A stretch of DNA of 64,000 bases from the NCBI RefSeq assembly GCF_001562055.1, contig NZ_LLWE01000019.1, positions 124,001 to 188,000 on the forward strand, written 5' to 3'. The number at the start of each line of letters is the position of its first letter. The stretch's first letter is position 1. This DNA is from Polycladidibacter stylochi (lineage in GTDB: Bacteria > Pseudomonadota > Alphaproteobacteria > Rhizobiales > Stappiaceae). Shown here one piece after another: positions 1 through 64,000 of the stretch. Below the pieces are notes generated by a model. The model worked only from the letters and a program-made list of their open reading frames with translations. It was not told the origin of the DNA and ran no database searches. Position numbers and translations under genes: made by a program.

Positions 1-482
1 CCCATTTCACAATCGACGCTTTCTGCAATGGTGCTGTGGTATGCCTCGTCAAGTTTTAAGAACTCTGCATTGTTATGGTGTTTATGGGCAAGCTCTTGTA
101 GGTCCAGCAAACGATAGAGTTCCTCAACTAGGCCTTTGGGTTGCATTTCAGTTGCTTTACGGATCATAGCCACTTCAATGGCTTCACGTAAAAACTGAGC
201 ATTCGTTACTTCCCGATAGGAAATAAGCAATACAAAAGTACCCCGCTGGGGTTTTATTTCTACCAAGCCAACGTCGGCGAGTTTGATAAAAGCCTCACGC
301 ACTGGTTGGCGTGAAACCCCAAGCGATTTAGCTAAGTCAGCCTCTGACAGAGCATTGCCTGGTTCTAAATCTAATTGAACAATAGAACGCTTTAGAGCTT
401 TAAAAACGCGTGTTGCTACAGTGCCTTCATTCATTTGCTCGAAGGTTTCTATTGTTTTTGTGAAATTCGCTTTTTTACTCAT
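1..482 (-). CDS. GntR/FadR-family transcriptional regulator, 3' part outside the window
   Basis: The reading frame opens with ATG at 482 and stays open to the window edge, giving about 160 residues. Residues 22-85 form a winged helix-turn-helix of GntR type, with the recognisable stretches LSEADLAKSLGVSRQPVREA and VEIKPQRGTFV. It is followed by the start of an all-helical FCD ligand-binding domain (LREAIEVAMIRKA). The gene is divergent from uxuA with about 180 bp between the two start codons, so a role as hexuronate-responsive repressor of uxuA (UxuR/ExuR-like) is likely. That role is inferred from position only. The C-terminal ligand pocket is not visible because the window cuts it off. Confidence 0.85.
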   Translation of the reverse strand, partial: MSKKANFTKTIETFEQMNEGTVATRVFKALKRSIVQLDLEPGNALSEADLAKSLGVSRQPVREAFIKLADVGLVEIKPQRGTFVLLISYREVTNAQFLREAIEVAMIRKATEMQPKGLVEELYRLLDLQELAHKHHNNAEFLKLDEAYHSTIAESVDCEM

Positions 483-665
483 ATTGACAATATACTACCA
501 TTCTAGTTAGATAACAAGCAACAACAGCACATAGAGACTGGTAAACAGAAAATATTGGGGATAGGTACAGCACACCATAACAAATCCCATCATAGTGAAA
601 AGTTATACCAAGTTTTATGCGCTGCAAACCATGATCAGCTACCAACAGAACTGAAAGAAAAACGA

Positions 666-1886
666 ATGCGCGCGACATGGAGATGGTTTGGTCCGAAGGA
701 CCTGTGCACAATGGCCGATATCCGACATGTAGAGGCTAAGGGCATTGTAACTGCACTGCATCACATTCCCGATGGTGTGCTTGTAACACCTGAAGAAATT
801 GCCAAGCGGCACAATGAAGTGCGCTTCCTGCCCGATGGCACACCAACCGGGCTGGAATGGGAGATCATTGAAAGTCTGCCTGTTTCAGAAGACATTAAGC
901 AGCAAAAGGGCGAGTGGCGGGCTCATATCGAGAACTATAAGCAAAGCCTGCGAAATCTAGCCGCCAGCGGTGTTAAAACCGTATGCTACAACTTCATGCC
1001 AATACTGGACTGGACACGCACCAACCTGCACCATCGCTTACCCAATGGTGCCACCTGTATGCGCTTCGATATTTACGATTTTGCTGCCTACGATTTACAC
1101 CTGCTGCAACGCCAAGGGGCCGAGGCTGACTATAGCGAGGACGTTCGCATTGAGACTGCCAAGCGCTTTGCTGCCATGGATGACACCTTTAAGGAGAAAC
1201 TAGGCAACGCCATTATGTGCGGCCTGCCGGGTGCTGAAAAGCAAGAGCTTTCTCATGTACGTGAGGCATTGTCGCTTTATGACGATATTGATGAAGAGCG
1301 GCTACGCCAACATTTCATTGATTTCTTAAGCGAAGTAATTCCCGTTGCCGAAACGCTTGGCATGAAAATGGGCTGCCACCCCGATGATCCGCCATTCCCG
1401 CTGCTGGGTTTGCCGCGCATTTCTTCTACCGAAGCGCAATTTAAGCAGTTGCTCGATGCAGTCGATAGCCCTGCCAATGGACTATCATTATGTACAGGTT
1501 CCCTCGGTGTGCGACTGGATAATGATTTGCCGGGCATGCTGGATCGCATGGGTGATCGTGTTCACTTTATGCATATTCGTAATGTGGTCAGCGAACGCCC
1601 CGAACTGGTGAAAGATAGCCCCCGCCTCGATAACTTCTACGAGTCCGAGCATCTCATTGGCAATGTAGATTTGGTTGCGGTGATTAAGGCGGCATTGCGC
1701 GAGGAAAAGCGACGAAAAGATGCCGGGCAAGTCGATTGGGAGTTGCCATTCCGCCCCGATCACGGGCTAGATATTCTAGATGACGTAGGCCGTGGCACCC
1801 AGCCAGGTTATCCAACCATTGGCCGTATGAAGGGCCTTGCAGAGATGAACGGTATCATTGCCGCACTACAACACGAAGTAAGCTAA
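666..1886 (+). CDS. uxuA: Mannonate dehydratase
   Basis: Converts D-mannonate to 2-keto-3-deoxy-D-gluconate in glucuronate catabolism (cytoplasmic). The 406-residue protein matches the length of UxuA (about 394). It begins with the family signature TWRWFGPKD and VTALHHIP, and carries GCHPDDPPFPLLGLPR, SLCTGSLG, HIRNV and the C-terminal RPDHG stretch that hold metal and substrate ligands. The frame can be extended to a TTG at 555, but the extra 37 residues do not look like the family. The ATG at 666 has a purine-rich sequence (gaaagaaaa) just upstream. No other uronate gene is on this side of the locus. A sequence resembling half of a UxuR-type operator (ttataccaa) lies at 604-612. Confidence 0.93.
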   Translation: MRATWRWFGPKDLCTMADIRHVEAKGIVTALHHIPDGVLVTPEEIAKRHNEVRFLPDGTPTGLEWEIIESLPVSEDIKQQKGEWRAHIENYKQSLRNLAASGVKTVCYNFMPILDWTRTNLHHRLPNGATCMRFDIYDFAAYDLHLLQRQGAEADYSEDVRIETAKRFAAMDDTFKEKLGNAIMCGLPGAEKQELSHVREALSLYDDIDEERLRQHFIDFLSEVIPVAETLGMKMGCHPDDPPFPLLGLPRISSTEAQFKQLLDAVDSPANGLSLCTGSLGVRLDNDLPGMLDRMGDRVHFMHIRNVVSERPELVKDSPRLDNFYESEHLIGNVDLVAVIKAALREEKRRKDAGQVDWELPFRPDHGLDILDDVGRGTQPGYPTIGRMKGLAEMNGIIAALQHEVS

Positions 1887-1896
1887 CCTCCCCCGC

Positions 1897-1942
1897 GATA
1901 CCGCGCATTCTTAGGTTTTAACTGTAAGGAGTGCGCGGTATC
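1897..1942. terminator. Inverted repeat after uxuA, possible terminator
   Basis: GATACCGCGCA (1897-1907) and TGCGCGGTATC (1932-1942) form a perfect 11-bp stem with a 24-nt loop, 10 bp after the uxuA stop codon. No T-run follows on either strand, so a typical intrinsic terminator is not certain. Confidence 0.45.
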
Positions 1943-2120
1943 TACCAATATAAACATGTATTCAACATACGCTACTAGAATCTCTAACCTTAAAATACGA
2001 ATAAATTTTACATAAAAATAAAATTACGTTTACTTTTAACTTTACACTTCATTTAAACTGCTTATCTTACTGTGCTGCCAGCTCATGTTTATTACAGTAT
2101 AATATTTGAAAGCGTTTAAA

Positions 2121-3092
2121 ATGACAGAGTTTCAGCTCACGATTAACGGACGTGATTACGATGCCCGCCTGGGTGAAAGACTTAGTGATGTCATCTCACG
2201 ACATGGGGTTTCGTTTCCCCATCATTGCCTTTCCGGTTATTGCGAGGGATGCCGGGTTCAGCTCAATAGTGGTTCTGTGAATGACCATGGCACAAATTTA
2301 CGACGTCGGATTATTCCCTGTCAGTCTACAATTGCTGGCAATGCTGATATTTCGTTTGACCCCTCACCCAAACCAAGTAATTTGCGTGGGCATATTGAGA
2401 GAATTGACCGTATTGGTGAAGTAGTCAAGCAACTAACTGTAACCTTTGAAAAACCAATTAGCTGGATTCCAGGCCAATATTTCCAACTGGAATCGCGAGG
2501 CACAACAGCTGCAAATGTTTACCCTTGCTTTTCATTGGGTGGGCGAACTGAATTCAGCAGCCTATGCTTTATTATAGAAAAACAAGCAAATCCTACAATG
2601 TTTGCAGAAATTCAGCAGGACAAACTCAGAAATGGCAAAGCTTGCCGTATAAAAGGCCCTTATGGCACATCATTTTTACGACGCGAAGAAGAACGGCTAG
2701 TTTGTATTGCTGGACCAACGGGCTTTGCCTCGTTTTGGGCCATTGCAGTGAGCGCAACTTTTGGCTTGGCCAATCGCGAAAAAATACTTGTTTTGGATGA
2801 AAGCTATAACACACCTTCATTTCTTGAGGCTGTTAATTGGATGCAAAGTCATAAGCTGGATTTTCGTTTTGTCGATCTAGCAGGCCAATCCGAGCCCCAG
2901 TTTCAACAAAACCTTTTACAAACCCTACCTGACTTAAATGAGTTTGACGTCATTCACGCTAGCGGAAATGCTGATTTCATGCAAAATATCAAGCAGGCAA
3001 CTGATAGTCAGAAACCTTGTTTGCATTTACTCCCTTTAGGAGAAAAAATCGAAAACCTTTGTTTGAATACACTCGTTGCACATGAATACTAG
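2121..3092 (+). CDS. 2Fe-2S ferredoxin / flavodoxin-reductase-like oxidoreductase
   Basis: Residues 1-80 are a plant-type ferredoxin domain with cysteines at 36, 41, 44 and 67 (CX4CX2CX22C), enough for a 2Fe-2S cluster. Residues 90-320 look like an FAD/NAD(P)H ferredoxin-reductase module, as in the reductase subunits of Rieske or diiron oxygenases. The module is degenerate: where RxYS is expected there is YPCFSLGG, the nucleotide loop reads GPTGFASF, and the usual C-terminal CGP motif is replaced by ASGNADFM. The gene stands alone, with no oxygenase beside it. The ATG at 2121 is preferred to a TTG at 2106, because the ferredoxin fold starts directly after it. Partner and substrate cannot be named. 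Confidence 0.72.
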   Translation: MTEFQLTINGRDYDARLGERLSDVISRHGVSFPHHCLSGYCEGCRVQLNSGSVNDHGTNLRRRIIPCQSTIAGNADISFDPSPKPSNLRGHIERIDRIGEVVKQLTVTFEKPISWIPGQYFQLESRGTTAANVYPCFSLGGRTEFSSLCFIIEKQANPTMFAEIQQDKLRNGKACRIKGPYGTSFLRREEERLVCIAGPTGFASFWAIAVSATFGLANREKILVLDESYNTPSFLEAVNWMQSHKLDFRFVDLAGQSEPQFQQNLLQTLPDLNEFDVIHASGNADFMQNIKQATDSQKPCLHLLPLGEKIENLCLNTLVAHEY

Positions 3093-3139
3093 CAGCATTA
3101 GATGCTCTAGTTTTATGGTGCGGAAAGTAGGCATGCCAA

Positions 3140-6016
3140 TTAATTAGCTAAGGGCAACTTTTGGCCTATCATATCCGGTATAAACTCAGGGGCCAAAGGC
3201 TTGGCAAAATAAAAACCCTGAGCGTATTCGCAATTCATTTTTTTAAGAATTCTGGCTTGTTTTTCACTCTCAACGCCTTCGGCAATAACTTTCAAGCCAA
3301 GCATTTGCGATAGCTTTACAATTGCCTCAACTATATTTCTGTTATCTTTACTTGAAGAAATTGCCGCCACAAAACTACGGTCTATTTTCATGGTATCAAA
3401 TGTATATCGCCTTAGAAAACTTAAGGAGGAATAACCAGTCCCGAAGTCATCCATAGCAATGCTTACTCCCATTTCACGAAGAGATTTAATCACCTCGATC
3501 ACATGGTCATCATTACTTAAAACGGTTGTTTCTGTTATTTCTAACTCCAGCTGGTGTGAAGCGAGACCAGTTTCTAGCAGTAGCTGGCGCAAGTCCTTCA
3601 CCAGGCTGCCATCTTCAACCTGTTTGGGTGATAGATTAACAGCAACTTTCAACTCTAAAGGCCACCTTGCAGCTTCATGGCATGCTTTTTCCAGCACGAC
3701 GCGCCCAATTTCCTGCATTAATCCCGTTTCTTCGGCGATTGAAATAAAATGAGCTGGAGAGAGCAAGCCGTGTTTGGGGTGCTGCCAACGTACAAGTGCT
3801 TCAAAGCCGATCAACTTACTGGTACTTAAATCTACCTGCGGCTGGTAGTGGAGTATAAATTCATCTCGCTCCAGCGCCCAGCGCAATTCCGAGGAGAACC
3901 GCTGTTGCATTTGAATCCGTTTGGCAAGGCGCTCTTGAAAAAAGCAGTAGGTGTTACGCCCTTCCTCTTTAGCTTGATAAAGAGCCAAGTCCGCTTGCTT
4001 TAGCAATTGGTCAACAGGTACGGTTTCATCCATAACCAAGAGTATACCGATACTTACACCAACGGTTATTTCATGCCCATCCAAATAACAGGGGCGCGAG
4101 AGTAATGCGATAATTCTTTTCGCTTGTTGTTCCAATGACTTATGCGTTGCATTTTCTGCTGTGATAACAGCAAACTCATCCCCCCCCAAGCGCACAACCA
4201 TTTCATTTTCGCGAAGATTTTCGCGCAACACCTTCCCCACATGGCAAAGTAGTTTATCACCAGTGGCATGACCCAGACTATCATTTACAGTTTTAAACTG
4301 ATCGAGATCCATCCATAAAATGCCGAAAGTCTGTTTTGTCCGGCGCAAATGGGCAAGCTTCTCGCTTAAGTGCCTTTGCATAAGCAACCTGTTAGGCAGC
4401 TGCGTTAGCGCATCATGTGTAGCCAGATAAGAAAGGTGATCACTAACACGCTTTCGGTCCGTGATATCCTCAAATGTACATACCCAACCTCCACCGTGAA
4501 CCGGTGAAACTGACATCTCAATTGATCGGCCGCTATTTAAAGAAAATACATGCACAATATTATTGATGGATAGAAATTCGGAGCCAGATTCATCGCCTGT
4601 CATCACATCCTTATCGGTTGTTGACAGCATTATCTTGAACAGGCTTTCCCAGCTTTTCCCTGGAAATACACTTGACGCACGCAGGCTAAACATGCTGATG
4701 AATCTATTGTTCGTTCTAATGAGATTGCGGTTGGCGTCAAACAAACACAACCCTTGAATCATACTGTTAATAGCCGCTTCGAATTGCGTGTTTTGAACTC
4801 TAAGCTCTTTCTCCTGAACAAGTAGTTTTTCCTGCTGTTTTTCTATATTTACTCTTAAGTCCTCTCGTTCCTTTACTGATTTTTGCATCAGAACAGCTGC
4901 TCTTGCAATGTCCCCGACCTCATCTGATCGTTCGCCCCCTTGAATTTCTCCATTATAATTACGCTCTGTAACAGCAGAAAGAGCTTTGGTGATTTCTTTT
5001 AGAGGTGATGTAATATTTACTGAAATTGCTAGTGCAACAAAGATAACCACAATAATGCAAAAAACAGCAAAACCTACAATTCTTGTAAGCGTATATATTT
5101 TCGCTTCTTCACCTAGTGAAGAAATAATTGCAATAACTTCTTGGAAAATCACGGCTGAATTAACAGCACAAATACGTAAATCTCTGGGACCTGAGTCGCA
5201 AAGAACATAGTTTCCTTTAAGCTTTTTCAGATCACCATAACTAAATTCATTAATGTCACTAATCGACGCTTGATCCAGATCATCGACAGTCGTTGAAACA
5301 ACTTCACCCCTGTAGAAAACAATAATATTTATATTCGTTATACTCTTAAAGCTTTCCAAAATACGATCATGGTACCGCATCCATTTTTGCGCCACCAGTA
5401 TTGCATCCAATTGGCCATTGTCATTAAAAATCGGGGCTATGGTTACTTCGGCGGCTGAGCCCATAATTTCTTTGCCAATGATAGAACCCAATTCTTTTGC
5501 CGGTATGATGCCATAAAACTCAAGCGCGTTGGGTTTGAGCCTTTGACGTAATATCCCTTTTAGTAAACTTGTGAACCCTTGTTGCTCAAGATATCCTCTC
5601 AACACATTTGGTTCTAATTCGGGGTTTGAAGACCCTAAAATTTTACTGTTTACGTTGAACAGTATTAGCCCGTCCATCCCCATTGTATTGTTATATTGCT
5701 GTAACTCTTTTGAGATAACTGTGTAATTCTCATTATGCATTGCTTCTAGAAAGCTCGGTTGCCTTGCAATACTGGCAACACGATTAGCAATATCGTCCAT
5801 TTCCTTAGTTATACTTGTAGACAAGTGTTGCAGATCGCTACGCATTACACGGTTAAATTGCTTTTCAGCTAGAACTTCAAATTTATCAGTTTGTTTTTTA
5901 AAAGTTAACTCTAGTTGAAAAATAACAAGAGATGTTAACCCAATAAAAGTTAGTGTCACCAGTATGACAGCAGAGACAATTAGTTTTTGAGCTATCGTCG
6001 GTCCTTTATTGCTCAA
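3140..6016 (-). CDS. Membrane-bound GGDEF-EAL cyclic-di-GMP signalling protein
   Basis: A 958-residue sensor protein. A transmembrane segment at about 10-33, a periplasmic sensor region (34-308, double-Cache-like) and a second transmembrane segment (309-333) are followed by HAMP (334-386), a coiled linker, a PAS-like domain (410-520) ending in GGWVCTFEDITDRK, a GGDEF domain and an EAL domain. The cyclase motif RLGGDEF is intact at 609-615. The RxxD inhibitory site five residues ahead is RENE, so product inhibition through the I-site is probably weakened. The EAL side is intact: FEALVRW, EITETTV, DDFGTGYSSL, KIDRSFV, VIAEGVE. Both cyclase and phosphodiesterase activity are possible. Transcribed alone. 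Confidence 0.93.
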   Translation of the reverse strand: MSNKGPTIAQKLIVSAVILVTLTFIGLTSLVIFQLELTFKKQTDKFEVLAEKQFNRVMRSDLQHLSTSITKEMDDIANRVASIARQPSFLEAMHNENYTVISKELQQYNNTMGMDGLILFNVNSKILGSSNPELEPNVLRGYLEQQGFTSLLKGILRQRLKPNALEFYGIIPAKELGSIIGKEIMGSAAEVTIAPIFNDNGQLDAILVAQKWMRYHDRILESFKSITNINIIVFYRGEVVSTTVDDLDQASISDINEFSYGDLKKLKGNYVLCDSGPRDLRICAVNSAVIFQEVIAIISSLGEEAKIYTLTRIVGFAVFCIIVVIFVALAISVNITSPLKEITKALSAVTERNYNGEIQGGERSDEVGDIARAAVLMQKSVKEREDLRVNIEKQQEKLLVQEKELRVQNTQFEAAINSMIQGLCLFDANRNLIRTNNRFISMFSLRASSVFPGKSWESLFKIMLSTTDKDVMTGDESGSEFLSINNIVHVFSLNSGRSIEMSVSPVHGGGWVCTFEDITDRKRVSDHLSYLATHDALTQLPNRLLMQRHLSEKLAHLRRTKQTFGILWMDLDQFKTVNDSLGHATGDKLLCHVGKVLRENLRENEMVVRLGGDEFAVITAENATHKSLEQQAKRIIALLSRPCYLDGHEITVGVSIGILLVMDETVPVDQLLKQADLALYQAKEEGRNTYCFFQERLAKRIQMQQRFSSELRWALERDEFILHYQPQVDLSTSKLIGFEALVRWQHPKHGLLSPAHFISIAEETGLMQEIGRVVLEKACHEAARWPLELKVAVNLSPKQVEDGSLVKDLRQLLLETGLASHQLELEITETTVLSNDDHVIEVIKSLREMGVSIAMDDFGTGYSSLSFLRRYTFDTMKIDRSFVAAISSSKDNRNIVEAIVKLSQMLGLKVIAEGVESEKQARILKKMNCEYAQGFYFAKPLAPEFIPDMIGQKLPLAN

Positions 6017-6091
6017 TAATTATCTCCAGATTTGTAGGGCAGATTTTCGCAGCATATCTAACATTTACTAGTAGTTGGCTAATATCTATAA

Positions 6092-6280
6092 TTAATAGCC
6101 CGTGAATACTTCAATAATTACCAAGATATAACGACCCTGTTGCATCTGTTGCGTGAAGATGAAATAGCCTTTCTCAAGTCGCAATTAAGGCGCGAAGTTC
6201 AAAGGAAAGTGGTTTTTGATGGAACAGCACAGGAAGTACTCGATAATGCAGCGCTTCGGCAAGAGTACCTTGCTATTTAG
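6092..6280 (+). pseudogene. Remnant of an ABC-transporter ATPase C-terminus
   Basis: This frame opens after a stop at 6089 and ends with TAG at 6280, with no credible start codon. Its last 25 residues (KVVFDGTAQEVLDNAALRQ followed by EYLAI) closely resemble the C-terminal end of branched-chain amino acid/urea-type ABC ATPases (LivF, LivG, UrtD/E), which typically finish with a V-x-x-G-T-x-x-E-L/V-L segment and REAYLG. No Walker A, signature or Walker B motif lies upstream, where the GGDEF-EAL gene is encoded on the opposite strand. A plausible intrinsic terminator on the same strand lies just downstream. I read this as the decayed 3' end of a lost transporter operon. The family assignment rests on a short segment. 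Confidence 0.45.
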
Positions 6281-6302
6281 GGCTTTCTTCCATCCTCAAC
6301 TG

Positions 6303-6329
6303 GGGCAATTTCGGCTGCCCTCTTTTTTT
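6303..6329 (+). terminator. Intrinsic terminator, plus strand
   Basis: GGGCA (6303-6307) and TGCCC (6316-6320) enclose an 8-nt loop and are followed by TCTTTTTTT. It ends no intact plus-strand gene, only the ABC remnant, which supports a former operon here. Confidence 0.5.
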
Positions 6330-6338
6330 GCTGCTTGG

Positions 6339-7337
6339 TTATATTGACTGAGTTTGGCGCATATCGAAGGCCAAAAACTCTTGAAGGGTCATTGGCGGGA
6401 TTAAATTCGGTTGCATGCCCGATATAATATCCTGCCAGTACCTGAGGTAGATTTTATTGAAATCAAATTGCTTTTGCAGATACTCTTGACGTTTCTTCGC
6501 CAAAAAAACCGGCGTAATCTGCGCAAGGTTTTTCACAATAATTACGGGTAGCCCTTCGTACAAACTATCTAGAGGAGACGTTAAAACAATGGGGATGACC
6601 CCTAATGAAATCGACTCCCATAGAGCCGGATCATCCTTGCCGCTTGGTGTGATACAAAGCGAAAACAAGTAGTTTGATCGATATTGGAGTGTCTCTTGAT
6701 AAATGGGAGATTGTTGATAGAGCTCAACGGAACTGCTGTTGATATGCGGCTTTAACAGCTCGAAGTTCATCACTTCATCAACGTGACGCCAATTCACAAG
6801 CGCTACAGGTTTTCTTTGTTCTAGCGCAGGCGCGGTACATCGCAATGCAATGATCTCTTGTTCCAGCTCCTTTGGAGTTTCAAAAAAAGACCAATAACAG
6901 CTATCGTATTTAAGACCAACAGGCAGCCCAGTCACTTTTGGGTGTTCAAAATCCAGATTTTGTGCAAACCAGCGAACGAGTAATGGCGTATCAAGAAGTG
7001 ACTTGAGAAATTGTGAAGAAAACTCGTATTCCGAGATACTTTTTGTGCTACCGCCAGTTATTAATGAAAAGGGCTTCGTAAGCATTGGTAGGTACTTATT
7101 ATAGAAACCCTCAAGCATATCGGTTCTAATAAATATTGGCGCTCCAGCCGGCAAGTCATTGATACCTGCTAGATTAGACTCCATTAAACGTGCAGGATAA
7201 ACACCCGACTGATTTGGGCAGCTTTGAGCAATACCATTCACAGATACATAGGCACAGGCAGCCTCGTTGCGTAGCTTGGGCCAGCGCTGATAAATTTTGC
7301 GTCTTAGGGCTTTTTGTATGTAGTGCTCATGTTTCAC
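6339..7337 (-). CDS. Exostosin-like (GT47-type) glycosyltransferase
   Basis: A 332-residue protein without signal peptide or membrane segment. The C-terminal half contains the exostosin hallmark: YLFSLCITPSG, then a D-x-x-LWESISLGVIPIVL stretch and PLDSLYEGLPVIIV, where the Glu of the WE pair and the hydrophobic G-x-I-P turn are typical of the nucleotide-sugar binding half of GT47. The start is GTG at 7337; no better ATG lies near the conserved region. It is a monocistronic gene with no polysaccharide cluster around it, so neither acceptor nor sugar can be predicted. Confidence 0.6.
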   Translation of the reverse strand: MKHEHYIQKALRRKIYQRWPKLRNEAACAYVSVNGIAQSCPNQSGVYPARLMESNLAGINDLPAGAPIFIRTDMLEGFYNKYLPMLTKPFSLITGGSTKSISEYEFSSQFLKSLLDTPLLVRWFAQNLDFEHPKVTGLPVGLKYDSCYWSFFETPKELEQEIIALRCTAPALEQRKPVALVNWRHVDEVMNFELLKPHINSSSVELYQQSPIYQETLQYRSNYLFSLCITPSGKDDPALWESISLGVIPIVLTSPLDSLYEGLPVIIVKNLAQITPVFLAKKRQEYLQKQFDFNKIYLRYWQDIISGMQPNLIPPMTLQEFLAFDMRQTQSI

Positions 7338-7493
7338 GGAATTCCACTAACCAATAACGCTGAGTAAAGCAATCTATTAGTCTATGTTTTCACAATGCTT
7401 TTTTTTTCGAAACTCCGAGATAGTTCCAATCAATTATTACTGTTTAAATTTTAGTAAAATACCTCTTTTCTATTTGGGGCTTGTTAATTAATA

Positions 7494-7523
7494 GAAAAAG
7501 CCGCAGGTCATTCAACCTGCGGC
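7494..7523 (-). terminator. Intrinsic terminator of the RND efflux operon
   Basis: On the minus strand GCCGCAGGT, loop TGAATG, ACCTGCGGC and a CTTTTT run: a perfect 9-bp stem plus U-tract, 33 bp after the stop codon of the RND permease. Confidence 0.88.
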
Positions 7524-7555
7524 ATTTGCACTGCTTTAATTATGAAGCGTTTTAC

Positions 7556-10500
7556 TTACAACCCAGCGCGGGCTGCGTTTTCCTTCTCTGGTGTCCAACC
7601 TGCTTTTTCACGCATCCACTGGAATGCCGTATAAAGGGTCGGGATAAGGAAAATGCCAACGGTAAATGATGTCACCATGCCCGAAAGTACGGGCACACCA
7701 ACCGCCACCATAGCACCCGCTCCCGGGCCTTTCGAGATTACGAGCGGTACGAGCCCTGCCGAAAACGCAAGCGAGGTCATCATCACCGGGCGAAAACGTA
7801 AACGCGCACCTTCGATTGCCGATTCCACCAGACCATAACCATGGGTTCTTTTTTCTAGCGAGAACTCATTCATCAAAATAGCGTTCTTACCGGCAAGCGC
7901 AATCAAGATAACCAGACCAATTTGCGCATAAACGTCAAACGCCAGACCAAAGATCCAAAGACTGGCCAACGCACCGGTAATGGCCGGAGCAACTGACAGC
8001 AAAACAGGTATGGGAGTGTTCCAACTCTCATAGAGCGCAACAAGGAACAGATATGCAAACAAAAAGGCCAAGCTTAACACAATAACCGTTTGACCCGCTG
8101 ATTGTTGCTGCTCCAGTGCAAGTCCGGTCCATTCAAAGGCATAACCATCTGGTAATGCTGTTTTTGAAATTGCCTCCATGGAGGTCATGGCTTGACCAAG
8201 ACCGGCACCCGGTGCGGCATTCCCGTTAAAACTCACAGCCCGATAGTTGTTGTAACGGGTTATCGAGTTCGCCCCACGGGTTAAGCTGGTATCAATAACG
8301 GAAGAGAGCTCAACCATTTCACCGTCTTTGGTGCGTACATTGATCTTGCCGATATCCGAAAGCTCAGAGCGGTATTGCTTTTCGGCTTGCAAGCGCACAG
8401 ACCATGTCCGGCCCAGCAAGTTAAAGTCGTTGATGTAGTAGCCACCCAACGTGGCTTGCAAAGCGTTATATACGCTTGCAATATCAAGACCAAGAACCTG
8501 AGCCTTATCACGATCAAGGTCCACATGAACTTGCGGTGTTGCAGCTTCGAATGTGGTAAAGAAGCCAGAAATATCTTCGGACTGATTTGCTGCCACAATC
8601 AAGGCATTACTGATGGCAGCAAGTTCTGTCGGATCCTGCCCCTCAAGCGCTTCCATAACATATTCAAAACCGCCAACAGAGCCTAAACCATCAATAGCCG
8701 GAGGGTTCACAGGAAAATAAACGGCATCCGGCAGCGCAGCCAAGGCCCTATACATGCGAAAGACAAACGCAAACGACGATAAATCGCGTGATGTGCGCTC
8801 CTCATAATCCTTAAGCTTCACAAAAATAACACCGGCATTAGATGTCGTACCACCTGCCAGCAAGTTAAAGCCTGACACAATGGTCGTATCTTTTACCGCT
8901 GGATCCCTATGAATTATATCATCGGCCTTTTTTAGTGCAGCTTCCGTTCGGTTGAGCGAGGCCCCTGGCGGCAAGTTCACCAACACCATTGCGTAGCCTT
9001 TGTCCTCGGCCGGAACAAAGCCATCAGGTGTTTTGCTGGTAATAAACATCGCCAAAAGAACACAACCTACTACCACGGGTATAGAAAGCGCCGATAGATG
9101 CACAATACGCTTAATGATATTGGCGTAGCCATGCCCTAGATTATCAATCCAGCGGGTGACTTTCGCCATAGGACCGGAAAGCTCGCCAGGGCGCATCAAG
9201 ATAGCACACAAGGCAGGCGACAATGTTAAAGCGTTTACAGCCGAAAGAACCATCGCCGCTGATATTGTAATCGCGAATTCACGGAACAATACCCCGGTAG
9301 AACCGGGCAGGAAAGCAACAGGGACAAATACAGATAACAGCACGAAAGTGATCGCGAGCACAGGCCCGGCAATTTCTGAAACTGCTTTACTGGTTGCTTT
9401 TGCCGGACTTAAGTCCGGCTCCTCGTGCATTATTCGCTCCACATTCTCAACCACGATAATGGCATCATCCACCACAATACCAATGGCAAGCACCAATGCG
9501 AGCAATGAAACAGTATTTGCCGTGTATCCGAGAATGTATGAGACAGCAACAGCACCGATAATGGCAACAGGCACCGCTACCAAGGGAATAACTGTTGCCC
9601 GCATGCGTCCTAAGAACACGTAGACAACAACAGTTACAAGTACAAAACCCTCTAAGAGTGTATGCAGCACCTTCTTGATCATCTCGTTTACAAACAACGA
9701 GGTATCAAACATAGAAGTTACTTCAAAATCATCCGGGAACCGCTCTTTGAGTGTTTCAATGCGGTAATTCACAGCTTCAGCAACTGCTACAGCATTTGCC
9801 CCGGGGGTTAGGAAAATACCCACCATAGCAGATTCTTGCTGGTTAAACTTAGCCTCGGCATCAAATGACGCAGAGTTCAGCTCAACCCGTGCCACATCAG
9901 AAAGGCGAACATATGAACCATCTTTATTCGCACGCAATATGATGTTGCTGAACTCTTCTGGACTCAGCAAACGCCCTTTTGCTGTCACAGTAAACTGGAG
10001 CTTTTGGTCATTATTTACAGGTGCAGCGCCAACACGGCCAACAGCTGCTTGTTTGTTTTGGCTTTGCACCGCTCTGATGACATCTTCCGTTGTCATATTG
10101 AGCGTGCGTAGCTTATCAGTATCTACCCATATGCGCATGGAGTACTCACGTGCCCCCATGACCATAGCATCACCCACACCATTGATACGCTTCAGCTCGT
10201 CAATGATGTTTATCGATACGTAGTTAGAGATAAACAGTCCGTCATGTGTTGCCTTGGGCGAAAAGAACGCAAAGCCCATGAGCATATCGCCTGCCCGCTT
10301 TTGCACACTCACGCCAAGATCACGCACTTCACGCGGTAGCTTTGATTCAATTGCGCTCACGCGGTTTTGCACATTAACAGCAGCAATATCAGGGTTAACC
10401 CCCAACTCAAAATAGATGGTAAGCGCGTAAGTGCCGTCACTTGATGAGGTGGACTTCATATAACGCATGCCATCCACACCATTGACCGACCCTTCAATGG

Positions 10501-10693
10501 GCTGGGCCACACTTTCTTCTAGTGTTTTGGCATCAGCACCAATATAGGCAGCCGTTACCTGCACTGTTGGTGGGGCAATTGTTGGGTACTGCGATACAGG
10601 AATAACCTTAATCGCAATTATACCAACCAAAACAATGACAATTGAGACAACGAGCGCCAGCCTTGGCCTACGGATAAAAACATCATAGATCAT
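7556..10693 (-). CDS. RND multidrug efflux permease (AcrB/MexB type)
   Basis: Inner-membrane proton-driven exporter of the HAE-1 family. The 1045-residue length is that of AcrB. It starts with the typical N-terminus (FIRRPRLALVVSIVIVLVG and PTIAPPTVQV). The proton-relay residues are present: the Asp pair in GIVVDDAIIVVENVER and the Lys in LAGKNAILMNEF. Two large periplasmic loops and twelve hydrophobic segments are seen. The stop codon of the membrane-fusion gene lies 3 bp upstream of this start, so the two are one operon. No outer-membrane channel gene is beside them, so a TolC-like protein from elsewhere must complete the tripartite pump. Substrates cannot be inferred. Confidence 0.96.
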   Translation of the reverse strand: MIYDVFIRRPRLALVVSIVIVLVGIIAIKVIPVSQYPTIAPPTVQVTAAYIGADAKTLEESVAQPIEGSVNGVDGMRYMKSTSSSDGTYALTIYFELGVNPDIAAVNVQNRVSAIESKLPREVRDLGVSVQKRAGDMLMGFAFFSPKATHDGLFISNYVSINIIDELKRINGVGDAMVMGAREYSMRIWVDTDKLRTLNMTTEDVIRAVQSQNKQAAVGRVGAAPVNNDQKLQFTVTAKGRLLSPEEFSNIILRANKDGSYVRLSDVARVELNSASFDAEAKFNQQESAMVGIFLTPGANAVAVAEAVNYRIETLKERFPDDFEVTSMFDTSLFVNEMIKKVLHTLLEGFVLVTVVVYVFLGRMRATVIPLVAVPVAIIGAVAVSYILGYTANTVSLLALVLAIGIVVDDAIIVVENVERIMHEEPDLSPAKATSKAVSEIAGPVLAITFVLLSVFVPVAFLPGSTGVLFREFAITISAAMVLSAVNALTLSPALCAILMRPGELSGPMAKVTRWIDNLGHGYANIIKRIVHLSALSIPVVVGCVLLAMFITSKTPDGFVPAEDKGYAMVLVNLPPGASLNRTEAALKKADDIIHRDPAVKDTTIVSGFNLLAGGTTSNAGVIFVKLKDYEERTSRDLSSFAFVFRMYRALAALPDAVYFPVNPPAIDGLGSVGGFEYVMEALEGQDPTELAAISNALIVAANQSEDISGFFTTFEAATPQVHVDLDRDKAQVLGLDIASVYNALQATLGGYYINDFNLLGRTWSVRLQAEKQYRSELSDIGKINVRTKDGEMVELSSVIDTSLTRGANSITRYNNYRAVSFNGNAAPGAGLGQAMTSMEAISKTALPDGYAFEWTGLALEQQQSAGQTVIVLSLAFLFAYLFLVALYESWNTPIPVLLSVAPAITGALASLWIFGLAFDVYAQIGLVILIALAGKNAILMNEFSLEKRTHGYGLVESAIEGARLRFRPVMMTSLAFSAGLVPLVISKGPGAGAMVAVGVPVLSGMVTSFTVGIFLIPTLYTAFQWMREKAGWTPEKENAARAGL

Positions 10694-10696
10694 GGG

Positions 10697-11848
10697 TTAT
10701 TGCCCTGCTAATTGCGCTTTGACAGTTACACCGGGTCTTACTTTTTGAATACCAGAGGTGATTACCAGCTCACCTTCAGTCAGACCCTTTTTCACGATGA
10801 CCAGGCCATCTCTTTGTGAAGCAATTTCGATACGCTTTTGCTGGACTTTGTTCTCTTTATCAACAGTAAGCAGGTAGGCACCTTCTTGGTCCAGCAGCAA
10901 AGCATTTTGCGGAACGGTTAGAACCGGCTTTTGGTTCTTTTCACTTATGACAATATCAACCAATTGTTTATCGAAGAGAACATTGCCTGGATTTGGAAAG
11001 ACCACACGTGCTGTGACCGTATCCGTTCCTGGATTGGCTTGCGCGTCCAAAAAGTCCAATGTGCCTTCTTTGTTATAAAATGATCCATCTGTTAAGCGTA
11101 GCTTGACGCTCAACTGAGACGCATCAACATGTAACATTTTACTTTTCATAATTGTTGCTTGAGGTATAGGAAACGCAACCCTGATGGGATCGAGAGATGT
11201 TACAGTCGCTAATGTACCGCTTGCCGCTGTCACATAGGCACCTTCTTGGTAGTTGGCTTTGCTGATAACACCCGTCACAGGCGCTTTGATTTCGGTGTAT
11301 GATAAATTCAGCTTAGCAAGTTCCAGCTCGGCTTTTCGTTGCTCCAAGGAAGCATTGGCCTGCTTCAAGTTGGCTTTCGCTGTATCAAGCTCTGATACCG
11401 AGATTGTATCTTTGTCGACAAGTTGTTTTTTTCGGTCAAAATCCACTTTCGCCAAATCAACCTGTGCCTGCGCGAACTCCATGTTTGCTTCGGCTTGATC
11501 TACGGCAAAAACATAGGGTTTCCGTTCGATTTCGAACAGCGTTTGCCCTTCATTAACCGACTGGCCTTCTTTGAATAGGAATTTACCCAAAAACCCGCCG
11601 ACACGGGCAATTAGGGCAACATTGCTAATTGATTCTGTGCGACCAGCGTAAACTAAAGACGCATCCACCTGTTGCATCTTTGCTTTTTCAACAATGACTG
11701 CTGGAGCCGGTGCCCCTTCTGGCGATGGCTGTGCGTATGCACCAGTTGAAAAAAGTAGTCCAAGGGCGGAAATTGCAATTATTCTTTGGCTAGTATGCTT
11801 TACGTTACGCAAACACAAGGCTTGACGCACTCTTTTTCTTATTTTCAT
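10697..11848 (-). CDS. RND efflux membrane-fusion (periplasmic adaptor) protein
   Basis: Periplasmic adaptor of the AcrA/MexA family, 383 residues. A signal sequence (RIIAISALGLLFSTGAYAQ) is followed by beta-barrel, lipoyl (GQTLFEIERKPY and APVTGVISKANYQEGAYV) and a coiled-coil hairpin at about 95-170. The C-terminal membrane-proximal domain ends GIQKVRPGVTVKAQL. The lipoprotein Cys found in AcrA is absent, so this adaptor is probably released by signal peptidase I. The frame can begin at a GTG (11857), but the ATG at 11848 gives a normal signal peptide. It is the first gene of the pump operon. No linked TetR or MarR regulator is visible. Confidence 0.93.
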   Translation of the reverse strand: MKIRKRVRQALCLRNVKHTSQRIIAISALGLLFSTGAYAQPSPEGAPAPAVIVEKAKMQQVDASLVYAGRTESISNVALIARVGGFLGKFLFKEGQSVNEGQTLFEIERKPYVFAVDQAEANMEFAQAQVDLAKVDFDRKKQLVDKDTISVSELDTAKANLKQANASLEQRKAELELAKLNLSYTEIKAPVTGVISKANYQEGAYVTAASGTLATVTSLDPIRVAFPIPQATIMKSKMLHVDASQLSVKLRLTDGSFYNKEGTLDFLDAQANPGTDTVTARVVFPNPGNVLFDKQLVDIVISEKNQKPVLTVPQNALLLDQEGAYLLTVDKENKVQQKRIEIASQRDGLVIVKKGLTEGELVITSGIQKVRPGVTVKAQLAGQ

Positions 11849-11994
11849 GGGGTCCACTCATGCGCAAACAACTCAACCTATCGCAAAGTTAAGCAATATT
11901 CACAACTATTTCATTAAGATATAGTCTTCGGTTTTTCATTGTAGCCAGTTTACCAGCTAAAATTCATTGCCGAGATTATGCATGATGCAAACCC

Positions 11995-12024
11995 AAAAGC
12001 CTGTGATTGCAATCACAGGCTTTA
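11995..12024 (-). terminator. Intrinsic terminator after the hexapeptide acyltransferase
   Basis: GCCTGTGATT and AATCACAGGC (11999-12008 / 12011-12020) form a 10-bp stem with a very short loop. On the minus strand it is followed by TTTTGGGTTT, 40 bp after the acyltransferase stop. It also has a T-rich end on the plus strand, so it could work in both directions. Confidence 0.75.
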
Positions 12025-12061
12025 TTTATTTCACATGTTAACAATATATAAGCAGTGATAA

Positions 12062-12697
12062 TTACTTGTATTTCTCAATAAAGGCATCGATTGATAGCGC
12101 TCTAATATCTTTTAGACTCGCCTTTAATTTATCTCTGGGCCAATCCCAATAGGCAATTTCCATCAGCTCTTCCGCCTGTTGGGAGGTAAACCTTGATTTA
12201 ATTGACCGTGCCGGTACTCCCGCTACTATCTCATAGGGTCGTACATCTTTACTCACAACGGCACCTGCACCAATAACTGCGCCCGTACCAACATTAACAC
12301 CTGCAAGTATGGTCACACCATGGCCAATCCAAACATCATGGCCAATTGTAACCCAATGTTGGCGGCGGTGATTGAAGAAATCATCATCATCAGACCCCAA
12401 GTTGTAACTTTGGGAACGATAAGTCCAATGATGTTGGCTGGCACGCCAAACCGGATGGTTGCCAGGGTTAATACGACAGTCACTGGCTATTGAGCAAAAT
12501 TTCCCTATTGTTGCCCATATGGCCTGGCCGCGTGCACAAATGTACGAGTAGTCGCCCATCTCCACCTCTTCCAAAGAGGTATTTTCTCCAACCGATGTCC
12601 ACAATCCAAGTTCACAGCCAATTACCAATGCATTCCCATGGATTTTCGGCTTTTCTCCCAAACCACTTGTCGACGCATGTACATGTTCTTTTTGCAT
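12062..12697 (-). CDS. Left-handed beta-helix acyltransferase, phn_thr-fam type
   Basis: A 211-residue hexapeptide-repeat transferase. It strongly resembles the TIGR03308 group (phosphonate-associated acetyltransferase) by [64 protein letters not shown] and the C-terminal YWDWPRDKL. The residues [10 protein letters not shown] include the catalytic His of xenobiotic acetyltransferases. Members usually sit in phn (C-P lyase) operons; no phn gene is nearby, so this copy is an orphan and its acceptor is unknown. The ATG at 12697 is preferred to a TTG at 12712. Confidence 0.8.
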
Positions 12698-12774
12698 AAC
12701 AACAATTCCCAATCTAAAGCAATATCACCGCAAGGTTGCGCTTAATATAAGAGACTATTATTTTAAGGAGAGTT

Positions 12775-13590
12775 TTGTTCTCTTTTGGTATCTGCATGCA
12801 TAAACAGCAAAATAAATTTCGGATCTTACTACGTAAGCTATATTTTGGTGATGGTAAACTAAGCCTATTTTGGCGCTGGGGATTGTTTACCTTTGATATC
12901 ATCACGATTGGTTATTTCTTAATTACTGCCACGCTAGATTTAAGCCATACTGCCCTCGACTTACATCAGATCGACTACATAATCGGCTTTGTTCTGCTCA
13001 CCGATTATTTCTTTAGAATATATATTTCTGCCCGACCGGTTAAAAGTTGTTTCGAGGCAACTGCACTCGCGGACCTACTGGTTATCCTCTCGCTTTTTGC
13101 AGCTGCATTTATCGAAAATCTGGGCTTCTTGCGTGTGGTTCGCATGCTGCGCTTACTGCGATCCTATCACGTCCTGAAAGACCTTAGAAACGCGTCCAAA
13201 TGGTTCGCCAAAAATGAAGAAATCATCCATTCTGCACTGAACCTATTTGTTTTTATCTTTGTCATTAGCGCTATTGTTTATGTTCTTGAGGCCCATTTAA
13301 ACCCGGCTATCAATTCATTTATGGATGCGCTCTATTTTACTGTCACCACGCTGACAACCACCGGCTATGGCGATATTACAATGAGCGATACTCTAGGTCG
13401 CGGCATTACAATCATCATTATGATATTTGGTGTGGCCTTATTTCTACGGCTGGTACAAACCATATTCCGTCCTGCAAAAGTACGTTACCCCTGCCCGACC
13501 TGCGGTTTGAACCGACATGATCCAGACGCTGTTCACTGCAAGCACTGCGGAAATACACTCAAAATTCCCAGCGAAGGTGATTGGCAGTAA
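12775..13590 (+). CDS. Voltage-gated-like potassium channel with C-terminal zinc ribbon
   Basis: A 271-residue six-helix channel subunit. S1-S4 form a voltage-sensor-like domain, S4 carrying regularly spaced arginines (RVVRMLRLLRSY). S5, pore helix and S6 surround the selectivity filter TTLTTTGYGDI. The C-terminus ends in a treble-clef-like ribbon with four cysteines (CX2CX11CX2C, from PCPTCGLNRHD), an unusual addition with no known regulatory role. The start is uncertain: TTG at 12775 has AAGGAG only four bases ahead, while an ATG at 12796 lies too far from it. The gene is divergent from the acyltransferase. K+ selectivity is inferred from the intact GYGD filter. Confidence 0.88.
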   Translation: MFSFGICMHKQQNKFRILLRKLYFGDGKLSLFWRWGLFTFDIITIGYFLITATLDLSHTALDLHQIDYIIGFVLLTDYFFRIYISARPVKSCFEATALADLLVILSLFAAAFIENLGFLRVVRMLRLLRSYHVLKDLRNASKWFAKNEEIIHSALNLFVFIFVISAIVYVLEAHLNPAINSFMDALYFTVTTLTTTGYGDITMSDTLGRGITIIIMIFGVALFLRLVQTIFRPAKVRYPCPTCGLNRHDPDAVHCKHCGNTLKIPSEGDWQ

Positions 13591-13812
13591 TCTTTTAGAA
13601 ACTCAAGCCATCTAATATATCTTCGTCAGGCTGGTATGACCAGTTCACCAGCGCTCATTTAGAAAGCGCAGACACGGCGATCACTTGTGGCGATGAACTA
13701 GCGAAAAGTAACCTATTCATCGCCCATTTTGCTCCATAGCAGTCTGATTGGGAATAGCAGCAACTGCGACATGCTATTTGCTCAACTTGCCACTGTTCAT
13801 GGGACAACCACA

Positions 13813-15222
13813 ATGCATTGCGACCAATTCGCCCTACCCTTAACGATCCACTCGCAAGATGCACTGGTAAGCTGGAATAAATGTGTACTCGCATTTCTGC
13901 AACACGGAAGCAAAACGCCCGACTACCTTCAGGCAACGCTCTCACAAGACGAAAACTTTGCATTGGCCCACGCGGTGCGCGGCTTAATGCTGCTATTGCT
14001 TGCCAAACGAGAATTAGTGCTAGAAGCACATAAGTCACTTCGCAAAGCAAAAGAAATTGCTCGAGCTATCAAGCAAAGTAAACGTGAGCTGGTATATGTT
14101 GATGCGCTTGAGATGTGGCTTGAAGGACGCCCGAGTGCCGCTGCCGCTTGCCTTGAGGCTTGTAATTCCAATTATCCCGATGATGCTTTGATGTTTAAAA
14201 TTGGCCAAGCAATGCGCTTTATTCTTGGCCACTCCTCACGAATGCGGCAGGCCTGCGAAGTAATAGCGCCAAAACAGAATATTGATTTAGCAACCCATGG
14301 GTATGTTTTGGGTTGTTTTGCATTCTCGCTAGAGGAAACCGGAGATTATGTGCGGGCCCGTTCAACCGGATTGGCAGCACTGGAACGAAACCCAAAAGAT
14401 GCTTGGGCTTTGCATGCTGTAGCGCATTGCTATGATATGTGCGGCCAAAGCAAAGAGGGTATTTTGTGGCTAAAGAACAGGCGAGAGCTGTTTGCGAACT
14501 GCAATAACTTTTCCTATCACTTATGGTGGCATTTGGCATTAATGCATCTGGACCAAGGGCAATATGTTGAAGTGCTTGATTTATATGACACAAAAGTACG
14601 TGCAGAGCATACAGATGATTTTCGCGATATTTCCAACGCCGCTTCACTGCTGCTTCGCTTAGAGCTGGAAGGTATTGATGTTGGCGCGCGTTGGCAGGAA
14701 CTGACGGAAATTAGCGAGCATCGTTTAAACGACATGTCAAACATGTTTGCCAGCCTACACTACCTCACAAGTCTACTGGCTGGCGGGGAGCAAACATGTG
14801 TTGAGCAGTTACAAACCTGCCTCAGCCAATTTGCGCACAATACAAGTGACGAATTAGGCGCAACAGCGAAACTTAGTGCCCTGCCAGAGGCTTACGGACT
14901 CGCCCACTTCAGCCATGGCAACTATCTTTCCGCTTATCATTATATGGCCCAAGCCAGACCAAACCTAATTCGTATTGGTGGCAGCCATGCACAACGCGAT
15001 ATTTTTGAACGCATAATTATAGAATCAGCGTTGCGAGCTGGACTTATTACCGAATGCCGCAGCTTACTTGAGGACAGACGGCGCTATCGCGGGGGAGACG
15101 ACCACTTTGGACGCACCCGCCTTACCGCTTGTGAGCGAATGACCGAGCAATTAGCATCTCCATTATACAGCTCCAAGATGCGAACTCGTAGTTATGGCCA
15201 CTCGTTTGGAGTGGGTATTTGA
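13813..15222 (+). CDS. Tetratricopeptide repeat protein, TTC38-like
   Basis: About 469 residues of alpha-helical repeats without signal peptide. The stretches ALAHAVRGLMLLLLAKRE, HGYVLGCFAFSLEETGDY, AWALHAVAHCYDMCGQSKEG and YHLWWHLALMHLDQGQY are characteristic of the TTC38 family, found from bacteria to man and without a settled biochemical function. Longer starts exist (TTG at 13729, ATG at 13771), but the family similarity begins close to the ATG at 13813. The stop codon overlaps the TTG start of opgC (TTGA), so the two proteins are probably made together, suggesting a link to glucan modification that is only inferred. Confidence 0.7.
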   Translation: MHCDQFALPLTIHSQDALVSWNKCVLAFLQHGSKTPDYLQATLSQDENFALAHAVRGLMLLLLAKRELVLEAHKSLRKAKEIARAIKQSKRELVYVDALEMWLEGRPSAAAACLEACNSNYPDDALMFKIGQAMRFILGHSSRMRQACEVIAPKQNIDLATHGYVLGCFAFSLEETGDYVRARSTGLAALERNPKDAWALHAVAHCYDMCGQSKEGILWLKNRRELFANCNNFSYHLWWHLALMHLDQGQYVEVLDLYDTKVRAEHTDDFRDISNAASLLLRLELEGIDVGARWQELTEISEHRLNDMSNMFASLHYLTSLLAGGEQTCVEQLQTCLSQFAHNTSDELGATAKLSALPEAYGLAHFSHGNYLSAYHYMAQARPNLIRIGGSHAQRDIFERIIIESALRAGLITECRSLLEDRRRYRGGDDHFGRTRLTACERMTEQLASPLYSSKMRTRSYGHSFGVGI

Positions 15223-16385
15223 AAGCTGACGCAGCAAGGCCAAGCAAACCTCTATTTGATGATCTGCGCGATATTCGGCTAGATTTTTTCCGTGGGCTTG
15301 CCATGGCAATTATATTTATTGCGCACTTTCCCGATAATCAGTTGACGCTCTGGATACCTGCCCGTTTTGGCTATTCTGATGCTACAGAAATATTTGTTTT
15401 TTGCTCCGGCATGGCTTCAGGACTGGCATTTGGAAAAGTCTATCAGAAAAAAGGATATATACAAGGAACACAAAAGATTAGCTTTCGTATCTGGCAAGTC
15501 TATTGGGCACATATTTGTCAGTTTATCGTTATCGCAAGTATTCTGATTTACCTGACTACGAACTTTTCCTTTAATCGCGATTATGTAGATGATTTAAATC
15601 TCTATCCTTTTTTTAAGGAACCCACATACAATCTTCCAGCCCTGCTATATTTGGGATACGTTCCAAATTACTTCGACATTCTGCCCCTATATCTGATTAT
15701 TCTAGCTGCGATACCGCTTGTTATTGCCGTTGAGCGCTATTTTGGAGCAACTGTGGCAATGTTGTTTTGTCTCTCTGTCTGGGCAGTTTCCCAATTCAGT
15801 GTTTTGGAGCTCTCGGCTGAACCTTGGTCAAATCGAACTTGGTTTTTCAACCCCTTTGGTTGGCAAATACTGTTCTTCGTTGGTTTTGCACTGAGTAGTG
15901 GCTGGATTAAAATTTCACCATTCTTATATCATCGGGCATTGATATGGGCTTATAGCATTGTTTTGCTTATACTTATCCCCTTTGCGCATTATTCAATCAA
16001 TCAAAGTATTCCCAGTTTTCATGGGTTGGCCGAGTTTTTGCGGCAATTGTCTCAAAAAACTGCTTTAGGCCCACTGCGCTTACTGCACTTTTACTGCCTC
16101 GCCATGATTGCTGTATATTTTTCCGGCCCTGAGGGCGCTAGATTGCATTGGCGTGCGCCATTTTCATATTTACAAATCTTCATCGTTGCATTGGGGCGCA
16201 ATTCGCTTGCTGTTTTTATAGCAAGCCTTTTAATTTGCCAGCTACTGGCAATTGTGCGCGACCATAGTTTGGGACGTGGTAGCCTTCTTGTTGACTGTGG
16301 TTTTACTTTAATCGGCTTTCTTGTTCTTTATACGATTACGATTATTAGCCAGAATTATCGGGGGTACTTAAGACGTATTCTATAA
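15219..16385 (+). CDS. opgC: OpgC-type integral membrane acyltransferase (glucan succinylation)
   Basis: A 388-residue protein with about ten hydrophobic helices. The N-terminal DIRLDFFRGLAMAIIFIAHF and the FGYSDATEIFVFCSGM stretch are hallmark OpgC family sequence. OpgC of Rhodobacter sphaeroides succinylates osmoregulated periplasmic glucans. The start is a TTG that overlaps the TGA of the upstream TPR gene, and no in-frame ATG precedes the conserved region. The convergent opgH gene ends 23 bp away, consistent with a shared glucan pathway even though the two are not co-transcribed. The true acyl group is not determined by sequence. Confidence 0.88.
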   Translation: MKADAARPSKPLFDDLRDIRLDFFRGLAMAIIFIAHFPDNQLTLWIPARFGYSDATEIFVFCSGMASGLAFGKVYQKKGYIQGTQKISFRIWQVYWAHICQFIVIASILIYLTTNFSFNRDYVDDLNLYPFFKEPTYNLPALLYLGYVPNYFDILPLYLIILAAIPLVIAVERYFGATVAMLFCLSVWAVSQFSVLELSAEPWSNRTWFFNPFGWQILFFVGFALSSGWIKISPFLYHRALIWAYSIVLLILIPFAHYSINQSIPSFHGLAEFLRQLSQKTALGPLRLLHFYCLAMIAVYFSGPEGARLHWRAPFSYLQIFIVALGRNSLAVFIASLLICQLLAIVRDHSLGRGSLLVDCGFTLIGFLVLYTITIISQNYRGYLRRIL

Positions 16386-16408
16386 AACACAGACCGTGCA
16401 ACGTGTTA

Positions 16409-18385
16409 TCATTCTGCTTTGCCTCTGTTTTCTCGCGCACGTAAGTGTGACAATGTCTCACCCGGATCGCTTTCTTCCGGAATACACCATAATTTTAGAT
16501 TACGTGTCTTGGCACTCAATAGCGGCCCCGATGAATAAACAGCATAAGGAATAGCTATAAGTGGACCAATGACAACAAATGAGAGTAACCAGAGGCTGGA
16601 AAAGCCATAGGCTATCATGACCACCAGCCCAAGCACTCCCCACAGTGTGTGCAACTTCATAAGTCGGTAAGACTGCCCCCAAGTCATTTGATGGTTGCCT
16701 CTATGCTGCCTTGCCCACTTCTTTTTGCCAATTGTAAACAAGCCAATCATAAATTTCGTGTGAGAAAAAGCCAGAATAGGAGATATGAGAACAGAGAGGA
16801 GCAATTCACTAACAGCAGAATAGAGTAGTGCCAACATTCCTCCCATCTGATTACGTCGCTGCTTAGTGAGCAAACAATCAATGAGGCCCAAAAGCTTAGG
16901 GCTCATAACAACACACATCATAATAATCAGCAGTTTTGGCCCCAATTGTGGATCAAAATAAGTCACCCCTCCTGACTTCGTATGTATTTGCCATATTCCT
17001 GTTATTGTAGCGATAGCCACAAACCCGAGCCAAGCGGGAGAGCTGACGTACATTAGAATAGCCATTACAAGCTGTAGTCGGCTTAGCGCATTCAACTTGC
17101 TTTCGCCCAACAGAAGAAAGTATTGCAGGTTCCCATGACACCAGCGTAAATCCCGCTTGAGAAACTCAGAAAGGTTGACCGGGTTTTCTTCATAGCTGGT
17201 GGTCTCAAATGGCCACACACGCACATCATAACCGGCAGCATGCATCAACTTTGCCTCAAGCAAATCATGGCTAAGGATGGCCCCGCCCAGCGGACCACGA
17301 ACGTTAACCGGAGAGAGTAAACAGTATTTTGTAAACGGCTTAATGCGAATAATGGCATTGTGCCCCCAATATGGCCCGTTATCGCCCAACCACCAAGCGG
17401 CTCCTATAGTATGAAGCCGCATGCCAATTCGCATGGACCATTGAAAAATCCTTGCAAATGCGGTTGGTGCAGGTCTTGCAATAACCAAGCCTTGTAGAAT
17501 GCCCAGTTTAGGATCTGCATCCATTTTTTCTATGAGACTACAAATAGATGATGCGGACATATAACTATCAGCATCAAGTGGGATCATGTAAGTATACAAA
17601 TGACCATATTGCTTGACAAATTGCGCGATATTTCCCGCCTTAAAGCCGGTATTCTCAGTTCGCCTTCGATATGTAATTGGCAGTTGAGATTGCCATTTGC
17701 CCTTAAGCTCTTGCAGCATCACGGCTTCATTTTCAATAATAACTGGCTCACTTGAATCACTAAGAATTGCTAATGCAATTTTACTAAGCTGTTTTTGTCG
17801 GTGCAAATCCTCAAGCATTGCATCCAGCTTGGCAGCAACTGAATTGCAGTCTTCATTACGAATGCAAGATACCAAAAGGGTTTGGTGTTTTTCTTTTTCT
17901 AAGCCTTCACCTGCCACTTTTATGGTTGAACATGAAGCGCCGGTGTAGACAATCTTTTCCAGCTTTTTTTGAGGTAATCTGAGAAGTAAAAATCCTAAGA
18001 ATGTATTCCAAAAACCAAATACCAACCAAGGTAACGAGATGCAAAAACAAATGAATAGAGCAAGTTTAGATAAGAGGAAACCGCTTGAAAACAGCGTCAT
18101 ACCCATAAAAGCAACTAGGAATACCAAACTAAGCGAAGTGAGCGTTAGAAAAACCAACCTACGCCGGGTTTGAGTTTTCAGATTTTTTACATACTCGGGA
18201 GATTTATAAAGCTCCTGCCACTCAAGCGTGGCACCATTATTACTCAGCGTGGCGGTATGATGGCACTTGTTGCCATGAACAACCACAGAACTGAGTACTG
18301 TTTCCTTTGAGCTCTTGTGAGCATGGGACTGTGAAGCCTGGTTTTCTGCCTGTGTTTTTGGCAGTTTACGAGAGTACTCACGCAT
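16409..18385 (-). CDS. opgH: Glucan biosynthesis glucosyltransferase OpgH
   Basis: Membrane-embedded GT2 processive glucosyltransferase that builds the linear backbone of osmoregulated periplasmic glucans from UDP-glucose. Visible features are two N-terminal transmembrane helices (about 70-120), the GT-A domain with SDSSEP and the DADSYM metal-binding motif, the acceptor motif KRDLRWCHGNLQY (Q/R-x-x-RW type), and several C-terminal helices. It is about 658 residues, shorter than the 847 of E. coli and closer to the shorter alphaproteobacterial forms. Start uncertain: ATG at 18385, or TTG at 18415. No opgG homologue is in the window, so the branching/periplasmic partner must lie elsewhere. Confidence 0.92.
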   Translation of the reverse strand: MREYSRKLPKTQAENQASQSHAHKSSKETVLSSVVVHGNKCHHTATLSNNGATLEWQELYKSPEYVKNLKTQTRRRLVFLTLTSLSLVFLVAFMGMTLFSSGFLLSKLALFICFCISLPWLVFGFWNTFLGFLLLRLPQKKLEKIVYTGASCSTIKVAGEGLEKEKHQTLLVSCIRNEDCNSVAAKLDAMLEDLHRQKQLSKIALAILSDSSEPVIIENEAVMLQELKGKWQSQLPITYRRRTENTGFKAGNIAQFVKQYGHLYTYMIPLDADSYMSASSICSLIEKMDADPKLGILQGLVIARPAPTAFARIFQWSMRIGMRLHTIGAAWWLGDNGPYWGHNAIIRIKPFTKYCLLSPVNVRGPLGGAILSHDLLEAKLMHAAGYDVRVWPFETTSYEENPVNLSEFLKRDLRWCHGNLQYFLLLGESKLNALSRLQLVMAILMYVSSPAWLGFVAIATITGIWQIHTKSGGVTYFDPQLGPKLLIIMMCVVMSPKLLGLIDCLLTKQRRNQMGGMLALLYSAVSELLLSVLISPILAFSHTKFMIGLFTIGKKKWARQHRGNHQMTWGQSYRLMKLHTLWGVLGLVVMIAYGFSSLWLLSFVVIGPLIAIPYAVYSSGPLLSAKTRNLKLWCIPEESDPGETLSHLRARENRGKAE

Positions 18386-18490
18386 GGGTTTCGTAGCCCT
18401 TTTGTTTTTCTCCAAGTTTTCATGAATTCCTTAGGGTTGCGTTTCATCGCATACTAATAAGCGCCCCACCCCGAAAAACAGGGCGGTTTG

Positions 18491-19468
18491 ATGAAAAAAC
18501 TTGCGCATTCTCTCTGGTATAAAGCACCATATACTATTGATATATTTAAAGAAAACCTATCAAAACCCTCTAGTAACCACGTTTTACTAAAAGGGCTATT
18601 CTCTGGCATAAGCCGCGGCTCTGAAGCCCTTGTTTATCGCGGCGGTGTACCTGAGCAAGAATATAAGCACATGCGTGCGCCTATGCAGCAGGGGGAGTTC
18701 TCGTTCCCTGTTAAATACGGATACTGCTTTGTTGGTGAAGCGGTTGAGGACTTTCAGTACGGGGATAAAGGGCAGCGTTTCTTTAGCCTCGCACCGCATC
18801 AGGACTTCCAGTACATTTCACAGGATATGCTGATCCCTATTCCGCATGACATCCCATCTATTCGCGCCTGCCTGGCCGCCAATATGGAAACAGCTTTAAA
18901 TGCAATATGGGATAGCTCAGCTAGTCTTGCGCAGTCCATAACTATCGTGGGTGGTGGGACTGTTGGCTGTTTGGTTGCTTATTTGCTGGCTCAATTACCC
19001 GCAACAAAAGTTCATCTTGTCGACATCAACCCGAAGCGCAAAACACTGGCTGAAACAATGGGAGGCATTTTTTGCTTACCAGCAATGGCCCCCGAGGAAC
19101 AAGATGTGGTTTTTCATTGTAGTGCCAGTCATCAAGGCTTGCAAACTGCCATTAACTGCGCAGGGTTTGAGAGCGAAGTTGTTGAATTGTCTTGGTTTGG
19201 AGATCAAACTCTCCAATTGAATTTAGGGGGGAGCTTTCATCGTAAAAGACTTCGTTTACTGAGCAGTCAAGTTGGGCAGGTGAGCCAGCGGCAACGGGCG
19301 AGGCTAACCCACGCACAACGATTATCTAAATCTCTAGAGCTACTTAATAACCCCATACTCGATTGTCTTCTTGCGCCACCCATAGACTTTTTTAAAGCCC
19401 CTAAGTTGTTGCCCCCAATACTTGAAGGCAAGACAGACACCCTTTGTCAGACGATAAACTACAGTTAA
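18491..19468 (+). CDS. Zinc-free MDR dehydrogenase, first gene of a pterin-like cluster
   Basis: A 325-residue medium-chain dehydrogenase/reductase. The N-terminal GISRGSEALVYRGGVP and FPVKYGYCFVGEAVE resemble the BchC-like subgroup. The dinucleotide loop is VGGGTVGCLVAYLLA. The Cys/His set that binds catalytic zinc in alcohol dehydrogenases is absent, so hydride transfer without catalytic zinc is expected. It is followed, 25 bp later, by a PTPS-like gene, then a glycosyltransferase and a methyltransferase on the same strand. This implies reduction or oxidation of a glycosylated or alkylated intermediate. Substrate unknown. The ATG at 18491 directly follows a TTG that is less likely to be used. 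Confidence 0.75.
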   Translation: MKKLAHSLWYKAPYTIDIFKENLSKPSSNHVLLKGLFSGISRGSEALVYRGGVPEQEYKHMRAPMQQGEFSFPVKYGYCFVGEAVEDFQYGDKGQRFFSLAPHQDFQYISQDMLIPIPHDIPSIRACLAANMETALNAIWDSSASLAQSITIVGGGTVGCLVAYLLAQLPATKVHLVDINPKRKTLAETMGGIFCLPAMAPEEQDVVFHCSASHQGLQTAINCAGFESEVVELSWFGDQTLQLNLGGSFHRKRLRLLSSQVGQVSQRQRARLTHAQRLSKSLELLNNPILDCLLAPPIDFFKAPKLLPPILEGKTDTLCQTINYS

Positions 19469-19493
19469 CAGAAAAAATATATAGGATTTTTTA

Positions 19494-19898
19494 ATGTTCC
19501 ATATCGAGGTGCGTGATCATATTATGATTGCACGTAAACTACACGGTGACGTTTTTGGGCCTGCAAATATGATACACGGTTCAACATTGATCGTTGATGT
19601 TGCCGTATTTGCCAAAACCTTGGGACCTCATGGAGTTGTTGCAGACCTTGGCAAACTCTCCGAAATCGTAAGGCAGATTCTTTTGCCGCTGAACTACCAA
19701 CTGCTACATGAACTCCCCGCCTTTCAACAACAAAATGCCAGTGTCGAGGGTATCAGTCTCTATTTGCATGATCAGATTAAATCCGAGATTTTAGGGGGCG
19801 GGTTAGATCGCCTTTCTACAGAATTAGATCGGCTACGCATTTTAGTTGAAGAAACCCCAACAGCACGTGGCGGCTACGAAGCTGCACTTCACGAGTAA
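19494..19898 (+). CDS. 6-pyruvoyl-tetrahydropterin synthase/QueD-like protein with altered active site
   Basis: A 134-residue protein with the T-fold layout of PTPS/QueD. Residues that define the enzyme are changed. In QueD, zinc is held by AAH and HGH; here the corresponding stretches read ARK (Arg14 for the first His) and HGS (His28 kept, Ser30 for the last His). The catalytic Cys ahead of HGH is missing, and the Asp-His pair near the LDHxxLN motif is NY (67-68). The C-terminal pterin-anchoring Glu is kept (Glu119 or 120 in VEETPTARGGYE). It could bind a pterin-like ring without the normal lyase chemistry. An AGGA ribosome-binding site lies 8 nt before the ATG. The cluster context points to a specialised paralogue. 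Confidence 0.72.
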   Translation: MFHIEVRDHIMIARKLHGDVFGPANMIHGSTLIVDVAVFAKTLGPHGVVADLGKLSEIVRQILLPLNYQLLHELPAFQQQNASVEGISLYLHDQIKSEILGGGLDRLSTELDRLRILVEETPTARGGYEAALHE

Positions 19899-19901
19899 GT
19901 C

Positions 19902-21098
19902 GTGACTGATATGGGCACAATAAGCACAAAAAAACAAAAACATGCACAAAGTGGTCAATCCAGTCCGCACTCTCTAAACGAGACTACAAATATCTATTTC
20001 GTTATCCCTGGCGATTTAGAAGCCGCAAGTGGCGGTTATGCATATGATCGTCATATTCTGAAGGGACTTAGACAATTAGGGTGGAATGTTTACCACATTC
20101 CGCTCACCGGGGCATTCCCTCTTTGCAGTGCTCAAACAAGGCACAAAGCCAATGCAAAGCTAACAGACCTTCCTGACAATGCCCTCGTTTTGGTAGACGG
20201 CCTTGCCTATGGAGCATTACCTGAAGTCATTTCAATACATGCAAAACGGCTTAACTTCATTACTCTAGTTCATCACCCCTTATTTTTAGAGGCCGGACTC
20301 GGAGAAAAAGAGCAAAAAGCCCTTCACTCTGCAGAAAAACTAGCCCTGCAACATGCGCAATTTCTGATAACAACCAGCGATGAAACACGAAAAACTGTCG
20401 TTAAGAACTTTTCTTATCCCTATGATAAAATTGTGGTGATTGAGCCTGGTCTTGATTTACCTGCCTTTGCAAAAAATCCGTCTCATTTTGACCATCTGAG
20501 AACGAGACAAACTTCAGCCAGTGTTCCTATGCGTCTTTTGTGTGTTGGCTCTGTTGTTGCCCGCAAAGATCAACTCAGCCTCATCAAGGCCGTTGCAGGA
20601 TTACCTGACGTATTTGAAAACCAAAAAAGCTGGCGCCTTGACATAATAGGTGATTTGAATTTTCAGCCCTCCTATGCGCAAAAAATGCATGAGGTTGTTG
20701 AAGAGTTGGGATTACAAAACTACGTTCACTTGCATGGAAAGGTGGGCGAGGCGCGGCTTAAATCTTTCTATGAAAGTGCCGATTTATTTATCCTGCCCAG
20801 CCACTACGAGGGCTACGGCATGGCCTTTTGGGAAGCTCTATCCTACGGGCTGCCTGTTATAGCGACATATGAAGGTAGTGTTGCCGCACAATTACCCCGC
20901 GAAGCCACACTATTATTTCGCGCAGGAAATAGCCAACAACTACGGCAATCAATTGAATCTTTAGCCGCTACCCCCTCACTTCTTTCAGCAATGAGCCAGG
21001 CAGGGCACCGAGAATGCCAGAAAAAGCCTAGCTGGGAAAAAGTTACCGCTTTGATGTCGCACCACTTAAAACTATTTGTAGAGAGGTTAAAGCCATGA
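19902..21098 (+). CDS. Family 4 glycosyltransferase of the pterin-like cluster
   Basis: A 398-residue GT-B glycosyltransferase, cytoplasmic. The N-terminal half starts IYFVIPGDLEAASGGYAYDR, the usual acceptor side of GT4. The donor side has LLCVGSVVARKDQLSLIKAV, then VHLHGKVGEARLKSFYESAD and the E-x7-E motif in HYEGYGMAFWEALSYGLPVI. The start is GTG at 19902, four bases after the PTPS-like stop codon; an ATG at 19911 is the alternative. The stop overlaps the next start (ATGA), so it is translationally coupled to the methyltransferase. Given its partners it probably glycosylates a small heterocycle or its carrier rather than a polysaccharide; this is inference. Confidence 0.82.
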   Translation: MTDMGTISTKKQKHAQSGQSSPHSLNETTNIYFVIPGDLEAASGGYAYDRHILKGLRQLGWNVYHIPLTGAFPLCSAQTRHKANAKLTDLPDNALVLVDGLAYGALPEVISIHAKRLNFITLVHHPLFLEAGLGEKEQKALHSAEKLALQHAQFLITTSDETRKTVVKNFSYPYDKIVVIEPGLDLPAFAKNPSHFDHLRTRQTSASVPMRLLCVGSVVARKDQLSLIKAVAGLPDVFENQKSWRLDIIGDLNFQPSYAQKMHEVVEELGLQNYVHLHGKVGEARLKSFYESADLFILPSHYEGYGMAFWEALSYGLPVIATYEGSVAAQLPREATLLFRAGNSQQLRQSIESLAATPSLLSAMSQAGHRECQKKPSWEKVTALMSHHLKLFVERLKP

Positions 21099-21913
21099 GC
21101 TCGTTCAGCGAGGAGTGGTTACGATTACGATTTCCAGCAGACAAGAAAGCTCGAAACAAACGGCTCGATAAGCTCTTTAGCCGGCACATTCTGCGTTTTT
21201 GCGAGACACAAAGCACGGTTAGAATCCACGACCTGGCTGCTGGGAGTGGCGCGAGCCTTAAAGCGCTATTACCCCACCTTGTTCAGTGTCAAGAACAGCT
21301 ATCCTGGTGCTTTTATGATAATGATCCCAAGCTCTTGGCAGTTAGCAAAGAAATCGCTCAAAGAGAGGCGCTTTCTATCAGCCCCATTATTTGCGATTTA
21401 AACATACCCGAATTCTTCCAAACACATAGTTTGGTGCCAGCTGTAACCAGCTCTGCTTTTTTTGACCTTGTGAGCGAGAGTTGGATTGAGCTCCTTGCCA
21501 CATACTTGTTAGGTGTTGGCTCAACCGCCCTTTTCTCTCTTACAATTGATGGCCGCTATGAGCTTTCCCCGCCGCATGCATTCGATACTCAAGTCATGTT
21601 TGCAGTACGCCAACACCAGCAAAAAAACAAAGGTTTTGGCCCCGCTTTAGGGTGCGAGGCAGCGGCCTTTATGATTGAGTGCTTCAACAAAGTCGGCTTT
21701 ACTGTACTCACAGGTCAATCTGACTGGTTGCTAGATTATCACGACAATCAACTCCAACAGGAATTGATACAGGGTTGGTATAGTGCAGCGCTGCAAATGG
21801 GGTTGGGAGAATCCACCTTGGAAGTCTGGCGTGCTTTTCGATTGGCAGCCCTATCAAAACAGGAATCTAAAATAATGCTGGGCCATTGCGATATTCTCAT
21901 TAACCCCAATTAA
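21095..21913 (+). CDS. Class I SAM-dependent methyltransferase of the pterin-like cluster
   Basis: A 272-residue Rossmann methyltransferase. Motif I is seen in RIHDLAAGSGASLKALLPHL, a motif II-like acidic strand in WCFYDNDPKLLAV, and the rest of the core follows (FDLVSESWIELL). Its start overlaps the glycosyltransferase stop (ATGA), so both are made from one message. It converges on the RibD-type reductase gene 19 bp away. The methyl acceptor is unknown. No part of the sequence suggests a nucleic-acid or protein methyltransferase in particular. Confidence 0.75.
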   Translation: MSSFSEEWLRLRFPADKKARNKRLDKLFSRHILRFCETQSTVRIHDLAAGSGASLKALLPHLVQCQEQLSWCFYDNDPKLLAVSKEIAQREALSISPIICDLNIPEFFQTHSLVPAVTSSAFFDLVSESWIELLATYLLGVGSTALFSLTIDGRYELSPPHAFDTQVMFAVRQHQQKNKGFGPALGCEAAAFMIECFNKVGFTVLTGQSDWLLDYHDNQLQQELIQGWYSAALQMGLGESTLEVWRAFRLAALSKQESKIMLGHCDILINPN

Positions 21914-21932
21914 AACCGAAGCGAATGAGGAT

Positions 21933-22736
21933 TCAGGAGTTTAAGTGTAAATCGGCTAATAAATCCGTCCCCAGTGAGTACCAATTTGTTTGGGGACGCC
22001 GCGCTCTTGAAAGACTATCCGTTGGAGGCAAAGCAATACCCTTTTTGCCAGAGCCAATAATCAACGGTGCTATAATTAGATGGAGTTGGTTTAACAACCC
22101 TGTTTGATAGAAGTTTGAAAGTGTCCAAGCTCCCCCTTCAATAAGTACCGTTTGAAAATCTTGCAAACTTGCTTTGATAGCTGCACAACAAATGCGGCCC
22201 TTATCATTAAGCGGCAATATCCTGTGTTCAACAAAGTCGGGGTATTGGGGCACTAGCCCCTCGGAAGTTAAAACAATTTTGCGACAACCGTCATCTTGCA
22301 GACATGTGCTACGAAGGGGCAAACGACCAGAGGGGTCGACAATAATTCTGGCGGGACTATTACCTTGTACATGACGAACCGTCAGTTGCGGATTGTCTTT
22401 TATAGCTGTCCCCACACCAATGACAACCGCATCCACAAGTGCACGCAAACGGTGTAAATGCGCAAGTCCTTCTTGAGCGTTTATGTAATAGGAATCGCCT
22501 GTATCGGTCGCTATTAATCCGTCCAGTGACTGGCCCAGTTGTCCAATAAAATATGCGGATCTGGCCTGACAAACCCCTGCAAAACACTGGGCATAACCAG
22601 CAGCTGGGGGCGGCTTTTTTTCCATTTTTGCTTTCAAGACATTCTGCCACACTTCATCTGTAATTACAGGAGATTGAAAATCAGCCTCAAGTACCGGGTT
22701 GGATTTTCTGGGCTGGGTAGCTAACGACTTTTGCAC
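21933..22736 (-). CDS. RibD C-terminal-type (dihydrofolate-reductase-fold) reductase
   Basis: A 267-residue protein. Its last 210 residues are the RibD_C/HTP-reductase fold: GQLGQSLDGLIA, DAVVIGVGTAIKDNPQLTVR, PARIIVDPSGRLP, VLIEGGAWTLSNFYQTGL and a terminal IAPLIIGSGKKG, all conserved NADPH and substrate contacts. The deaminase half of full RibD is absent, replaced by a short N-terminal extension. GTG at 22736 is the likely start. It points toward the pterin-like genes on the other strand, from which its stop is 19 bp away. RibD reductases act on 5-amino-6-ribosylaminouracil phosphate; a related ribosyl-heterocycle substrate is plausible for this set. Confidence 0.83.
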   Translation of the reverse strand: MQKSLATQPRKSNPVLEADFQSPVITDEVWQNVLKAKMEKKPPPAAGYAQCFAGVCQARSAYFIGQLGQSLDGLIATDTGDSYYINAQEGLAHLHRLRALVDAVVIGVGTAIKDNPQLTVRHVQGNSPARIIVDPSGRLPLRSTCLQDDGCRKIVLTSEGLVPQYPDFVEHRILPLNDKGRICCAAIKASLQDFQTVLIEGGAWTLSNFYQTGLLNQLHLIIAPLIIGSGKKGIALPPTDSLSRARRPQTNWYSLGTDLLADLHLNS

Positions 22737-22881
22737 GAGACAACCTTTACGTATTTAAGTTGCCGTATTGAAGCGAAATTCCACTAAAAAAGTAACTCTG
22801 ATATCCTGAGAATTGCATGGGTTGCATTCATCTCATAGGCTCAAAGCATATTCTGCTTCGTTGCCTGCTAGGAGAGAGAGC

Positions 22882-23418
22882 ATGCAAGCTGAAACCGTAA
22901 AGTATTCGCGCCCTGCCCGTGCCTATCACTGGATAACTTTTATATTGGTCCTGGTTGTTTTGCCGCTCGGCTTTTTTCTGGGTGATTTACCCAAGGGGCA
23001 AATACAGGGTATAGGCTATAACTGGCATAAGTCTATCGGTTTATTGGTGCTTGTTGTGTTGCTCTTTCGCTTGGCTTATCGCCTCGGGCACCCAGCACCT
23101 GCATTGCCAGCATCTGTACCTAAATGGCAAGTGAACCTGTCACGCGGTATTCATATTTTGCTATATATTTGTCTGATCGTTCAACCACTTATCGGCTGGT
23201 TTGCAACGGCGTCATTTGGTGCCCCAGTACCTTTTTTCAGTTTATTCACCATACCAAATTTTATTGAAAAAAACGAAGCTTTAGCCAAGCAATTGTTTCA
23301 GGTTCACTCAATCCTAGGGTGGGTACTTGTTATAGCAATCTCCCTTCATATTTTAGGTGGGCTTTATCATTGGCTAATTGCTAAGGATGGTGTTTTTCAA
23401 CGCATGACTTCTAATTAA
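22882..23418 (+). CDS. Cytochrome b561 family protein
   Basis: A 178-residue four-helix membrane cytochrome. Candidate haem ligands are the His in RAYHWITF, the His in WHKSIGLL, and the His residues in VHSILGWV and LHILGGLYHW, matching the CybB layout. The frame extends upstream to 22813, but AGGAGAGAG just ahead of the ATG at 22882 marks the better start. The gene is divergent from the RibD-type reductase and lies alone before the cobalamin genes. It probably transfers electrons between quinone and a periplasmic partner, which is not identifiable here. Confidence 0.88.
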   Translation: MQAETVKYSRPARAYHWITFILVLVVLPLGFFLGDLPKGQIQGIGYNWHKSIGLLVLVVLLFRLAYRLGHPAPALPASVPKWQVNLSRGIHILLYICLIVQPLIGWFATASFGAPVPFFSLFTIPNFIEKNEALAKQLFQVHSILGWVLVIAISLHILGGLYHWLIAKDGVFQRMTSN

Positions 23419-23454
23419 ACAGAGTTGGTAGGTATTGCTTCTAGTCCAGATTAA

Positions 23455-24234
23455 TCACACTAGGTTAACAACGGTGTCAACAAGCTGGTCATACTCTGAG
23501 AACTGATGAATATAGGCTGGCACCGTTATGGGCATATGTTTGGGGGGCCTTGCAAGCATATGAACCGGCAGGCCCAACTTTCGTGCGGCCTCAATTTTTG
23601 CGTATCCTGCAGTACCACCACTATTTTTACAAAGCACTCCTTCAATATCATGCTGTTTTAAATAACTTATCTCCTGAGCAATGCTCTCATTTGGTTTGGA
23701 AAGAATGAGTATACTTTGTTCAGGAAGGCTGTTCGCTTCTGGTGGTTCCACCATGCGCATATGCCAAACAACATCAGTCCTTGATTTCAGTGCTATGATT
23801 TGCTTACGGCCGATAGCGGCGAATATACGGCTGTTGGGAGCTATGGCAGCGACGGCTTCTTGAAGACTGGTAAATTGAAGCCATTGATCGCCGGTTTGTG
23901 ATTTCCATGGTGGGCGCTCATAACGTAGGTAATGACAAGGGGTTTGTTGGCATGCTTGCAGCGCATTGTTACTTATTTGTGCGGCAAAAGGGTGTGTTGC
24001 ATCAACTACATAGCTTATATCATGAGCCTTTAGATACTGCTGTAAACCTTGCGTACCACCAAAGCCGCCAGTGCGTGTGGTCACACCCAGCTCTTTTGGT
24101 AAGGTTGTTACACCGGCAAGAGATGCAATTATATCAAAGCGGCATGTCTGTTGTAGTTTTTTAATAATTATCCGCGCATCGCGTGTACCCGCTAATATCA
24201 AGAGCTTTGGCCGAGAGTTAGGGGCTGTCGTCAT
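23455..24234 (-). CDS. cobK: Precorrin-6A reductase (CobK/CbiJ)
   Basis: NADPH-dependent reduction of the macrocycle during corrin assembly. The 259-residue protein starts with the expected LLILAGTRDARIIIKKL loop and has VVDATHPFAAQIS, FAAIGRKQI and VLCKNSGGTAGYAKI, all diagnostic for the family. Its ATG overlaps the stop codon of cbiD (ATGA), so it is made from the same message. In a cobalt-early pathway the substrate would be cobalt-precorrin-6A (CbiJ). Confidence 0.93.
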   Translation of the reverse strand: MTTAPNSRPKLLILAGTRDARIIIKKLQQTCRFDIIASLAGVTTLPKELGVTTRTGGFGGTQGLQQYLKAHDISYVVDATHPFAAQISNNALQACQQTPCHYLRYERPPWKSQTGDQWLQFTSLQEAVAAIAPNSRIFAAIGRKQIIALKSRTDVVWHMRMVEPPEANSLPEQSILILSKPNESIAQEISYLKQHDIEGVLCKNSGGTAGYAKIEAARKLGLPVHMLARPPKHMPITVPAYIHQFSEYDQLVDTVVNLV

Positions 24235-25382
24235 GTTTTCGCCTTTTGAGCAAAGGGGACCTGCGCCAATTGTTGGCCTGCCCTATCCACCACGATCACC
24301 TCTACAGCAACAGGTGCACCTCGTAAGATGTCCAGTGCACTCGCTTGAGCTTTTTGTGCAATGATTGCCGCCAGCGGGAAGTCACAGGATAACGCCATAT
24401 CGCTTAATTGCTTCATTGTATTGGCATTTTGGCAAAGCTCTTGCAGCTCTAGCGGGGCATCACACTGAGACAACAGTTTGCCTAGCCAGACAAAATCCAG
24501 CGTCGAGCGGGCCGAATGCAAATCCATTGCCCCTTGCGCCAGCTTGGTCAGCTTGGCGATACCACCGGCTACCGTGAGCTTTGGTACCGGATGAGCACGC
24601 AAATATTTAAGCAAACCGCCAGCAAAATCCCCCATATCTAAGTAGGCATACTCTGGTAATTGGGGGTATTGTTCTCTTAAACAGTCTTCAGATGTTGCAC
24701 CTGTTGCTGCGGCAACATGGTTTAAACCGGCGGCTCGGGCCACATCCACTCCACGGTGGATTGATGCTATCCACGAAGCACATGAAAACGGACGCACAAT
24801 ACCGGTGGTTCCCAAAACCGAAAGCCCACCAATTATCCCTAGGCGGGGATTCATTGTCTTGAGCGCAAGCTCTGCACCGCCTGCTATTGAAATGGTGGCA
24901 ATAACATCAAGCCGTTGATTGTGGGCCTTTGCAACTTCGGTAAGCGCTTTCTCAATTATTCGCCTTGGTACCGGGTTGATCGCCGGTTCCCCCACTTCAA
25001 CTGGCAAACCTGCTCTAGTGACAGTACCAACCCCTTCGCCTGCCACGAATACCAATCCGCACCCTTCGGCACCCCGTTCAATACGGGTTTGAATGAGCGC
25101 GCCATGGGTAACATCGGGGTCATCACCCGCATCTTTAACAATAGCCGCCTCAGCCCAGCAAGGGTTGTTGCCCTCTGCAACCGCCTCATAAGCCAAAGCA
25201 AATGCCGGCGTATCCCCGCGTGGTAGTGTAATCGACACGGGGTCGGGGAATTGCCCTGTTAAAAGCCTGGCATAGGCTGCTTTAGCCGCCGCGGCTGCAC
25301 ACGCGCCTGTTGTCCAGCCGGTACGTAATGCTGCTTTAGTGGCCTGTTTTTTCCCATTTGTGGAATTTGCCGTTTCGCTCAT
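24231..25382 (-). CDS. cbiD: Cobalt-precorrin-5B C(1)-methyltransferase
   Basis: A 383-residue CbiD, the C1 methylase of the cobalt-early (anaerobic) route. LRTGWTTGACAAAAAKAA, GDDPDVTHGALI, GEGVGTVTRAGLPVEVGEPAINPVPR and the GGLSVLGTTGIVRPFS stretch are diagnostic. The open frame runs further to 25550, but the ATG at 25382 matches the family start; the extra 56 residues have no family similarity. The start of cobA lies 137 bp away on the opposite strand, so the shared region must hold both promoters. I saw no cobalamin riboswitch boxes in it. Confidence 0.95.
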   Translation of the reverse strand: MSETANSTNGKKQATKAALRTGWTTGACAAAAAKAAYARLLTGQFPDPVSITLPRGDTPAFALAYEAVAEGNNPCWAEAAIVKDAGDDPDVTHGALIQTRIERGAEGCGLVFVAGEGVGTVTRAGLPVEVGEPAINPVPRRIIEKALTEVAKAHNQRLDVIATISIAGGAELALKTMNPRLGIIGGLSVLGTTGIVRPFSCASWIASIHRGVDVARAAGLNHVAAATGATSEDCLREQYPQLPEYAYLDMGDFAGGLLKYLRAHPVPKLTVAGGIAKLTKLAQGAMDLHSARSTLDFVWLGKLLSQCDAPLELQELCQNANTMKQLSDMALSCDFPLAAIIAQKAQASALDILRGAPVAVEVIVVDRAGQQLAQVPFAQKAKT

Positions 25383-25519
25383 GAGCGGACTATAGCGCAA
25401 ACTATTGCAAAACCAAGCTGTTTCAAACCAGCTGACTATATTCACTATTATAGCGAATTTCATCGGGACGACATTAATGCACACTTGCCTTGTTTTAAAT
25501 TGCCTGTACATTCGCGGAG

Positions 25520-26377
25520 ATGGAATTAAAAGAAGCGTTGCCCTTGGCAAACTATAGTTTGCCCCAATTCGAGTGTGGCTGGGTTTGGCTGGCTGGTGCT
25601 GGCCCCGGAGACCCGGGCCTGTTGTCTGTTCACGCCTTAAATGGCCTGCAACATGCTGATATTATTGTTTATGACGCCTTGGTCGACAAACGGATTCTTG
25701 GCTGGGCGAAAGCAAGTGCCCAACTGGAATATGCCGGAAAGCGTGGCGGCAAGCCCTCACCCAAACAGCGTTCCATCTCGCTACGGCTTATCGAACTTGC
25801 CAAACAAGGCAAACGGGTTTTGCGCCTCAAAGGCGGAGACCCATTCGTATTCGGCCGCGGTGGGGAAGAAGCATTGGCACTCGTTGAGGCTGGCATACCT
25901 TTTCGGGTTATCCCCGGTATAACCGCCGGTATTGGCGGGCTTGGCTATGCTGGCATCCCTTCCACTCATCGTGGTATTAATCAGGCTGTTACTTTCCTAA
26001 CTGGGCACGATCAAAACGGTGTAACGCCAGATGCACTCAATTGGCAAGCATTGGCACAAGGCTCACCTGTACTGATTATGTATATGGCGATGAAACACCT
26101 GAAAAGTATTCGCGATAAACTTATAGCTGGTGGACGAAGTAAAACTGAAGCCATGGCTTTTGTTTGCAATGCCTCTCTTCCAAACCAAAAGGTCTTGCAA
26201 ACTACTCTTGGTAATTGTGTCGAGGATACCGAAAAAGCCGGTATTGCACCACCTGCTATCGTTGTTTTGGGAGATGTTGTGCACTTGCGCCATGGGCTCG
26301 ATTGGCTGGGCGCTATGCATGGCAAAAAGCTACAAGCGCATCCGCTGGAAGGTCTTGCACTGGAGGCCGCACAATAA
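25520..26377 (+). CDS. cobA: Uroporphyrinogen-III C-methyltransferase
   Basis: SUMT, making precorrin-2 from uroporphyrinogen III with two SAM-dependent methylations; first committed step to cobalamin (also shared with siroheme). A 285-residue protein with the glycine-rich start VWLAGAGPGDPGLLSVHAL, the P-loop-like RLKGGDPFVFGRGGEE, PGITAGIGG and THRGINQAVTFLTGH. No CysG oxidase/ferrochelatase domain is attached. The cobB start overlaps the stop (TAATG). Confidence 0.95.
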   Translation: MELKEALPLANYSLPQFECGWVWLAGAGPGDPGLLSVHALNGLQHADIIVYDALVDKRILGWAKASAQLEYAGKRGGKPSPKQRSISLRLIELAKQGKRVLRLKGGDPFVFGRGGEEALALVEAGIPFRVIPGITAGIGGLGYAGIPSTHRGINQAVTFLTGHDQNGVTPDALNWQALAQGSPVLIMYMAMKHLKSIRDKLIAGGRSKTEAMAFVCNASLPNQKVLQTTLGNCVEDTEKAGIAPPAIVVLGDVVHLRHGLDWLGAMHGKKLQAHPLEGLALEAAQ

Positions 26378-27720
26378 TGTCGGTAAACGGGCTGGTTATT
26401 GCAGCGCCCTCCTCGGCCACCGGTAAAACCACCATTACATTAGCGCTGTTACGAGCGCTAAAAATAGCAGGAATATCAGTTAGTTCTGCAAAATCTGGCC
26501 CCGATTATATCGACCCTGCCTTCCACCGCGCAGCCAGTGGACGGCCCTGCTTTAACCTTGATGCCTATGCCATGAGTGCCGCCCAACTCTTGGGGGTGGC
26601 GCAAACCGTTTCACAAGATAGCGAATTGTTGATTGTTGAAGGGGCCATGGGCCTGTTTGATGGTGCTGCAAATGGGCAAGGCTCTGCAGCAGATCTTGCC
26701 GAAACACTTGGTTTTCCTGTAGTTCTTATAGTTGATTGCCAAAAGCAAGCGCAATCTGTTGCCGCCGTGGTACATGGTTTTGCCAGTTTTCGCAAAACTC
26801 CCCGTATCGCGGGGATAATCTTGAACCGTGTCGGTTCACTGCGGCACGAAAAAATGCTGCGCCAAGCAATCGCACCGCTCGGGCTACCGGTATTAGGCGC
26901 TGTCTACCGTGAGGTCGAATTGGAATTACCAGAGCGCCATCTTGGTTTGGTACAGGCCAGCGAAATGCCTGAGCTGGAAAGCTTTTTAACACGGGCGGGA
27001 AAGATAGCACAAAAGCAAATTGATCTGGCTGCACTACGGGCCTTGGCGCGTCCGCTGCAAGCTCCTATTGCTGCCAAACTCAGCGAAAATTCAAAGCAGC
27101 TTCTGGCACCACTGAGCCAAAAAATCGCCATTGCCAAAGATGTGGCCTTTGCATTTTCCTACCCACAGCATATTGCGGAATGGAAACGGCAGGGCGTTGA
27201 AATAACATATTTTTCGCCGTTAAATGATGAAGCCCCCTCTCAAAATGCAACTGCAATATTTTTGCCCGGTGGTTACCCCGAGCTCTATGCGCAGCGACTC
27301 TCAAGGGCGTTGAACTTTAAAGCGGCCATGCAGAGTGCAGCACAGCAAGGTACCTTGATTTATGGCGAGTGTGGCGGCTTCATGTGCCTTGGCGAGCAAC
27401 TGATTGATAAAGCAGGTGTCACCCACCCCATGTTGGGCTTGTTGCCACTTACAACCAGCTTTGAAAAACGAAAATTACATTTAGGATACAGGCAGTTACA
27501 ATTAACAGACCGGCAGAAAACCGCGCCAGTTCTGCCTTGGCAACATACCTTGGTCGCCCATGAGTTCCACTATGCTTCCATTATTGAGCAAGGGGCAGCA
27601 CAGCCATTATTCAACGCAGTAGATGCACTTGGCATACCACTGGAGGCCATGGGCCTGCAAAAAGGCCGTGTTGCAGGATCGTTTGCCCATATTATCTGCC
27701 AGAGTAAGGTTGATGAGTAA
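26377..27720 (+). CDS. cobB: Cobyrinic acid a,c-diamide synthase
   Basis: ATP- and glutamine-dependent amidation of side chains a and c (CbiA/CobB). A 447-residue protein: N-terminal P-loop (SSATGKTTITLALLRAL), SGPDYIDPAFH, EGAMGLFDG, and a C-terminal class I glutamine amidotransferase-like domain with the nucleophile in YGECGGFMCLGEQL and the terminal His in SFAHIICQS. The frame could reach back to 26215 inside cobA, but the ATG at 26377 fits the family and the TAATG overlap. The ATP-binding and glutaminase sites both look intact. Confidence 0.94.
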   Translation: MSVNGLVIAAPSSATGKTTITLALLRALKIAGISVSSAKSGPDYIDPAFHRAASGRPCFNLDAYAMSAAQLLGVAQTVSQDSELLIVEGAMGLFDGAANGQGSAADLAETLGFPVVLIVDCQKQAQSVAAVVHGFASFRKTPRIAGIILNRVGSLRHEKMLRQAIAPLGLPVLGAVYREVELELPERHLGLVQASEMPELESFLTRAGKIAQKQIDLAALRALARPLQAPIAAKLSENSKQLLAPLSQKIAIAKDVAFAFSYPQHIAEWKRQGVEITYFSPLNDEAPSQNATAIFLPGGYPELYAQRLSRALNFKAAMQSAAQQGTLIYGECGGFMCLGEQLIDKAGVTHPMLGLLPLTTSFEKRKLHLGYRQLQLTDRQKTAPVLPWQHTLVAHEFHYASIIEQGAAQPLFNAVDALGIPLEAMGLQKGRVAGSFAHIICQSKVDE

Positions 27721-27749
27721 GTGCCTGAAATACCAATTATAACAGGCAC
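27721..27749. terminator. Hairpin between convergent cobB and cobM
   Basis: GTGCCTG (27721-27727) and CAGGCAC (27743-27749), immediately after the cobB stop, form a 7-bp stem. No clear U-tract follows on either strand, so efficiency is uncertain. Confidence 0.5.
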
Positions 27750-27758
27750 CTATAATAT

Positions 27759-28526
27759 TTAAGCTTTTTTCTTCGGGCGCAGAACATGCACGTGGTTGGC
27801 ATCATAAAGCGCGCTATCGCGAAACTCTTTACCAGCCTTGAGCGCATGCCCAACAAAGATCAGGGCTGTGCGGGTAATTTTCGCCTCTTTCACCTGTTTT
27901 TGGATAGTTGCCAGTGTGCCATGAATAAAGGCCTCATCCGGCCAGCCAACCCGATAAGCAACAATCACCGGGCAATCCTCGCCGTAAAGAGGCGCGAGTT
28001 GGCGGTTAATTTCCCCTAAATTACGAACACTTAGGTGAATTGCCAGTGTCGCCCCCGAGCGCCCTAGAGTTTCTAAATCCTCCCCCTCCGGCATTTGTGA
28101 GGATTTCATTGTTGTTCGGGTAACAATAATGGTCTGGGCAATTTCGGGAATGGTCAATTCGGTTTTTAATGCCGCCGCCGCTGCTGCGAATGCCGGAACA
28201 CCGGGGGTAACATCATAGGGGATATCCAGCTCATCAAGACGGCGCATTTGCTCAGCTGTGGCACCATAGATAGAAGGATCGCCGGAATGAACACGGGCCA
28301 CGTCCTTACCCGCGTCATGCGCTATCTTGATTTCATTAATAATTTCATCAAGATGCATGGGGGCTGTGTCGACAACCCGCGCGCCTTCTGGCACCGCCTT
28401 AACAATTGCCTCGGGCACCAGAGAGCCTGCAAACAGGCAAACCGGGCATTTTTCGATCAATTTCAAGCCGCGAACGGTAATAAGGTCTGAATCACCAGGG
28501 CCTGCACCAATAAAATGTACTGTCAT
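27759..28526 (-). CDS. cobM: Precorrin-4 C(11)-methyltransferase (CobM/CbiF)
   Basis: A 255-residue SAM-dependent corrin methylase acting at C11. VHFIGAGPGDSDLITVRG, VCLFAGSLVPEAIV, HSGDPSIYGATAEQM and TPGVPAFAAAAAAL are family hallmarks. The start overlaps the stop of the cbiG-cobJ gene (TAATG), and the gene is the last of the minus-strand operon. In a cobalt-early pathway this would be CbiF. Confidence 0.95.
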   Translation of the reverse strand: MTVHFIGAGPGDSDLITVRGLKLIEKCPVCLFAGSLVPEAIVKAVPEGARVVDTAPMHLDEIINEIKIAHDAGKDVARVHSGDPSIYGATAEQMRRLDELDIPYDVTPGVPAFAAAAAALKTELTIPEIAQTIIVTRTTMKSSQMPEGEDLETLGRSGATLAIHLSVRNLGEINRQLAPLYGEDCPVIVAYRVGWPDEAFIHGTLATIQKQVKEAKITRTALIFVGHALKAGKEFRDSALYDANHVHVLRPKKKA

Positions 28527-30403
28527 TAAACGGTTTCCCCCTGTTTATCCTCTAAGCGTGATGCATTCACTTCTTTAGGGGCATCAATTCTCTTCGCGTA
28601 TCCACGTGGGGTATACACAAACGGCCGCGCTGCATTTTGCGCACCCGCTTTGGTTTGCGAGCAGCCAACGAGAACGGTTGTCAGCATATCCACCTGATCT
28701 ACTTCAAGTTTTTCCAGTGTGGTAATGGTGAGTTTTTCCTCTGGGCGGCCAATATTGCTCCCCAAAACCACCGGCGTTGTGGCTGGGCGGTGTTGCAACA
28801 AGGTATCGCGGGCCCATGCCAGCTGAGTACGGCGGCGCATGGAAACCGGATTATAAAAACCGATGACAAAATCGCCTTGTGCTGCACCAATAACACGTTT
28901 TTGGATTGTTTCCCAAGGTGTTAGCAAGTCGGACAAAGAGATGGCGCAAAAATCGTGCCCCAGTGGTGCACCAATACGGTTGGAAAGTGCAACCATAGCC
29001 GAAACCCCCGGCGTGGAAGCAACTTCAACCCGGCGGGCCTGAGCGGAAACACCGCCTTGATCCTCTGCACGGTCCAACAGCTCGAATACCAACGCACCCA
29101 TGGCGTAAATACCTGAATCGCCTGAGCAAACCAGCGCGACATTCTTACCTGTGCCCGCCCGTTCCAAGGCAAAACGCACCCGCTCTTCTTCTGCACCCAA
29201 CGGGAATGCATGGCGGTGCTTACCGTTTATGAGCGGTGCAACCAGATCAAGATACAAGCTGTAACCAACAACTTCGTCGGCCTCGCCCAACCATTTAGAA
29301 GCTTGTGGTGTGCGCCAATCATCACGGCCCGGACCAATGCCAATAACGTGTAAACGACCGGGGGCACGACCAACATTTTCAGCTTGAACAGGGGCTGGCG
29401 CACAGGCAACCGCCATGGTCGCATTCGCTGTTTTTTGCTTTTCAACCAGTAGTTTACCATTAGCGCCCGTTGCAGCAAGGGCGGCACCTTCGCTCACGCC
29501 ATGACAGCCGACCTCAGCGAACACCACTGAAGACGGATTGCGTAAGCGCTCTGCTTGGGCTTCCAGCTCTTGAGGCGAAAAGACACGGAATGGCCTGTTG
29601 TATTTGCTGGCCAGTTGCAACATGGCTTGCTCATCGGCTTTTACATCAATACTGGCGAAGGCCGCCACCGCCCCCATGGCAATGCCCGCCGTTTCCAGCT
29701 GGTCAAGTACCAGCTGTTCCAGCTCTTCCAAAGCACAGCCACGGGCACAACCAAGGCCGACCACATGGGTTTGTGGATGGAACACCAGTTTGTTTTCACT
29801 AGGTTTTTCGGGACTAGTGGTGATGATGATCTGCTGTTTGGCATCGGCAGCAAGAGGCAGGTTGGCCGCTTGTAGCCAAGGTGCCTCTCCAATGATTTGT
29901 ACTGGCTCGCCGCAAAGCATATTGGCCATAATCCCTTTGGCATCTTTCGGGTTGGCCAAAGTGTAACCATCTGCCGGATCATCCAGTGCAATGCCAAAAA
30001 CGTTATCCCCGCTTGTGGTGATAGCGGCATGAGATTGCAAACCCTCGGCAATTTTGCATGCAAGCTCATTGGCACCACGATGACCGCCCAATAGGGGGAC
30101 AACTGACTTACCATCATCGGAAACCGCAATTACTGGCGGTTCGCTATGTTTATCCCCCAAAACCGGTGCTAAAGCACGGATTAAAATGCCCGAAGCACAA
30201 ACGCCGATAATAGGTGTGCCCGCCTGAAACAAGCCGCGCAAATGACTTGAGGCATCACTAAACGTAACGTTGTATTCCACCTGTGGACTTGCCGAATGTC
30301 GGCTAAAACCGTGAATCAAACCGTTCTTAACAAGCCCGTTTATTTGCTTAGCTGTTTGTAGTGCTGAAGGATTTATGACGATAAGTGCTGGGGCAGCGTC
30401 CAT
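28526..30403 (-). CDS. CbiG-CobJ fusion: cobalt-precorrin-5A hydrolase and C(17)-methyltransferase
   Basis: A 625-residue bifunctional protein. Residues 1-about 340 are CbiG: VIGVCASGILIRALAP, PLLGGHRGANELA, and a C-terminal part with HVVGLGCARGCALEELEQL and FASIDVKADE. Residues about 350-600 are CobJ/CbiH: RLHVIGIGPGRDDWRTPQA, VCSGDSGIYAMGAL, STPGVSAMVALSNRIGAP and GFYNPVSMRRR. CbiG opens the delta-lactone and releases the two-carbon fragment in the anaerobic route; CbiH contracts the ring. Joining them may couple the two steps. The start overlaps the end of cobI by 31 bp. The linker is alanine-rich (about 330-350). Confidence 0.92.
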   Translation of the reverse strand: MDAAPALIVINPSALQTAKQINGLVKNGLIHGFSRHSASPQVEYNVTFSDASSHLRGLFQAGTPIIGVCASGILIRALAPVLGDKHSEPPVIAVSDDGKSVVPLLGGHRGANELACKIAEGLQSHAAITTSGDNVFGIALDDPADGYTLANPKDAKGIMANMLCGEPVQIIGEAPWLQAANLPLAADAKQQIIITTSPEKPSENKLVFHPQTHVVGLGCARGCALEELEQLVLDQLETAGIAMGAVAAFASIDVKADEQAMLQLASKYNRPFRVFSPQELEAQAERLRNPSSVVFAEVGCHGVSEGAALAATGANGKLLVEKQKTANATMAVACAPAPVQAENVGRAPGRLHVIGIGPGRDDWRTPQASKWLGEADEVVGYSLYLDLVAPLINGKHRHAFPLGAEEERVRFALERAGTGKNVALVCSGDSGIYAMGALVFELLDRAEDQGGVSAQARRVEVASTPGVSAMVALSNRIGAPLGHDFCAISLSDLLTPWETIQKRVIGAAQGDFVIGFYNPVSMRRRTQLAWARDTLLQHRPATTPVVLGSNIGRPEEKLTITTLEKLEVDQVDMLTTVLVGCSQTKAGAQNAARPFVYTPRGYAKRIDAPKEVNASRLEDKQGETV

Positions 30404-31098
30404 GGCTCCTCTCCCCTATATACGAGTATCATTGAAAAATATGGGGCGCTATCCGAGTTGAGATGAGCTAACGGCATCACCTTCATATCCGGGCGTGTGG
30501 CACGCTCTACATAGCCTGCATGTTCCAGTAGACCCATGTTTTCTAACAGGGTTTTTATCCGGTTCACATGTCGGCCCACTTTCATTATTGCCACGGCCTC
30601 TGCATTCTCGATCAGCGGTTGAATGCGTTCATTGTTGAGCGGACCGGGGATAATCGTCAAGACATCATTACGCGCAGCCAATGGGCGCCCCAATGCAGCA
30701 GCACACGCTGGAACAGAAGAAACCCCCGGAACCACCTCGCAGCGAAAATTGCCGCTCAAACGTTCATAAAGATACATGAAAGAGCCATAGAGAAACGGGT
30801 CGCCCTCACACAACACCACAACATCATGACCGTTATTGAGCTGCTCTGTAATGCTACTGGCCGCACGATCATACACTTCCTTGGCGGGGAAACGATCGGT
30901 GCGCATGGGCATTTCCATAGCGATTTCTATAGCATTTTCAGGCAGATACTGCGCCACAATTTCACGGGCGAAACTGGGGATACCTTCGGCTGCCGGATAG
31001 GCAATAACCTTGGCCTTTGAGATAAGCCGATGGGCTTTTAGTGTAATTAATTCAGGATCGCCCGGCCCGAGGCCGACCCCATAAAGGGTTCCTGTCAT
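30373..31098 (-). CDS. cobI: Precorrin-2 C(20)-methyltransferase
   Basis: A 241-residue CobI/CbiL that methylates C20. YGVGLGPGDPELITLKAH, VLCEGDPFLYGSFMYLYERL and PGVSSVPACAAALGRPL are typical. Start: ATG at 31098, which overlaps the cobL stop (ATGA), rather than an ATG 18 bp upstream. Whether the preferred substrate is cobalt-containing cannot be told from sequence, but the other genes (cbiX, cbiD, cbiG) imply it. Confidence 0.93.
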   Translation of the reverse strand: MTGTLYGVGLGPGDPELITLKAHRLISKAKVIAYPAAEGIPSFAREIVAQYLPENAIEIAMEMPMRTDRFPAKEVYDRAASSITEQLNNGHDVVVLCEGDPFLYGSFMYLYERLSGNFRCEVVPGVSSVPACAAALGRPLAARNDVLTIIPGPLNNERIQPLIENAEAVAIMKVGRHVNRIKTLLENMGLLEHAGYVERATRPDMKVMPLAHLNSDSAPYFSMILVYRGEEPWTLPQHLSS

Positions 31099-32312
31099 TT
31101 TTTTGTCCAATTCCATTGTGTCACTGTCATTAAAGGGCGAAAACCTGTAAGGGTTCCAATGGTTTGTGCGCGGGAAACTGCAATGCGCCGCAACTCGCCG
31201 CCATGGGCCTTATGGGCCTTAAGCAGCTCCATTTCCCCCTCGGTTGTTACCGCATTGGCAACCAAACGACCGTTTTTTTTCAATAGGTTAACGCAGCTCT
31301 CGATCATTTTGGGAGCCGTCAATCCACCACCAATAAAGATGGCGTCAGGCGCGGCAAGCCCCTCAAGGCATTCAGGTGCTTTATCCCCCTGCAATTGCAA
31401 ATGCGGCACACCAAGACCGGCGGCATTGCCACGGGCGCGGGCGCGGCGGGTATTATCGGGTTCAAATGCAATGGCTTTGGTATGGGGTGCAGCGCGGAGC
31501 CATTCGATAGCAATAGAACCGCAACCGGTGCCGATATCCCAAAGTAACTCACCGGGAACAGGGCGTAATTGCGCTAATGTTACCGCCCGCACCTCTTGCT
31601 TGGTCAGCTTACCATCATGATGAAAAGCGCTATCCGGAAGCCCCGGCAACCGCCCGTAGTGGGGGGTATAACTATTGGCAATGGCTTCAACCGCCACCAC
31701 ATTGAGAGCGCGGGCCGGCCCCTGATAAGTCTCCGCCGTCGAGCTATGCACCGCCTGTTTATCCCCGCCCAAATGCTCCAGAACCGTTAGGGTTGAGGCA
31801 CCATATCCTTCATCAGTGAGGATATCGGCAATTTCAGTAGGGCTATCACCGTTAGAGGTGAGCAGCAAAAGGCGCGCTTGATGGAAAAGGCAGGCACGCA
31901 ACTGGTCCAAAGGTCGGCCATGCAAGCTAATGCATTGAACTTCTTGGATTTTCCAGTGCATCTGCGCCGCCGCAAGCGAAAAGGAAGAAGGGTGCGGTAG
32001 GCACGTAACCTCACCCTTTTCAAAGTGATCGGCCAAAGTGGCACCAACCCCGAACCAGTAGGGATCGCCGCTGGCAATGACGACGCACTCTTGACTGCGC
32101 AGCTGCTTAAGTTGCTCTATTCCTTGAGAAAACGGCTTTGGCCAAACCATGGTTTGTGCATGGGTTTCGCCCAAGAGCTCTAAATGGCGCTTGCCTGCCA
32201 TGATATGCTTGGCAGAAGCTATGGCCTCTTGCGCCAGCGGGGATAAACCCTTGGGGCCATCTTCGCCCATACCGATAATGGTGAGCCATGGCACATTTTT
32301 CTGTGTGGTCAT
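31095..32312 (-). CDS. cobL: Precorrin-6Y C(5,15)-methyltransferase, CbiE-CbiT fusion
   Basis: A 405-residue bifunctional protein. The N-terminal CbiE-like domain (about 1-205; IIGMGEDGPKGLSPLAQE, ASGDPYWFGVGATL) methylates C5. The C-terminal CbiT-like domain (about 210-400; LLWDIGTGCGSIAIEWLR, DAIFIGGGLTAP) methylates C15 and decarboxylates the acetate at C12. This is the usual CobL fusion. Located 6 bp after cobH, within the operon. Confidence 0.95.
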   Translation of the reverse strand: MTTQKNVPWLTIIGMGEDGPKGLSPLAQEAIASAKHIMAGKRHLELLGETHAQTMVWPKPFSQGIEQLKQLRSQECVVIASGDPYWFGVGATLADHFEKGEVTCLPHPSSFSLAAAQMHWKIQEVQCISLHGRPLDQLRACLFHQARLLLLTSNGDSPTEIADILTDEGYGASTLTVLEHLGGDKQAVHSSTAETYQGPARALNVVAVEAIANSYTPHYGRLPGLPDSAFHHDGKLTKQEVRAVTLAQLRPVPGELLWDIGTGCGSIAIEWLRAAPHTKAIAFEPDNTRRARARGNAAGLGVPHLQLQGDKAPECLEGLAAPDAIFIGGGLTAPKMIESCVNLLKKNGRLVANAVTTEGEMELLKAHKAHGGELRRIAVSRAQTIGTLTGFRPLMTVTQWNWTKK

Positions 32313-32318
32313 GACCGG

Positions 32319-32978
32319 CTATCCTTTTGTTTCTTCTGGCAAACCGGCTGCAACCGCATTAACAGCCGCCGCCGCAAGAGCCGAGCCGCCACGCCGCCCA
32401 TGAACAGTTAGATAAGGAATGCCCAGATCGTTTTCACTCAATGCCTGCTTGGATTCTGCCGCACCAACAAAGCCAACGGGAAAACCGAGTACCGCAGCCG
32501 GTAATCCCCACCCGGCGGCAATACACTCGAGCAAATAGAACAGCGCGGTTGGCGCGTTACCAATAGCGACAACAGCGCCATTAAGATAAGGTTTCCAAAG
32601 GGTTATGGCCGCAGCTGAACGGGTGTTACCTAAATCGTGCGAAAAACGTATCACTTCCGGTTCATTTAGGGTGCAAATCACCTCATTTTGTGCCGGTAAA
32701 TAGCGCTTGATGATGCCATGGGCGACCATCTCCACATCGGTCAGGATGGGCGCACCATTTTGCAAGGCAGCATGGGCTTTTTCGACCACACCTTCGCTGG
32801 CATCCAGATCCTGTGGCAAGTCAACCATACCACATGCATGGATGAGGCGAATGGCAACAGGATGCAGCGCAGCCGGGAGATGATCCAGCTTCGCCTCGCT
32901 GCGCACAATTTCAAATGACCTTTCGTAGATCTTTTTCGGATCACGAATGTAGTCATAGGTTGTGGGGTTCAAACTCAC
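32319..32978 (-). CDS. cobH: Precorrin-8X methylmutase
   Basis: A 219-residue CobH/CbiC that moves the methyl from C11 to C12. The catalytic His lies in VAIRLIHACGMVDLPQDLD. VGFVGAAESKQAL and the HGRRGGSALAAAA end are typical. The start codon is GTG, overlapping the cbiX stop (GTGA), which fits translational coupling in the operon. Confidence 0.95.
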   Translation of the reverse strand: MSLNPTTYDYIRDPKKIYERSFEIVRSEAKLDHLPAALHPVAIRLIHACGMVDLPQDLDASEGVVEKAHAALQNGAPILTDVEMVAHGIIKRYLPAQNEVICTLNEPEVIRFSHDLGNTRSAAAITLWKPYLNGAVVAIGNAPTALFYLLECIAAGWGLPAAVLGFPVGFVGAAESKQALSENDLGIPYLTVHGRRGGSALAAAAVNAVAAGLPEETKG

Positions 32979-34162
32979 TTACCTTCCTTCACCATAGAGC
33001 GCGGCCCTAACGGGTGATCGGCATGCGGGTACGGGGCATGGTGATGCCCGTGATCGTGCCCGTGGTCATGACTATGATCGTGCGAATGGCCGTGATTGTG
33101 GTGGTGGTGCTCATGCGCATGCGCATGGCTGTGGTCATGGCTATGGCCATGGTGGTGATGATCGTGGTGGTGATGATCGTGGTGGTGGCCGCTGACATCC
33201 TCTCCCAGTGCCGCTTTATCACAAGCGCCGGTGCAGGTGGTATCGCACAGTTTGCACTCGGCTTCATCGCCCAGCCCCTCCACATGGTGGTGGTGGCTTT
33301 CTTGGGACGCGCCGATTTCTGCCTCAAAACCCAAAACCTGCTCGCGGTATTTGCACAGCTGGCAGTTCATGTTGTTCGCACCACCGAGGATTTCTTCCAA
33401 GCGCTCGGCCATGGTATCAAGCACCAAGGGGTGATCGTTGAGGTAGCCTGCCTTTAAGAACTCGATGTCAGGATTGGCAGCAGCAACTTCGTCAGCGAAA
33501 TTGTAAATCCGCTGCACCAGTACACCGGTAAACAGGAAGTACGGGAAGACAATAATGCGTTTGTAACCCAGCTTGCTGGCGTGCTCTAAGCCCGGTTTCA
33601 CAAGCGGGAAAGTGACACCCGAATAGGAGGTTTCGGCCCAACCAAAACCCATACCCTCCCAAATAAGACGGGTAATTTTAGCAACGTTAGAGTTGGCGTC
33701 CGGGTCGGAAGCGCCGCGCCCCACCACCATCAGCAACGTTTCTTCATTCGCAACTTTGCCCGGCGCGGCATCAATAGCTTGTTGAATGCGCTCGCTGGCG
33801 GCACGCACCATGCGGGTATCAACAGCCAGCTCGCGGCCATATTCGATTGTCACTTCAGGGTGTTTGGCCTGATAGGTGTTCAACACCGAAGGGATATCGT
33901 TTTTAGCGTGACCTGCTGCAAACAACATGCCCGGCACGGCGAGAATACGTGTGCATCCTTGGGCGATCAAATTATCCAGCCCCGAGTGAATGACCGGATT
34001 GGCGAATTCCAGATAGCCATAGTCTACCGGCAAATGCGGGTAACGGGCGCGCATACCTTCGGAAAGGCGCGCAAATTCGCCCACTGCCCCTTTGTTACGG
34101 CTGCCATGACCGCACACCATGATGCCGATTTTTTCGTTTTTATCAGTATGTGAAGGAATCAT
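32975..34162 (-). CDS. cbiX: Sirohydrochlorin cobaltochelatase with Fe-S motif and His-rich tail
   Basis: Inserts Co2+ into sirohydrochlorin at the start of the cobalt-early pathway. A 395-residue long-form CbiX: residues 10-130 (VCGHGSRNKGAVGEF) and 140-260 (VVGRGASDPDANSNV, IIVFPYFLFTGVLV) are the two half-domains. Residues 265-275 hold NCQLCKYRE, and Cys303, 306, 310 and 314 form a second cysteine group. Residues 326-383 are about 60 % His with Asp/Gly/Ser, likely a cobalt store or delivery tail; the bacillary CbiX also carries a His-rich region and a cluster. The start overlaps the small upstream gene (TAATG). The low-complexity GTGATGG-type repeat at 33020-33190 is this tail read on the opposite strand. 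Confidence 0.94.
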   Translation of the reverse strand: MIPSHTDKNEKIGIMVCGHGSRNKGAVGEFARLSEGMRARYPHLPVDYGYLEFANPVIHSGLDNLIAQGCTRILAVPGMLFAAGHAKNDIPSVLNTYQAKHPEVTIEYGRELAVDTRMVRAASERIQQAIDAAPGKVANEETLLMVVGRGASDPDANSNVAKITRLIWEGMGFGWAETSYSGVTFPLVKPGLEHASKLGYKRIIVFPYFLFTGVLVQRIYNFADEVAAANPDIEFLKAGYLNDHPLVLDTMAERLEEILGGANNMNCQLCKYREQVLGFEAEIGASQESHHHHVEGLGDEAECKLCDTTCTGACDKAALGEDVSGHHHDHHHHDHHHHGHSHDHSHAHAHEHHHHNHGHSHDHSHDHGHDHGHHHAPYPHADHPLGPRSMVKEGK

Positions 34163-34413
34163 TATACAGCCTCTGCCTCGCCTTCAGCGGATGCTGTTTC
34201 GGTTTCATCTTCAACCGTTGTTTCCTGTGATTTTTGTTTCTTTTTATCACGAATGACCAGTGCAGCAACAACAGCTGCGGCAGTAACAGCGGCAGCTGCA
34301 ACCCAGTGGCTGTGACCGGCCAGCTCGCCTAAGTGGCCGCCATGGGCATGGGCACTTGTAGAAATCAGTAGTGTAGACAGTGAGGCTAAAAAGTACCTGC
34401 TTAAATTTTTCAT
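34162..34413 (-). CDS. Small secreted/membrane His-containing protein heading the cobalamin operon
   Basis: An 83-residue protein: a signal sequence (RYFLASLSTLLISTSAHA), then HGGHLGELAGHSHW, a single transmembrane segment (VAAAAVTAAAVVAALVI), a charged KKKQKSQ cluster and an acidic tail. It resembles small proteins (DUF6732-like, from memory) seen next to cobalamin genes in other alphaproteobacteria. The His-rich N-terminal stretch outside the membrane could bind cobalt ahead of CbiX. The stop overlaps the cbiX start (TAATG). Function unproven. Confidence 0.7.
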   Translation of the reverse strand: MKNLSRYFLASLSTLLISTSAHAHGGHLGELAGHSHWVAAAAVTAAAVVAALVIRDKKKQKSQETTVEDETETASAEGEAEAV

Positions 34414-34440
34414 TTCATCTCCAGTTGCTGCCCTGTACTT

Positions 34441-34680
34441 AAATGACAGAGATTGGCTATTAGAGACGCCTTGGGTGATATTTAGAAAGGCCGCCGGGAA
34501 AACAGCATTTTGCTTTACCCTTTGGGGACAGCTCTGACATTAGTTCCCGATTTGGGTCAACCGCCTTCAGAATTACTTTCAGTCCATCACGGGACGCCGT
34601 CGAATAATGGGGGCACGCTAGTGCACACCAAGACGGATAGCAAGTTGTAAAACACAAATTGTTTTCACCTGTTATATATT
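34441..34680 (-). promoter_or_regulatory. Leader region of the cobalamin operon, possibly a degenerate cobalamin riboswitch
   Basis: About 240 bp lie between the small His-protein gene and the intergenic palindrome. Read on the minus strand, several stretches resemble parts of the cobalamin riboswitch in the right order: GTGCCCCC, TGGACTG, CTGAAGGCGG, TTGACCC and TGTCAGAGCTGTCCCC (compared with GCTGCCCCCGC, GCCACTG, GGGAAGGCG and AGTCAGGAGACCTGCC). The B12 box is poorly conserved, so this is a weak call. A 65-codon frame (34460-34657) with no recognisable product overlaps it. Confidence 0.25.
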
Positions 34681-34692
34681 TTGAGATTTAAA

Positions 34693-34713
34693 TGCAACTA
34701 ATTCTCAATTGCA
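34693..34713. promoter_or_regulatory. Fur/Mur-type palindrome upstream of mntH
   Basis: TGCAACTAATTCTCAATTGC plus A is a 21-bp interrupted palindrome with arms TGCAA and TTGCA and the internal ATTCTCA, typical of Fur-family boxes (Fur, Mur). It lies about 100 bp before mntH, in keeping with manganese- or iron-dependent repression. Confidence 0.6.
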
Positions 34714-34811
34714 TAAATTGCCATATGCTGCTAGCATACGTAACGCGTATTTCCTATGATGATATCCCGCCTCTAGCCACAGGCTGATACGAAAGCAATT
34801 GGTAAGCAATA

Positions 34812-36092
34812 ATGATCTCAACTGAAAGTACCCGGCGTGAAATAGGTGCAGTGCTTGCAGGGCAACGCCGTGGATTTACCAGCAAGTTACTCTTTGTTGG
34901 GCCAGCAGTTATTGCCTCAATTGCTTATGTCGACCCCGGAAATTATGCAACAAACATCCAAGCCGGTGCAGGATACGGGTATAGCCTGCTATGGGTTGTA
35001 TTGCTCGCCAATCTCATCGCCATGCTGTTTCAGGCCCTTTCTGCCCGATTGGGCATTGTGACGGGGAAGAATCTCGCCGAATTAGCACGGGATCACTTTT
35101 CGCTTCCCACTGTATTGGTTATGTGGGTGATTAGCGAAATTGCTGCAATGGCCACGGATTTAGCCGAGTTTTTGGGTGGAGCAATTGGCCTTGCACTCTT
35201 ACTCGGGCTTCCCTTGTTGTGGGGTATGGTGATTACCGCCATCATTACCTATGGAATTTTGCTTTTCGAGCGCAGGGGGTTCCGCCCGATGGAATTGATT
35301 ATTGGCGCTATGATTGCCATCATTAGTTGTTGTTATTTAATAGAAACCTTTATTGCGCCAATTGATTGGCAAAGCGCTGCCAACCAGATTACATCTCCAA
35401 GGATTGCAGACACCGCAGCATTAACAATTGCAGTTGGCATTATTGGGGCAACTGTAATGCCACATGCTTTATATTTGCATTCTGGCCTAACACAAAACCG
35501 GGCACCTATCCAAAATGAAGGTGAGTGCCGTAAAGTGCTCAAGTTTTCGAATATTGAAGTCATTGTTGCGCTGGCCATTGCAGGCCTAGTTAATATGGCA
35601 ATGGTCATGATGGCTGCTTCTGCCTTTAATAAAGGCTACAGTGAAGTAGCTGAAATAGAAAGCGCCTACCACTTGCTAACACCGCTTTTAGGTGGTGCTG
35701 CAGCTTCGGTATTTCTGGTTTCGCTTATCACCTCCGGAATATCGTCTTCAGTCGTTGGAACCATGGCTGGACAAATGATTTTACAAGGTTTCCTGCGGTT
35801 TCATATCCCTATCTGGGTACGAAGACTGGTCACGATGATACCAGCCTTCATTGTTATTCTAGCTGGTTATAATGCCACCGATGCACTGGTTTTATCGCAG
35901 GTTTTCCTATCCATCGCACTGCCTGTACCCATGCTGGCGCTCATTGTTTTATCCCGTCGCCACGACATTATGGGTATGTTTGCCTTAAAATCATATTGGG
36001 CGGTCTTGGCGGAGCTAGGGACCATTACTGTTGTTGGTTTGAACCTTGTTTTGGTTTTACAGTTTTTGGATATGCCTATTGGTTTACTTTAA
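34812..36092 (+). CDS. mntH: Nramp-family Mn2+/divalent metal transporter
   Basis: A 426-residue proton-coupled metal importer of the inner membrane, with eleven hydrophobic segments. The two ion-binding motifs are intact: AYVDPGNYATN in the first helix (Asp/Asn ligands) and ATVMPHALYLHS in the sixth (Met/His region). The N-terminus (about 25 residues) is cytosolic. A Fur-type palindrome about 100 bp upstream suggests metal control. There is no neighbouring metal gene. The ATG at 34812 gives a normal Nramp N-terminus. Confidence 0.95.
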   Translation: MISTESTRREIGAVLAGQRRGFTSKLLFVGPAVIASIAYVDPGNYATNIQAGAGYGYSLLWVVLLANLIAMLFQALSARLGIVTGKNLAELARDHFSLPTVLVMWVISEIAAMATDLAEFLGGAIGLALLLGLPLLWGMVITAIITYGILLFERRGFRPMELIIGAMIAIISCCYLIETFIAPIDWQSAANQITSPRIADTAALTIAVGIIGATVMPHALYLHSGLTQNRAPIQNEGECRKVLKFSNIEVIVALAIAGLVNMAMVMMAASAFNKGYSEVAEIESAYHLLTPLLGGAAASVFLVSLITSGISSSVVGTMAGQMILQGFLRFHIPIWVRRLVTMIPAFIVILAGYNATDALVLSQVFLSIALPVPMLALIVLSRRHDIMGMFALKSYWAVLAELGTITVVGLNLVLVLQFLDMPIGLL

Positions 36093-36261
36093 ATAAAAGA
36101 AGACGATGCGTTAACACACCCCTAATCATAGCAGCCAAAGCATTTTGATAAGATAAAAGCTATTATGGCACTTTATTCACTTCACATTTAATGGGAACCG
36201 ATACATTGTAGTAGCTTACTTACTATACCTACACATATGTAATAGCAGCAGGGAGAAAGCC

Positions 36262-36777
36262 ATGAAAAAAGAAATCGTATTAACTGCTGTTTCAGAAGAC
36301 CGTCCGGGCCTTGTTGGCGAACTCTCGGCTGTGGTTGCAGCCCATAATGGCAACTGGATTGACAGTGCCATGACACGGTTGGGCGGACAGTTTGCTGGTG
36401 TGGTGCGTATTTCTGTTTCGGCTGAAAACGAGCGTAAACTTTGTGATGCATTGCTTGATCTGGAAGCAAAAGGCATTTCGGTTGGCCTACATATAAATGG
36501 TGCCAATGTTGCCCCAAGTGGCACAATGGCAAAGCTCTCTCTCATTGGCCAAGACCAACCGGGTATGATTTCACGAGTTTCGGCCATTTTAGGCGCTCTT
36601 CGGGTTAGTATTGACAGCTTGGATACATTGGTTGAACCGGGCTCGATGAGCGGAGAACTGATGTTCAAGGCCAAAGCCGACATCATATTGCCACATGGCT
36701 TAACGAGCGAGCAGTTGATTGAAGCCCTTGAAGTGATTACCGGCGATTTGATGATTGAAATTGAAACACAGAAATAA
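36262..36777 (+). CDS. Two-ACT-domain protein, glycine cleavage repressor GcvR-like
   Basis: A 171-residue protein with two ACT domains: residues 3-82 (IVLTAVSEDRPGLVGELSAV and GNWIDSAMTRLGGQFAGVVR) and 90-170 (KLSLIGQDQPGMISRVSAIL and SIDSLDTLVEPGSMSGELMF). GcvR binds glycine and controls GcvA in E. coli. No gcv gene is in the window. GGGAGA lies in a good position before the ATG. A terminator follows directly. Confidence 0.85.
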   Translation: MKKEIVLTAVSEDRPGLVGELSAVVAAHNGNWIDSAMTRLGGQFAGVVRISVSAENERKLCDALLDLEAKGISVGLHINGANVAPSGTMAKLSLIGQDQPGMISRVSAILGALRVSIDSLDTLVEPGSMSGELMFKAKADIILPHGLTSEQLIEALEVITGDLMIEIETQK

Positions 36778-36801
36778 GAGTAACCACGCAAGTTACTCTT
36801 A
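36775..36801 (+). terminator. Intrinsic terminator after the ACT-domain gene
   Basis: TAAGAGTAAC (36775-36784, containing the stop codon) and GTTACTCTTA (36792-36801) form a 10-bp stem followed by T-containing sequence; strength moderate. Confidence 0.65.
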
Positions 36802-36934
36802 TTACGCATCATTATTTATATATCACGAGATACGTAAATTAGTTATCGATATTCGGTAATTTCATGTTGCGGAAATCGATAATTTTAACTAATGGTTGAG
36901 AGGAATAATAATCTATCGCAATTATGGAGTTGTG

Positions 36935-37177
36935 ATGCGTAACAATAAGCGCCCCTCATGCCAAGGGCTGTCCAATCGCTGTAGTATCATGCTGGCGTTA
37001 ATCGCTTGTTTTGTGGTGCTGATACTCGCCGCTTTCAATTCTAAAAGATTTTGCAGCGCATCTGTGAGGCAGGCTGTTGCTGCATCAAGAACAAAGGGGC
37101 AGTTACCACAGGACACCAGATTGCCGACAAAATCTCTGGGTGGCACACTAACAGGGTTAGCGTTGATTACCTGGTAA
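36935..37177 (+). CDS. Possible small membrane protein
   Basis: An 80-residue frame starting MRNNKRPSCQGL with one hydrophobic segment (IMLALIACFVVLILAAF). It is supported by GGAG six bases ahead of the ATG at 36935 and a strong intrinsic terminator 38 bp after the stop. No homology is recognised. It could still be a non-coding transcript. Confidence 0.35.
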   Translation: MRNNKRPSCQGLSNRCSIMLALIACFVVLILAAFNSKRFCSASVRQAVAASRTKGQLPQDTRLPTKSLGGTLTGLALITW

Positions 37178-37214
37178 TTGGCTTAGGGCTGAGTTGTGAC
37201 TATGCTACTTAACA

Positions 37215-37246
37215 GGGAAGGTGTGCGCCTTCCCTCTTTATTTTTT
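37215..37246 (+). terminator. Intrinsic terminator, plus strand
   Basis: GGGAAGG, loop TGTGCG, CCTTCCC, then TCTTTATTTTTT. It sits between the small ORF at 36935-37177 and the convergent ggt gene. Confidence 0.8.
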
Positions 37247-37285
37247 GGCCCCTACAATTGGCCCCTATATTATTGCGTTTTGCTT

Positions 37286-39049
37286 TCAATTACCTACCAC
37301 AACACCTTCGCGGCGCGGGTCTGCCCCGCCTTGCAGGCCATCATTGCCAATGACGATACCATGCAGCCCTGAATTGAGATCGCGCAGGTTGACCTTGAAG
37401 CCCATAGCCTCGAGCGGCGCTTGCAGCTTCTCTGCATCTGTGCCTTTTTCCAGATCATAAGTACCAAAGCGATTGACCGCATGCGGCATGTTGATGGCTG
37501 CTTGCACATCCATTTGCCAATCGATCATGGCAATCAGGCTTTGCGCCACATACCCAATGATGCGGCTACCACCGGGCGAACCAACAACAATTACCGGCTT
37601 GCCATTTTGCAAAACGATTGTAGGTGCCATGGAAGAACGTGGCCGTTTGCTCGGCTCGACCCGGTTGGCAATGGGCACACCATTTTTGTGCGTGCGGAAC
37701 GAAAAGTCGGTCAGCTCGTTATTGAGCAAAAACCCGTTGGTCATCAGCCGCGAGCCAAAACCGTTTTCAATGGTGGTGGTCATGGAAACGGCGTTGCCTT
37801 GGGTGTCCACTATCGAGAAATGGCTGGTGGATGGCAACTCAATGCTCTCGTCATCCGCTTGTAAGGATGCATGATCCCATGGCGGCGTACCTGCGGTAAC
37901 CTGTGCGCTATCCAATGCCTTGGGACCTGTAAGCAATTTGGCACGTTGTTGCAAATAGTCTTTGTTGACCAAGCCTTTGGTGGGCATGGGCACGAAATCG
38001 CTATCGGCCATGTAGCGGCCCCGATCGGCAAAGGCAAGGCGGGAGGCATCGCCAATCAGCCGCCAGCTCTCGGGGTTTTGCGGGCCTAAAGCGGCCAAGT
38101 CATAGGGTTCTAGCTGACCAAGTATTTGCCCCACTGTCAGCGCACCCGATGATGGTGGCCCCATGCCGCAAATTTCATAGGCGCGGTAGGCAGTACAAAC
38201 GGCAGGGCGCTGTTTGATGGTGTAGCCTTGCAAATCTTCCAGCGCCAACACGCCGGGGTTCCCTGCTGCGGTTTGTACGGTTTTGACAATGTCACTGGCA
38301 ATTTCGCCCCGATAGAATGCACTGGGGCCTTCTGCGGCAAGACGGGTCAACACATGGGCATATGCCGGATTTTTAAGGGTGGCACCGACTTGTAGTGGCG
38401 TACCATTTGGCAAGAAGTAGTCGGCCGTTGCTTTAAAGCGCGAGAGGCGCTCTTGATCTTTTTCAATCAGCATATGCAGGCGGTTTGAGACTTTAAAACC
38501 TTCAGTTGCCAGTTTGATGGCCGGAGCCAAAACCTCTGCCCATGGGAGCTTACCCTTTTTGGCATGGGTATCATAGAGGAGGCGCGGCGTACCCGGCGTG
38601 CCAACCGAACGGCCACCAACAACGGCATCGTAAAACTTTAGCGGTTTGCCGTTTGCATCTTGAAACAGTTGCGGTGTGGCAGCCATTGGCGCGGTTTCGC
38701 GGCCATCATAGGTGCTGAGTTTTTGTTTTCCAGCATCAAAGTAAACAAGGAACGCACCACCGCCCAAACCGGAGGATTGCGGCTCGACCAAACCCAATAC
38801 GGTTTGTACTGCCACCATGGCGTCTATCGCATTCCCGCCTTTGGCCAGCATGTCATAGCCTGCCTTGGCTGCAAGCGGGTTGGCGGCAGCAACCATATAG
38901 TTTTTAGCAGTTACCAGTTTGGCAGTGGCGCGTGCTGTTGCGGCCTCTGGTGCGATAGAATCGGTTTTTTGCTGTGCACTGACAGCAGTACAAAACAGGG
39001 CTGATAATGTCAGTGCCAGCAGGATTTTGCTGGTTTTTCTCATGCTCAT
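37286..39049 (-). CDS. ggt: Gamma-glutamyltranspeptidase
   Basis: Periplasmic enzyme that splits glutathione and other gamma-glutamyl compounds. A 587-residue precursor with a signal peptide (KILLALTLSALFCTAVSAQ). The nucleophilic Thr that becomes the small-subunit N-terminus lies in ELPSTSHFSIVDTQGNAVS, and the glycine-rich VGSPGGSRII of the small subunit follows. Large-subunit motifs such as SSGLGGGAFLV and YDGRETAP are intact. The ATG at 39049 has AAGGGGG just ahead; a GTG at 39064 is less likely. Downstream of ubiX but with a 95-bp gap, so perhaps separately expressed. Confidence 0.96.
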   Translation of the reverse strand: MSMRKTSKILLALTLSALFCTAVSAQQKTDSIAPEAATARATAKLVTAKNYMVAAANPLAAKAGYDMLAKGGNAIDAMVAVQTVLGLVEPQSSGLGGGAFLVYFDAGKQKLSTYDGRETAPMAATPQLFQDANGKPLKFYDAVVGGRSVGTPGTPRLLYDTHAKKGKLPWAEVLAPAIKLATEGFKVSNRLHMLIEKDQERLSRFKATADYFLPNGTPLQVGATLKNPAYAHVLTRLAAEGPSAFYRGEIASDIVKTVQTAAGNPGVLALEDLQGYTIKQRPAVCTAYRAYEICGMGPPSSGALTVGQILGQLEPYDLAALGPQNPESWRLIGDASRLAFADRGRYMADSDFVPMPTKGLVNKDYLQQRAKLLTGPKALDSAQVTAGTPPWDHASLQADDESIELPSTSHFSIVDTQGNAVSMTTTIENGFGSRLMTNGFLLNNELTDFSFRTHKNGVPIANRVEPSKRPRSSMAPTIVLQNGKPVIVVGSPGGSRIIGYVAQSLIAMIDWQMDVQAAINMPHAVNRFGTYDLEKGTDAEKLQAPLEAMGFKVNLRDLNSGLHGIVIGNDGLQGGADPRREGVVVGN

Positions 39050-39143
39050 GCCATCCCCCTTCACATCTGGAGCAAAGCATGACGTGATTTTACCTAGGGC
39101 ACAAGCTATTAACGCTAGGTAATTAGGATCAACCCGCCAACAG

Positions 39144-39812
39144 TTACCCTCCTTGCCAGCGGGTTAGGGTATGTTTGGGGTCAATACCCAAGGAGTTGAT
39201 GCCCCGAGCGGCGACCTCGGTGATCATTTGATCAAGATTGGCAAGGCCCGCATAAAAAGGTGGCACCGGCGGACAAACAATACCACCCATGCGGGTGACT
39301 TTCAGCATGGCCTCGATATGACCTTCGTGTAGTGGTGCCTCGCGCGGGGCAATCACCAGCTTGCGGCGCTCTTTCAGTGTCACATCTGCCGCGCGAGTGA
39401 GCAGGTTATCGGATAAGGAATAGGCAATGGCCGAGAGCGAGCGCATGGAACAGGGGGTCACAATCATGCCGCTGGTTTGGAAAGAACCGGAGGCAATGGG
39501 GGCGAGCATATCCTGCCCCTCGTAGGTGTGGCTTGCCAGCTCGGAAAGCATAGCCACCCCATGGGTGCCCAGCTCGTGGGTGACGCTGGCATGGGCACCG
39601 GAGGAGAGCACCAAGTGGGCCTCAACCCGCAGTTCGGAAAGGATTTCCAGCGTTTTTAGCGCAAGGCAGGCACCCGATGCGCCGGTAACCCCCACCAGTA
39701 CCGGCAGTGGCGGCGCATAGAGCGGGCGTGTGGCCGGCAAATTTCCCGATTGTTGCAGCTCGTTTGATGAGGCTGCGCCTTGTTGCCCGCTTTGATTGTT
39801 GTTTTTTGCCAT
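39144..39812 (-). CDS. ubiX: Flavin prenyltransferase UbiX
   Basis: Makes prenylated FMN, the cofactor of UbiD. A 222-residue protein: about 30 N-terminal residues rich in Gln/Asn/Ser precede the conserved LPVLVGVTGASGACLALKTL, followed by TPCSMRSLSAIAYSLSDNLL, KLVIAPREAPLHEGHIEAM and GGIVCPPVPPFY. The active-site Ser/Arg/Glu set appears intact. UbiD, its client, is at 42618-44117; two accessory genes lie between. Confidence 0.95.
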   Translation of the reverse strand: MAKNNNQSGQQGAASSNELQQSGNLPATRPLYAPPLPVLVGVTGASGACLALKTLEILSELRVEAHLVLSSGAHASVTHELGTHGVAMLSELASHTYEGQDMLAPIASGSFQTSGMIVTPCSMRSLSAIAYSLSDNLLTRAADVTLKERRKLVIAPREAPLHEGHIEAMLKVTRMGGIVCPPVPPFYAGLANLDQMITEVAARGINSLGIDPKHTLTRWQGG

Positions 39813-40028
39813 GAACCGCGCTCCTTGAGTATCAACCTTAGCGCTTTATACTATGTAACTATGAAAAAGAGATGCAAAATTTTTCGTGCGCCCAAGATGC
39901 AAGTAATGATTTGAGTGGCAATAAATTTTGGATTACTCTAAAGTATTATTTAAAGATTTAATAAAATAATGTTTAGATTATGCATTGTTATACGTTTTTG
40001 CGCTAATTTCTTTTGATTAGGTGTTAAC

Positions 40029-40805
40029 ATGATGTTTTTTATACGCTTTCTTAATAGGGGCCATCGGATTGGCTTAAGCCTGCTTTGGGTTATGGGCATT
40101 TTCGTCAGTTCTGCAGCTGCAAAAGAAATGACAATCCGCCCATTTACCCAAAATGTTTTGAAGCATGTGCTACTGCACGAGCTGGGGCATGCTGTGATGC
40201 GTGAGTTTAACCTCCCCAAAACGGCCAATGAAGAGGCGATGGCCGACAGCTTTGCCACCACCTATATTACCCAAAATATGCGCGATGAAGCACCGCAAAT
40301 AATAGTTGCGCGGGTGCATTCGTGGATGTTGGAGGACCGCCAACGCGGCACCAAACCCTATGACTTTAAAGGGGAACACATGGTGGATATTCGGCGGGCC
40401 TACCAAACCGCCTGCCTGTTTTATGGCGCGGACTCTGCCGAGTGGCAGCAATACATTGAAGAGTTCGGCTTCTCCAAGCATGATTTGGCGGCATGCGCTG
40501 ACACAGCCCGCGACCAGATAGCAGGCTGGCAACAGCTTTTGCCACTGACGCTTTTGCAAGATGACGATAAATCGCCCAATGTGGAAGTGATTTTTGGTGA
40601 AGGCCCTTACAAAAGCGCTATGCAGAAAACCCAGCTTATTGCGTGGTTTGCCGATGTAGTACGGCAGTTTAACTGGCCCGAAAAAGTAACCATAAACTTT
40701 GACCATTGCGATAAGGGCGCGAGTTGGAACCGACAGGAGCGCCGCATATTACTTTGCGATAATTACGTTGAACGTTTTAACAGGCAAGCTGAGGAACTAA
40801 GGTAG
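40029..40805 (+). CDS. Exported DUF4344-type putative zinc metallopeptidase
   Basis: A 258-residue protein with a signal peptide (LSLLWVMGIFVSSAAA). HELGHAVMREFNLPKTANEE and the following MADSFATTYI form the metal-binding HExxH-like signature of DUF4344; here it reads HELGH with a distant Glu/Asp (EEAMAD). Peptidase activity has not been proved for this family and the substrate is unknown. It stands in a monocistronic position between ubiX and the next gene. Confidence 0.72.
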   Translation: MMFFIRFLNRGHRIGLSLLWVMGIFVSSAAAKEMTIRPFTQNVLKHVLLHELGHAVMREFNLPKTANEEAMADSFATTYITQNMRDEAPQIIVARVHSWMLEDRQRGTKPYDFKGEHMVDIRRAYQTACLFYGADSAEWQQYIEEFGFSKHDLAACADTARDQIAGWQQLLPLTLLQDDDKSPNVEVIFGEGPYKSAMQKTQLIAWFADVVRQFNWPEKVTINFDHCDKGASWNRQERRILLCDNYVERFNRQAEELR

Positions 40806-40897
40806 GTTATCTTTTAACATCATATCAACTTAATAATAATTGACTACTACCAATTACTATTTAGTATTAAATTAAATTTCTACTTTTTGAGGTAGCG

Positions 40898-42541
40898 ATG
40901 TCCAAAAGCACTATTAAACCTACTGTCTACCTAATCAAAGAACACGTATCAGATTTAAAAGATATTTTTAAGAATCCGGACAAACTTCAAACCCAGCACA
41001 TAGACACCAAGGACGACACAGAAATCAACGGCGCGCTATTCTATAAAGACAGCGCCAAAAGACCCCCAAAATGGCTGCCTTTTATTCAAGCGGAGTTCGT
41101 GGTTGATACACTTAGAATATTCAACTCTTCTTCATATGCTGTAATCGTGATTAAGACTAATGATCGTTTTTTTGCAATCCCATTTGGCATGGGGTCACAC
41201 CTGATTGACACAACAAAAATAGAATATAACTTCGGGTTAAAGGTCGCAATTAACTGCATTCCGCAAAACGACTTAAAGCAAATAAACCTCACAACCCCTG
41301 AAGCCTCTTCACAAAAGACTCTTAAACAGGCACCAAAAAAATCCACCCCCAACGAAATGGGAATTAACCAACACAAAGACATCCTTAGAGGGCTAGCAGG
41401 AGATCTACCCAACAATCACTCTCTCGGGAAGAGAGTAGAAGGAAAAGATAGTGTCCGTCCTACCAAGAATGTCGAGACACTTATTGAGCTAAAAGCTTTG
41501 TGTACTGACCTTTTAGAGTACTCAAAAAAAGAAGATTATAAAGAGAAGTTCCCTTGGATCGACAACATGTCAATCACTAGTGATCCAATGATAATCGATA
41601 GCTTATTTGACGAATTACTAAAATCAATTAAGTCAGAGAACTTCGATCACATGTATTTCTCAACCCCAGAATTCGTCAGCAACATATTTTCTTATGAAGG
41701 TTTCGTTTTTAAAGGTAATAAAAAGAGAAATAAAATTGCTTACCCGTTTCCTGAAATGCCAGATTTCTATTCTGACTTTGGAAAAGCCTTTATTGACATT
41801 ATGGATCAGGAACAGCTGAGAAAAAAATGTAAAGTTTACCTCCGTAACGAAGACGGGGATGACCGGTTTGGTTGGCCTCTTTCGCGCTGTATAGCATGGG
41901 AGACAATCATGAACGGAAAGAAATATATCCTTTCTGATGGAGAATGGTATCAGGTTAATCAAACGTTTTATGACGAAATAACTAGTTTTTTCCAGTCACA
42001 CGTAAATAGTGATATTAATCTTCCTGACGCTAGTCAAAATTATGACAGAGAAGCAAACTATAATTTTACCGCATGTACTAACTCAGACTGCTATCATCTA
42101 TTTGACCTTGGGCATCCCAAGGCTAAACACAAAACAATAACTAGTGCTGGGAACGAAATTTGCGATATATTTGATTCAAATAACAAGCGTTTCATCCATG
42201 TAAAACCGGGAAAAAGCTCTTCGGCAATCAGCCATCTCATGAGGCAGGGTGCTTTCAGTGCCCAAATAATACAAACCGAACCAGTAGAACGAAAAAAATT
42301 CCAAGGCTACCTGAATGAAGATTCTATAAACGTTAGCTTTCTAGATAATTACAACCCTCAAAACTTCATAGTCACTTTTGCTTTAATTCTCGGAAAAACT
42401 CAAAATGAAGATATTCCTTTTTTTAGCAAAGTCAGTTTCAAGGACGCCGCAACTAGCATTACAAGCATGGGATATAAGTGTGAGTTCGGGTATATCAACA
42501 CAATAACTGCCCCAATCAGCCAGCTTGAACTTGTTGCCTGA
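40898..42541 (+). CDS. TIGR04141/DUF6119 sporadically distributed protein
   Basis: A 547-residue soluble protein without signal peptide, matching the TIGR04141 family: KPTVYLIKEHVSDLKDIF, the PKWLPFIQAEF and FFAIPFGMGSHLI segment, CIAWETIMNGKKYILSDGEWYQV and a C-terminal part with CDIFDSNNKRFIHVKPGKSS and SAISHLMRQGAFSAQII. The family is patchily distributed and typical of mobile or defence islands; a role in anti-phage defence or as an effector is an inference. The coding sequence is visibly richer in A/T than the ubi genes, which suggests transfer. It has a leader of only 92 bp after the DUF4344 gene, with no mobility gene nearby. Confidence 0.75.
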   Translation: MSKSTIKPTVYLIKEHVSDLKDIFKNPDKLQTQHIDTKDDTEINGALFYKDSAKRPPKWLPFIQAEFVVDTLRIFNSSSYAVIVIKTNDRFFAIPFGMGSHLIDTTKIEYNFGLKVAINCIPQNDLKQINLTTPEASSQKTLKQAPKKSTPNEMGINQHKDILRGLAGDLPNNHSLGKRVEGKDSVRPTKNVETLIELKALCTDLLEYSKKEDYKEKFPWIDNMSITSDPMIIDSLFDELLKSIKSENFDHMYFSTPEFVSNIFSYEGFVFKGNKKRNKIAYPFPEMPDFYSDFGKAFIDIMDQEQLRKKCKVYLRNEDGDDRFGWPLSRCIAWETIMNGKKYILSDGEWYQVNQTFYDEITSFFQSHVNSDINLPDASQNYDREANYNFTACTNSDCYHLFDLGHPKAKHKTITSAGNEICDIFDSNNKRFIHVKPGKSSSAISHLMRQGAFSAQIIQTEPVERKKFQGYLNEDSINVSFLDNYNPQNFIVTFALILGKTQNEDIPFFSKVSFKDAATSITSMGYKCEFGYINTITAPISQLELVA

Positions 42542-42617
42542 AATTACTGCTCCACCAATGAACAACCCAAGTTGGCCGCTCATTGGTGTATCAACTCATC
42601 ACAAAATCATTAGTGCC

Positions 42618-44117
42618 CTAACCGCCCTTAAGCCCGTGGGGGAAGAGTTCGTCCCAGCGGCCTTCCACCGATTTCACCAGCTCTTCGGGCATGCGCAGCA
42701 CCTCGGGCCAGTCGCGGGTTGTTTCTGCCCCTATCTTCTTCGTGGCATCCATGCCCAGCTTGCCACCCAGCCCCTCTACCGGAGATGAAAAATCGAGGCT
42801 ATCGACACTGGTTTTTTCCAGTATCACCATATCGCGGGCGGGGTCCATGCGGGTGGCCACCGCCCACATAACATCCGACCACGAGCGGCAATCGATATCT
42901 TCATCAACCGTAATAATCAGCTTGGTCATGGTGAATTGTGGCAGCAGCGACCACATGGCCAGCATGGCGCGGCGGGCCTGCCCCGCATAGCTTTTTTTAA
43001 TTTTCAAGACGGCAATGCGGTAGGAGCACGCCTCTGGCGGCAACCACAAGTCTTCCACCTCCGGCACTTGCTGCTTGAGCAGGGGCAGGAAAACATCGTT
43101 CATGGATTCAGAAAGGACAGCGGGTTCATCTGGGGCGCGGCCGGTAAACGTGCTCATGTAAACGGGGTCCTTCTTGGCTGTAATACGGGTCAGGCGGCAC
43201 ACGGGATACGGCTCGATACCGTTATAGTAACCGGTGTGGTCGCCGTAAGGGCCTTCCTCGGCGGTTTCATGCGGTTCGGCGTAACCTTCCAGCACAATTT
43301 CCGCGCTTGCGGGCACTTTTAGCGGCAAGGTCTGGCAAGGCATGAGCCGCGGGCGGGTGCCACCCAAAATACCAGCGATCATCAGCTCGCTAACATCGGA
43401 GGGGGTGGGAATAACGGCGGACAAAATGGTCGCGGGATCGGCCCCTATCACCACTGCAACCGGCATGCGCTCGCCCCTTTGCGCCCAAAGGCGGTGATGG
43501 GCCGCGCCGCCGCGCATGGAAAGCCAACGCAAAATAGCGGTGTCCTTACCGGTAACCTGCAAACGGTAAATGCCGAGGTTGTAGTTGCGCGGGTCATCCG
43601 GCCCCGGCGGGCGGGTGATAACAATGCCCCATGTAATGAGCGGGGCAACATCGCCCGGCCAGCAAGTTTGAATGGGTAGCTGTGAAAGATCAAGCGGCCA
43701 GTGCTGCAAGGTGTTTTTAGCGGCAACGCGTGGACGCGATGCCAGCGCCGCTTTTGCCAGCGGCCATGCCTCAATAACTCCGCGCAGGCCCTTGGGTGGT
43801 TTGGGAGAGCGTAAAAACGCCATCAACTCGCCCAGCTTTTTAAAGTCTTCCGGTTTGCAGCCCATGCCCAGCGCCACACGCTCTTTACTGCCAAAAACAT
43901 TGGTCAGCAGCGGCATAGAGGCGCTCATCCCCCCTTGGTTCTGCGGATTTTCAAAGAGTAGTGCCGGGCCTTGGCGGGCAATAACCTGTCGGTGAATTTC
44001 TGTCGCCTCTAAATGGGTGGATACCGGCGCCGCAACACTTTGCAGCATATCGCGTTGTGCCAGATGCTGCGTGAAAGCAGCAAGCGTTGGAAAGCGCGGC
44101 TGGGAACGGGCAAACAT
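42618..44117 (-). CDS. ubiD: UbiD-type decarboxylase
   Basis: Prenyl-FMN-dependent decarboxylase, presumably removing the carboxyl of 3-polyprenyl-4-hydroxybenzoate in ubiquinone synthesis. The 499-residue protein starts at ATG 44117 with FARSQPRFPTLAAF and carries the usual LSMRGGAAHHRLWA, YAEPHETAEEGPYGDHTGYY (the E-D-E region) and ITVDEDIDCRSWSDVMWAVA motifs. A frame extension to 44201 has no family similarity. It is divergent from ubiT and may be controlled by the FNR-like site at 44250. Confidence 0.94.
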   Translation of the reverse strand: MFARSQPRFPTLAAFTQHLAQRDMLQSVAAPVSTHLEATEIHRQVIARQGPALLFENPQNQGGMSASMPLLTNVFGSKERVALGMGCKPEDFKKLGELMAFLRSPKPPKGLRGVIEAWPLAKAALASRPRVAAKNTLQHWPLDLSQLPIQTCWPGDVAPLITWGIVITRPPGPDDPRNYNLGIYRLQVTGKDTAILRWLSMRGGAAHHRLWAQRGERMPVAVVIGADPATILSAVIPTPSDVSELMIAGILGGTRPRLMPCQTLPLKVPASAEIVLEGYAEPHETAEEGPYGDHTGYYNGIEPYPVCRLTRITAKKDPVYMSTFTGRAPDEPAVLSESMNDVFLPLLKQQVPEVEDLWLPPEACSYRIAVLKIKKSYAGQARRAMLAMWSLLPQFTMTKLIITVDEDIDCRSWSDVMWAVATRMDPARDMVILEKTSVDSLDFSSPVEGLGGKLGMDATKKIGAETTRDWPEVLRMPEELVKSVEGRWDELFPHGLKGG

Positions 44118-44249
44118 AACGTGCCTTTCTACTTTTGCATTAGAGGCTAACCTAACGACGACAGCGGTTTTATTTATGAACAGCGCATAGAGCAAAAACA
44201 ATTGCGTTGTTCATTTTCTTTTCATTGACGGGTGATTGCGGCCGCGTCG

Positions 44250-44263
44250 TTGATATTCATCAA
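44250..44263. promoter_or_regulatory. FNR/Anr-type binding site upstream of ubiT
   Basis: TTGATATTCATCAA matches the FNR consensus TTGAT-N4-ATCAA perfectly. It is 59 bp before the ubiT start codon and 132 bp before the ubiD start on the other strand, so it could activate both in anoxia. Confidence 0.8.
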
Positions 44264-44321
44264 TGTTGTCATTGCAACTGCTGCTAACACCAGTAGTTAC
44301 GAAGCGAAGGAGGCACAAGAA

Positions 44322-44855
44322 ATGGCACTTAAACCGGAACGAGGGCAGTTTCCGCCAGTTTTACAAACTGCAATGCGTTTTTTGCCGCCACCTCCCCTTG
44401 GCATGTTCTTAACCCATGCGGTACGTCGACTTTCAACCCAGCGCCCGGACTTGTTCGAGCGGCTCGGCGCTTACAAACGCGCCCAGTTTATTGTTGACCC
44501 GGTTGACCTTCCCTATGTTTTCAAGCTGGTGCCCAATGGCGAACATGCCTTTGTTGAAATGCTGCCAAAGGCCAAGGCCCCGCAGGGGGATGCCAAAATA
44601 ACCGGCCCTCTGATTGTGCTGCTGGGGTTGATTGATGGCACTTATGATGGCGATGCCATGTTCTTCTCGCGCGATTTGGTGATCGAGGGCGATACAGACG
44701 CCGTGCTGGCCCTGCGCAACACCATGGAAGAAGCAGATTTAACCCCCGCCGAACTGATTGGCCTTAACGGCCAGCTGCGCGATGTGGTGGACCGCTGCGC
44801 CAATAGCACCCTTGCCAATTTGCGAAAGGTGCTGGACGCCCCGCAAGCGGGATAG
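44322..44855 (+). CDS. ubiT: UbiT, SCP2-type ubiquinone anaerobic biosynthesis factor
   Basis: A 177-residue SCP2 sterol-carrier-like lipid-binding protein. The N-terminus FPPVLQTAMRFLPPPPLG and the SCP2 core (ITGPLIVLLGLIDGTYDGD and MFFSRDLVIEGDTDAVLAL) are family features. UbiT is needed together with UbiU and UbiV for oxygen-independent hydroxylation of the quinone ring. AAGGAGG ends 8 bp before the ATG at 44322, so this start is clear; a longer frame to 44232 is not used. Confidence 0.92.
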   Translation: MALKPERGQFPPVLQTAMRFLPPPPLGMFLTHAVRRLSTQRPDLFERLGAYKRAQFIVDPVDLPYVFKLVPNGEHAFVEMLPKAKAPQGDAKITGPLIVLLGLIDGTYDGDAMFFSRDLVIEGDTDAVLALRNTMEEADLTPAELIGLNGQLRDVVDRCANSTLANLRKVLDAPQAG

Positions 44856-44900
44856 TTTGCGCGCTTATTCAAAGTTTAGTTCCCAACTAATGGACGTATC

Positions 44901-45920
44901 ATGGCTTCCAATTTAACCAATATCCCGCAATCGATGGAGCTTGTTTGCCCGGCGGGAACACCTGCCGCCTTAAAAGCTGCCGTGGATGCCGGGGCCCACT
45001 CGGTCTATTGCGGGTTTCGCAATGAAACCAATGCCCGCAACTTCCCCGGCCTGAACTTTTCGGTCAAAGAACTGCGCGATGGCGTGCGCTATGCCCACCA
45101 GCGGGGCACCAATGTGCTGGTTGCCGTCAACACCTTTGCCAGAGCCGGTGATGTGGGTATCTGGACCAAAGCGGTAGACGATATTGCCGCCTGCGGGGCT
45201 GATGCGATTATTGCCGCCGACCTTGCCGTACTGGATTACGCCCACAAGAACCACCCGCAAGTGCGCTTGCATCTGTCGGTTCAGGCAGCGGCGGCCACCC
45301 CCGAGGCGATCAACTTTTACGCGCAAACCTTTGGTGTGCAGCGCGTGGTGCTGCCCCGTGTGATGTCGGTTGAAGAGATTGAAAAGCTCAACAAGGAAAT
45401 CTCGGTTGAAACCGAGGTGTTCGTATTCGGCGGTCTTTGTGTGATGACCGAAGGGCGCTGTGCGCTTTCATCCTATGCCACCGGTAAATCCCCCAACCTG
45501 ACCGGCGTGTGCTCGCCCCCCGGCGATGTTTCCTACGATGAAGAAGGCGACAAGCTGTATGCCCGCTTGGGCGGTTTTACCATTGATGGTTTTGAGGCGG
45601 GCGAGAATGCCGGTTACCCGACCCTGTGTAAGGGCCGCTTTAATGCCAATGACGAAACTTCCTATCTCTTTGAAGATCCGGTGAGCCTGAACGCTGCCGC
45701 CCTGCTGCCACGGCTGCGCGCTGCCGGTGTGACTGCCTTGAAGATTGAAGGCCGCCAACGGGGCAAGGCCTATATCTCGCAGGTCGTCAAAGCATTTCGT
45801 CAGGCGGTGGATGTGCTGGACGCGGGCGGTAATGCCGAAGCCGAAGTTTCGGCTATGCTGAACGCCATGACCGAGGGCGGGCGCGAAACCACCGGTGCCT
45901 ACAAGAAGATCTGGAGATAA
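44901..45920 (+). CDS. ubiU: UbiU, U32-family hydroxylase subunit with 4Fe-4S cluster
   Basis: Half of the UbiU-UbiV complex that hydroxylates the ubiquinone ring without oxygen (prephenate is reported as O-donor in E. coli). The 339-residue protein has a U32-peptidase fold (MELVCPAGTPAALKAAVDAG) and cysteines spaced CX6CX16CX38C, starting in GGLCVMTEGRCALSSY and ending in PTLCKGRF. That spacing equals the cluster ligands of E. coli UbiU. Starts 45 bp after ubiT. Confidence 0.95.
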   Translation: MASNLTNIPQSMELVCPAGTPAALKAAVDAGAHSVYCGFRNETNARNFPGLNFSVKELRDGVRYAHQRGTNVLVAVNTFARAGDVGIWTKAVDDIAACGADAIIAADLAVLDYAHKNHPQVRLHLSVQAAAATPEAINFYAQTFGVQRVVLPRVMSVEEIEKLNKEISVETEVFVFGGLCVMTEGRCALSSYATGKSPNLTGVCSPPGDVSYDEEGDKLYARLGGFTIDGFEAGENAGYPTLCKGRFNANDETSYLFEDPVSLNAAALLPRLRAAGVTALKIEGRQRGKAYISQVVKAFRQAVDVLDAGGNAEAEVSAMLNAMTEGGRETTGAYKKIWR

Positions 45921-45922
45921 TA

Positions 45923-46819
45923 ATGCAAAAAATTGAGCTGGCACTCGGCCCTTCGTTCTTCAACTGGTCGGTAGACTATTTGCACGATTTTTACGCCCGT
46001 ATTGCCGATGAAGCCCCTGTTGAGCGGGTATATATTGGCGAGGTGATTTGCGGCAAACGCATGCCGTTTAACGACAAGGCTTGGCCGCAGGTGATTGAAC
46101 GCCTTGAGCGCGGCGGCAAGCAGGTGGTGTTTTCGACCATTGCCCTGCCCGTGACCAAACGCGACCGCGTTTCTATCCACGATTTGTGCGAGCTGGATAT
46201 GCTGGTGGAAGTGAACGACATGGCCGCCCTCGCCCAGCGGGCTGGCAAACCGTTTGCTGTTGGCCCGTTCTTCAACGTTTACAATGAAGGCGCGGCACAA
46301 GCCCTAATCGAACGCGGTATGGAAACCCTGTGCCCACCCGTGGAGCTGCCCTTGGCATCCGTTGCTACCATTGCCAAGGCCTGCCCTGATTTAACAATGG
46401 AGATGTTTGCCTTTGGTCGCTTGCCGCTGGCGGTTTCCGGCCGTTGTTACCATGCCCGCGCCCATAAGCTGCACAAGGACAGTTGCCAGTTCGTTTGCGA
46501 CAAGGACTTGGATGGCATGGACGTGGATACACTGGACAACCAGCAATTCCTCGCCGCCAATGGCATTCAAACACTCTCGCACAGTGTGCAGGCCCTGACC
46601 CTTTCGGCCGAAGAATGGCACGCGCAAGGCATTGGCCGCCTACGGCTTTCACCGCATGATATTGATATGGTGCAGGTGGCGCGTGATTACCGCGCTTTGC
46701 TCGACGGCGAGATTGACAGTAGTGAATTGGAAGCACGGTTGAAAGCGATGCCTCTACCCGGCGCACTGGCCAATGGTTACATTGCCGGTAAGCCGGGGCA
46801 TGTGTGGGCCGCGGACTAA
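45923..46819 (+). CDS. ubiV: UbiV, U32-family partner of UbiU
   Basis: 298 residues. The first cysteine lies in GEVICGKRMPF, and three more are in a CX12CX3C group that begins GRCYHARAHKLHKDSC, exactly the E. coli UbiV arrangement for its 4Fe-4S cluster. It begins two bases after the ubiU stop codon, so the subunits are co-translated. With ubiT, ubiU, ubiX and ubiD it gives a local anaerobic ubiquinone set. Confidence 0.95.
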   Translation: MQKIELALGPSFFNWSVDYLHDFYARIADEAPVERVYIGEVICGKRMPFNDKAWPQVIERLERGGKQVVFSTIALPVTKRDRVSIHDLCELDMLVEVNDMAALAQRAGKPFAVGPFFNVYNEGAAQALIERGMETLCPPVELPLASVATIAKACPDLTMEMFAFGRLPLAVSGRCYHARAHKLHKDSCQFVCDKDLDGMDVDTLDNQQFLAANGIQTLSHSVQALTLSAEEWHAQGIGRLRLSPHDIDMVQVARDYRALLDGEIDSSELEARLKAMPLPGALANGYIAGKPGHVWAAD

Positions 46820-46826
46820 TAAGCAC

Positions 46827-46876
46827 AAGCCGCAGTTGTTAACTGCATGCAATCAAATGCTGAGCGACTGCGGCTT
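46827..46876. terminator. Hairpin between ubiV and the convergent GntR gene
   Basis: AAGCCGCAGT (46827-46836) pairs with ACTGCGGCTT (46867-46876), leaving a 30-nt loop that contains further short pairing. It lies between converging genes and may end both transcripts. Confidence 0.55.
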
Positions 46877-46880
46877 ATAA

Positions 46881-47564
46881 CTAGTTTTCAAGGCCCTCAG
46901 GAAATTCCAGTTTACGGGCCGAAACAAACTCCAATAGCGTATCACGGGCTTTTTGGTGTTTTTGTTGGTACAACTCCATTGCCTTGGGCTCATTGCCTTC
47001 GAGCACTGCTGCCAACACTTTTCGATGTATTAGGTTATCTTCTGGCGATTTGCCACATTCTTGCGCTTGTAATAGACGGGCCCGATGGCTTTGATCCCAC
47101 AGCCTAATTAAACAGCCATACAGTTGTTTATTTTCGCTCAATGTTAATAAGTACTCATGAAAGCTTCTGTCGGCGCCGGCCCAAACCGTCATCCGGTTCA
47201 TTTCAATTGCCACATCCATAAGGTCCATGAGTTCTTGTAGACGTGATACCTCTTCTTCTTGTAATCCTCTTGCCAGAATTCCTTTAAGAGCAATCGGCTC
47301 CAGGGACTGCAATATTTCGTAGATATCAATAATATCTTTTGTGGTAATCGGCAGTACCAGCATACCCTGGCGCGGCCGCACCCTGACCAACCCATCACGT
47401 TGCAACAAAAGCATGGCTTCCCGTACGGGGGTACGGCTCATGTTTAATGTTTCGGCAGCTTCACGCTCCAACAGCTGTGTTCCGGGGCGCATCTGGTTGT
47501 TTTGTATTGCTTCTTTAAGGCGACGATAGGCTATCGCAGTGTTAGATCTGTCACTCTTATTCAT
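46881..47564 (-). CDS. GntR-family regulator with FCD domain
   Basis: A 227-residue regulator. DNA-binding wHTH at 8-75 (LLEREAAETLNMSRTPVREAM and GLVRVRPRQGMLVLPI), then an FCD-type helical domain (DIYEILQSLEPIALKGIL; SFHEYLLTLSENKQLYGCL). It is not in an operon; the nearest downstream genes are ubiV (convergent) and, beyond a 367-bp gap, the aromatic-degradation genes. It could regulate that locus, but the MarR gene on the other side is the better candidate. The effector is unknown. Confidence 0.85.
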   Translation of the reverse strand: MNKSDRSNTAIAYRRLKEAIQNNQMRPGTQLLEREAAETLNMSRTPVREAMLLLQRDGLVRVRPRQGMLVLPITTKDIIDIYEILQSLEPIALKGILARGLQEEEVSRLQELMDLMDVAIEMNRMTVWAGADRSFHEYLLTLSENKQLYGCLIRLWDQSHRARLLQAQECGKSPEDNLIHRKVLAAVLEGNEPKAMELYQQKHQKARDTLLEFVSARKLEFPEGLEN

Positions 47565-47845
47565 TTTTTCAGCTTTATCGGGACTAGAAATAAAGTAATA
47601 CGTTTAATCTATCTCATCTGAAGCTATGAGTCGAGTTTGCATATATTGCCAATCATTGAGCTGGCGAATACCTTGAGATAATCTTAACTAACTGAAACAG
47701 CTGGGAAATTTAAGTACTTCGTAACATGCCCTAGGGTCAACTGCATTTTAAGCAATTACCTTTTATTACAAAATACTACAAGTTCTTATAGGAATATTCA
47801 TTTTTAGATAAACTTAAAAATACTAATAAACATGTTAATGGTAAT

Positions 47846-47886
47846 CGCGGCAATAATAGATAATTCATATTATCGTAATTGCCGCG
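47846..47886. terminator. Strong hairpin downstream of the aromatic operon
   Basis: CGCGGCAAT (47846-47854) pairs with ATTGCCGCG (47878-47886); the loop contains additional AT-rich complementarity. It lies 46 bp past the last gene of the minus-strand operon. There is no typical U-run, so Rho-independent function is not certain. Confidence 0.55.
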
Positions 47887-47931
47887 AAAATTTCCGGTTA
47901 CTTTACATAACCAACCGCAAGGTGAAGGAAA

Positions 47932-48474
47932 CTAGCTGTTACCAAACTCCTTGGCGTGCAACCAGTCCGCATGCTTGGGCGCTTTTTTCGTGCGGCTCCA
48001 TTCTTCCAGCATATCCCATTTCACAGCGTCCAGACGTTGCAACTTTTCCTCTTCAGCAGGATCAGGGCATGCTAGCTCGATACGGTGTCCATTCGGATCA
48101 AAGAAATAGATCGAGTGGAAGATTGAATGGTCGGTCACACCGAGTACATCAATGCCGTTTGCTTCCAGCTGCTCTTTGAAGGCAACCAGCGTGGCACGGT
48201 CTTTCACCTTGAAGGCGATATGTTGTACCCATACTGGCGTGTTGGGATCGCGACCCATTTCCGGCTTGGTTGGCAGCTCGAAAAAGGCAAGAACATTGCC
48301 ATTCCCAGCATCTAGAAACAAATGCATGTAGGGGTCTGGCTCATGCGTGGAAGGCACTTTATCCTCGGCAATAGCCAGAATAAAATCCATATTGAGATTT
48401 TTCGTGTACCACTCAACGGTTTCCTTGGCGTCCTTACACCGGTAGGCAACGTGGTGAATTTGCTCGATCTTCAT
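47932..48474 (-). CDS. VOC-superfamily metal-dependent protein
   Basis: A 180-residue vicinal-oxygen-chelate protein with two beta-alpha-beta-beta-beta modules. Putative metal ligands are His8 (EQIHHVAYRC), Glu66 (AFFELP), His85 (WVQHIAFKV) and Glu133 (GHRIELA), an H-E-H-E pattern like glyoxalase I rather than the H-H-E set of extradiol dioxygenases. It closes an operon with fah, an MBL-fold gene, a FAD hydroxylase and a DUF2783 gene, so it may isomerise or cleave an aromatic intermediate. Function is not assigned. Confidence 0.8.
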   Translation of the reverse strand: MKIEQIHHVAYRCKDAKETVEWYTKNLNMDFILAIAEDKVPSTHEPDPYMHLFLDAGNGNVLAFFELPTKPEMGRDPNTPVWVQHIAFKVKDRATLVAFKEQLEANGIDVLGVTDHSIFHSIYFFDPNGHRIELACPDPAEEEKLQRLDAVKWDMLEEWSRTKKAPKHADWLHAKEFGNS

Positions 48475-48486
48475 GGTCTTTCCTCC

Positions 48487-48699
48487 TCAACTGCGCTCGG
48501 TCGTGGGCATGGTTTCTTTTGCCAGGGCCAAAGCCTCGGCCAGCACCGCGCGATCACCAATATGATTGGCGAGAATAAGCACAAGCCGCGCGTTCATGCT
48601 GGTACTTTGCGCATCACTCAGGCCCGTGTGGCTATCAATCAGCTCTTGATAAAAGCCATCGGGATCATTGAGATTGGGTTGCTCTACAAGCTGGCTCAT
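48487..48699 (-). CDS. DUF2783-type small protein, possible coupling subunit of the hydroxylase
   Basis: A 70-residue acidic, helical protein (NLNDPDGFYQELIDSH, SLNARLVLILANH-like segment, LAEALALAKETMP). Its start overlaps the stop of the FAD hydroxylase (ATGA). In Pseudomonas putida the 3-hydroxyphenylacetate hydroxylase consists of flavoprotein MhaA and a small coupling protein MhaB of similar size; the arrangement here is the same. Sequence identity to MhaB cannot be judged by eye. Confidence 0.65.
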   Translation of the reverse strand: MSQLVEQPNLNDPDGFYQELIDSHTGLSDAQSTSMNARLVLILANHIGDRAVLAEALALAKETMPTTERS

Positions 48700-50327
48700 G
48701 CGGTAACCTCCTGCGTTAGATTTCCAGTGGCGATGCGCATGGCCTCTTGAACCGAGGCTTCGTCATAGCTCACAAAGCGGGCAGCGATATGCTGGTCCGG
48801 GCGCAACAGGTAAATGGCAGATCGCGCCTCTCCCAAATAGCGCTCTTGCAGGCTTTTATCGGGCAATTGCGCGGTGTTAATGGAAAGCGATTCAATTGTG
48901 ATGCCATCCACATCCAAGCTAACCGGTACATCACAGTTAATAGCCAATAACTGGAACTTGTTGCCTAATTGCTCCAGCAAATACCCCTTTTCAAGCGGGG
49001 CATCACTGGCCGGCGCACCGGGACGGGTGCGCTTTGGCATATGCGGCACATCTGCCCCATTCAAGGAAGAACCATCGTAAACAGCTGGAACAGACAAGCG
49101 GCCCGAATTAACAAGTGGGCGGGCAAATGCAGCTTTCTCGGCCAAGTCCAGCACCGCATTACGGAAGATGCGGCTCATATTGGACTTGGGCGTGATAAAG
49201 TCCGTAGAACGGGAGGAGTTGAGAATGTTCTCGTCCGCCGCATAAATGCGCTCTTCATCATAGGTATCAAGCAAACTCAATGGCGCTTTATTCTCCATGA
49301 CCAGCTTGAGTTTCCAAATGAGGTTGTCGGTATCTTGCAGACCCGAGTTGGCACCGCGTGCACCAAATGGCGACACCTGATGAGCACTATCACCTGCAAA
49401 AATGACCCGCCCTTTGCGGAACTGCTCCATACGTCGACACTGGAAGGTGTAGATTGAAACCCATTCCAACTCGAAATTCACATCCTCGCCCAGCATGGCT
49501 TTGAGGCGCGGAATGACGTTTTCTTCCTTTTTCTCTTCTTCCTTGTCGATATCCCAGCCCAATTGCAAATCAATGCGCCAAACATTGTCGGGCTGCTTGT
49601 GTAACAGTGCCGATTGGCCACGATTGAAAGGCGGATCGAACCAGAACCAGCGCTCTGTTGGGAAGCTTGCATCCATAATCACATCGGCAATGAGGAAGTT
49701 GTCCTCAAACACGCGGCCGACAAAGTCCAGCCCGAGCATGGAACGGATTGGCGAAGCAGCCCCATCACAGGCAATCACCCAATCGGCTTCAATAGTGTAG
49801 GTACCCTCCGGTGTTTCCAATTGAACACTGGCATAGTCTTCGCCCTGATCAAGCGCGACAACCTTGTTGTTGCCACGTATTTCAATGGGTTTACCCTGCG
49901 CTTGCAGCTCTTTAACCCGATCAACCAAATACTCTTCGAAATAGTATTGCTGTAGATTGATAAAGGCCGGTCGCTTATGGCCATCTTCGGGCAACAGGTC
50001 GAACTGATAGACTTGGCGCTCATCGAAAAACACCTTGCCCACATTCCACTGAACACCCTTATCGACGAACTGGTCGCCACAACCGATACGATCCAAGATT
50101 TCCAGCGGACGCTTGGCGTAACACACAGCGCGTGAGCCCCAGCTCACCTTGTCGTTATCATCAACCACCACGACTGGAATGTCATTCATCGCCAGTTCAA
50201 TGGCTGCAGCAAGCCCAATTGGGCCTGCTCCTACCACAACCACTTTATGGCGCACCGCTTTAGGTGCGTCTTGATCTGCCGAACGGACATAAGGATACAG
50301 CGGTACTTCAAATATCTTTTTAGACAT
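48696..50327 (-). CDS. FAD-dependent aromatic hydroxylase (MhaA-like)
   Basis: A 543-residue group A flavoprotein monooxygenase. It has the N-terminal GxGxxG loop (VVVVGAGPIGLAAAIELA), the DG fingerprint (ADWVIACDGAASPIRSML), the second FAD motif (RVIFAGDSAHQVSPFGARGA) and a C-terminal thioredoxin-like region, as in phenol and 3-hydroxyphenylpropionate hydroxylases. GGAGG lies 7 nt before the ATG at 50327; the longer frame to 50378 is not used. With fah and maiA nearby, ortho-hydroxylation of a phenylacetate-type acid to homogentisate is the best guess. It could equally produce gentisate; I cannot decide. Confidence 0.8.
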   Translation of the reverse strand: MSKKIFEVPLYPYVRSADQDAPKAVRHKVVVVGAGPIGLAAAIELAMNDIPVVVVDDNDKVSWGSRAVCYAKRPLEILDRIGCGDQFVDKGVQWNVGKVFFDERQVYQFDLLPEDGHKRPAFINLQQYYFEEYLVDRVKELQAQGKPIEIRGNNKVVALDQGEDYASVQLETPEGTYTIEADWVIACDGAASPIRSMLGLDFVGRVFEDNFLIADVIMDASFPTERWFWFDPPFNRGQSALLHKQPDNVWRIDLQLGWDIDKEEEKKEENVIPRLKAMLGEDVNFELEWVSIYTFQCRRMEQFRKGRVIFAGDSAHQVSPFGARGANSGLQDTDNLIWKLKLVMENKAPLSLLDTYDEERIYAADENILNSSRSTDFITPKSNMSRIFRNAVLDLAEKAAFARPLVNSGRLSVPAVYDGSSLNGADVPHMPKRTRPGAPASDAPLEKGYLLEQLGNKFQLLAINCDVPVSLDVDGITIESLSINTAQLPDKSLQERYLGEARSAIYLLRPDQHIAARFVSYDEASVQEAMRIATGNLTQEVTA

Positions 50328-50356
50328 GGATTGCCTCCCAACAATCAAAGTGCCAA

Positions 50357-51307
50357 TTAACCTTGAAGTGCAGCCCACATTTCGCGGTCACGCTCGGCGG
50401 TCCAGATACGCGGGGTATCAATGCCGCGTGCTTCGTCAAAAGCGCGGGCCACATTAAACGGCAGGCAATGCTCATAGATGGCGTAATCTTGGAATTTTGG
50501 ATCGCACTCGGCGCGGCAGGCGTCCCACGCCTCTTTCAACGTACCACCACGGGCGGCAACCTGCGCAACCGGCGTATAGGTAGACATGACAAAGTCACGG
50601 GTATTTTCAATGGCTTTATTGACCATTTCTGTACCAACCAGCGCATCACCACGCCCTGGCGCAATCGCTTTTGGCTGATAGGCCTTGATAGCATCAAGCG
50701 TTGTGCTCCAGTCTTTAAAATGGCCATCACCACAATAACAGGCAGAATGGAACTCAACGATATCGCCCGTAAACATCACGCCTTCATCTGGCACCCATGC
50801 CACAATATCACCTGCCGTATGTGCGCGGCCCAAGTGCATCAGCTCAACCTTGCGCTTGCCCATATTAATGGTCATGCGGTTTTGAAAGGTCATTGTGGGC
50901 CATGTGAGGCCGGGAATGCTATCGGCTGCCTGAAACAAACGTGGAAAGCGGCCATACTCTGAATCCCAATCTTCCTGACCGCGCTCGTAAATCATCGCCT
51001 CGCATTTGTCGGAGGCAATAATCTCTGAGGCACCATAGGCGGAGGCTCCGAGTACACGAACAGCGTGGTAATGGCTCAGCGTGACGTATTTAATGGGTTT
51101 ATCTGTCACTTCACGGACTTTTTCGATGACCATCTGCGCCATAATTGGCGTTGCTTGGGCATCGATGACCATAACGCTGTCATCTCCAATAATCACACCG
51201 GTGTTTGGGTCACCTTCTGCAGTGAAGGCGTATAAATCGCGACCCACTTCGGTGAAAGAAATGTTTTTTGCTTCCATATCGCCAGTCGAGGCAAATGCTT
51301 TCGCCAT
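50357..51307 (-). CDS. MBL-fold protein with altered metal site
   Basis: A 316-residue metallo-beta-lactamase-fold protein. The usual HxHxDH metal motif is LSHYHAVRVLGAS: His79 and His81 are kept, but Asp83 and His84 are Val and Arg. Later fold positions are present (LGRAHTAGDIVAW and MFTGDIVEFHS). Metal site 2 is therefore probably lost, and classic hydrolysis by a bridging hydroxide is doubtful. It lies 3 bp after fah in the aromatic operon. It may bind one metal or act as a non-hydrolytic protein. Confidence 0.8.
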   Translation of the reverse strand: MAKAFASTGDMEAKNISFTEVGRDLYAFTAEGDPNTGVIIGDDSVMVIDAQATPIMAQMVIEKVREVTDKPIKYVTLSHYHAVRVLGASAYGASEIIASDKCEAMIYERGQEDWDSEYGRFPRLFQAADSIPGLTWPTMTFQNRMTINMGKRKVELMHLGRAHTAGDIVAWVPDEGVMFTGDIVEFHSACYCGDGHFKDWSTTLDAIKAYQPKAIAPGRGDALVGTEMVNKAIENTRDFVMSTYTPVAQVAARGGTLKEAWDACRAECDPKFQDYAIYEHCLPFNVARAFDEARGIDTPRIWTAERDREMWAALQG

Positions 51308-51310
51308 AAT

Positions 51311-52603
51311 TCAGGCTCCTTGTTTTTCTGATAATGCAGGGGTAAAGGCAGGTGCTGGCAAAACGGTACCAACGCAGCTACCAAATCCAACGCGATAGCC
51401 ATCGCCCTGCGCCCATCCTGTTAATGAAAGTGTATCGCCATCTTCGATAAAGGTGCGCTGCTCGCCGCCCTCAAGAGTAATCGGCTCCTTACCACCCCAT
51501 GTGAGTTCCATTAGCGAACCGAACTCGGATTTTTCGGCACCTGAAATCGTGCCCGAACCTAGCAGGTCACCGGTATTCATTTTACAACCGCCAATGGCGT
51601 GGTGGGTGAGCTGCTGGGCTGCAGAATAATACATGCGGTTATAATTGGTGTGGCACAGCAGTGTTGGTGTTGCTGCACCTTTAGGCTGCATATGTGCCTG
51701 TAGCTCGATATCGTAAATCATTGGCCCCGGTTCATCGAGATACGGCAATAACTCTTTTTCGCGGGGCGGCGTGCTCGTGCGGAATTCTTCCAATGCGGCT
51801 TTTGTGACCACCCACGGGCTGATGGAGGTGGCAAATGCCTTGGCCTGAAACGGCCCGAGGGGTTGATACTCCCAGCCTTGAATATCTCTGGCGGACCAAT
51901 CGTTTAGCAATACATAACCGAAGATCATATCGTCGGCTTGTTGCACAGTAATCGGCTCGCCCATTTTGCTCGGCGTACCGACAACCGCGCCCATTTCCAG
52001 CTCGATATCCAAGCGGGCACAGGGTTTAAAGCTTGGCACTTGCGCGGTTGGCGCTTTGGTTTGCCCAAGCGGGCGCACAACATCGGTACCGCTAACAACA
52101 ACAGTGGAAGCGCGGCCATTATAACCAATCGGAATATGAAGCCAGTTGGGCGGCAAAGCATTTTCAGCCCCACGTAAAATTGTGCCAATATTCATGGCGT
52201 GCTGTTTGCCCGCATAAAAATCGGTGTATTCGGCAACTTTGAAAGGCAGATACAGCTCTGCCTCGCTCATGGGCACCAGTACTCTGGCAGTAAGCTCTGC
52301 ATTGCCTTGCAGCGCGTCAACACCACCTTCTTTGAACAGTTCTTGTAGGCGGACACGCACACTATCCCAAGCACTTTTGCCCAGCTCCATAAAGCTATTG
52401 AGTGCTGGCTGATTGAACACAGGCACAGAATTGCCAGCATCAATAAGCCCCTCTTTTTCGAGCAGTGCAAGATCGATAATTTGATCGCCCAATGCGGCAC
52501 CGCAACGCGGTGTCTCCCCTACCCGTGCAAATACCCCATAGGGCAAGTTTTGAATAGGAAAATGGCTTAGATGATCGTTGGCGGACTGGACCCAGCTTTT
52601 CAT
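51311..52603 (-). CDS. fahA: Fumarylacetoacetase
   Basis: Cleaves fumarylacetoacetate to fumarate and acetoacetate, last step of the homogentisate route. A 430-residue FAH with the characteristic N-terminus (NLPYGVFARVGETPRCGAAL) and core motifs DFYAGKQHAMNIG, VGTPSKMGEPITVQQADDMI, FGYVLLNDWSARDIQGWEY and GDLLGSGTISG. First gene of the minus-strand operon; its promoter faces that of marR. Length agrees with the family (about 420). Confidence 0.95.
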   Translation of the reverse strand: MKSWVQSANDHLSHFPIQNLPYGVFARVGETPRCGAALGDQIIDLALLEKEGLIDAGNSVPVFNQPALNSFMELGKSAWDSVRVRLQELFKEGGVDALQGNAELTARVLVPMSEAELYLPFKVAEYTDFYAGKQHAMNIGTILRGAENALPPNWLHIPIGYNGRASTVVVSGTDVVRPLGQTKAPTAQVPSFKPCARLDIELEMGAVVGTPSKMGEPITVQQADDMIFGYVLLNDWSARDIQGWEYQPLGPFQAKAFATSISPWVVTKAALEEFRTSTPPREKELLPYLDEPGPMIYDIELQAHMQPKGAATPTLLCHTNYNRMYYSAAQQLTHHAIGGCKMNTGDLLGSGTISGAEKSEFGSLMELTWGGKEPITLEGGEQRTFIEDGDTLSLTGWAQGDGYRVGFGSCVGTVLPAPAFTPALSEKQGA

Positions 52604-52680
52604 AGATAATACCCAAATTGAAAATTGAGGCGATGGCAGCTTGCCTGAACAAGGCTGCGATATATTTGAGTATTTAAATT

Positions 52681-52696
52681 AGTTTCATTTGCAACT
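52681..52696. promoter_or_regulatory. MarR operator candidate 1
   Basis: AGTTTCATTTGCAACT is an imperfect palindrome (AGTTnCAnnTGnAACT) 78 bp from the fah start. Its near twin is at 52824. Confidence 0.65.
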
Positions 52697-52823
52697 TTGT
52701 CAATGACAATAGCAAGTAATAAGGGCGAAACCGACTAGTCCATTCGTTTAACACATTATTTTTATCGTATAATATCAGTAGCTTAATTATTAATATTTGT
52801 AATATTTTACTGATTTACCATTT

Positions 52824-52839
52824 AGTTGCATTTGTTACT
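52824..52839. promoter_or_regulatory. MarR operator candidate 2
   Basis: AGTTGCATTTGTTACT shares 13 of 16 positions with the site at 52681 and is palindromic around the same CATTTG centre. It is 74 bp before the marR start, so both sites flank the divergent promoters symmetrically. Confidence 0.65.
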
Positions 52840-52913
52840 TTTATATTTTATGTATAGATTTATCTTCAACACCTCAATGAGGGTAACACTTTGCCAAAGA
52901 GAAGCACGCCTGT

Positions 52914-53369
52914 ATGCACTTTGATCTTGTAGACTTTTTTCCATATCAAGTTCGGCTGTTTGCCAGTCGCGTGGGTGATGTGGTGGCACATGTATATACC
53001 AAGGAATACGGCTTAAGTGTTTCGGAGTGGCGTGCTCTTTCTATTTTGGGAAGCGCTGACGGGCTTTCGGCCAATGAAGTGGTTGCCCGCTCAAGTATGG
53101 ACAAGGTCAATGTAAGCCGCGCCGTTCAATCGCTGCGCAAGCGCAATTTGGTCAAGCGCGACATTGATGGCGCAGACCGTAGAAAATCTGTACTGCGGCT
53201 GACACAAGAAGGGCGCGATATTTACAACAAGATTGTACCGCTGGTTATTGATGCTGACAAACAGCTAACCGCTACTTTGAGTAGTGACGAAAAACATCAG
53301 CTCACGGTTTTGATGCAAAAAGTACAGCAACAAGCCAAGCAAATTTTGAAAGACCAGAACCCCACTTAA
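52914..53369 (+). CDS. MarR-family regulator of the aromatic locus
   Basis: A 151-residue MarR protein: VHTH region SVSEWRALSILGSADGLSAN and VARSSMDKVNVSRAVQSLRK, wing KRDIDGADRRKSVLRLTQEG. It is divergent from fah and followed 31 bp later by maiA, so it probably represses both transcripts and is relieved by a pathway intermediate. Two palindromes between fah and marR fit that model. Confidence 0.9.
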   Translation: MHFDLVDFFPYQVRLFASRVGDVVAHVYTKEYGLSVSEWRALSILGSADGLSANEVVARSSMDKVNVSRAVQSLRKRNLVKRDIDGADRRKSVLRLTQEGRDIYNKIVPLVIDADKQLTATLSSDEKHQLTVLMQKVQQQAKQILKDQNPT

Positions 53370-53400
53370 GAATTAAACGTGTATTTGGGAGAGAGCACAC

Positions 53401-54045
53401 GTGGACACAGTTACTTTATATGATTATTGGCGCTCGTCGGCCAGTTACCGCCTTCGCATTGCTTTAAACCTTAAGGGCATTCGTTATGAGTGTGAAGCCG
53501 TTGACTTATTGTCGGCTGAGCAAAAATCGGTAGCTAACCTGGCTCGCAATGCCCAGGGACTTGTGCCCTCACTCGACTTAAATGGTGATATACTCACCCA
53601 ATCATTGGCGATAATCGAGTACCTTGACGAATTGCACCCGGAACCCGCTTTTTTACCGGCAACGGCACGGGAGCGGGCAAGGGTACGCGCACTAGCTTAT
53701 GCCATAGCTATGGAAATACACCCTGTTTGCAATATTGGTGTGGTGGACCAGTTTATGGCCATGACAGATGCCAAACCCGAAATCAAACAACAATGGATGC
53801 AAACCATTATTCGTAAAGGGTTACTGGCCTTTGAAAAAATGCTGCAACACCCGGATACCGGGCGTTTTTGCCATGGCGACCAGATTGGACTGGCCGACAT
53901 TTGCCTATTGCCACAGGTTTATAATGCCGACCGCTGGGGGGCGAAGCGGGACGACTTACCTTTAATAAGCGGTATCGTCGAGCGGGCAAACAATTTGGAA
54001 GCTGTAAAACAGGCTTACCCAACTGACCCGGCAAAGGCACCATAG
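53401..54045 (+). CDS. maiA: Maleylacetoacetate isomerase
   Basis: Zeta-class glutathione transferase that converts maleylacetoacetate to fumarylacetoacetate. A 214-residue protein with LYDYWRSSASYRLRIALNL (the catalytic Ser/Cys region SSASYR), NAQGLVPSL, TQSLAIIEYLDE and the C-terminal FCHGDQIGLADICLLPQVYNA. The start is GTG at 53401 with GGGAGAGAG just ahead. It lies in an operon with marR. Confidence 0.93.
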   Translation: MDTVTLYDYWRSSASYRLRIALNLKGIRYECEAVDLLSAEQKSVANLARNAQGLVPSLDLNGDILTQSLAIIEYLDELHPEPAFLPATARERARVRALAYAIAMEIHPVCNIGVVDQFMAMTDAKPEIKQQWMQTIIRKGLLAFEKMLQHPDTGRFCHGDQIGLADICLLPQVYNADRWGAKRDDLPLISGIVERANNLEAVKQAYPTDPAKAP

Positions 54046-54190
54046 CCCACCTGTAAGATACCGGTGATTTTAAAGGTTTTACATCACACGACTTGCTTGT
54101 TGCGCAGAATTATAGCTAAACTTACCTTATTGTTTGAACGTTGCTTTTATTCTGCGCCCATTACCGGGCCATGCCACTCATGAGGCCCAT

Positions 54191-55468
54191 ATGCAACAAG
54201 ACCCAAAAGCATTTTTACGCCATTTGTTTTATGAGGCTGTTGAAGCGGCCTTGCCCAAAAACAAAATAAGAGCTTATTTACCAAGTCCACCACCCGAGGG
54301 CGGTCGTGTTGTGGTTATTGGCGCCGGTAAAGCCAGCGCCGCGATGGCACAAGAGTTGGAAGCATGTTGGCACGGCCCGCTCACCGGCCTTGTTGTTACC
54401 CGTTACGGGCATGGCGCGGATTGCAAGCACATAGAAATAGTTGAAGCAGGCCACCCCCTACCGGATGAAACCGGCGCTAAGGCTGCACAAACAATACTGG
54501 AACTGGTGAAAGACCTTGGCGAGAACGACCTTGTTATTGGCCTGTTTTCTGGTGGCGGATCGGCCCTTTTACCCATGCCGCAAGACGATATTAGCCTCAA
54601 TGAAAAGCAGCAGATAAACCGCGCCCTGTTGTTAAGCGGTGCCAGTATCGGTGAAATGAACTGCGTACGCCGTCACCTCTCGCAAATAAAAGGCGGGCAC
54701 CTGGCCAAAGCATGTGCGCCAGCAAGAATCGTGAATCTCTTAATCTCCGACGTACCCGGCGATGCCCCCTCTACGATTGCCTCTGGCCCTTTAGTGGGGG
54801 ACGCAACAACCTGTGCGGATGCGCTGGAGATTTTAGAAAGATACCGTATCGCCATTTCCAGTCGCATTCGCGCCGGTTTGACCTCTGGCCAGTTCGAAAC
54901 TGTTTCTCCTGAAATACTTGATACCCAATCAATACACACTCACGTGATTGCCCGCACACAGCTTTCACTTGAAGCTGCTGCCAATGCCGCTCAATCCATG
55001 GGTGTCAGCGCACATATTCTTGGTGATTCACTTGAGGGGGAAGCGCGGGACGTTGGGCGTGTGCATGCCGGTATTGCAGCACAAGTACTAAACCATCAGC
55101 AACCATTTTCCAGCCCCTGCGTCTTGCTCTCAGGCGGTGAGACCAGCGTTACGGTTAAGGGAAACGGGCGCGGCGGGCGCAATGTGGAGTTTTTGCTTTC
55201 GTGTTTGCTGGCATGCGAGGCAGGCAGTAATATTTATGCTCTTGCAGCCGATACTGACGGCGTTGACGGCTTGGAAGAAATTGCCGGAGCTGTGTTTGGA
55301 CCCGATAGTTTTAAAAGAGCCAAGGCAATGGGACTGAACCCCCTTGAGTTTTTAAAGCGAAATGACGGGCATAGTTTTTTTGAGGCACTGGGAGACCAAA
55401 TTATCACGGGCCCGACGCGAACCAATGTCAATGATTTCCGAGCCTTGCTCATTGGTTGGGAAAGGTAG
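54191..55468 (+). CDS. Glycerate 2-kinase (DUF4147/MOFRL type)
   Basis: Phosphorylates D-glycerate to 2-phosphoglycerate; common in serine-cycle, glyoxylate or hydroxypyruvate catabolism. A 425-residue protein: GRVVVIGAGKASAAMAQELE, EAGHPLPDETG, FSGGGSALLPMPQDDISL, GASIGEMNCVRRHLSQIKGG and the MOFRL end (LLSGGETSVTVKGNGRGGRN, DTDGVDGLEEIAGA). ATG at 54191 is the likely start (GAGG at 5-9 bp); the TTG at 54134 adds residues without family match. Separate from maiA by 145 bp. Confidence 0.9.
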   Translation: MQQDPKAFLRHLFYEAVEAALPKNKIRAYLPSPPPEGGRVVVIGAGKASAAMAQELEACWHGPLTGLVVTRYGHGADCKHIEIVEAGHPLPDETGAKAAQTILELVKDLGENDLVIGLFSGGGSALLPMPQDDISLNEKQQINRALLLSGASIGEMNCVRRHLSQIKGGHLAKACAPARIVNLLISDVPGDAPSTIASGPLVGDATTCADALEILERYRIAISSRIRAGLTSGQFETVSPEILDTQSIHTHVIARTQLSLEAAANAAQSMGVSAHILGDSLEGEARDVGRVHAGIAAQVLNHQQPFSSPCVLLSGGETSVTVKGNGRGGRNVEFLLSCLLACEAGSNIYALAADTDGVDGLEEIAGAVFGPDSFKRAKAMGLNPLEFLKRNDGHSFFEALGDQIITGPTRTNVNDFRALLIGWER

Positions 55469-55490
55469 ACTTACTGCAACCCTACCGCTT

Positions 55491-55928
55491 TTAGCCAAGT
55501 GTATGTTGTGCTCGCCTAGTTGAGAGTAACAGGCTGGTTTCTGTGGCCTCAATACCCTTGATACGCCTAAGCCGCGTTAAGGCCTGATCAAGATCCGTGA
55601 GGCTGATAACATTAATTGTGGCAATTAAATCCCAATTGCCATTGGTCGTATGAATTTCGCCAAGTTCAGAAAGTTGTAGCAGTTCTTCAAGAACATCTTC
55701 TGCCCCCATACCCTCAACACGGATCATGCAAACGGCCCGAACCGGCGCGGGTTCTTGGTCTTGCACGGTTACTAACGTGTAACCCAATATGGCCCCTGAC
55801 CGTTCCAGACGCTGTATTCTTGCACGAACCGTTGCACGTGTCATGCCCAAATGCGCGGCAAGTTTGGTAAGACTCATGCGCGCATTCAAGCGCAGGGCCG
55901 CAAGAATTTTTTGATCAACATTATCCAT
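55491..55928 (-). CDS. Lrp/AsnC-family regulator
   Basis: A 145-residue regulator: wHTH at 1-60 (MDNVDQKILAALRLNARMS and LAAHLGMTRATVRARIQRL), then a RAM domain (GEIHTTNGNWDLIATINVI). ATG at 55928 is the usual Lrp start; an upstream extension to 55994 has no family similarity. It is divergent from the arginase gene, as Lrp-type regulators of arginine and proline catabolic genes often are. Two TATCC-N5-GGATA repeats lie between them. Confidence 0.9.
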   Translation of the reverse strand: MDNVDQKILAALRLNARMSLTKLAAHLGMTRATVRARIQRLERSGAILGYTLVTVQDQEPAPVRAVCMIRVEGMGAEDVLEELLQLSELGEIHTTNGNWDLIATINVISLTDLDQALTRLRRIKGIEATETSLLLSTRRAQHTLG

Positions 55929-55958
55929 AATGGATACATAAACTATCCAAAACGGATA
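55922..55958. promoter_or_regulatory. Paired operators of the Lrp-type regulator
   Basis: TATCCATAATGGATA (55922-55936) and TATCCAAAACGGATA (55944-55958) are two copies of TATCC-N5-GGATA, 22 bp apart, two helical turns. The first one covers the start codon of the regulator gene, fitting autoregulation. A weaker third half-site (TGTCC) follows at 55965. Confidence 0.72.
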
Positions 55959-56049
55959 TAATAGTGTCCAATTGGTTAGCTTTGAATGCTTCATTTTGTG
56001 TCATTGATTGCGGTAGTTTATGAGCAATCGTAGAATTACGGAGTTTTTT

Positions 56050-57012
56050 ATGAATAAGAAAGTGGTGCTCATTGGCGCACCGATTGAAACCGGCACTCAC
56101 ATTAGCGGCTGTCGTATGGGGCCTGACGCCTTTCGCTGTGCCAAACTTGTCGAAACTTTACAAAGTCTTGGTCTAGAAGTGGAAGACTGGGGAAACCAAG
56201 CGCCCAAACCTATTGCCACACAAACACATGCAAATGGCGCAATTCACCACCTTGCCGAAACAATTGGCTGGACACAAACACTCTTTGAGGTGGCGGTTAA
56301 GGCCATGCACAGCGGTGCCCTACCTGTTTTTATTGGCGGCGATCATAGTATGGCAATGGGAACGGTTAGCGGCATTAGCGAGTCGGCTGCACAAGCAGGA
56401 CAAGAACAATTTGTACTCTGGCTGGATGCTCACCCTGATTACCATGGATTAAGCACCACAATGAGCGGCAACTTACATGGCACACCGGCCGCTTACTTTA
56501 CTGGGCGCTCTGGCTTTACGCCATATTTTCAAGAGGTTGCAAACCCGATTAAGCCTGAAAACATCTGCATGCTCGGCCTGCGATCTGTTGACCAAGCCGA
56601 ACGCGACGCGCTGATGCATGATGGAGTGCTCGCCTATGATATGCGCTATATAGATGAACATGGTATATCCCAGCCACTACAAAGTTTTTTACAAAAGGTT
56701 AAACAAGCCAATGGCCGTTTACATTTAAGCTTTGATGTGGATTTTCTTGAGCCCGATATCGCCCCCGCTGTGGGCACAACAGTTCCGGGCGGTGCCACTT
56801 TCCGTGAAGCGCATTTGATTATGGAAATTCTTGCAGACAGCAACCTGGTTACATCGGTTGATTTGGTGGAGTTGAACCCGTTTTTAGACGAGCGCGGTAA
56901 AACCGCCAGCCTCATGGTTGATTTTATCGCCAGCTTGTTTGGTCGCCGTGTTCTCGATCGTGTAACGACAGCTTCGCATGGGCCGATGATGGGCTATGCA
57001 ATGGTTTCCTAA
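56050..57012 (+). CDS. rocF: Arginase
   Basis: Hydrolyses arginine to ornithine and urea. A 320-residue ureohydrolase with intact binuclear Mn motifs: GGDHSMAMGT, WLDAHPDYH and SFDVDFLEPDIAPAVGT, and a terminal VELNPFLDERGKTA. The ATG at 56050 has GGAG well placed; an ATG at 56020 is less likely. The gene is divergent from the Lrp-type regulator. It could equally be an agmatinase-like member, but the stretch ETGTHISGCRMGPDAFR near the start is arginase-like. Confidence 0.9.
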   Translation: MNKKVVLIGAPIETGTHISGCRMGPDAFRCAKLVETLQSLGLEVEDWGNQAPKPIATQTHANGAIHHLAETIGWTQTLFEVAVKAMHSGALPVFIGGDHSMAMGTVSGISESAAQAGQEQFVLWLDAHPDYHGLSTTMSGNLHGTPAAYFTGRSGFTPYFQEVANPIKPENICMLGLRSVDQAERDALMHDGVLAYDMRYIDEHGISQPLQSFLQKVKQANGRLHLSFDVDFLEPDIAPAVGTTVPGGATFREAHLIMEILADSNLVTSVDLVELNPFLDERGKTASLMVDFIASLFGRRVLDRVTTASHGPMMGYAMVS

Positions 57013-57020
57013 AGATTACT

Positions 57021-57044
57021 TGAGCAGGCATATTTGCCTGCTCA
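57021..57044 (+). terminator. Hairpin after rocF
   Basis: TGAGCAGGCA, loop TATT, TGCCTGCTCA: a perfect 10-bp stem 8 bp after the rocF stop, but without a U-tract. Confidence 0.6.
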
Positions 57045-57403
57045 CCTAACTGCCAATATGTGACAGTGGGCACATGGATGACAACTGCATATCTAAGTCA
57101 ATTAACACCAGCACACACTTACCAGGTTATTACTGTAATATTTTGAGGAATATAAACACTTAATGCGTGTATAGATGAGAAATATCCCGTTATTATTTAG
57201 ATTTATTTGTTAGAGCCTAAATTAATTTTGTATCTATTTAATTACGGCTTTTTTTTGGCGGAAATCTGCGCTTTATACATACAAGTTCGCAAGCAGCAAA
57301 CCTAAGAGAAACCATAATAAAACCAAGAATAACGCCACACCACACTAATAAAATTGCAAAGCGCAAGCCTCACACAACTTTCAATACTTACTTATAGTTG
57401 CAT

Positions 57404-57532
57404 ACAGCTATTACAACACCATAATAGTTGTTGGCCCTGCTGTGCCGCCTTAGAGGCGCCCCGCCTCTGATTTACCCCTAATAACAGCAGGGCCGCCGCA
57501 TTCCCTAAATGTATTTGCTTATGGCTTTGCAA
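57404..57532. other. Three tandem hairpins in the long gap after arginase
   Basis: The interval 57045-57704 holds no recognised gene, but shows order. Hairpin 1: ACAGCTATTA (57404-57413) with TAATAGTTGT (57422-57431). Hairpin 2: GGCCCTGCTGT (57433-57443) with ACAGCAGGGCC (57484-57494), inside which AGAGGCG and CGCCTCT (57452-57458 / 57462-57468) form an inner stem. Hairpin 3: ATTTGC and GCAAAT (57511-57516 / 57527-57532). Stem 1 and stem 2 are one base apart. This suggests a structured RNA, a terminator array or a repeated palindromic element; the strand is unknown. A 79-codon minus-strand frame overlaps it and has no recognised product. Confidence 0.5.
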
Positions 57533-57704
57533 ATCAACACGTATAAGTTGCATCATATCGACACAAATTACAAGATAAAATTTTACATAATTCTTTTTTA
57601 ATCGGGACAAAAAATATTTAGGGTATATCAATTTACTTTACGGAGCATTCTGTTAAGGCAGTAGCAAAACGATAACTCAAGACCTCCCAAGGTGCGAACG
57701 ATCA

Positions 57705-58685
57705 ATGCAAATTCCCAAAATACCCCAGTTTTTGAAAAATACATGCGCAATGTATTTCGTACTGCTAAAGGCAATGGTCCCGACCATGATACTAGTAAAG
57801 CTGGCGATTGTATTTGGATTACTCGACAGTCTTGCTTTTGTGCTTACACCGATTATGGCTGTTGTCGGCTTACCCGCAGCCACTGCACTCGTTTTCGCCT
57901 CTGGACTACTGGTAAATACTTACGCAGCCTGTGCCGCTCTTTTAACTATACTTCCATTCACCCCATTAAGTATTGCAGAAGTCACTGTACTGCTTTCTAT
58001 GGTGATGATTGCTCACGCTTTGCCACTTGAACAGGGTATCAGCCGGAAAGCCGGATTGAGCTTTGTTTTTTCCAGCGGACTGCGCTTTGTTACGGGTATT
58101 ACCTACGGTTTGATACTGTACTATGTTTACTCAGGATTTGATGTTTTAAGCACTCCCGTTGACCTTTCCTGGATGACACCGCTCCAAACAACCAGCGAGC
58201 AAACTTGGTTTGACTGGGCTGTTTCCAGTGTCTCCATGCTGTTTTCATTATTTTGGGTTATTCTAGCACTTGTGGTTTTGCTGCGCATGCTTGAATACTT
58301 GAAAATTACCGATTTTTTAGCTCGGTTATTCTCACCCATACTTTCTGTCATGGGCATCAGTCCGCAAGCAACATCAATAACGATGGTTGGCGTTTTACTT
58401 GGTCTTTCTTATGGCGGCGGGCTCATTATAAAAGAAGCCAGAGAGGGACGCATCGCCCCTAAAGATGTCGTCCTTTCCCTGTCATTTATGGGCATATGCC
58501 ACGGTCTGATAGAAGACCCTCTGTTTATGATGGCATTTGGTGGTCACTGGAGCGGTGTTCTGGTGGGACGATTTGTTTTTTGCGTACTCGTAATCGCCCT
58601 ACTAAGCAGAGCATTAAATCTGATATCGGAAAAAACATTCTTCCGGCTTTTTTATCGCCCGCAAAAGCAGCAGGCCAAAGCATGA
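57705..58685 (+). CDS. Nucleoside-recognition (Gate) domain membrane protein
   Basis: A 326-residue protein with about eight hydrophobic segments, containing two Gate repeats of the nucleoside_recog type: residues 25-135 (GLPAATALVFASGLLVNTYA) and 185-320 (GISPQATSITMVGVLLGLSY with GLIIKEAREGRI). This domain occurs in transporters and in membrane proteins of uncertain transport role. Its leader is long (about 170 bp after the tandem hairpins). Substrate not known. Confidence 0.72.
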   Translation: MQIPKIPQFLKNTCAMYFVLLKAMVPTMILVKLAIVFGLLDSLAFVLTPIMAVVGLPAATALVFASGLLVNTYAACAALLTILPFTPLSIAEVTVLLSMVMIAHALPLEQGISRKAGLSFVFSSGLRFVTGITYGLILYYVYSGFDVLSTPVDLSWMTPLQTTSEQTWFDWAVSSVSMLFSLFWVILALVVLLRMLEYLKITDFLARLFSPILSVMGISPQATSITMVGVLLGLSYGGGLIIKEAREGRIAPKDVVLSLSFMGICHGLIEDPLFMMAFGGHWSGVLVGRFVFCVLVIALLSRALNLISEKTFFRLFYRPQKQQAKA

Positions 58686-58697
58686 AAGTGACATAAA

Positions 58698-59183
58698 CTA
58701 GCCTTTATCTGCTTCAGTTGTCAGTTGTTCAAGGATTTGCCGTGTATGTTGTAATGTGTGAATAGCCTGCAAAAGCTTGCCACTGCCGAGCTCATTGATC
58801 ACCGGCGCCATGAGCGCCACTTCTTGCTCTATCACCTTTGCGGTTAAATCCTTGCCCTTATCTGTCAACTGGTACTTCTTGGAGCGCTTATGTGCCTCGT
58901 TCGCGATTGCATCTATCAAGCCTTTATCGCGTAACTGATCGATAGGCACTTGAATATTCTGTCGGCTAACCCGCTTTTGCTGTGCAATTTGTGGTACAGT
59001 TTGCGGCCCTTCATTCTCTATGTGTAGTAAAAGCGAACGCATAAATGGCGTCAGGCCATTTTTATTCATTAAACTGGCGCTTAACCTATTGAGAAAAAAA
59101 TAAAGTGTTGTGACCTCACCAAGGAGCCTTTTGCTCAATTCATCACGAGTAGAATCACCTAAATTAAATAATGTTTTATTCAT
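58698..59183 (-). CDS. MarR-family regulator
   Basis: A 161-residue regulator: TPFMRSLLLHIENEGPQTVP, QIAQQKRVSRQNIQVPIDQL and a basic wing RSKKYQLTDKGKDLTAKVIE. It is divergent from the Tat-exported nitroreductase and separated from the Gate-domain gene by only 12 bp (convergent). A palindrome at 59212 is the likely operator. The effector is unknown. Confidence 0.88.
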   Translation of the reverse strand: MNKTLFNLGDSTRDELSKRLLGEVTTLYFFLNRLSASLMNKNGLTPFMRSLLLHIENEGPQTVPQIAQQKRVSRQNIQVPIDQLRDKGLIDAIANEAHKRSKKYQLTDKGKDLTAKVIEQEVALMAPVINELGSGKLLQAIHTLQHTRQILEQLTTEADKG

Positions 59184-59211
59184 TTAAAATGCCCTAGTCC
59201 TTTCAATACTA

Positions 59212-59228
59212 TGACAAGTTTATTGTCA
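59212..59228. promoter_or_regulatory. Palindromic operator candidate for the MarR gene
   Basis: TGACAA-GTTTA-TTGTCA is a perfect 17-bp inverted repeat (N5 centre) 29 bp before the marR start, in the usual place for autorepression. Confidence 0.65.
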
Positions 59229-59486
59229 AAAATGGAGAAGATACCCCTCAAATAGATTATCATCATTAATTCATCAAAATTAAACTCTTTTGTTATGCTA
59301 CTGACACTACATTATAATAAAAATTTATTATATAAATATATTCAACAGTAAATTTATGATGGAGATTTATTTCTTCTTTTCTTTGATTTATTATTCCAAC
59401 CGGCCTCAATTTATAATTAGGATAACCTAATATTTTAGTTCTATCAGGCGGAATTCCCCCACTGATGTCTTTGTATGAGGCTCAAA

Positions 59487-60587
59487 ATGATTAACAGACG
59501 CCGTTTTATTTTTACCGGTGCTGCCGCGGTGGCAAGCACCACCACAATTTCAGGTTGCGCAATGAGTGATAGCTTTACCCTCAAGACTAAAGAGCTCTGG
59601 GCAGAGCGAAAGGCCGCAGAGAACCACGATATAGAATACCTTGTCCATTATGCGACGCTGGCTGCAAACAACCACAACACCCAAAGTTGGCTTTTTCAAC
59701 GTCGTGGCCCTAGTGTTGAAATATTACCAGACTTTGAACGCGCAACACCTATTGTGGACCCACGCGCAAACCATTTATACGCATCACTTGGTTGCGCTGC
59801 CGAGAATCTGGCACTTGCCGCGGGAGCAAATAAAATTGCCAGTAAAATCCAGTTTGTCGGGGACCAACGGAGCGGCAAAGTTGTTGTCGATTTAGGCGAC
59901 CAGGGCACAGGGCACAAAGACCCCTTGTTTGATGCCATCACCAAGCGACAAAGCACACGCAGCCTATATGACGGTAATGAGGTGCCAAATTCCGAACTCG
60001 AGCTAATCGAGGCCGCCGCCGCCATAGAAGGCTGCCAGTTGCACTTTATTACCGAGAAGAAACGAATTGAGACCGCTCTTGAATTCACCATTAGCGCCAA
60101 CTCGGTACAAGTTAAAGACGAAGCCTATAAAGAGGAGCTGAAGGACTGGATACGCTTTAGCAAAGGGCGGGCAATCAAAACAAGTGATGGCTTGTACGCA
60201 GCATGCTCCGGAAATCCAACAATGCCCGAGTTTATGGGCAAACTGATGTTTGATATGTTCTTCACCGTCGATGGTGAAAACAAAAAATACACCGAGCAAA
60301 TACGTTCCGCCGCAGGTCTGGCAATTTTGGTCGCTGAAGACGAAAAACCAGAAAACTACGTTGCCGTTGGCCGCGCTTACCAACGCTTTGCATTGGAAGC
60401 AACACGGCTTGGCATAAAGACCTCGCTCATTAACCCCGCGATTGAAGTGGAAGGGGTACGTGAAGCACTTGCCACATGGCTTGGAGTACGCGGACAACAC
60501 CCGGCTTTGCTAATCCGTTATGGATATGCTCCCGAGATGCCCTTTTCATTACGCCGTCCTGTTGAGGATGTCATCATCAGCGCATAA
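59487..60587 (+). CDS. Tat-exported FMN nitroreductase-like protein (Acg family)
   Basis: A 366-residue protein with a twin-arginine signal (NRRRFIFTGAAAVASTTTIS) followed by ISGC, a possible lipobox, so it may be a Tat lipoprotein on the outer face. The mature part is a two-domain FMN nitroreductase related to the Acg family: NNHNTQSWLF, ANHLYASLGCAAENLALAAG, ITKRQSTRSLYDG and VGRAYQRFALEATRLGIKTSL. GAGG precedes the ATG at 59487. MarR control from the other strand is likely. Substrate not predicted. Confidence 0.85.
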   Translation: MINRRRFIFTGAAAVASTTTISGCAMSDSFTLKTKELWAERKAAENHDIEYLVHYATLAANNHNTQSWLFQRRGPSVEILPDFERATPIVDPRANHLYASLGCAAENLALAAGANKIASKIQFVGDQRSGKVVVDLGDQGTGHKDPLFDAITKRQSTRSLYDGNEVPNSELELIEAAAAIEGCQLHFITEKKRIETALEFTISANSVQVKDEAYKEELKDWIRFSKGRAIKTSDGLYAACSGNPTMPEFMGKLMFDMFFTVDGENKKYTEQIRSAAGLAILVAEDEKPENYVAVGRAYQRFALEATRLGIKTSLINPAIEVEGVREALATWLGVRGQHPALLIRYGYAPEMPFSLRRPVEDVIISA

Positions 60588-60776
60588 ATGATAAAAGGCA
60601 GGGCAGTGACAGTACTTGCTCTGCCCACATTACTGCCAAGATTTGCCCGATTATCAAACGGACCTTATCTGCGCATTTTGGCGGCACTGGGTTTATACAT
60701 ATTATTATTCACCGCTTTTCATAAAATTATTGACTTTGCTACGCCCTTAGAGAGATTACGCAGTTCGATGCTGTGA
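60588..60776 (+). CDS. Possible small membrane protein after the nitroreductase
   Basis: A 62-residue frame whose ATG follows the nitroreductase stop directly. It has one hydrophobic segment (YLRILAALGLYILLFTAFH). No ribosome-binding site of its own is evident apart from the end of the upstream gene, and no homologue is recognised. It may be translated by re-initiation. Confidence 0.4.
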   Translation: MIKGRAVTVLALPTLLPRFARLSNGPYLRILAALGLYILLFTAFHKIIDFATPLERLRSSML

Positions 60777-60952
60777 ATTTGAATTTCGCATGCATCCCTC
60801 ACCCACCATCAGGGGGGCTTATAGCTCTAGCAGATGTTTGGGTGCTGCAAGATCATCTGGGGCACTGTTTTTGCAGGCTTCATAATTCGGTCGCTTGGTT
60901 TGCGGTGCTATTTTCTCCGACCGCGCCAAGAAGATATGAAAAGGATAAACGG

Positions 60953-62842
60953 TTGCGCCAGCATGTTGATGCTCCTCACTCCGTTTATGGTCTGGATCGT
61001 TGGGGCAAGGGGCTTGTTTCCGTGCTCCCCAATGGCGATATTGGCCTGAGCAATCCGCTTCTTCCCGAAGCACCAAAAATCAGCCTTCCCGAAATCGTTG
61101 AGGATTTGAAGCAGCGCGGCATTCACGCCCCCTTGCTGCTGCGGGTCGGTTCGTTTCTTGAACACGAGATCACCAAGATCAATCGTAGCTTTGGCGATGC
61201 GATTGAGCGGATCGGTTATGGCGGCGTGTATCGCGGCGTGTTCCCGATCAAGGTAAACCAGCAAGCCCAAGTGGTGGACCGTATTGTCGAATATGGCCGC
61301 CCCTATTCGTTTGGTCTTGAAGCGGGCTCCAAGCCGGAGCTGGTGATAGCCCTTGCGCATAACCTAGAAAAAGATGCGCTTATCGTTTGTAATGGTGTGA
61401 AGGACGAAGAATTTATTCGTCTTGCCATTCTCTCTCGCAAGCTGGGCTTTAACACCATTATTGTGCTGGAAAGCCCGAAAGAGCTGGATACCGTTATTGA
61501 TGTGGTGAACGAGCTGGGCGAAGAGCCGCTACTTGGCGTCCGCGTTAAACTAACCAACGAGATTTCCGGCAACTGGGCGAAAAGCTCGGGCGACCGCTCG
61601 ACATTCGGCATGAACACCGACCAGCTGGTAAGTGTTATCGACCGACTGCGCGAGGTTGATTTGCTGCATTGCCTTAAGCTGCAGCACTCGCATTTGGGCT
61701 CGCAGGTGCCGGACGTGAACGACGTGCGCCGCGCTGTGGGTGAAGCCTGCCGCTACTTTACCGAACTCTCGGGCGAAGGTGCTCCGCTGACCTATCTGGA
61801 TTTGGGTGGTGGCCTTGGTGTGGACTATACCGGCGAGAAGCGGGCAACCGTTAACTCGGTCAACTATTCGGTTGAAGAATACGCTCACAACATCGTCGAG
61901 ACCGTGGCCTATGCAATGGATGCGGCCAAACTAACACACCCAACCCTCATAACCGAGAGTGGGCGGGCGACTGTGGCCACTTCTTCCATGCTCATCTTCG
62001 ATGTACTGGAAGCAACACTATTTGATGCAGATGCGGCACCGAATGTGGAAAGCAACGACCACCACCTCGTTTCCGACCTTGCCGCCGTAGGTGGATATCT
62101 TTCCAGCAAACGTCTGCAAGAGTGTATCAACGATGCCACCTATTACCGCAATGAGCTGCGCGATTTATTCCGCCGCGGCTATATTGACCTGCGCCAGATG
62201 GGACGGGCCGAGCGGATTTATTTGCACTTGATGGCGCAGATAAAAGATGTGGCGCGGGTGAGTGAGGACCACGAGGAAGTGCAGGCGCACTTGGAAACCC
62301 TCGTTGATATCTACCACTGCAATTTCTCGTTGTTCCAATCGCTACCAGATGTTTGGGCCATTGACCAGCTGCACCCGGTTGTACCGCTGCAAGACTTGAA
62401 CACACCGCCAGATCGGCGTGCTGTTCTTTCTGACATTACCTGTGATTCGGATGGCAAGATCGATCAGTTCATTCTAGCAGATGGTGTACATCCTTCCCTA
62501 CCCGTTCATAGCCTGCCAGAAGACCGCCCCTATTACCTGGGCGTATTCTTTGTCGGGGCCTATCAAGAAACGCTAGGTGATTTACATAACCTGTTTGGCG
62601 ATACCAATGTCGCCACGATTGACCTGCGAGCCGATGGTGGCTTTGATTTGCTGCAGGAAGTGGAAGGCGATACCATTTCGCAGGTTCTTTCCTATGTGGA
62701 GTATGACCCGCGTGACTGCGTGGATGCCTTTAGAAAAATCATCGACCGCGCGATTTCCGAGGGGCGGGTCAAAACAGCAGATCGCCGTGTACTGCTGAAC
62801 GCTTATCGTGACAGCATCAACGGCTACACCTATTACGAATAA
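60953..62842 (+). CDS. speA: Biosynthetic arginine decarboxylase
   Basis: PLP-dependent decarboxylation of arginine to agmatine, start of polyamine synthesis. YGLDRWGKGLVSVLPNGD, GVFPIKVNQQAQVVDRIVEY (the Lys that binds PLP), YLDLGGGLGVDYTG, ESGRATVATSSMLIFD, SDITCDSDGKIDQF and YQETLGDLHNLFGDTNVATI are all in place. The frame reaches back to 60773, but the extra 60 residues have no family similarity. TTG at 60953 has AAGGA at a good distance and gives 629 residues, the usual length for this enzyme. The gene is followed 21 bp later by a carboxynorspermidine dehydrogenase. Confidence 0.93.
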   Translation: MRQHVDAPHSVYGLDRWGKGLVSVLPNGDIGLSNPLLPEAPKISLPEIVEDLKQRGIHAPLLLRVGSFLEHEITKINRSFGDAIERIGYGGVYRGVFPIKVNQQAQVVDRIVEYGRPYSFGLEAGSKPELVIALAHNLEKDALIVCNGVKDEEFIRLAILSRKLGFNTIIVLESPKELDTVIDVVNELGEEPLLGVRVKLTNEISGNWAKSSGDRSTFGMNTDQLVSVIDRLREVDLLHCLKLQHSHLGSQVPDVNDVRRAVGEACRYFTELSGEGAPLTYLDLGGGLGVDYTGEKRATVNSVNYSVEEYAHNIVETVAYAMDAAKLTHPTLITESGRATVATSSMLIFDVLEATLFDADAAPNVESNDHHLVSDLAAVGGYLSSKRLQECINDATYYRNELRDLFRRGYIDLRQMGRAERIYLHLMAQIKDVARVSEDHEEVQAHLETLVDIYHCNFSLFQSLPDVWAIDQLHPVVPLQDLNTPPDRRAVLSDITCDSDGKIDQFILADGVHPSLPVHSLPEDRPYYLGVFFVGAYQETLGDLHNLFGDTNVATIDLRADGGFDLLQEVEGDTISQVLSYVEYDPRDCVDAFRKIIDRAISEGRVKTADRRVLLNAYRDSINGYTYYE

Positions 62843-62863
62843 AGCAAAGAAGGATATAGACGA

Positions 62864-64000
62864 ATGAGTAGTACTCTAGTCATTGGAGCGGGCGGCGTAT
62901 CGTCTGCCGCTGTTCACAAAATGGCGATGAACGCCGACATTTTTGGGAAAATTACTCTCGCCTCGCGTCGTAAGTTTAAATGCGATGATATTGCGGCCAG
63001 CGTGAAAGAGAAAACCGGCGTTGTAATCGAGACTGCCGAAGTGGACGCCATGGATGTGGCCGCCGTTGTTGCGCTGATCAAGCAGAGCGGCGCACAACTA
63101 CTGGTGAACCTTGCCCTGCCCTATCAGGATTTGAAGCTGATGGATGCCTGCCTTGAGGCGGAAATCCATTATCTTGATACCGCCAATTACGAGCCTGAGG
63201 ACGAAGCCAAGTTTGAATACCACTGGCAGTGGGCTTATCAGGAGCGTTTTAAGGAAAAGGGTCTGACCGCTATTCTCGGCTCCGGCTTTGATCCCGGTGT
63301 GACATCAGTTTTTGCTACATGGATCAAAAAGCACAAGCTGGACAGCATACGCCAGATCGACATTCTCGATTGCAACGGCGGCGATAATGGCAAAGCCTTC
63401 GCCACCAATTTTAACCCGGAAATCAACATTCGTGAAGTGACCGCCGAGGCACGTCACTGGGAAAAAGGCGACTGGGTTACCACCCCGGCGATGAGCCACA
63501 AAGTGGCTTTCGATTTCCCCGGTGTGGGCGAAAAGAACATGTACCTTATGTACCATGAGGAGCTGGAAAGCCTGAAAACCCACTTCCCGGAAATCAACCG
63601 CGCCCGCTTCTGGATGACCTTTGGCGATGCCTATATCAACCACGTGAAAGTGCTTGAAGGCATTGGCATGACCTCCATCGAGCCTGTCATGCACGAAGGG
63701 CACGAGATTATTCCGCTACAATTCCTGAAATCAGTATTGCCCGACCCAAGCGGACTGGGCGAGCTGACCAAGGGCAAAACCTGTATCGGTGATATCATCA
63801 CCGGTGATGCCAAAGATGGTTCGGGCGAGAAGACCTATTACATCTACAACATCTGCGATCACGAAGAGTGTTACGCCGAAGTAGGCTCGCAGGCGGTTTC
63901 CTACACCACCGGTGTACCGGCCATGATTGGCGCGGCCATGGTGCTGAAGGGTATCTGGAACGAGCCGGGCGTATGGAACATGGAGCAACTGGACCCGGAT
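62864..64000 (+). CDS. Carboxynorspermidine dehydrogenase, 3' end outside the window
   Basis: About 379 residues of a saccharopine-dehydrogenase-like protein, cut by the window end. It begins STLVIGAGGVSSAAVHKMAM, a typical NADPH loop, then LVNLALPYQDLKLMDACLEA, YLDTANYEPEDEAKFEYHWQ, LGSGFDPGVTSVFATWI and GDAKDGSGEKTYYIYNICD, all typical of CANSDH. This enzyme condenses aspartate semialdehyde with putrescine or diaminopropane to a carboxylated triamine. AAGGA precedes the ATG at 62864. Follows speA, so agmatine-derived putrescine is the likely substrate. Confidence 0.92.
   Translation, partial: MSSTLVIGAGGVSSAAVHKMAMNADIFGKITLASRRKFKCDDIAASVKEKTGVVIETAEVDAMDVAAVVALIKQSGAQLLVNLALPYQDLKLMDACLEAEIHYLDTANYEPEDEAKFEYHWQWAYQERFKEKGLTAILGSGFDPGVTSVFATWIKKHKLDSIRQIDILDCNGGDNGKAFATNFNPEINIREVTAEARHWEKGDWVTTPAMSHKVAFDFPGVGEKNMYLMYHEELESLKTHFPEINRARFWMTFGDAYINHVKVLEGIGMTSIEPVMHEGHEIIPLQFLKSVLPDPSGLGELTKGKTCIGDIITGDAKDGSGEKTYYIYNICDHEECYAEVGSQAVSYTTGVPAMIGAAMVLKGIWNEPGVWNMEQLDPD

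Follow-up and report, generated by a model that had tools for sequence, protein, structure and literature searches.

Four genes, encoding an MDR-type dehydrogenase, a PTPS-like tunnel-fold protein, a GT4 glycosyltransferase and a SAM-dependent methyltransferase-like protein (MT), form the core of a conserved biosynthetic cluster that comes with a RibD_C-type reductase and often with its own GTP cyclohydrolase II. The definition of this core, two mutually exclusive flanking modules and a fast drift of the PTPS-like gene in Pseudovibrio are new here. In the window, by which we mean the whole stretch of 64,000 nucleotides analysed, an ORF check found the five genes intact and placed as an earlier reading made from the letters alone (hereafter the sequence-only reading) had claimed, including the overlapping ends of the GT4 and MT genes (Table 1). 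An OpgC-like gene (Pfam) lies beside the MdoH-like gene of the window.

Table 1. Genes of the cluster and recurrent neighbours in the window
Gene product	Position	Strand	Remarks
MDR-type dehydrogenase	18488 (TTG) or 18491 (ATG)-19468	+	ADH_zinc_N below cut-off; HPHQ and ANMETALNA.WD motifs
SCO6650-type PTPS-like tunnel-fold protein	19494-19898	+	Pfam PTPS 7.8e-17; without Cys and Asp-His
GT4 glycosyltransferase	19902-21098	+	Glycos_transf_1 1.1e-26; EGYGMAFWEA motif
SAM-dependent methyltransferase-like protein (MT)	21095-21913	+	Structural model matches; 4-base overlap with GT4
RibD_C-type reductase without deaminase domain	21933-22736	-	RibD_C 4.4e-30; nearest solved structure archaeal 2azn
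Cytochrome b561-type membrane protein	22813-23418	+	Pfam; recurrent neighbour, 52/100 loci
MdoH/OpgH-like membrane glycosyltransferase	16409-18415	-	Divergent from MDR; recurrent neighbour, 66/100 loci

Co-occurrence and distribution of the gene set

Among 297 genomes of the order, the MDR gene was present in all 89 genomes with the PTPS-like gene and in 1 of the 208 without it, using an ortholog cut-off of E ≤ 1.4e-48 (next match 1.9e-35) chosen after seeing the data and setting aside post hoc, as another PTPS class, the genomes G112 and G216 (PTPS matches of 3.1e-4 and 7.2e-4). The two genes lay within 1 kb of each other in 86 of the 89. Of 127 sampled loci 123 were distinct, and 100 of these had no less than 4.5 kb of sequence before the gene and 6 kb after it; one contributing collection consisted of the best 80 of 582 confirmed loci, and nearer relatives are over-represented in it. 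MDR, PTPS, GT4 and MT were all present at 90 of these 100 loci, one or more being absent at the other 10, and a RibD_C-type reductase was found within the flanks at 63 and was absent at 37; neighbour assignment used tblastn at 1e-5, and some absences may be misses. Locus L051, a second PTPS copy of one genome that has no core partner, was left out by hand, and its inclusion would give a full core at 90/101. Core genes also occur in Beta- and Gammaproteobacteria, Streptomyces and Microbacterium. At some betaproteobacterial loci (L073 and L075, for example) the MT gene is found past MdoH, on the opposite side; the neighbour search did not find it at L074 and L077. As a control, 20 stretches were taken from around other PTPS/QueD-like genes; one was cut to 8.2 kb and seven matched a PTPS query at 1e-5. 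They contained none of the partner genes, which sets the association above chance. The sequence-only reading had taken the genes to belong together, and the gene-order search bears this out, showing co-occurrence and not scattered homologues.

Assignment of the PTPS-like protein to the SCO6650 family

The PTPS-like protein is a member of the family of SCO6650 (Streptomyces coelicolor, PDB 3d7j), a PTPS homolog of unknown function with which it has both profile (E 8e-53) and fold in common. Its predicted structure (pLDDT 95.6) had 3d7j as the best match in a structure search (TM 0.94, rmsd 1.0), and dihydroneopterin aldolase 8evk was also among the matches (2.4e-4). With a profile of the SCO6650 family the window protein, itself one row of that profile, scored 176.7 bits; of 398 genomes of the phylum, 27 scored 172.5-231.6 bits and the next 47.9. 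SCO6650 has His, Gln and Ala where the window protein has Arg14, Asn25 and Ser30, and reportedly contains no zinc and shows no PTPS activity. Searches of the open-licence PMC literature turned up no function for the SCO6650/FGPAQ family; they listed one paper that names SCO6655 and one that names SCO6652. Database records name its members 6-carboxytetrahydropterin synthase, an annotation that, on the alignments described below, is contradicted by the residues.

Escherichia coli QueD (PTPS-I) shares the tunnel fold (4ntk, TM 0.78) and has equivalents of His28 and Glu120; in contrast to QueD, the window protein (20% identity) has no Cys, no Asp-His pair and an incomplete zinc triad. In the alignment of the two, from which the QueD numbers are counted, His16 is replaced by Arg14, Cys27 by Ala24, His33 by Ser30 and Asp70-His71 by Asn67-Tyr68, and His31 and Glu110 are kept as His28 and Glu120; we take these QueD residues to be the zinc-binding His, the catalytic Cys, the Asp-His pair and the Glu that anchors the ring. 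Alignment A1 comprised the window protein and 37 of 40 sequences. All 37 relatives have His at position 14, Ala at 24, His at 28, Ala at 30 and Glu at 120; Glu120 as well as the incomplete triad and the absence of Cys and Asp-His are common to 38/38, and EVRD, FGPA, HGA and TTE are strictly conserved. Judged from this alignment, the whole family has lost the third zinc His along with the Asp-His pair and the catalytic Cys. His14 is also present in 14/14 congeners, most of which have Leu at position 30; since A1 relatives and congeners keep His14, Arg14, met only in this genome, is its own addition. The sequence-only description as a degenerate PTPS stands insofar as the residue losses hold on the QueD alignment; most of them are family-wide, and Arg14 is the change specific to this genome. 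Its view that the protein is not an ordinary QueD/PTPS agrees with the ligand alignment and the fold, which do not assign it to any active group.

The window protein lacks the QueD motif CxxxHGH and the PTPS-II and PTPS-III motifs (CxxxxxHGH, ExxHGH), reading PANMIHGS. Proteins that 'preferentially' have the signature FGPAQ form PTPS-IV (cluster-node 62) in a 2017 study, which already linked them to PF00925 and PF01872 (RibD_C) (PMC5445326). FGPAQ is present in 37/37 A1 relatives, which have the signature and these neighbours in common with PTPS-IV; nine of 14 other Pseudovibrio proteins have FGPAS, and because FGPAN replaces FGPAQ in the window, its protein is not PTPS-IV to the letter. The PTPS-IV section of that study makes no mention of MDR, GT4, MT or MdoH, and gives PF00925 as GTP cyclohydrolase I (FolE2), whereas in Pfam it is GTP cyclohydrolase II. 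An excerpt of another paper states, as unpublished, that PTPS-IV serves archaeal F420 (PMC5041015), a role that the neighbourhood in the window does not suggest.

Partner enzymes and GTP cyclohydrolase II

The PTPS, Glycos_transf_1 and RibD_C Pfam matches in the window are all above cut-off, and the motifs that we take to be characteristic of GT4, RibD_C and MT proteins are present. The MDR protein matched ADH_zinc_N at 25 bits (cut-off 31.8) and had no ADH_N match at E ≤ 0.01, lacking the N-terminal match expected of zinc-dependent alcohol dehydrogenases. Sequence searches of solved structures gave weak matches to polyol dehydrogenases for MDR and general matches alone for GT4. The MT had no Pfam match at E ≤ 0.01; its structural model (pLDDT 96.2) found SAM-dependent methyltransferases, and two of three relatives scanned passed the Methyltransf_25 cut-off. 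The MT alignment, A2, combined the protein of the window with 32 sequences out of 50 candidates. Substrates of MDR, GT4 and MT are not readable from the sequence of such families. The reductase consists of RibD_C alone, and the deaminase domain of the bacterial two-domain RibD was not found (Pfam). It shares its deaminase-less reductase domain with the archaeal riboflavin reductase 2azn (E 4.5e-22), which belongs to a different pathway and presumably acts on an undeaminated pyrimidine, and is a putative archaeal-type diaminopyrimidine ribosyl reductase predicted to use an undeaminated substrate.

The sequence-only reading had noted the lack of any standard riboflavin gene, which holds for this set and not for its relatives: GTP cyclohydrolase II is encoded near the cluster at 42/100 loci, 39 of which also have RibD_C, and is not found nearby at 58. 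Of 47 RibA readings, five were in the wrong frame and ignored (L038, L039, L059, L062, L066); the other 42 all keep the three Cys (by eye), and 39 have the Tyr of KxRAY, Leu replacing it in L040 and L109 and Met in Streptomyces L154 alone. This position presumably tells the formyl-keeping type apart, and with these counts cluster RibA was rejected as generally of that type. Tyr at four other loci with a creatininase-like gene and a readable RibA (L080, L089, L113, L146) argues against a general link between creatininase and Met. When RibA and RibD_C were compared in pairs along the tree, 2 pairs alone fell on supported branches, which left the test without power. This genome matches PF00925 once, in the second half of a RibBA-like protein in which inspection by eye showed no zinc Cys, and cluster RibA as query found no match in a search run without a positive control, so the starting step proposed below is not visible here.

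Proposed pathway

We tentatively propose, with slightly more doubt than confidence, that the locus encodes a dedicated pathway in which a GTP-derived pyrimidine would keep its 2-amino-4-oxo edge, have its ribosyl chain reduced and then be glycosylated and methylated. GTP cyclohydrolase II would provide the starting compound, a 2-amino-4-oxo pyrimidine bearing a ribosylamino phosphate chain, and the deaminase-less RibD_C enzyme would reduce the ribosyl chain, leaving the 2-amino group in place. With its ring-anchoring Glu and one remaining His, the tunnel-fold protein might bind the 2-amino-4-oxo edge and carry out a metal-free ring or side-chain step, nearer to dihydroneopterin aldolase than to PTPS. 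The MDR dehydrogenase could oxidise or reduce either the ring or a side-chain hydroxyl, GT4 would attach a sugar, MT would transfer a methyl group, and a membrane module, either the MdoH-like protein or the CDP-alcohol phosphotransferase plus flippase-like protein, may hand the product to a glycan or lipid. The product would probably be related to pterins or flavin precursors and carry a sugar.

The PTPS-like gene may be losing its role in this species, since 17 of 47 conserved columns are changed, as against 6/83 for MDR, 9/67 for GT4, 4/47 for RibD_C and 17/131 for MdoH. Other Pseudovibrio copies depart at 6-11 of the 47, identity to congeners is 37-41% for PTPS and 76-81% for RibBA, and one of 16 genus genomes gave no PTPS match. 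Decay or reuse of this gene, with the rest of the cluster still working, would account for these figures; we consider it unlikely, if a serious contender, in view of the intact frame, the confident predicted fold (pLDDT 95.6) and the retention of Glu120, His28, FGPA and gene order. For studies of structure and function, the rapidly drifting copies of Pseudovibrio are a natural series.

Flanking modules

An MdoH-like gene adjoins the core at 66/100 loci, a CDP-alcohol phosphotransferase gene at 25, both at none and neither at 9; flippase-like (17/25) and sulfatase-like (19/25) genes occur only beside the latter. Mutual exclusion was rejected as independent evidence: it is largely by lineage, because on the PTPS tree a minimum of 2 changes suffices without the nine loci that have neither module, and 9 when these count as a third state. 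Membership of the MdoH-like gene in the pathway is uncertain, and its protein had no match in a sequence search of solved structures. OpgG (MdoG, PF04349) was absent from this genome in a profile search with a positive E. coli control, and the OpgG-OpgH pair of E. coli-type osmoregulated periplasmic glucan synthesis was thus not found. OpgG is needed in E. coli according to an excerpt of PMC11842490. An excerpt on Caulobacter, however, describes opgH as the only opg homolog, with no OpgG, and a cyclic glucose hexamer as the product (PMC11389396), which weakens the argument that glucan synthesis by MdoH depends on MdoG; the MdoH-like protein may have a glucan role.

The distribution of the two modules and their flippase- and sulfatase-like companions, the adjoining OpgC-like gene and the Caulobacter precedent would all suit a cluster whose product is a glycan or glycolipid of the surface or periplasm, with the MdoH-like protein or CDP-alcohol phosphotransferase as main enzyme, GT4, MT, MDR and the tunnel-fold protein decorating sugars, and pterin chemistry lost from the PTPS-like protein. 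We regard this as rather improbable: nine loci have neither module, RibD_C and GTP cyclohydrolase II recur at the loci, and Glu120 is kept in 38/38. We know of no sugar role for RibD_C or GTP cyclohydrolase II. The proposed pyrimidine-derived pathway might also be extended to a pterin-like route independent of GTP cyclohydrolase I, in which the cyclohydrolase II product, reduced and undeaminated, would pass through a metal-free tunnel-fold step, be glycosylated and methylated and be joined to membrane lipid or glucan by either of the two interchangeable modules. This extension is rather doubtful; if true, it would define a new class of envelope-linked heterocycle across Proteobacteria and Actinobacteria.

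Role of the tunnel-fold protein

The residues missing from all 38 sequences (a complete zinc triad, Cys, Asp-His), together with the retained ring-anchoring Glu, would also fit a binding or carrier subunit with no catalysis of its own, which would keep a pterin-like intermediate ready for the other enzymes. Strict conservation of EVRD, FGPA, HGA and TTE across A1 suggests an active site instead, and metal-free tunnel-fold enzymes exist, for example dihydroneopterin aldolase, making a carrier distinctly unlikely. That divergence has disguised an ordinary enzyme of queuosine, folate or biopterin synthesis is extremely improbable, since the weak matches to the QueD model (30.8 bits, cut-off 89.25) and the 6PTHBS model (28.6 bits, cut-off 125.5) both fall far short, the catalytic residues are absent and the partner genes occur at 0/20 other PTPS/QueD-like genes; a QueD, biopterin or folate function was ruled out on residues and neighbours.

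The SCO6650/FGPAQ family is present in roughly 30% of the genomes sampled from the order (89/297), and the question of its product becomes testable because the defined core and its neighbours shorten the list of substrates and provide knock-out targets. Judging from excerpts of PMC5683033 and PMC13259868, cyanobacterial and Chlorobium pterin glycosides resemble the proposed product in the idea of a glycosylated pterin alone; the Chlorobium glycosylating enzyme acts on tetrahydrobiopterin (PMC5683033).

Gene organisation and conservation of the cluster

The window carries a strongly diverged copy of a gene cluster that is widespread in other genomes. The five genes claimed in the sequence-only reading were all found intact and where it had placed them: those encoding the MDR dehydrogenase, the PTPS-like protein, the GT4 glycosyltransferase and the methyltransferase (MT) are co-directional and spaced by 25, 3 and -4 bases, while the gene for a RibD_C-type reductase is convergent to this run and followed by a cytochrome b561-type gene. 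An MdoH/OpgH-like gene lies upstream of MDR in divergent orientation. The host genome comprises 3.68 Mb in 43 contigs (99.98% complete). Its genus is probably Pseudovibrio: locus L175, of the same genus, and L129, named Pseudovibrio flavus, share an identical PTPS sequence.

A sample of 297 genomes of the order gave PTPS matches in 91, two of which were weak matches of another class and were set aside. All 89 remaining genomes also contained an ortholog of the cluster MDR, located less than 1 kb from the PTPS gene in 86. Searches with the cluster MDR as query, in which orthologs were separated from other dehydrogenases at a gap between E values of 1.4e-48 and 1.9e-35, identified orthologs in 90 of the 297 genomes, the sole MDR without PTPS being a partial match in genome G111. 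Across the phylum, the PTPS-like family was carried by 27 of 398 sampled genomes.

Loci were compiled from 40 genome stretches, 80 named loci (the best 80 of 582 confirmed), six plasmid records and the window; of these 127, 123 were distinct and 100 had sufficient flank, the lone PTPS copy L051 being excluded. MDR was present in 98 of the 100 loci, GT4 in 97 and MT in 95, with all four core genes in 90; neighbours included RibD_C (63), cytochrome b561 (52) and GTP cyclohydrolase II (42). The MT gene of some betaproteobacterial loci (for example, L073 and L075) lies beyond the MdoH-like gene and not 3' of GT4, and in L074 and L077 it was not found at the locus. The 20 stretches taken as controls, each around another PTPS or QueD-like gene, contained none of the partner genes. 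Hosts named among the best 80 of 582 loci and the plasmid records included Roseibium, Rhodoplanes, Xanthobacter, Rhizobium, Polynucleobacter, a Methylopumilus MAG, Thiodictyon, Microbacterium and Streptomyces. The five-gene locus is a conserved set, not a local oddity.

Coordinates of the window and of individual features
Feature	Record	Position	Remark
Window	G000 (the window's own genome), contig C41	124001-188000	
TPR protein and OpgC-like acyltransferase	Window	13729-16385	Beyond the MdoH-like gene
Run resembling cobalamin genes, read from ORF translations	Window	23455-27720	Downstream
RibBA-like protein (L158)	G000, contig C34	87925-89034	Second half is the genome's only PF00925 match
Met-form GTP cyclohydrolase II and adjacent creatininase-family gene (L154)	Streptomyces fungicidicus plasmid	13645-15138	Met in place of the usual Tyr
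Second family PTPS copy of one genome (L051)	G167, contig C8	118688-119077	No core partners nearby

Identity and divergence of the PTPS-like protein

Among solved structures, a profile of 38 sequences best matched the Streptomyces coelicolor protein SCO6650 (3d7j; 8e-53), with the second-ranked chain at 7.8e-7. The predicted structure of the window protein (pLDDT 95.6) superposed on 3d7j with a TM score of 0.94 and an rmsd of 1.0, whereas QueD and PTPS structures fitted less well (TM up to 0.78). SCO6650 reportedly has neither bound zinc nor PTPS activity.

Alignment with E. coli QueD bore out the residues called earlier, namely loss of two zinc ligands, the catalytic Cys and the Asp-His pair, with a Glu retained. 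Most of these losses are family-wide, however. The earlier interpretation is thus supported in part: the gene set is conserved, and the 'degenerate' state is that of the whole family. In all 37 aligned relatives Ala replaces the catalytic Cys, the third His is missing, and positions 67-68 hold neither Asp nor His; the Glu is conserved in all 38 sequences. Arg14 was seen in the window alone: each of the 37 relatives has His there, as do all 14 of the other Pseudovibrio proteins compared.

Of the 47 alignment columns with at least 90% conservation among the other rows, the window PTPS departs at 17, compared with a maximum of 6 and a median of 1 for those rows and 6 to 11 of 47 in other Pseudovibrio. 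Departures elsewhere in the window were 6/83 (MDR), 9/67 (GT4), 4/47 (RibD_C) and 17/131 (MdoH). Identity to congeners was 37-41% for PTPS versus 76-81% for RibBA. Judging from sequence, constraint on the PTPS gene seems altered or relaxed in Pseudovibrio, most strongly in the window's genome, with the frame still intact. The gene occurs in 15 of 16 genomes of the genus, the window's own included; the sole genome lacking a match, G662, is 3.7 Mb, similar to the window's genome.

As far as seen in the literature, the PTPS-like family and part of its gene setting are already known and a function was not found. One study names 561 sequences, preferentially with an FGPAQ signature, PTPS-IV, with PF00925 and PF01872 in their neighbourhood (PMC5445326). 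Another lists PTPS-IV as involved in archaeal F420, marked as unpublished, and gives the role of PTPS-V as unclear (PMC5041015). Neither the MDR-PTPS-GT4-MT core nor any product for it was found described in the open-licence PMC literature.

Proposed pathway

The window RibD_C protein has no deaminase part and is nearest to an archaeal reductase (2azn, 4.5e-22). Cluster GTP cyclohydrolase II was read 47 times, 42 in the correct frame; these 42 copies retain the three Cys and have Tyr (39), Leu (2) or Met (1, Streptomyces) at the Tyr position of KxRAY. The Met form is said, from work on SCO6655, to suggest a formyl-keeping product. Against a general pairing of creatininase with Met, Tyr is retained at another four loci where a creatininase-like gene is present.

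In tunnel-fold proteins, a conserved Glu binds the 2-amino-4-oxo edge found in guanine, pterins and undeaminated riboflavin precursors. Since GTP cyclohydrolase II and a reductase without a deaminase would keep this edge, a GTP-derived heterocycle is proposed. From the observed genes and their association we infer substrates, step order and product: on the most likely reading, a GTP-derived pyrimidine or pteridine would undergo reduction, then be processed by the metal-free tunnel-fold protein, and finally be glycosylated and methylated. Against this pathway, GTP cyclohydrolase II is not nearby in 58 of the 100 loci. It also counts against it that no intact GTP cyclohydrolase II was visible in the window's genome by PF00925 search and reading of Cys residues by eye, because the zinc-binding Cys residues are absent from the sole match, L158. 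Each of 12 sampled genomes of the bacterial family had a single PF00925 match; the Cys residues were read in the window's genome.

Associated membrane and glycan genes

The 100 loci carried an MdoH-like gene (66), a CDP-alcohol phosphotransferase (25) or neither (9), and none carried both. The MdoH-like gene, where present, is divergent and upstream of MDR; the phosphotransferase lies near the cluster, and flippase-like and sulfatase-like genes occurred only in loci with it. With the nine loci having neither omitted, the split needs as few as two changes on the PTPS tree; it therefore tracks lineage and carries little weight as a separate line of evidence. The window's genome has one MdoH-like gene, and MdoG was not found in it. 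In Caulobacter, opgH likewise occurs alone and a cyclic glucan is nevertheless made (PMC11389396), so the missing MdoG is not decisive on the role of the MdoH-like gene. The TPR/OpgC-like pair also adjoins the cluster in loci L045 and L058.
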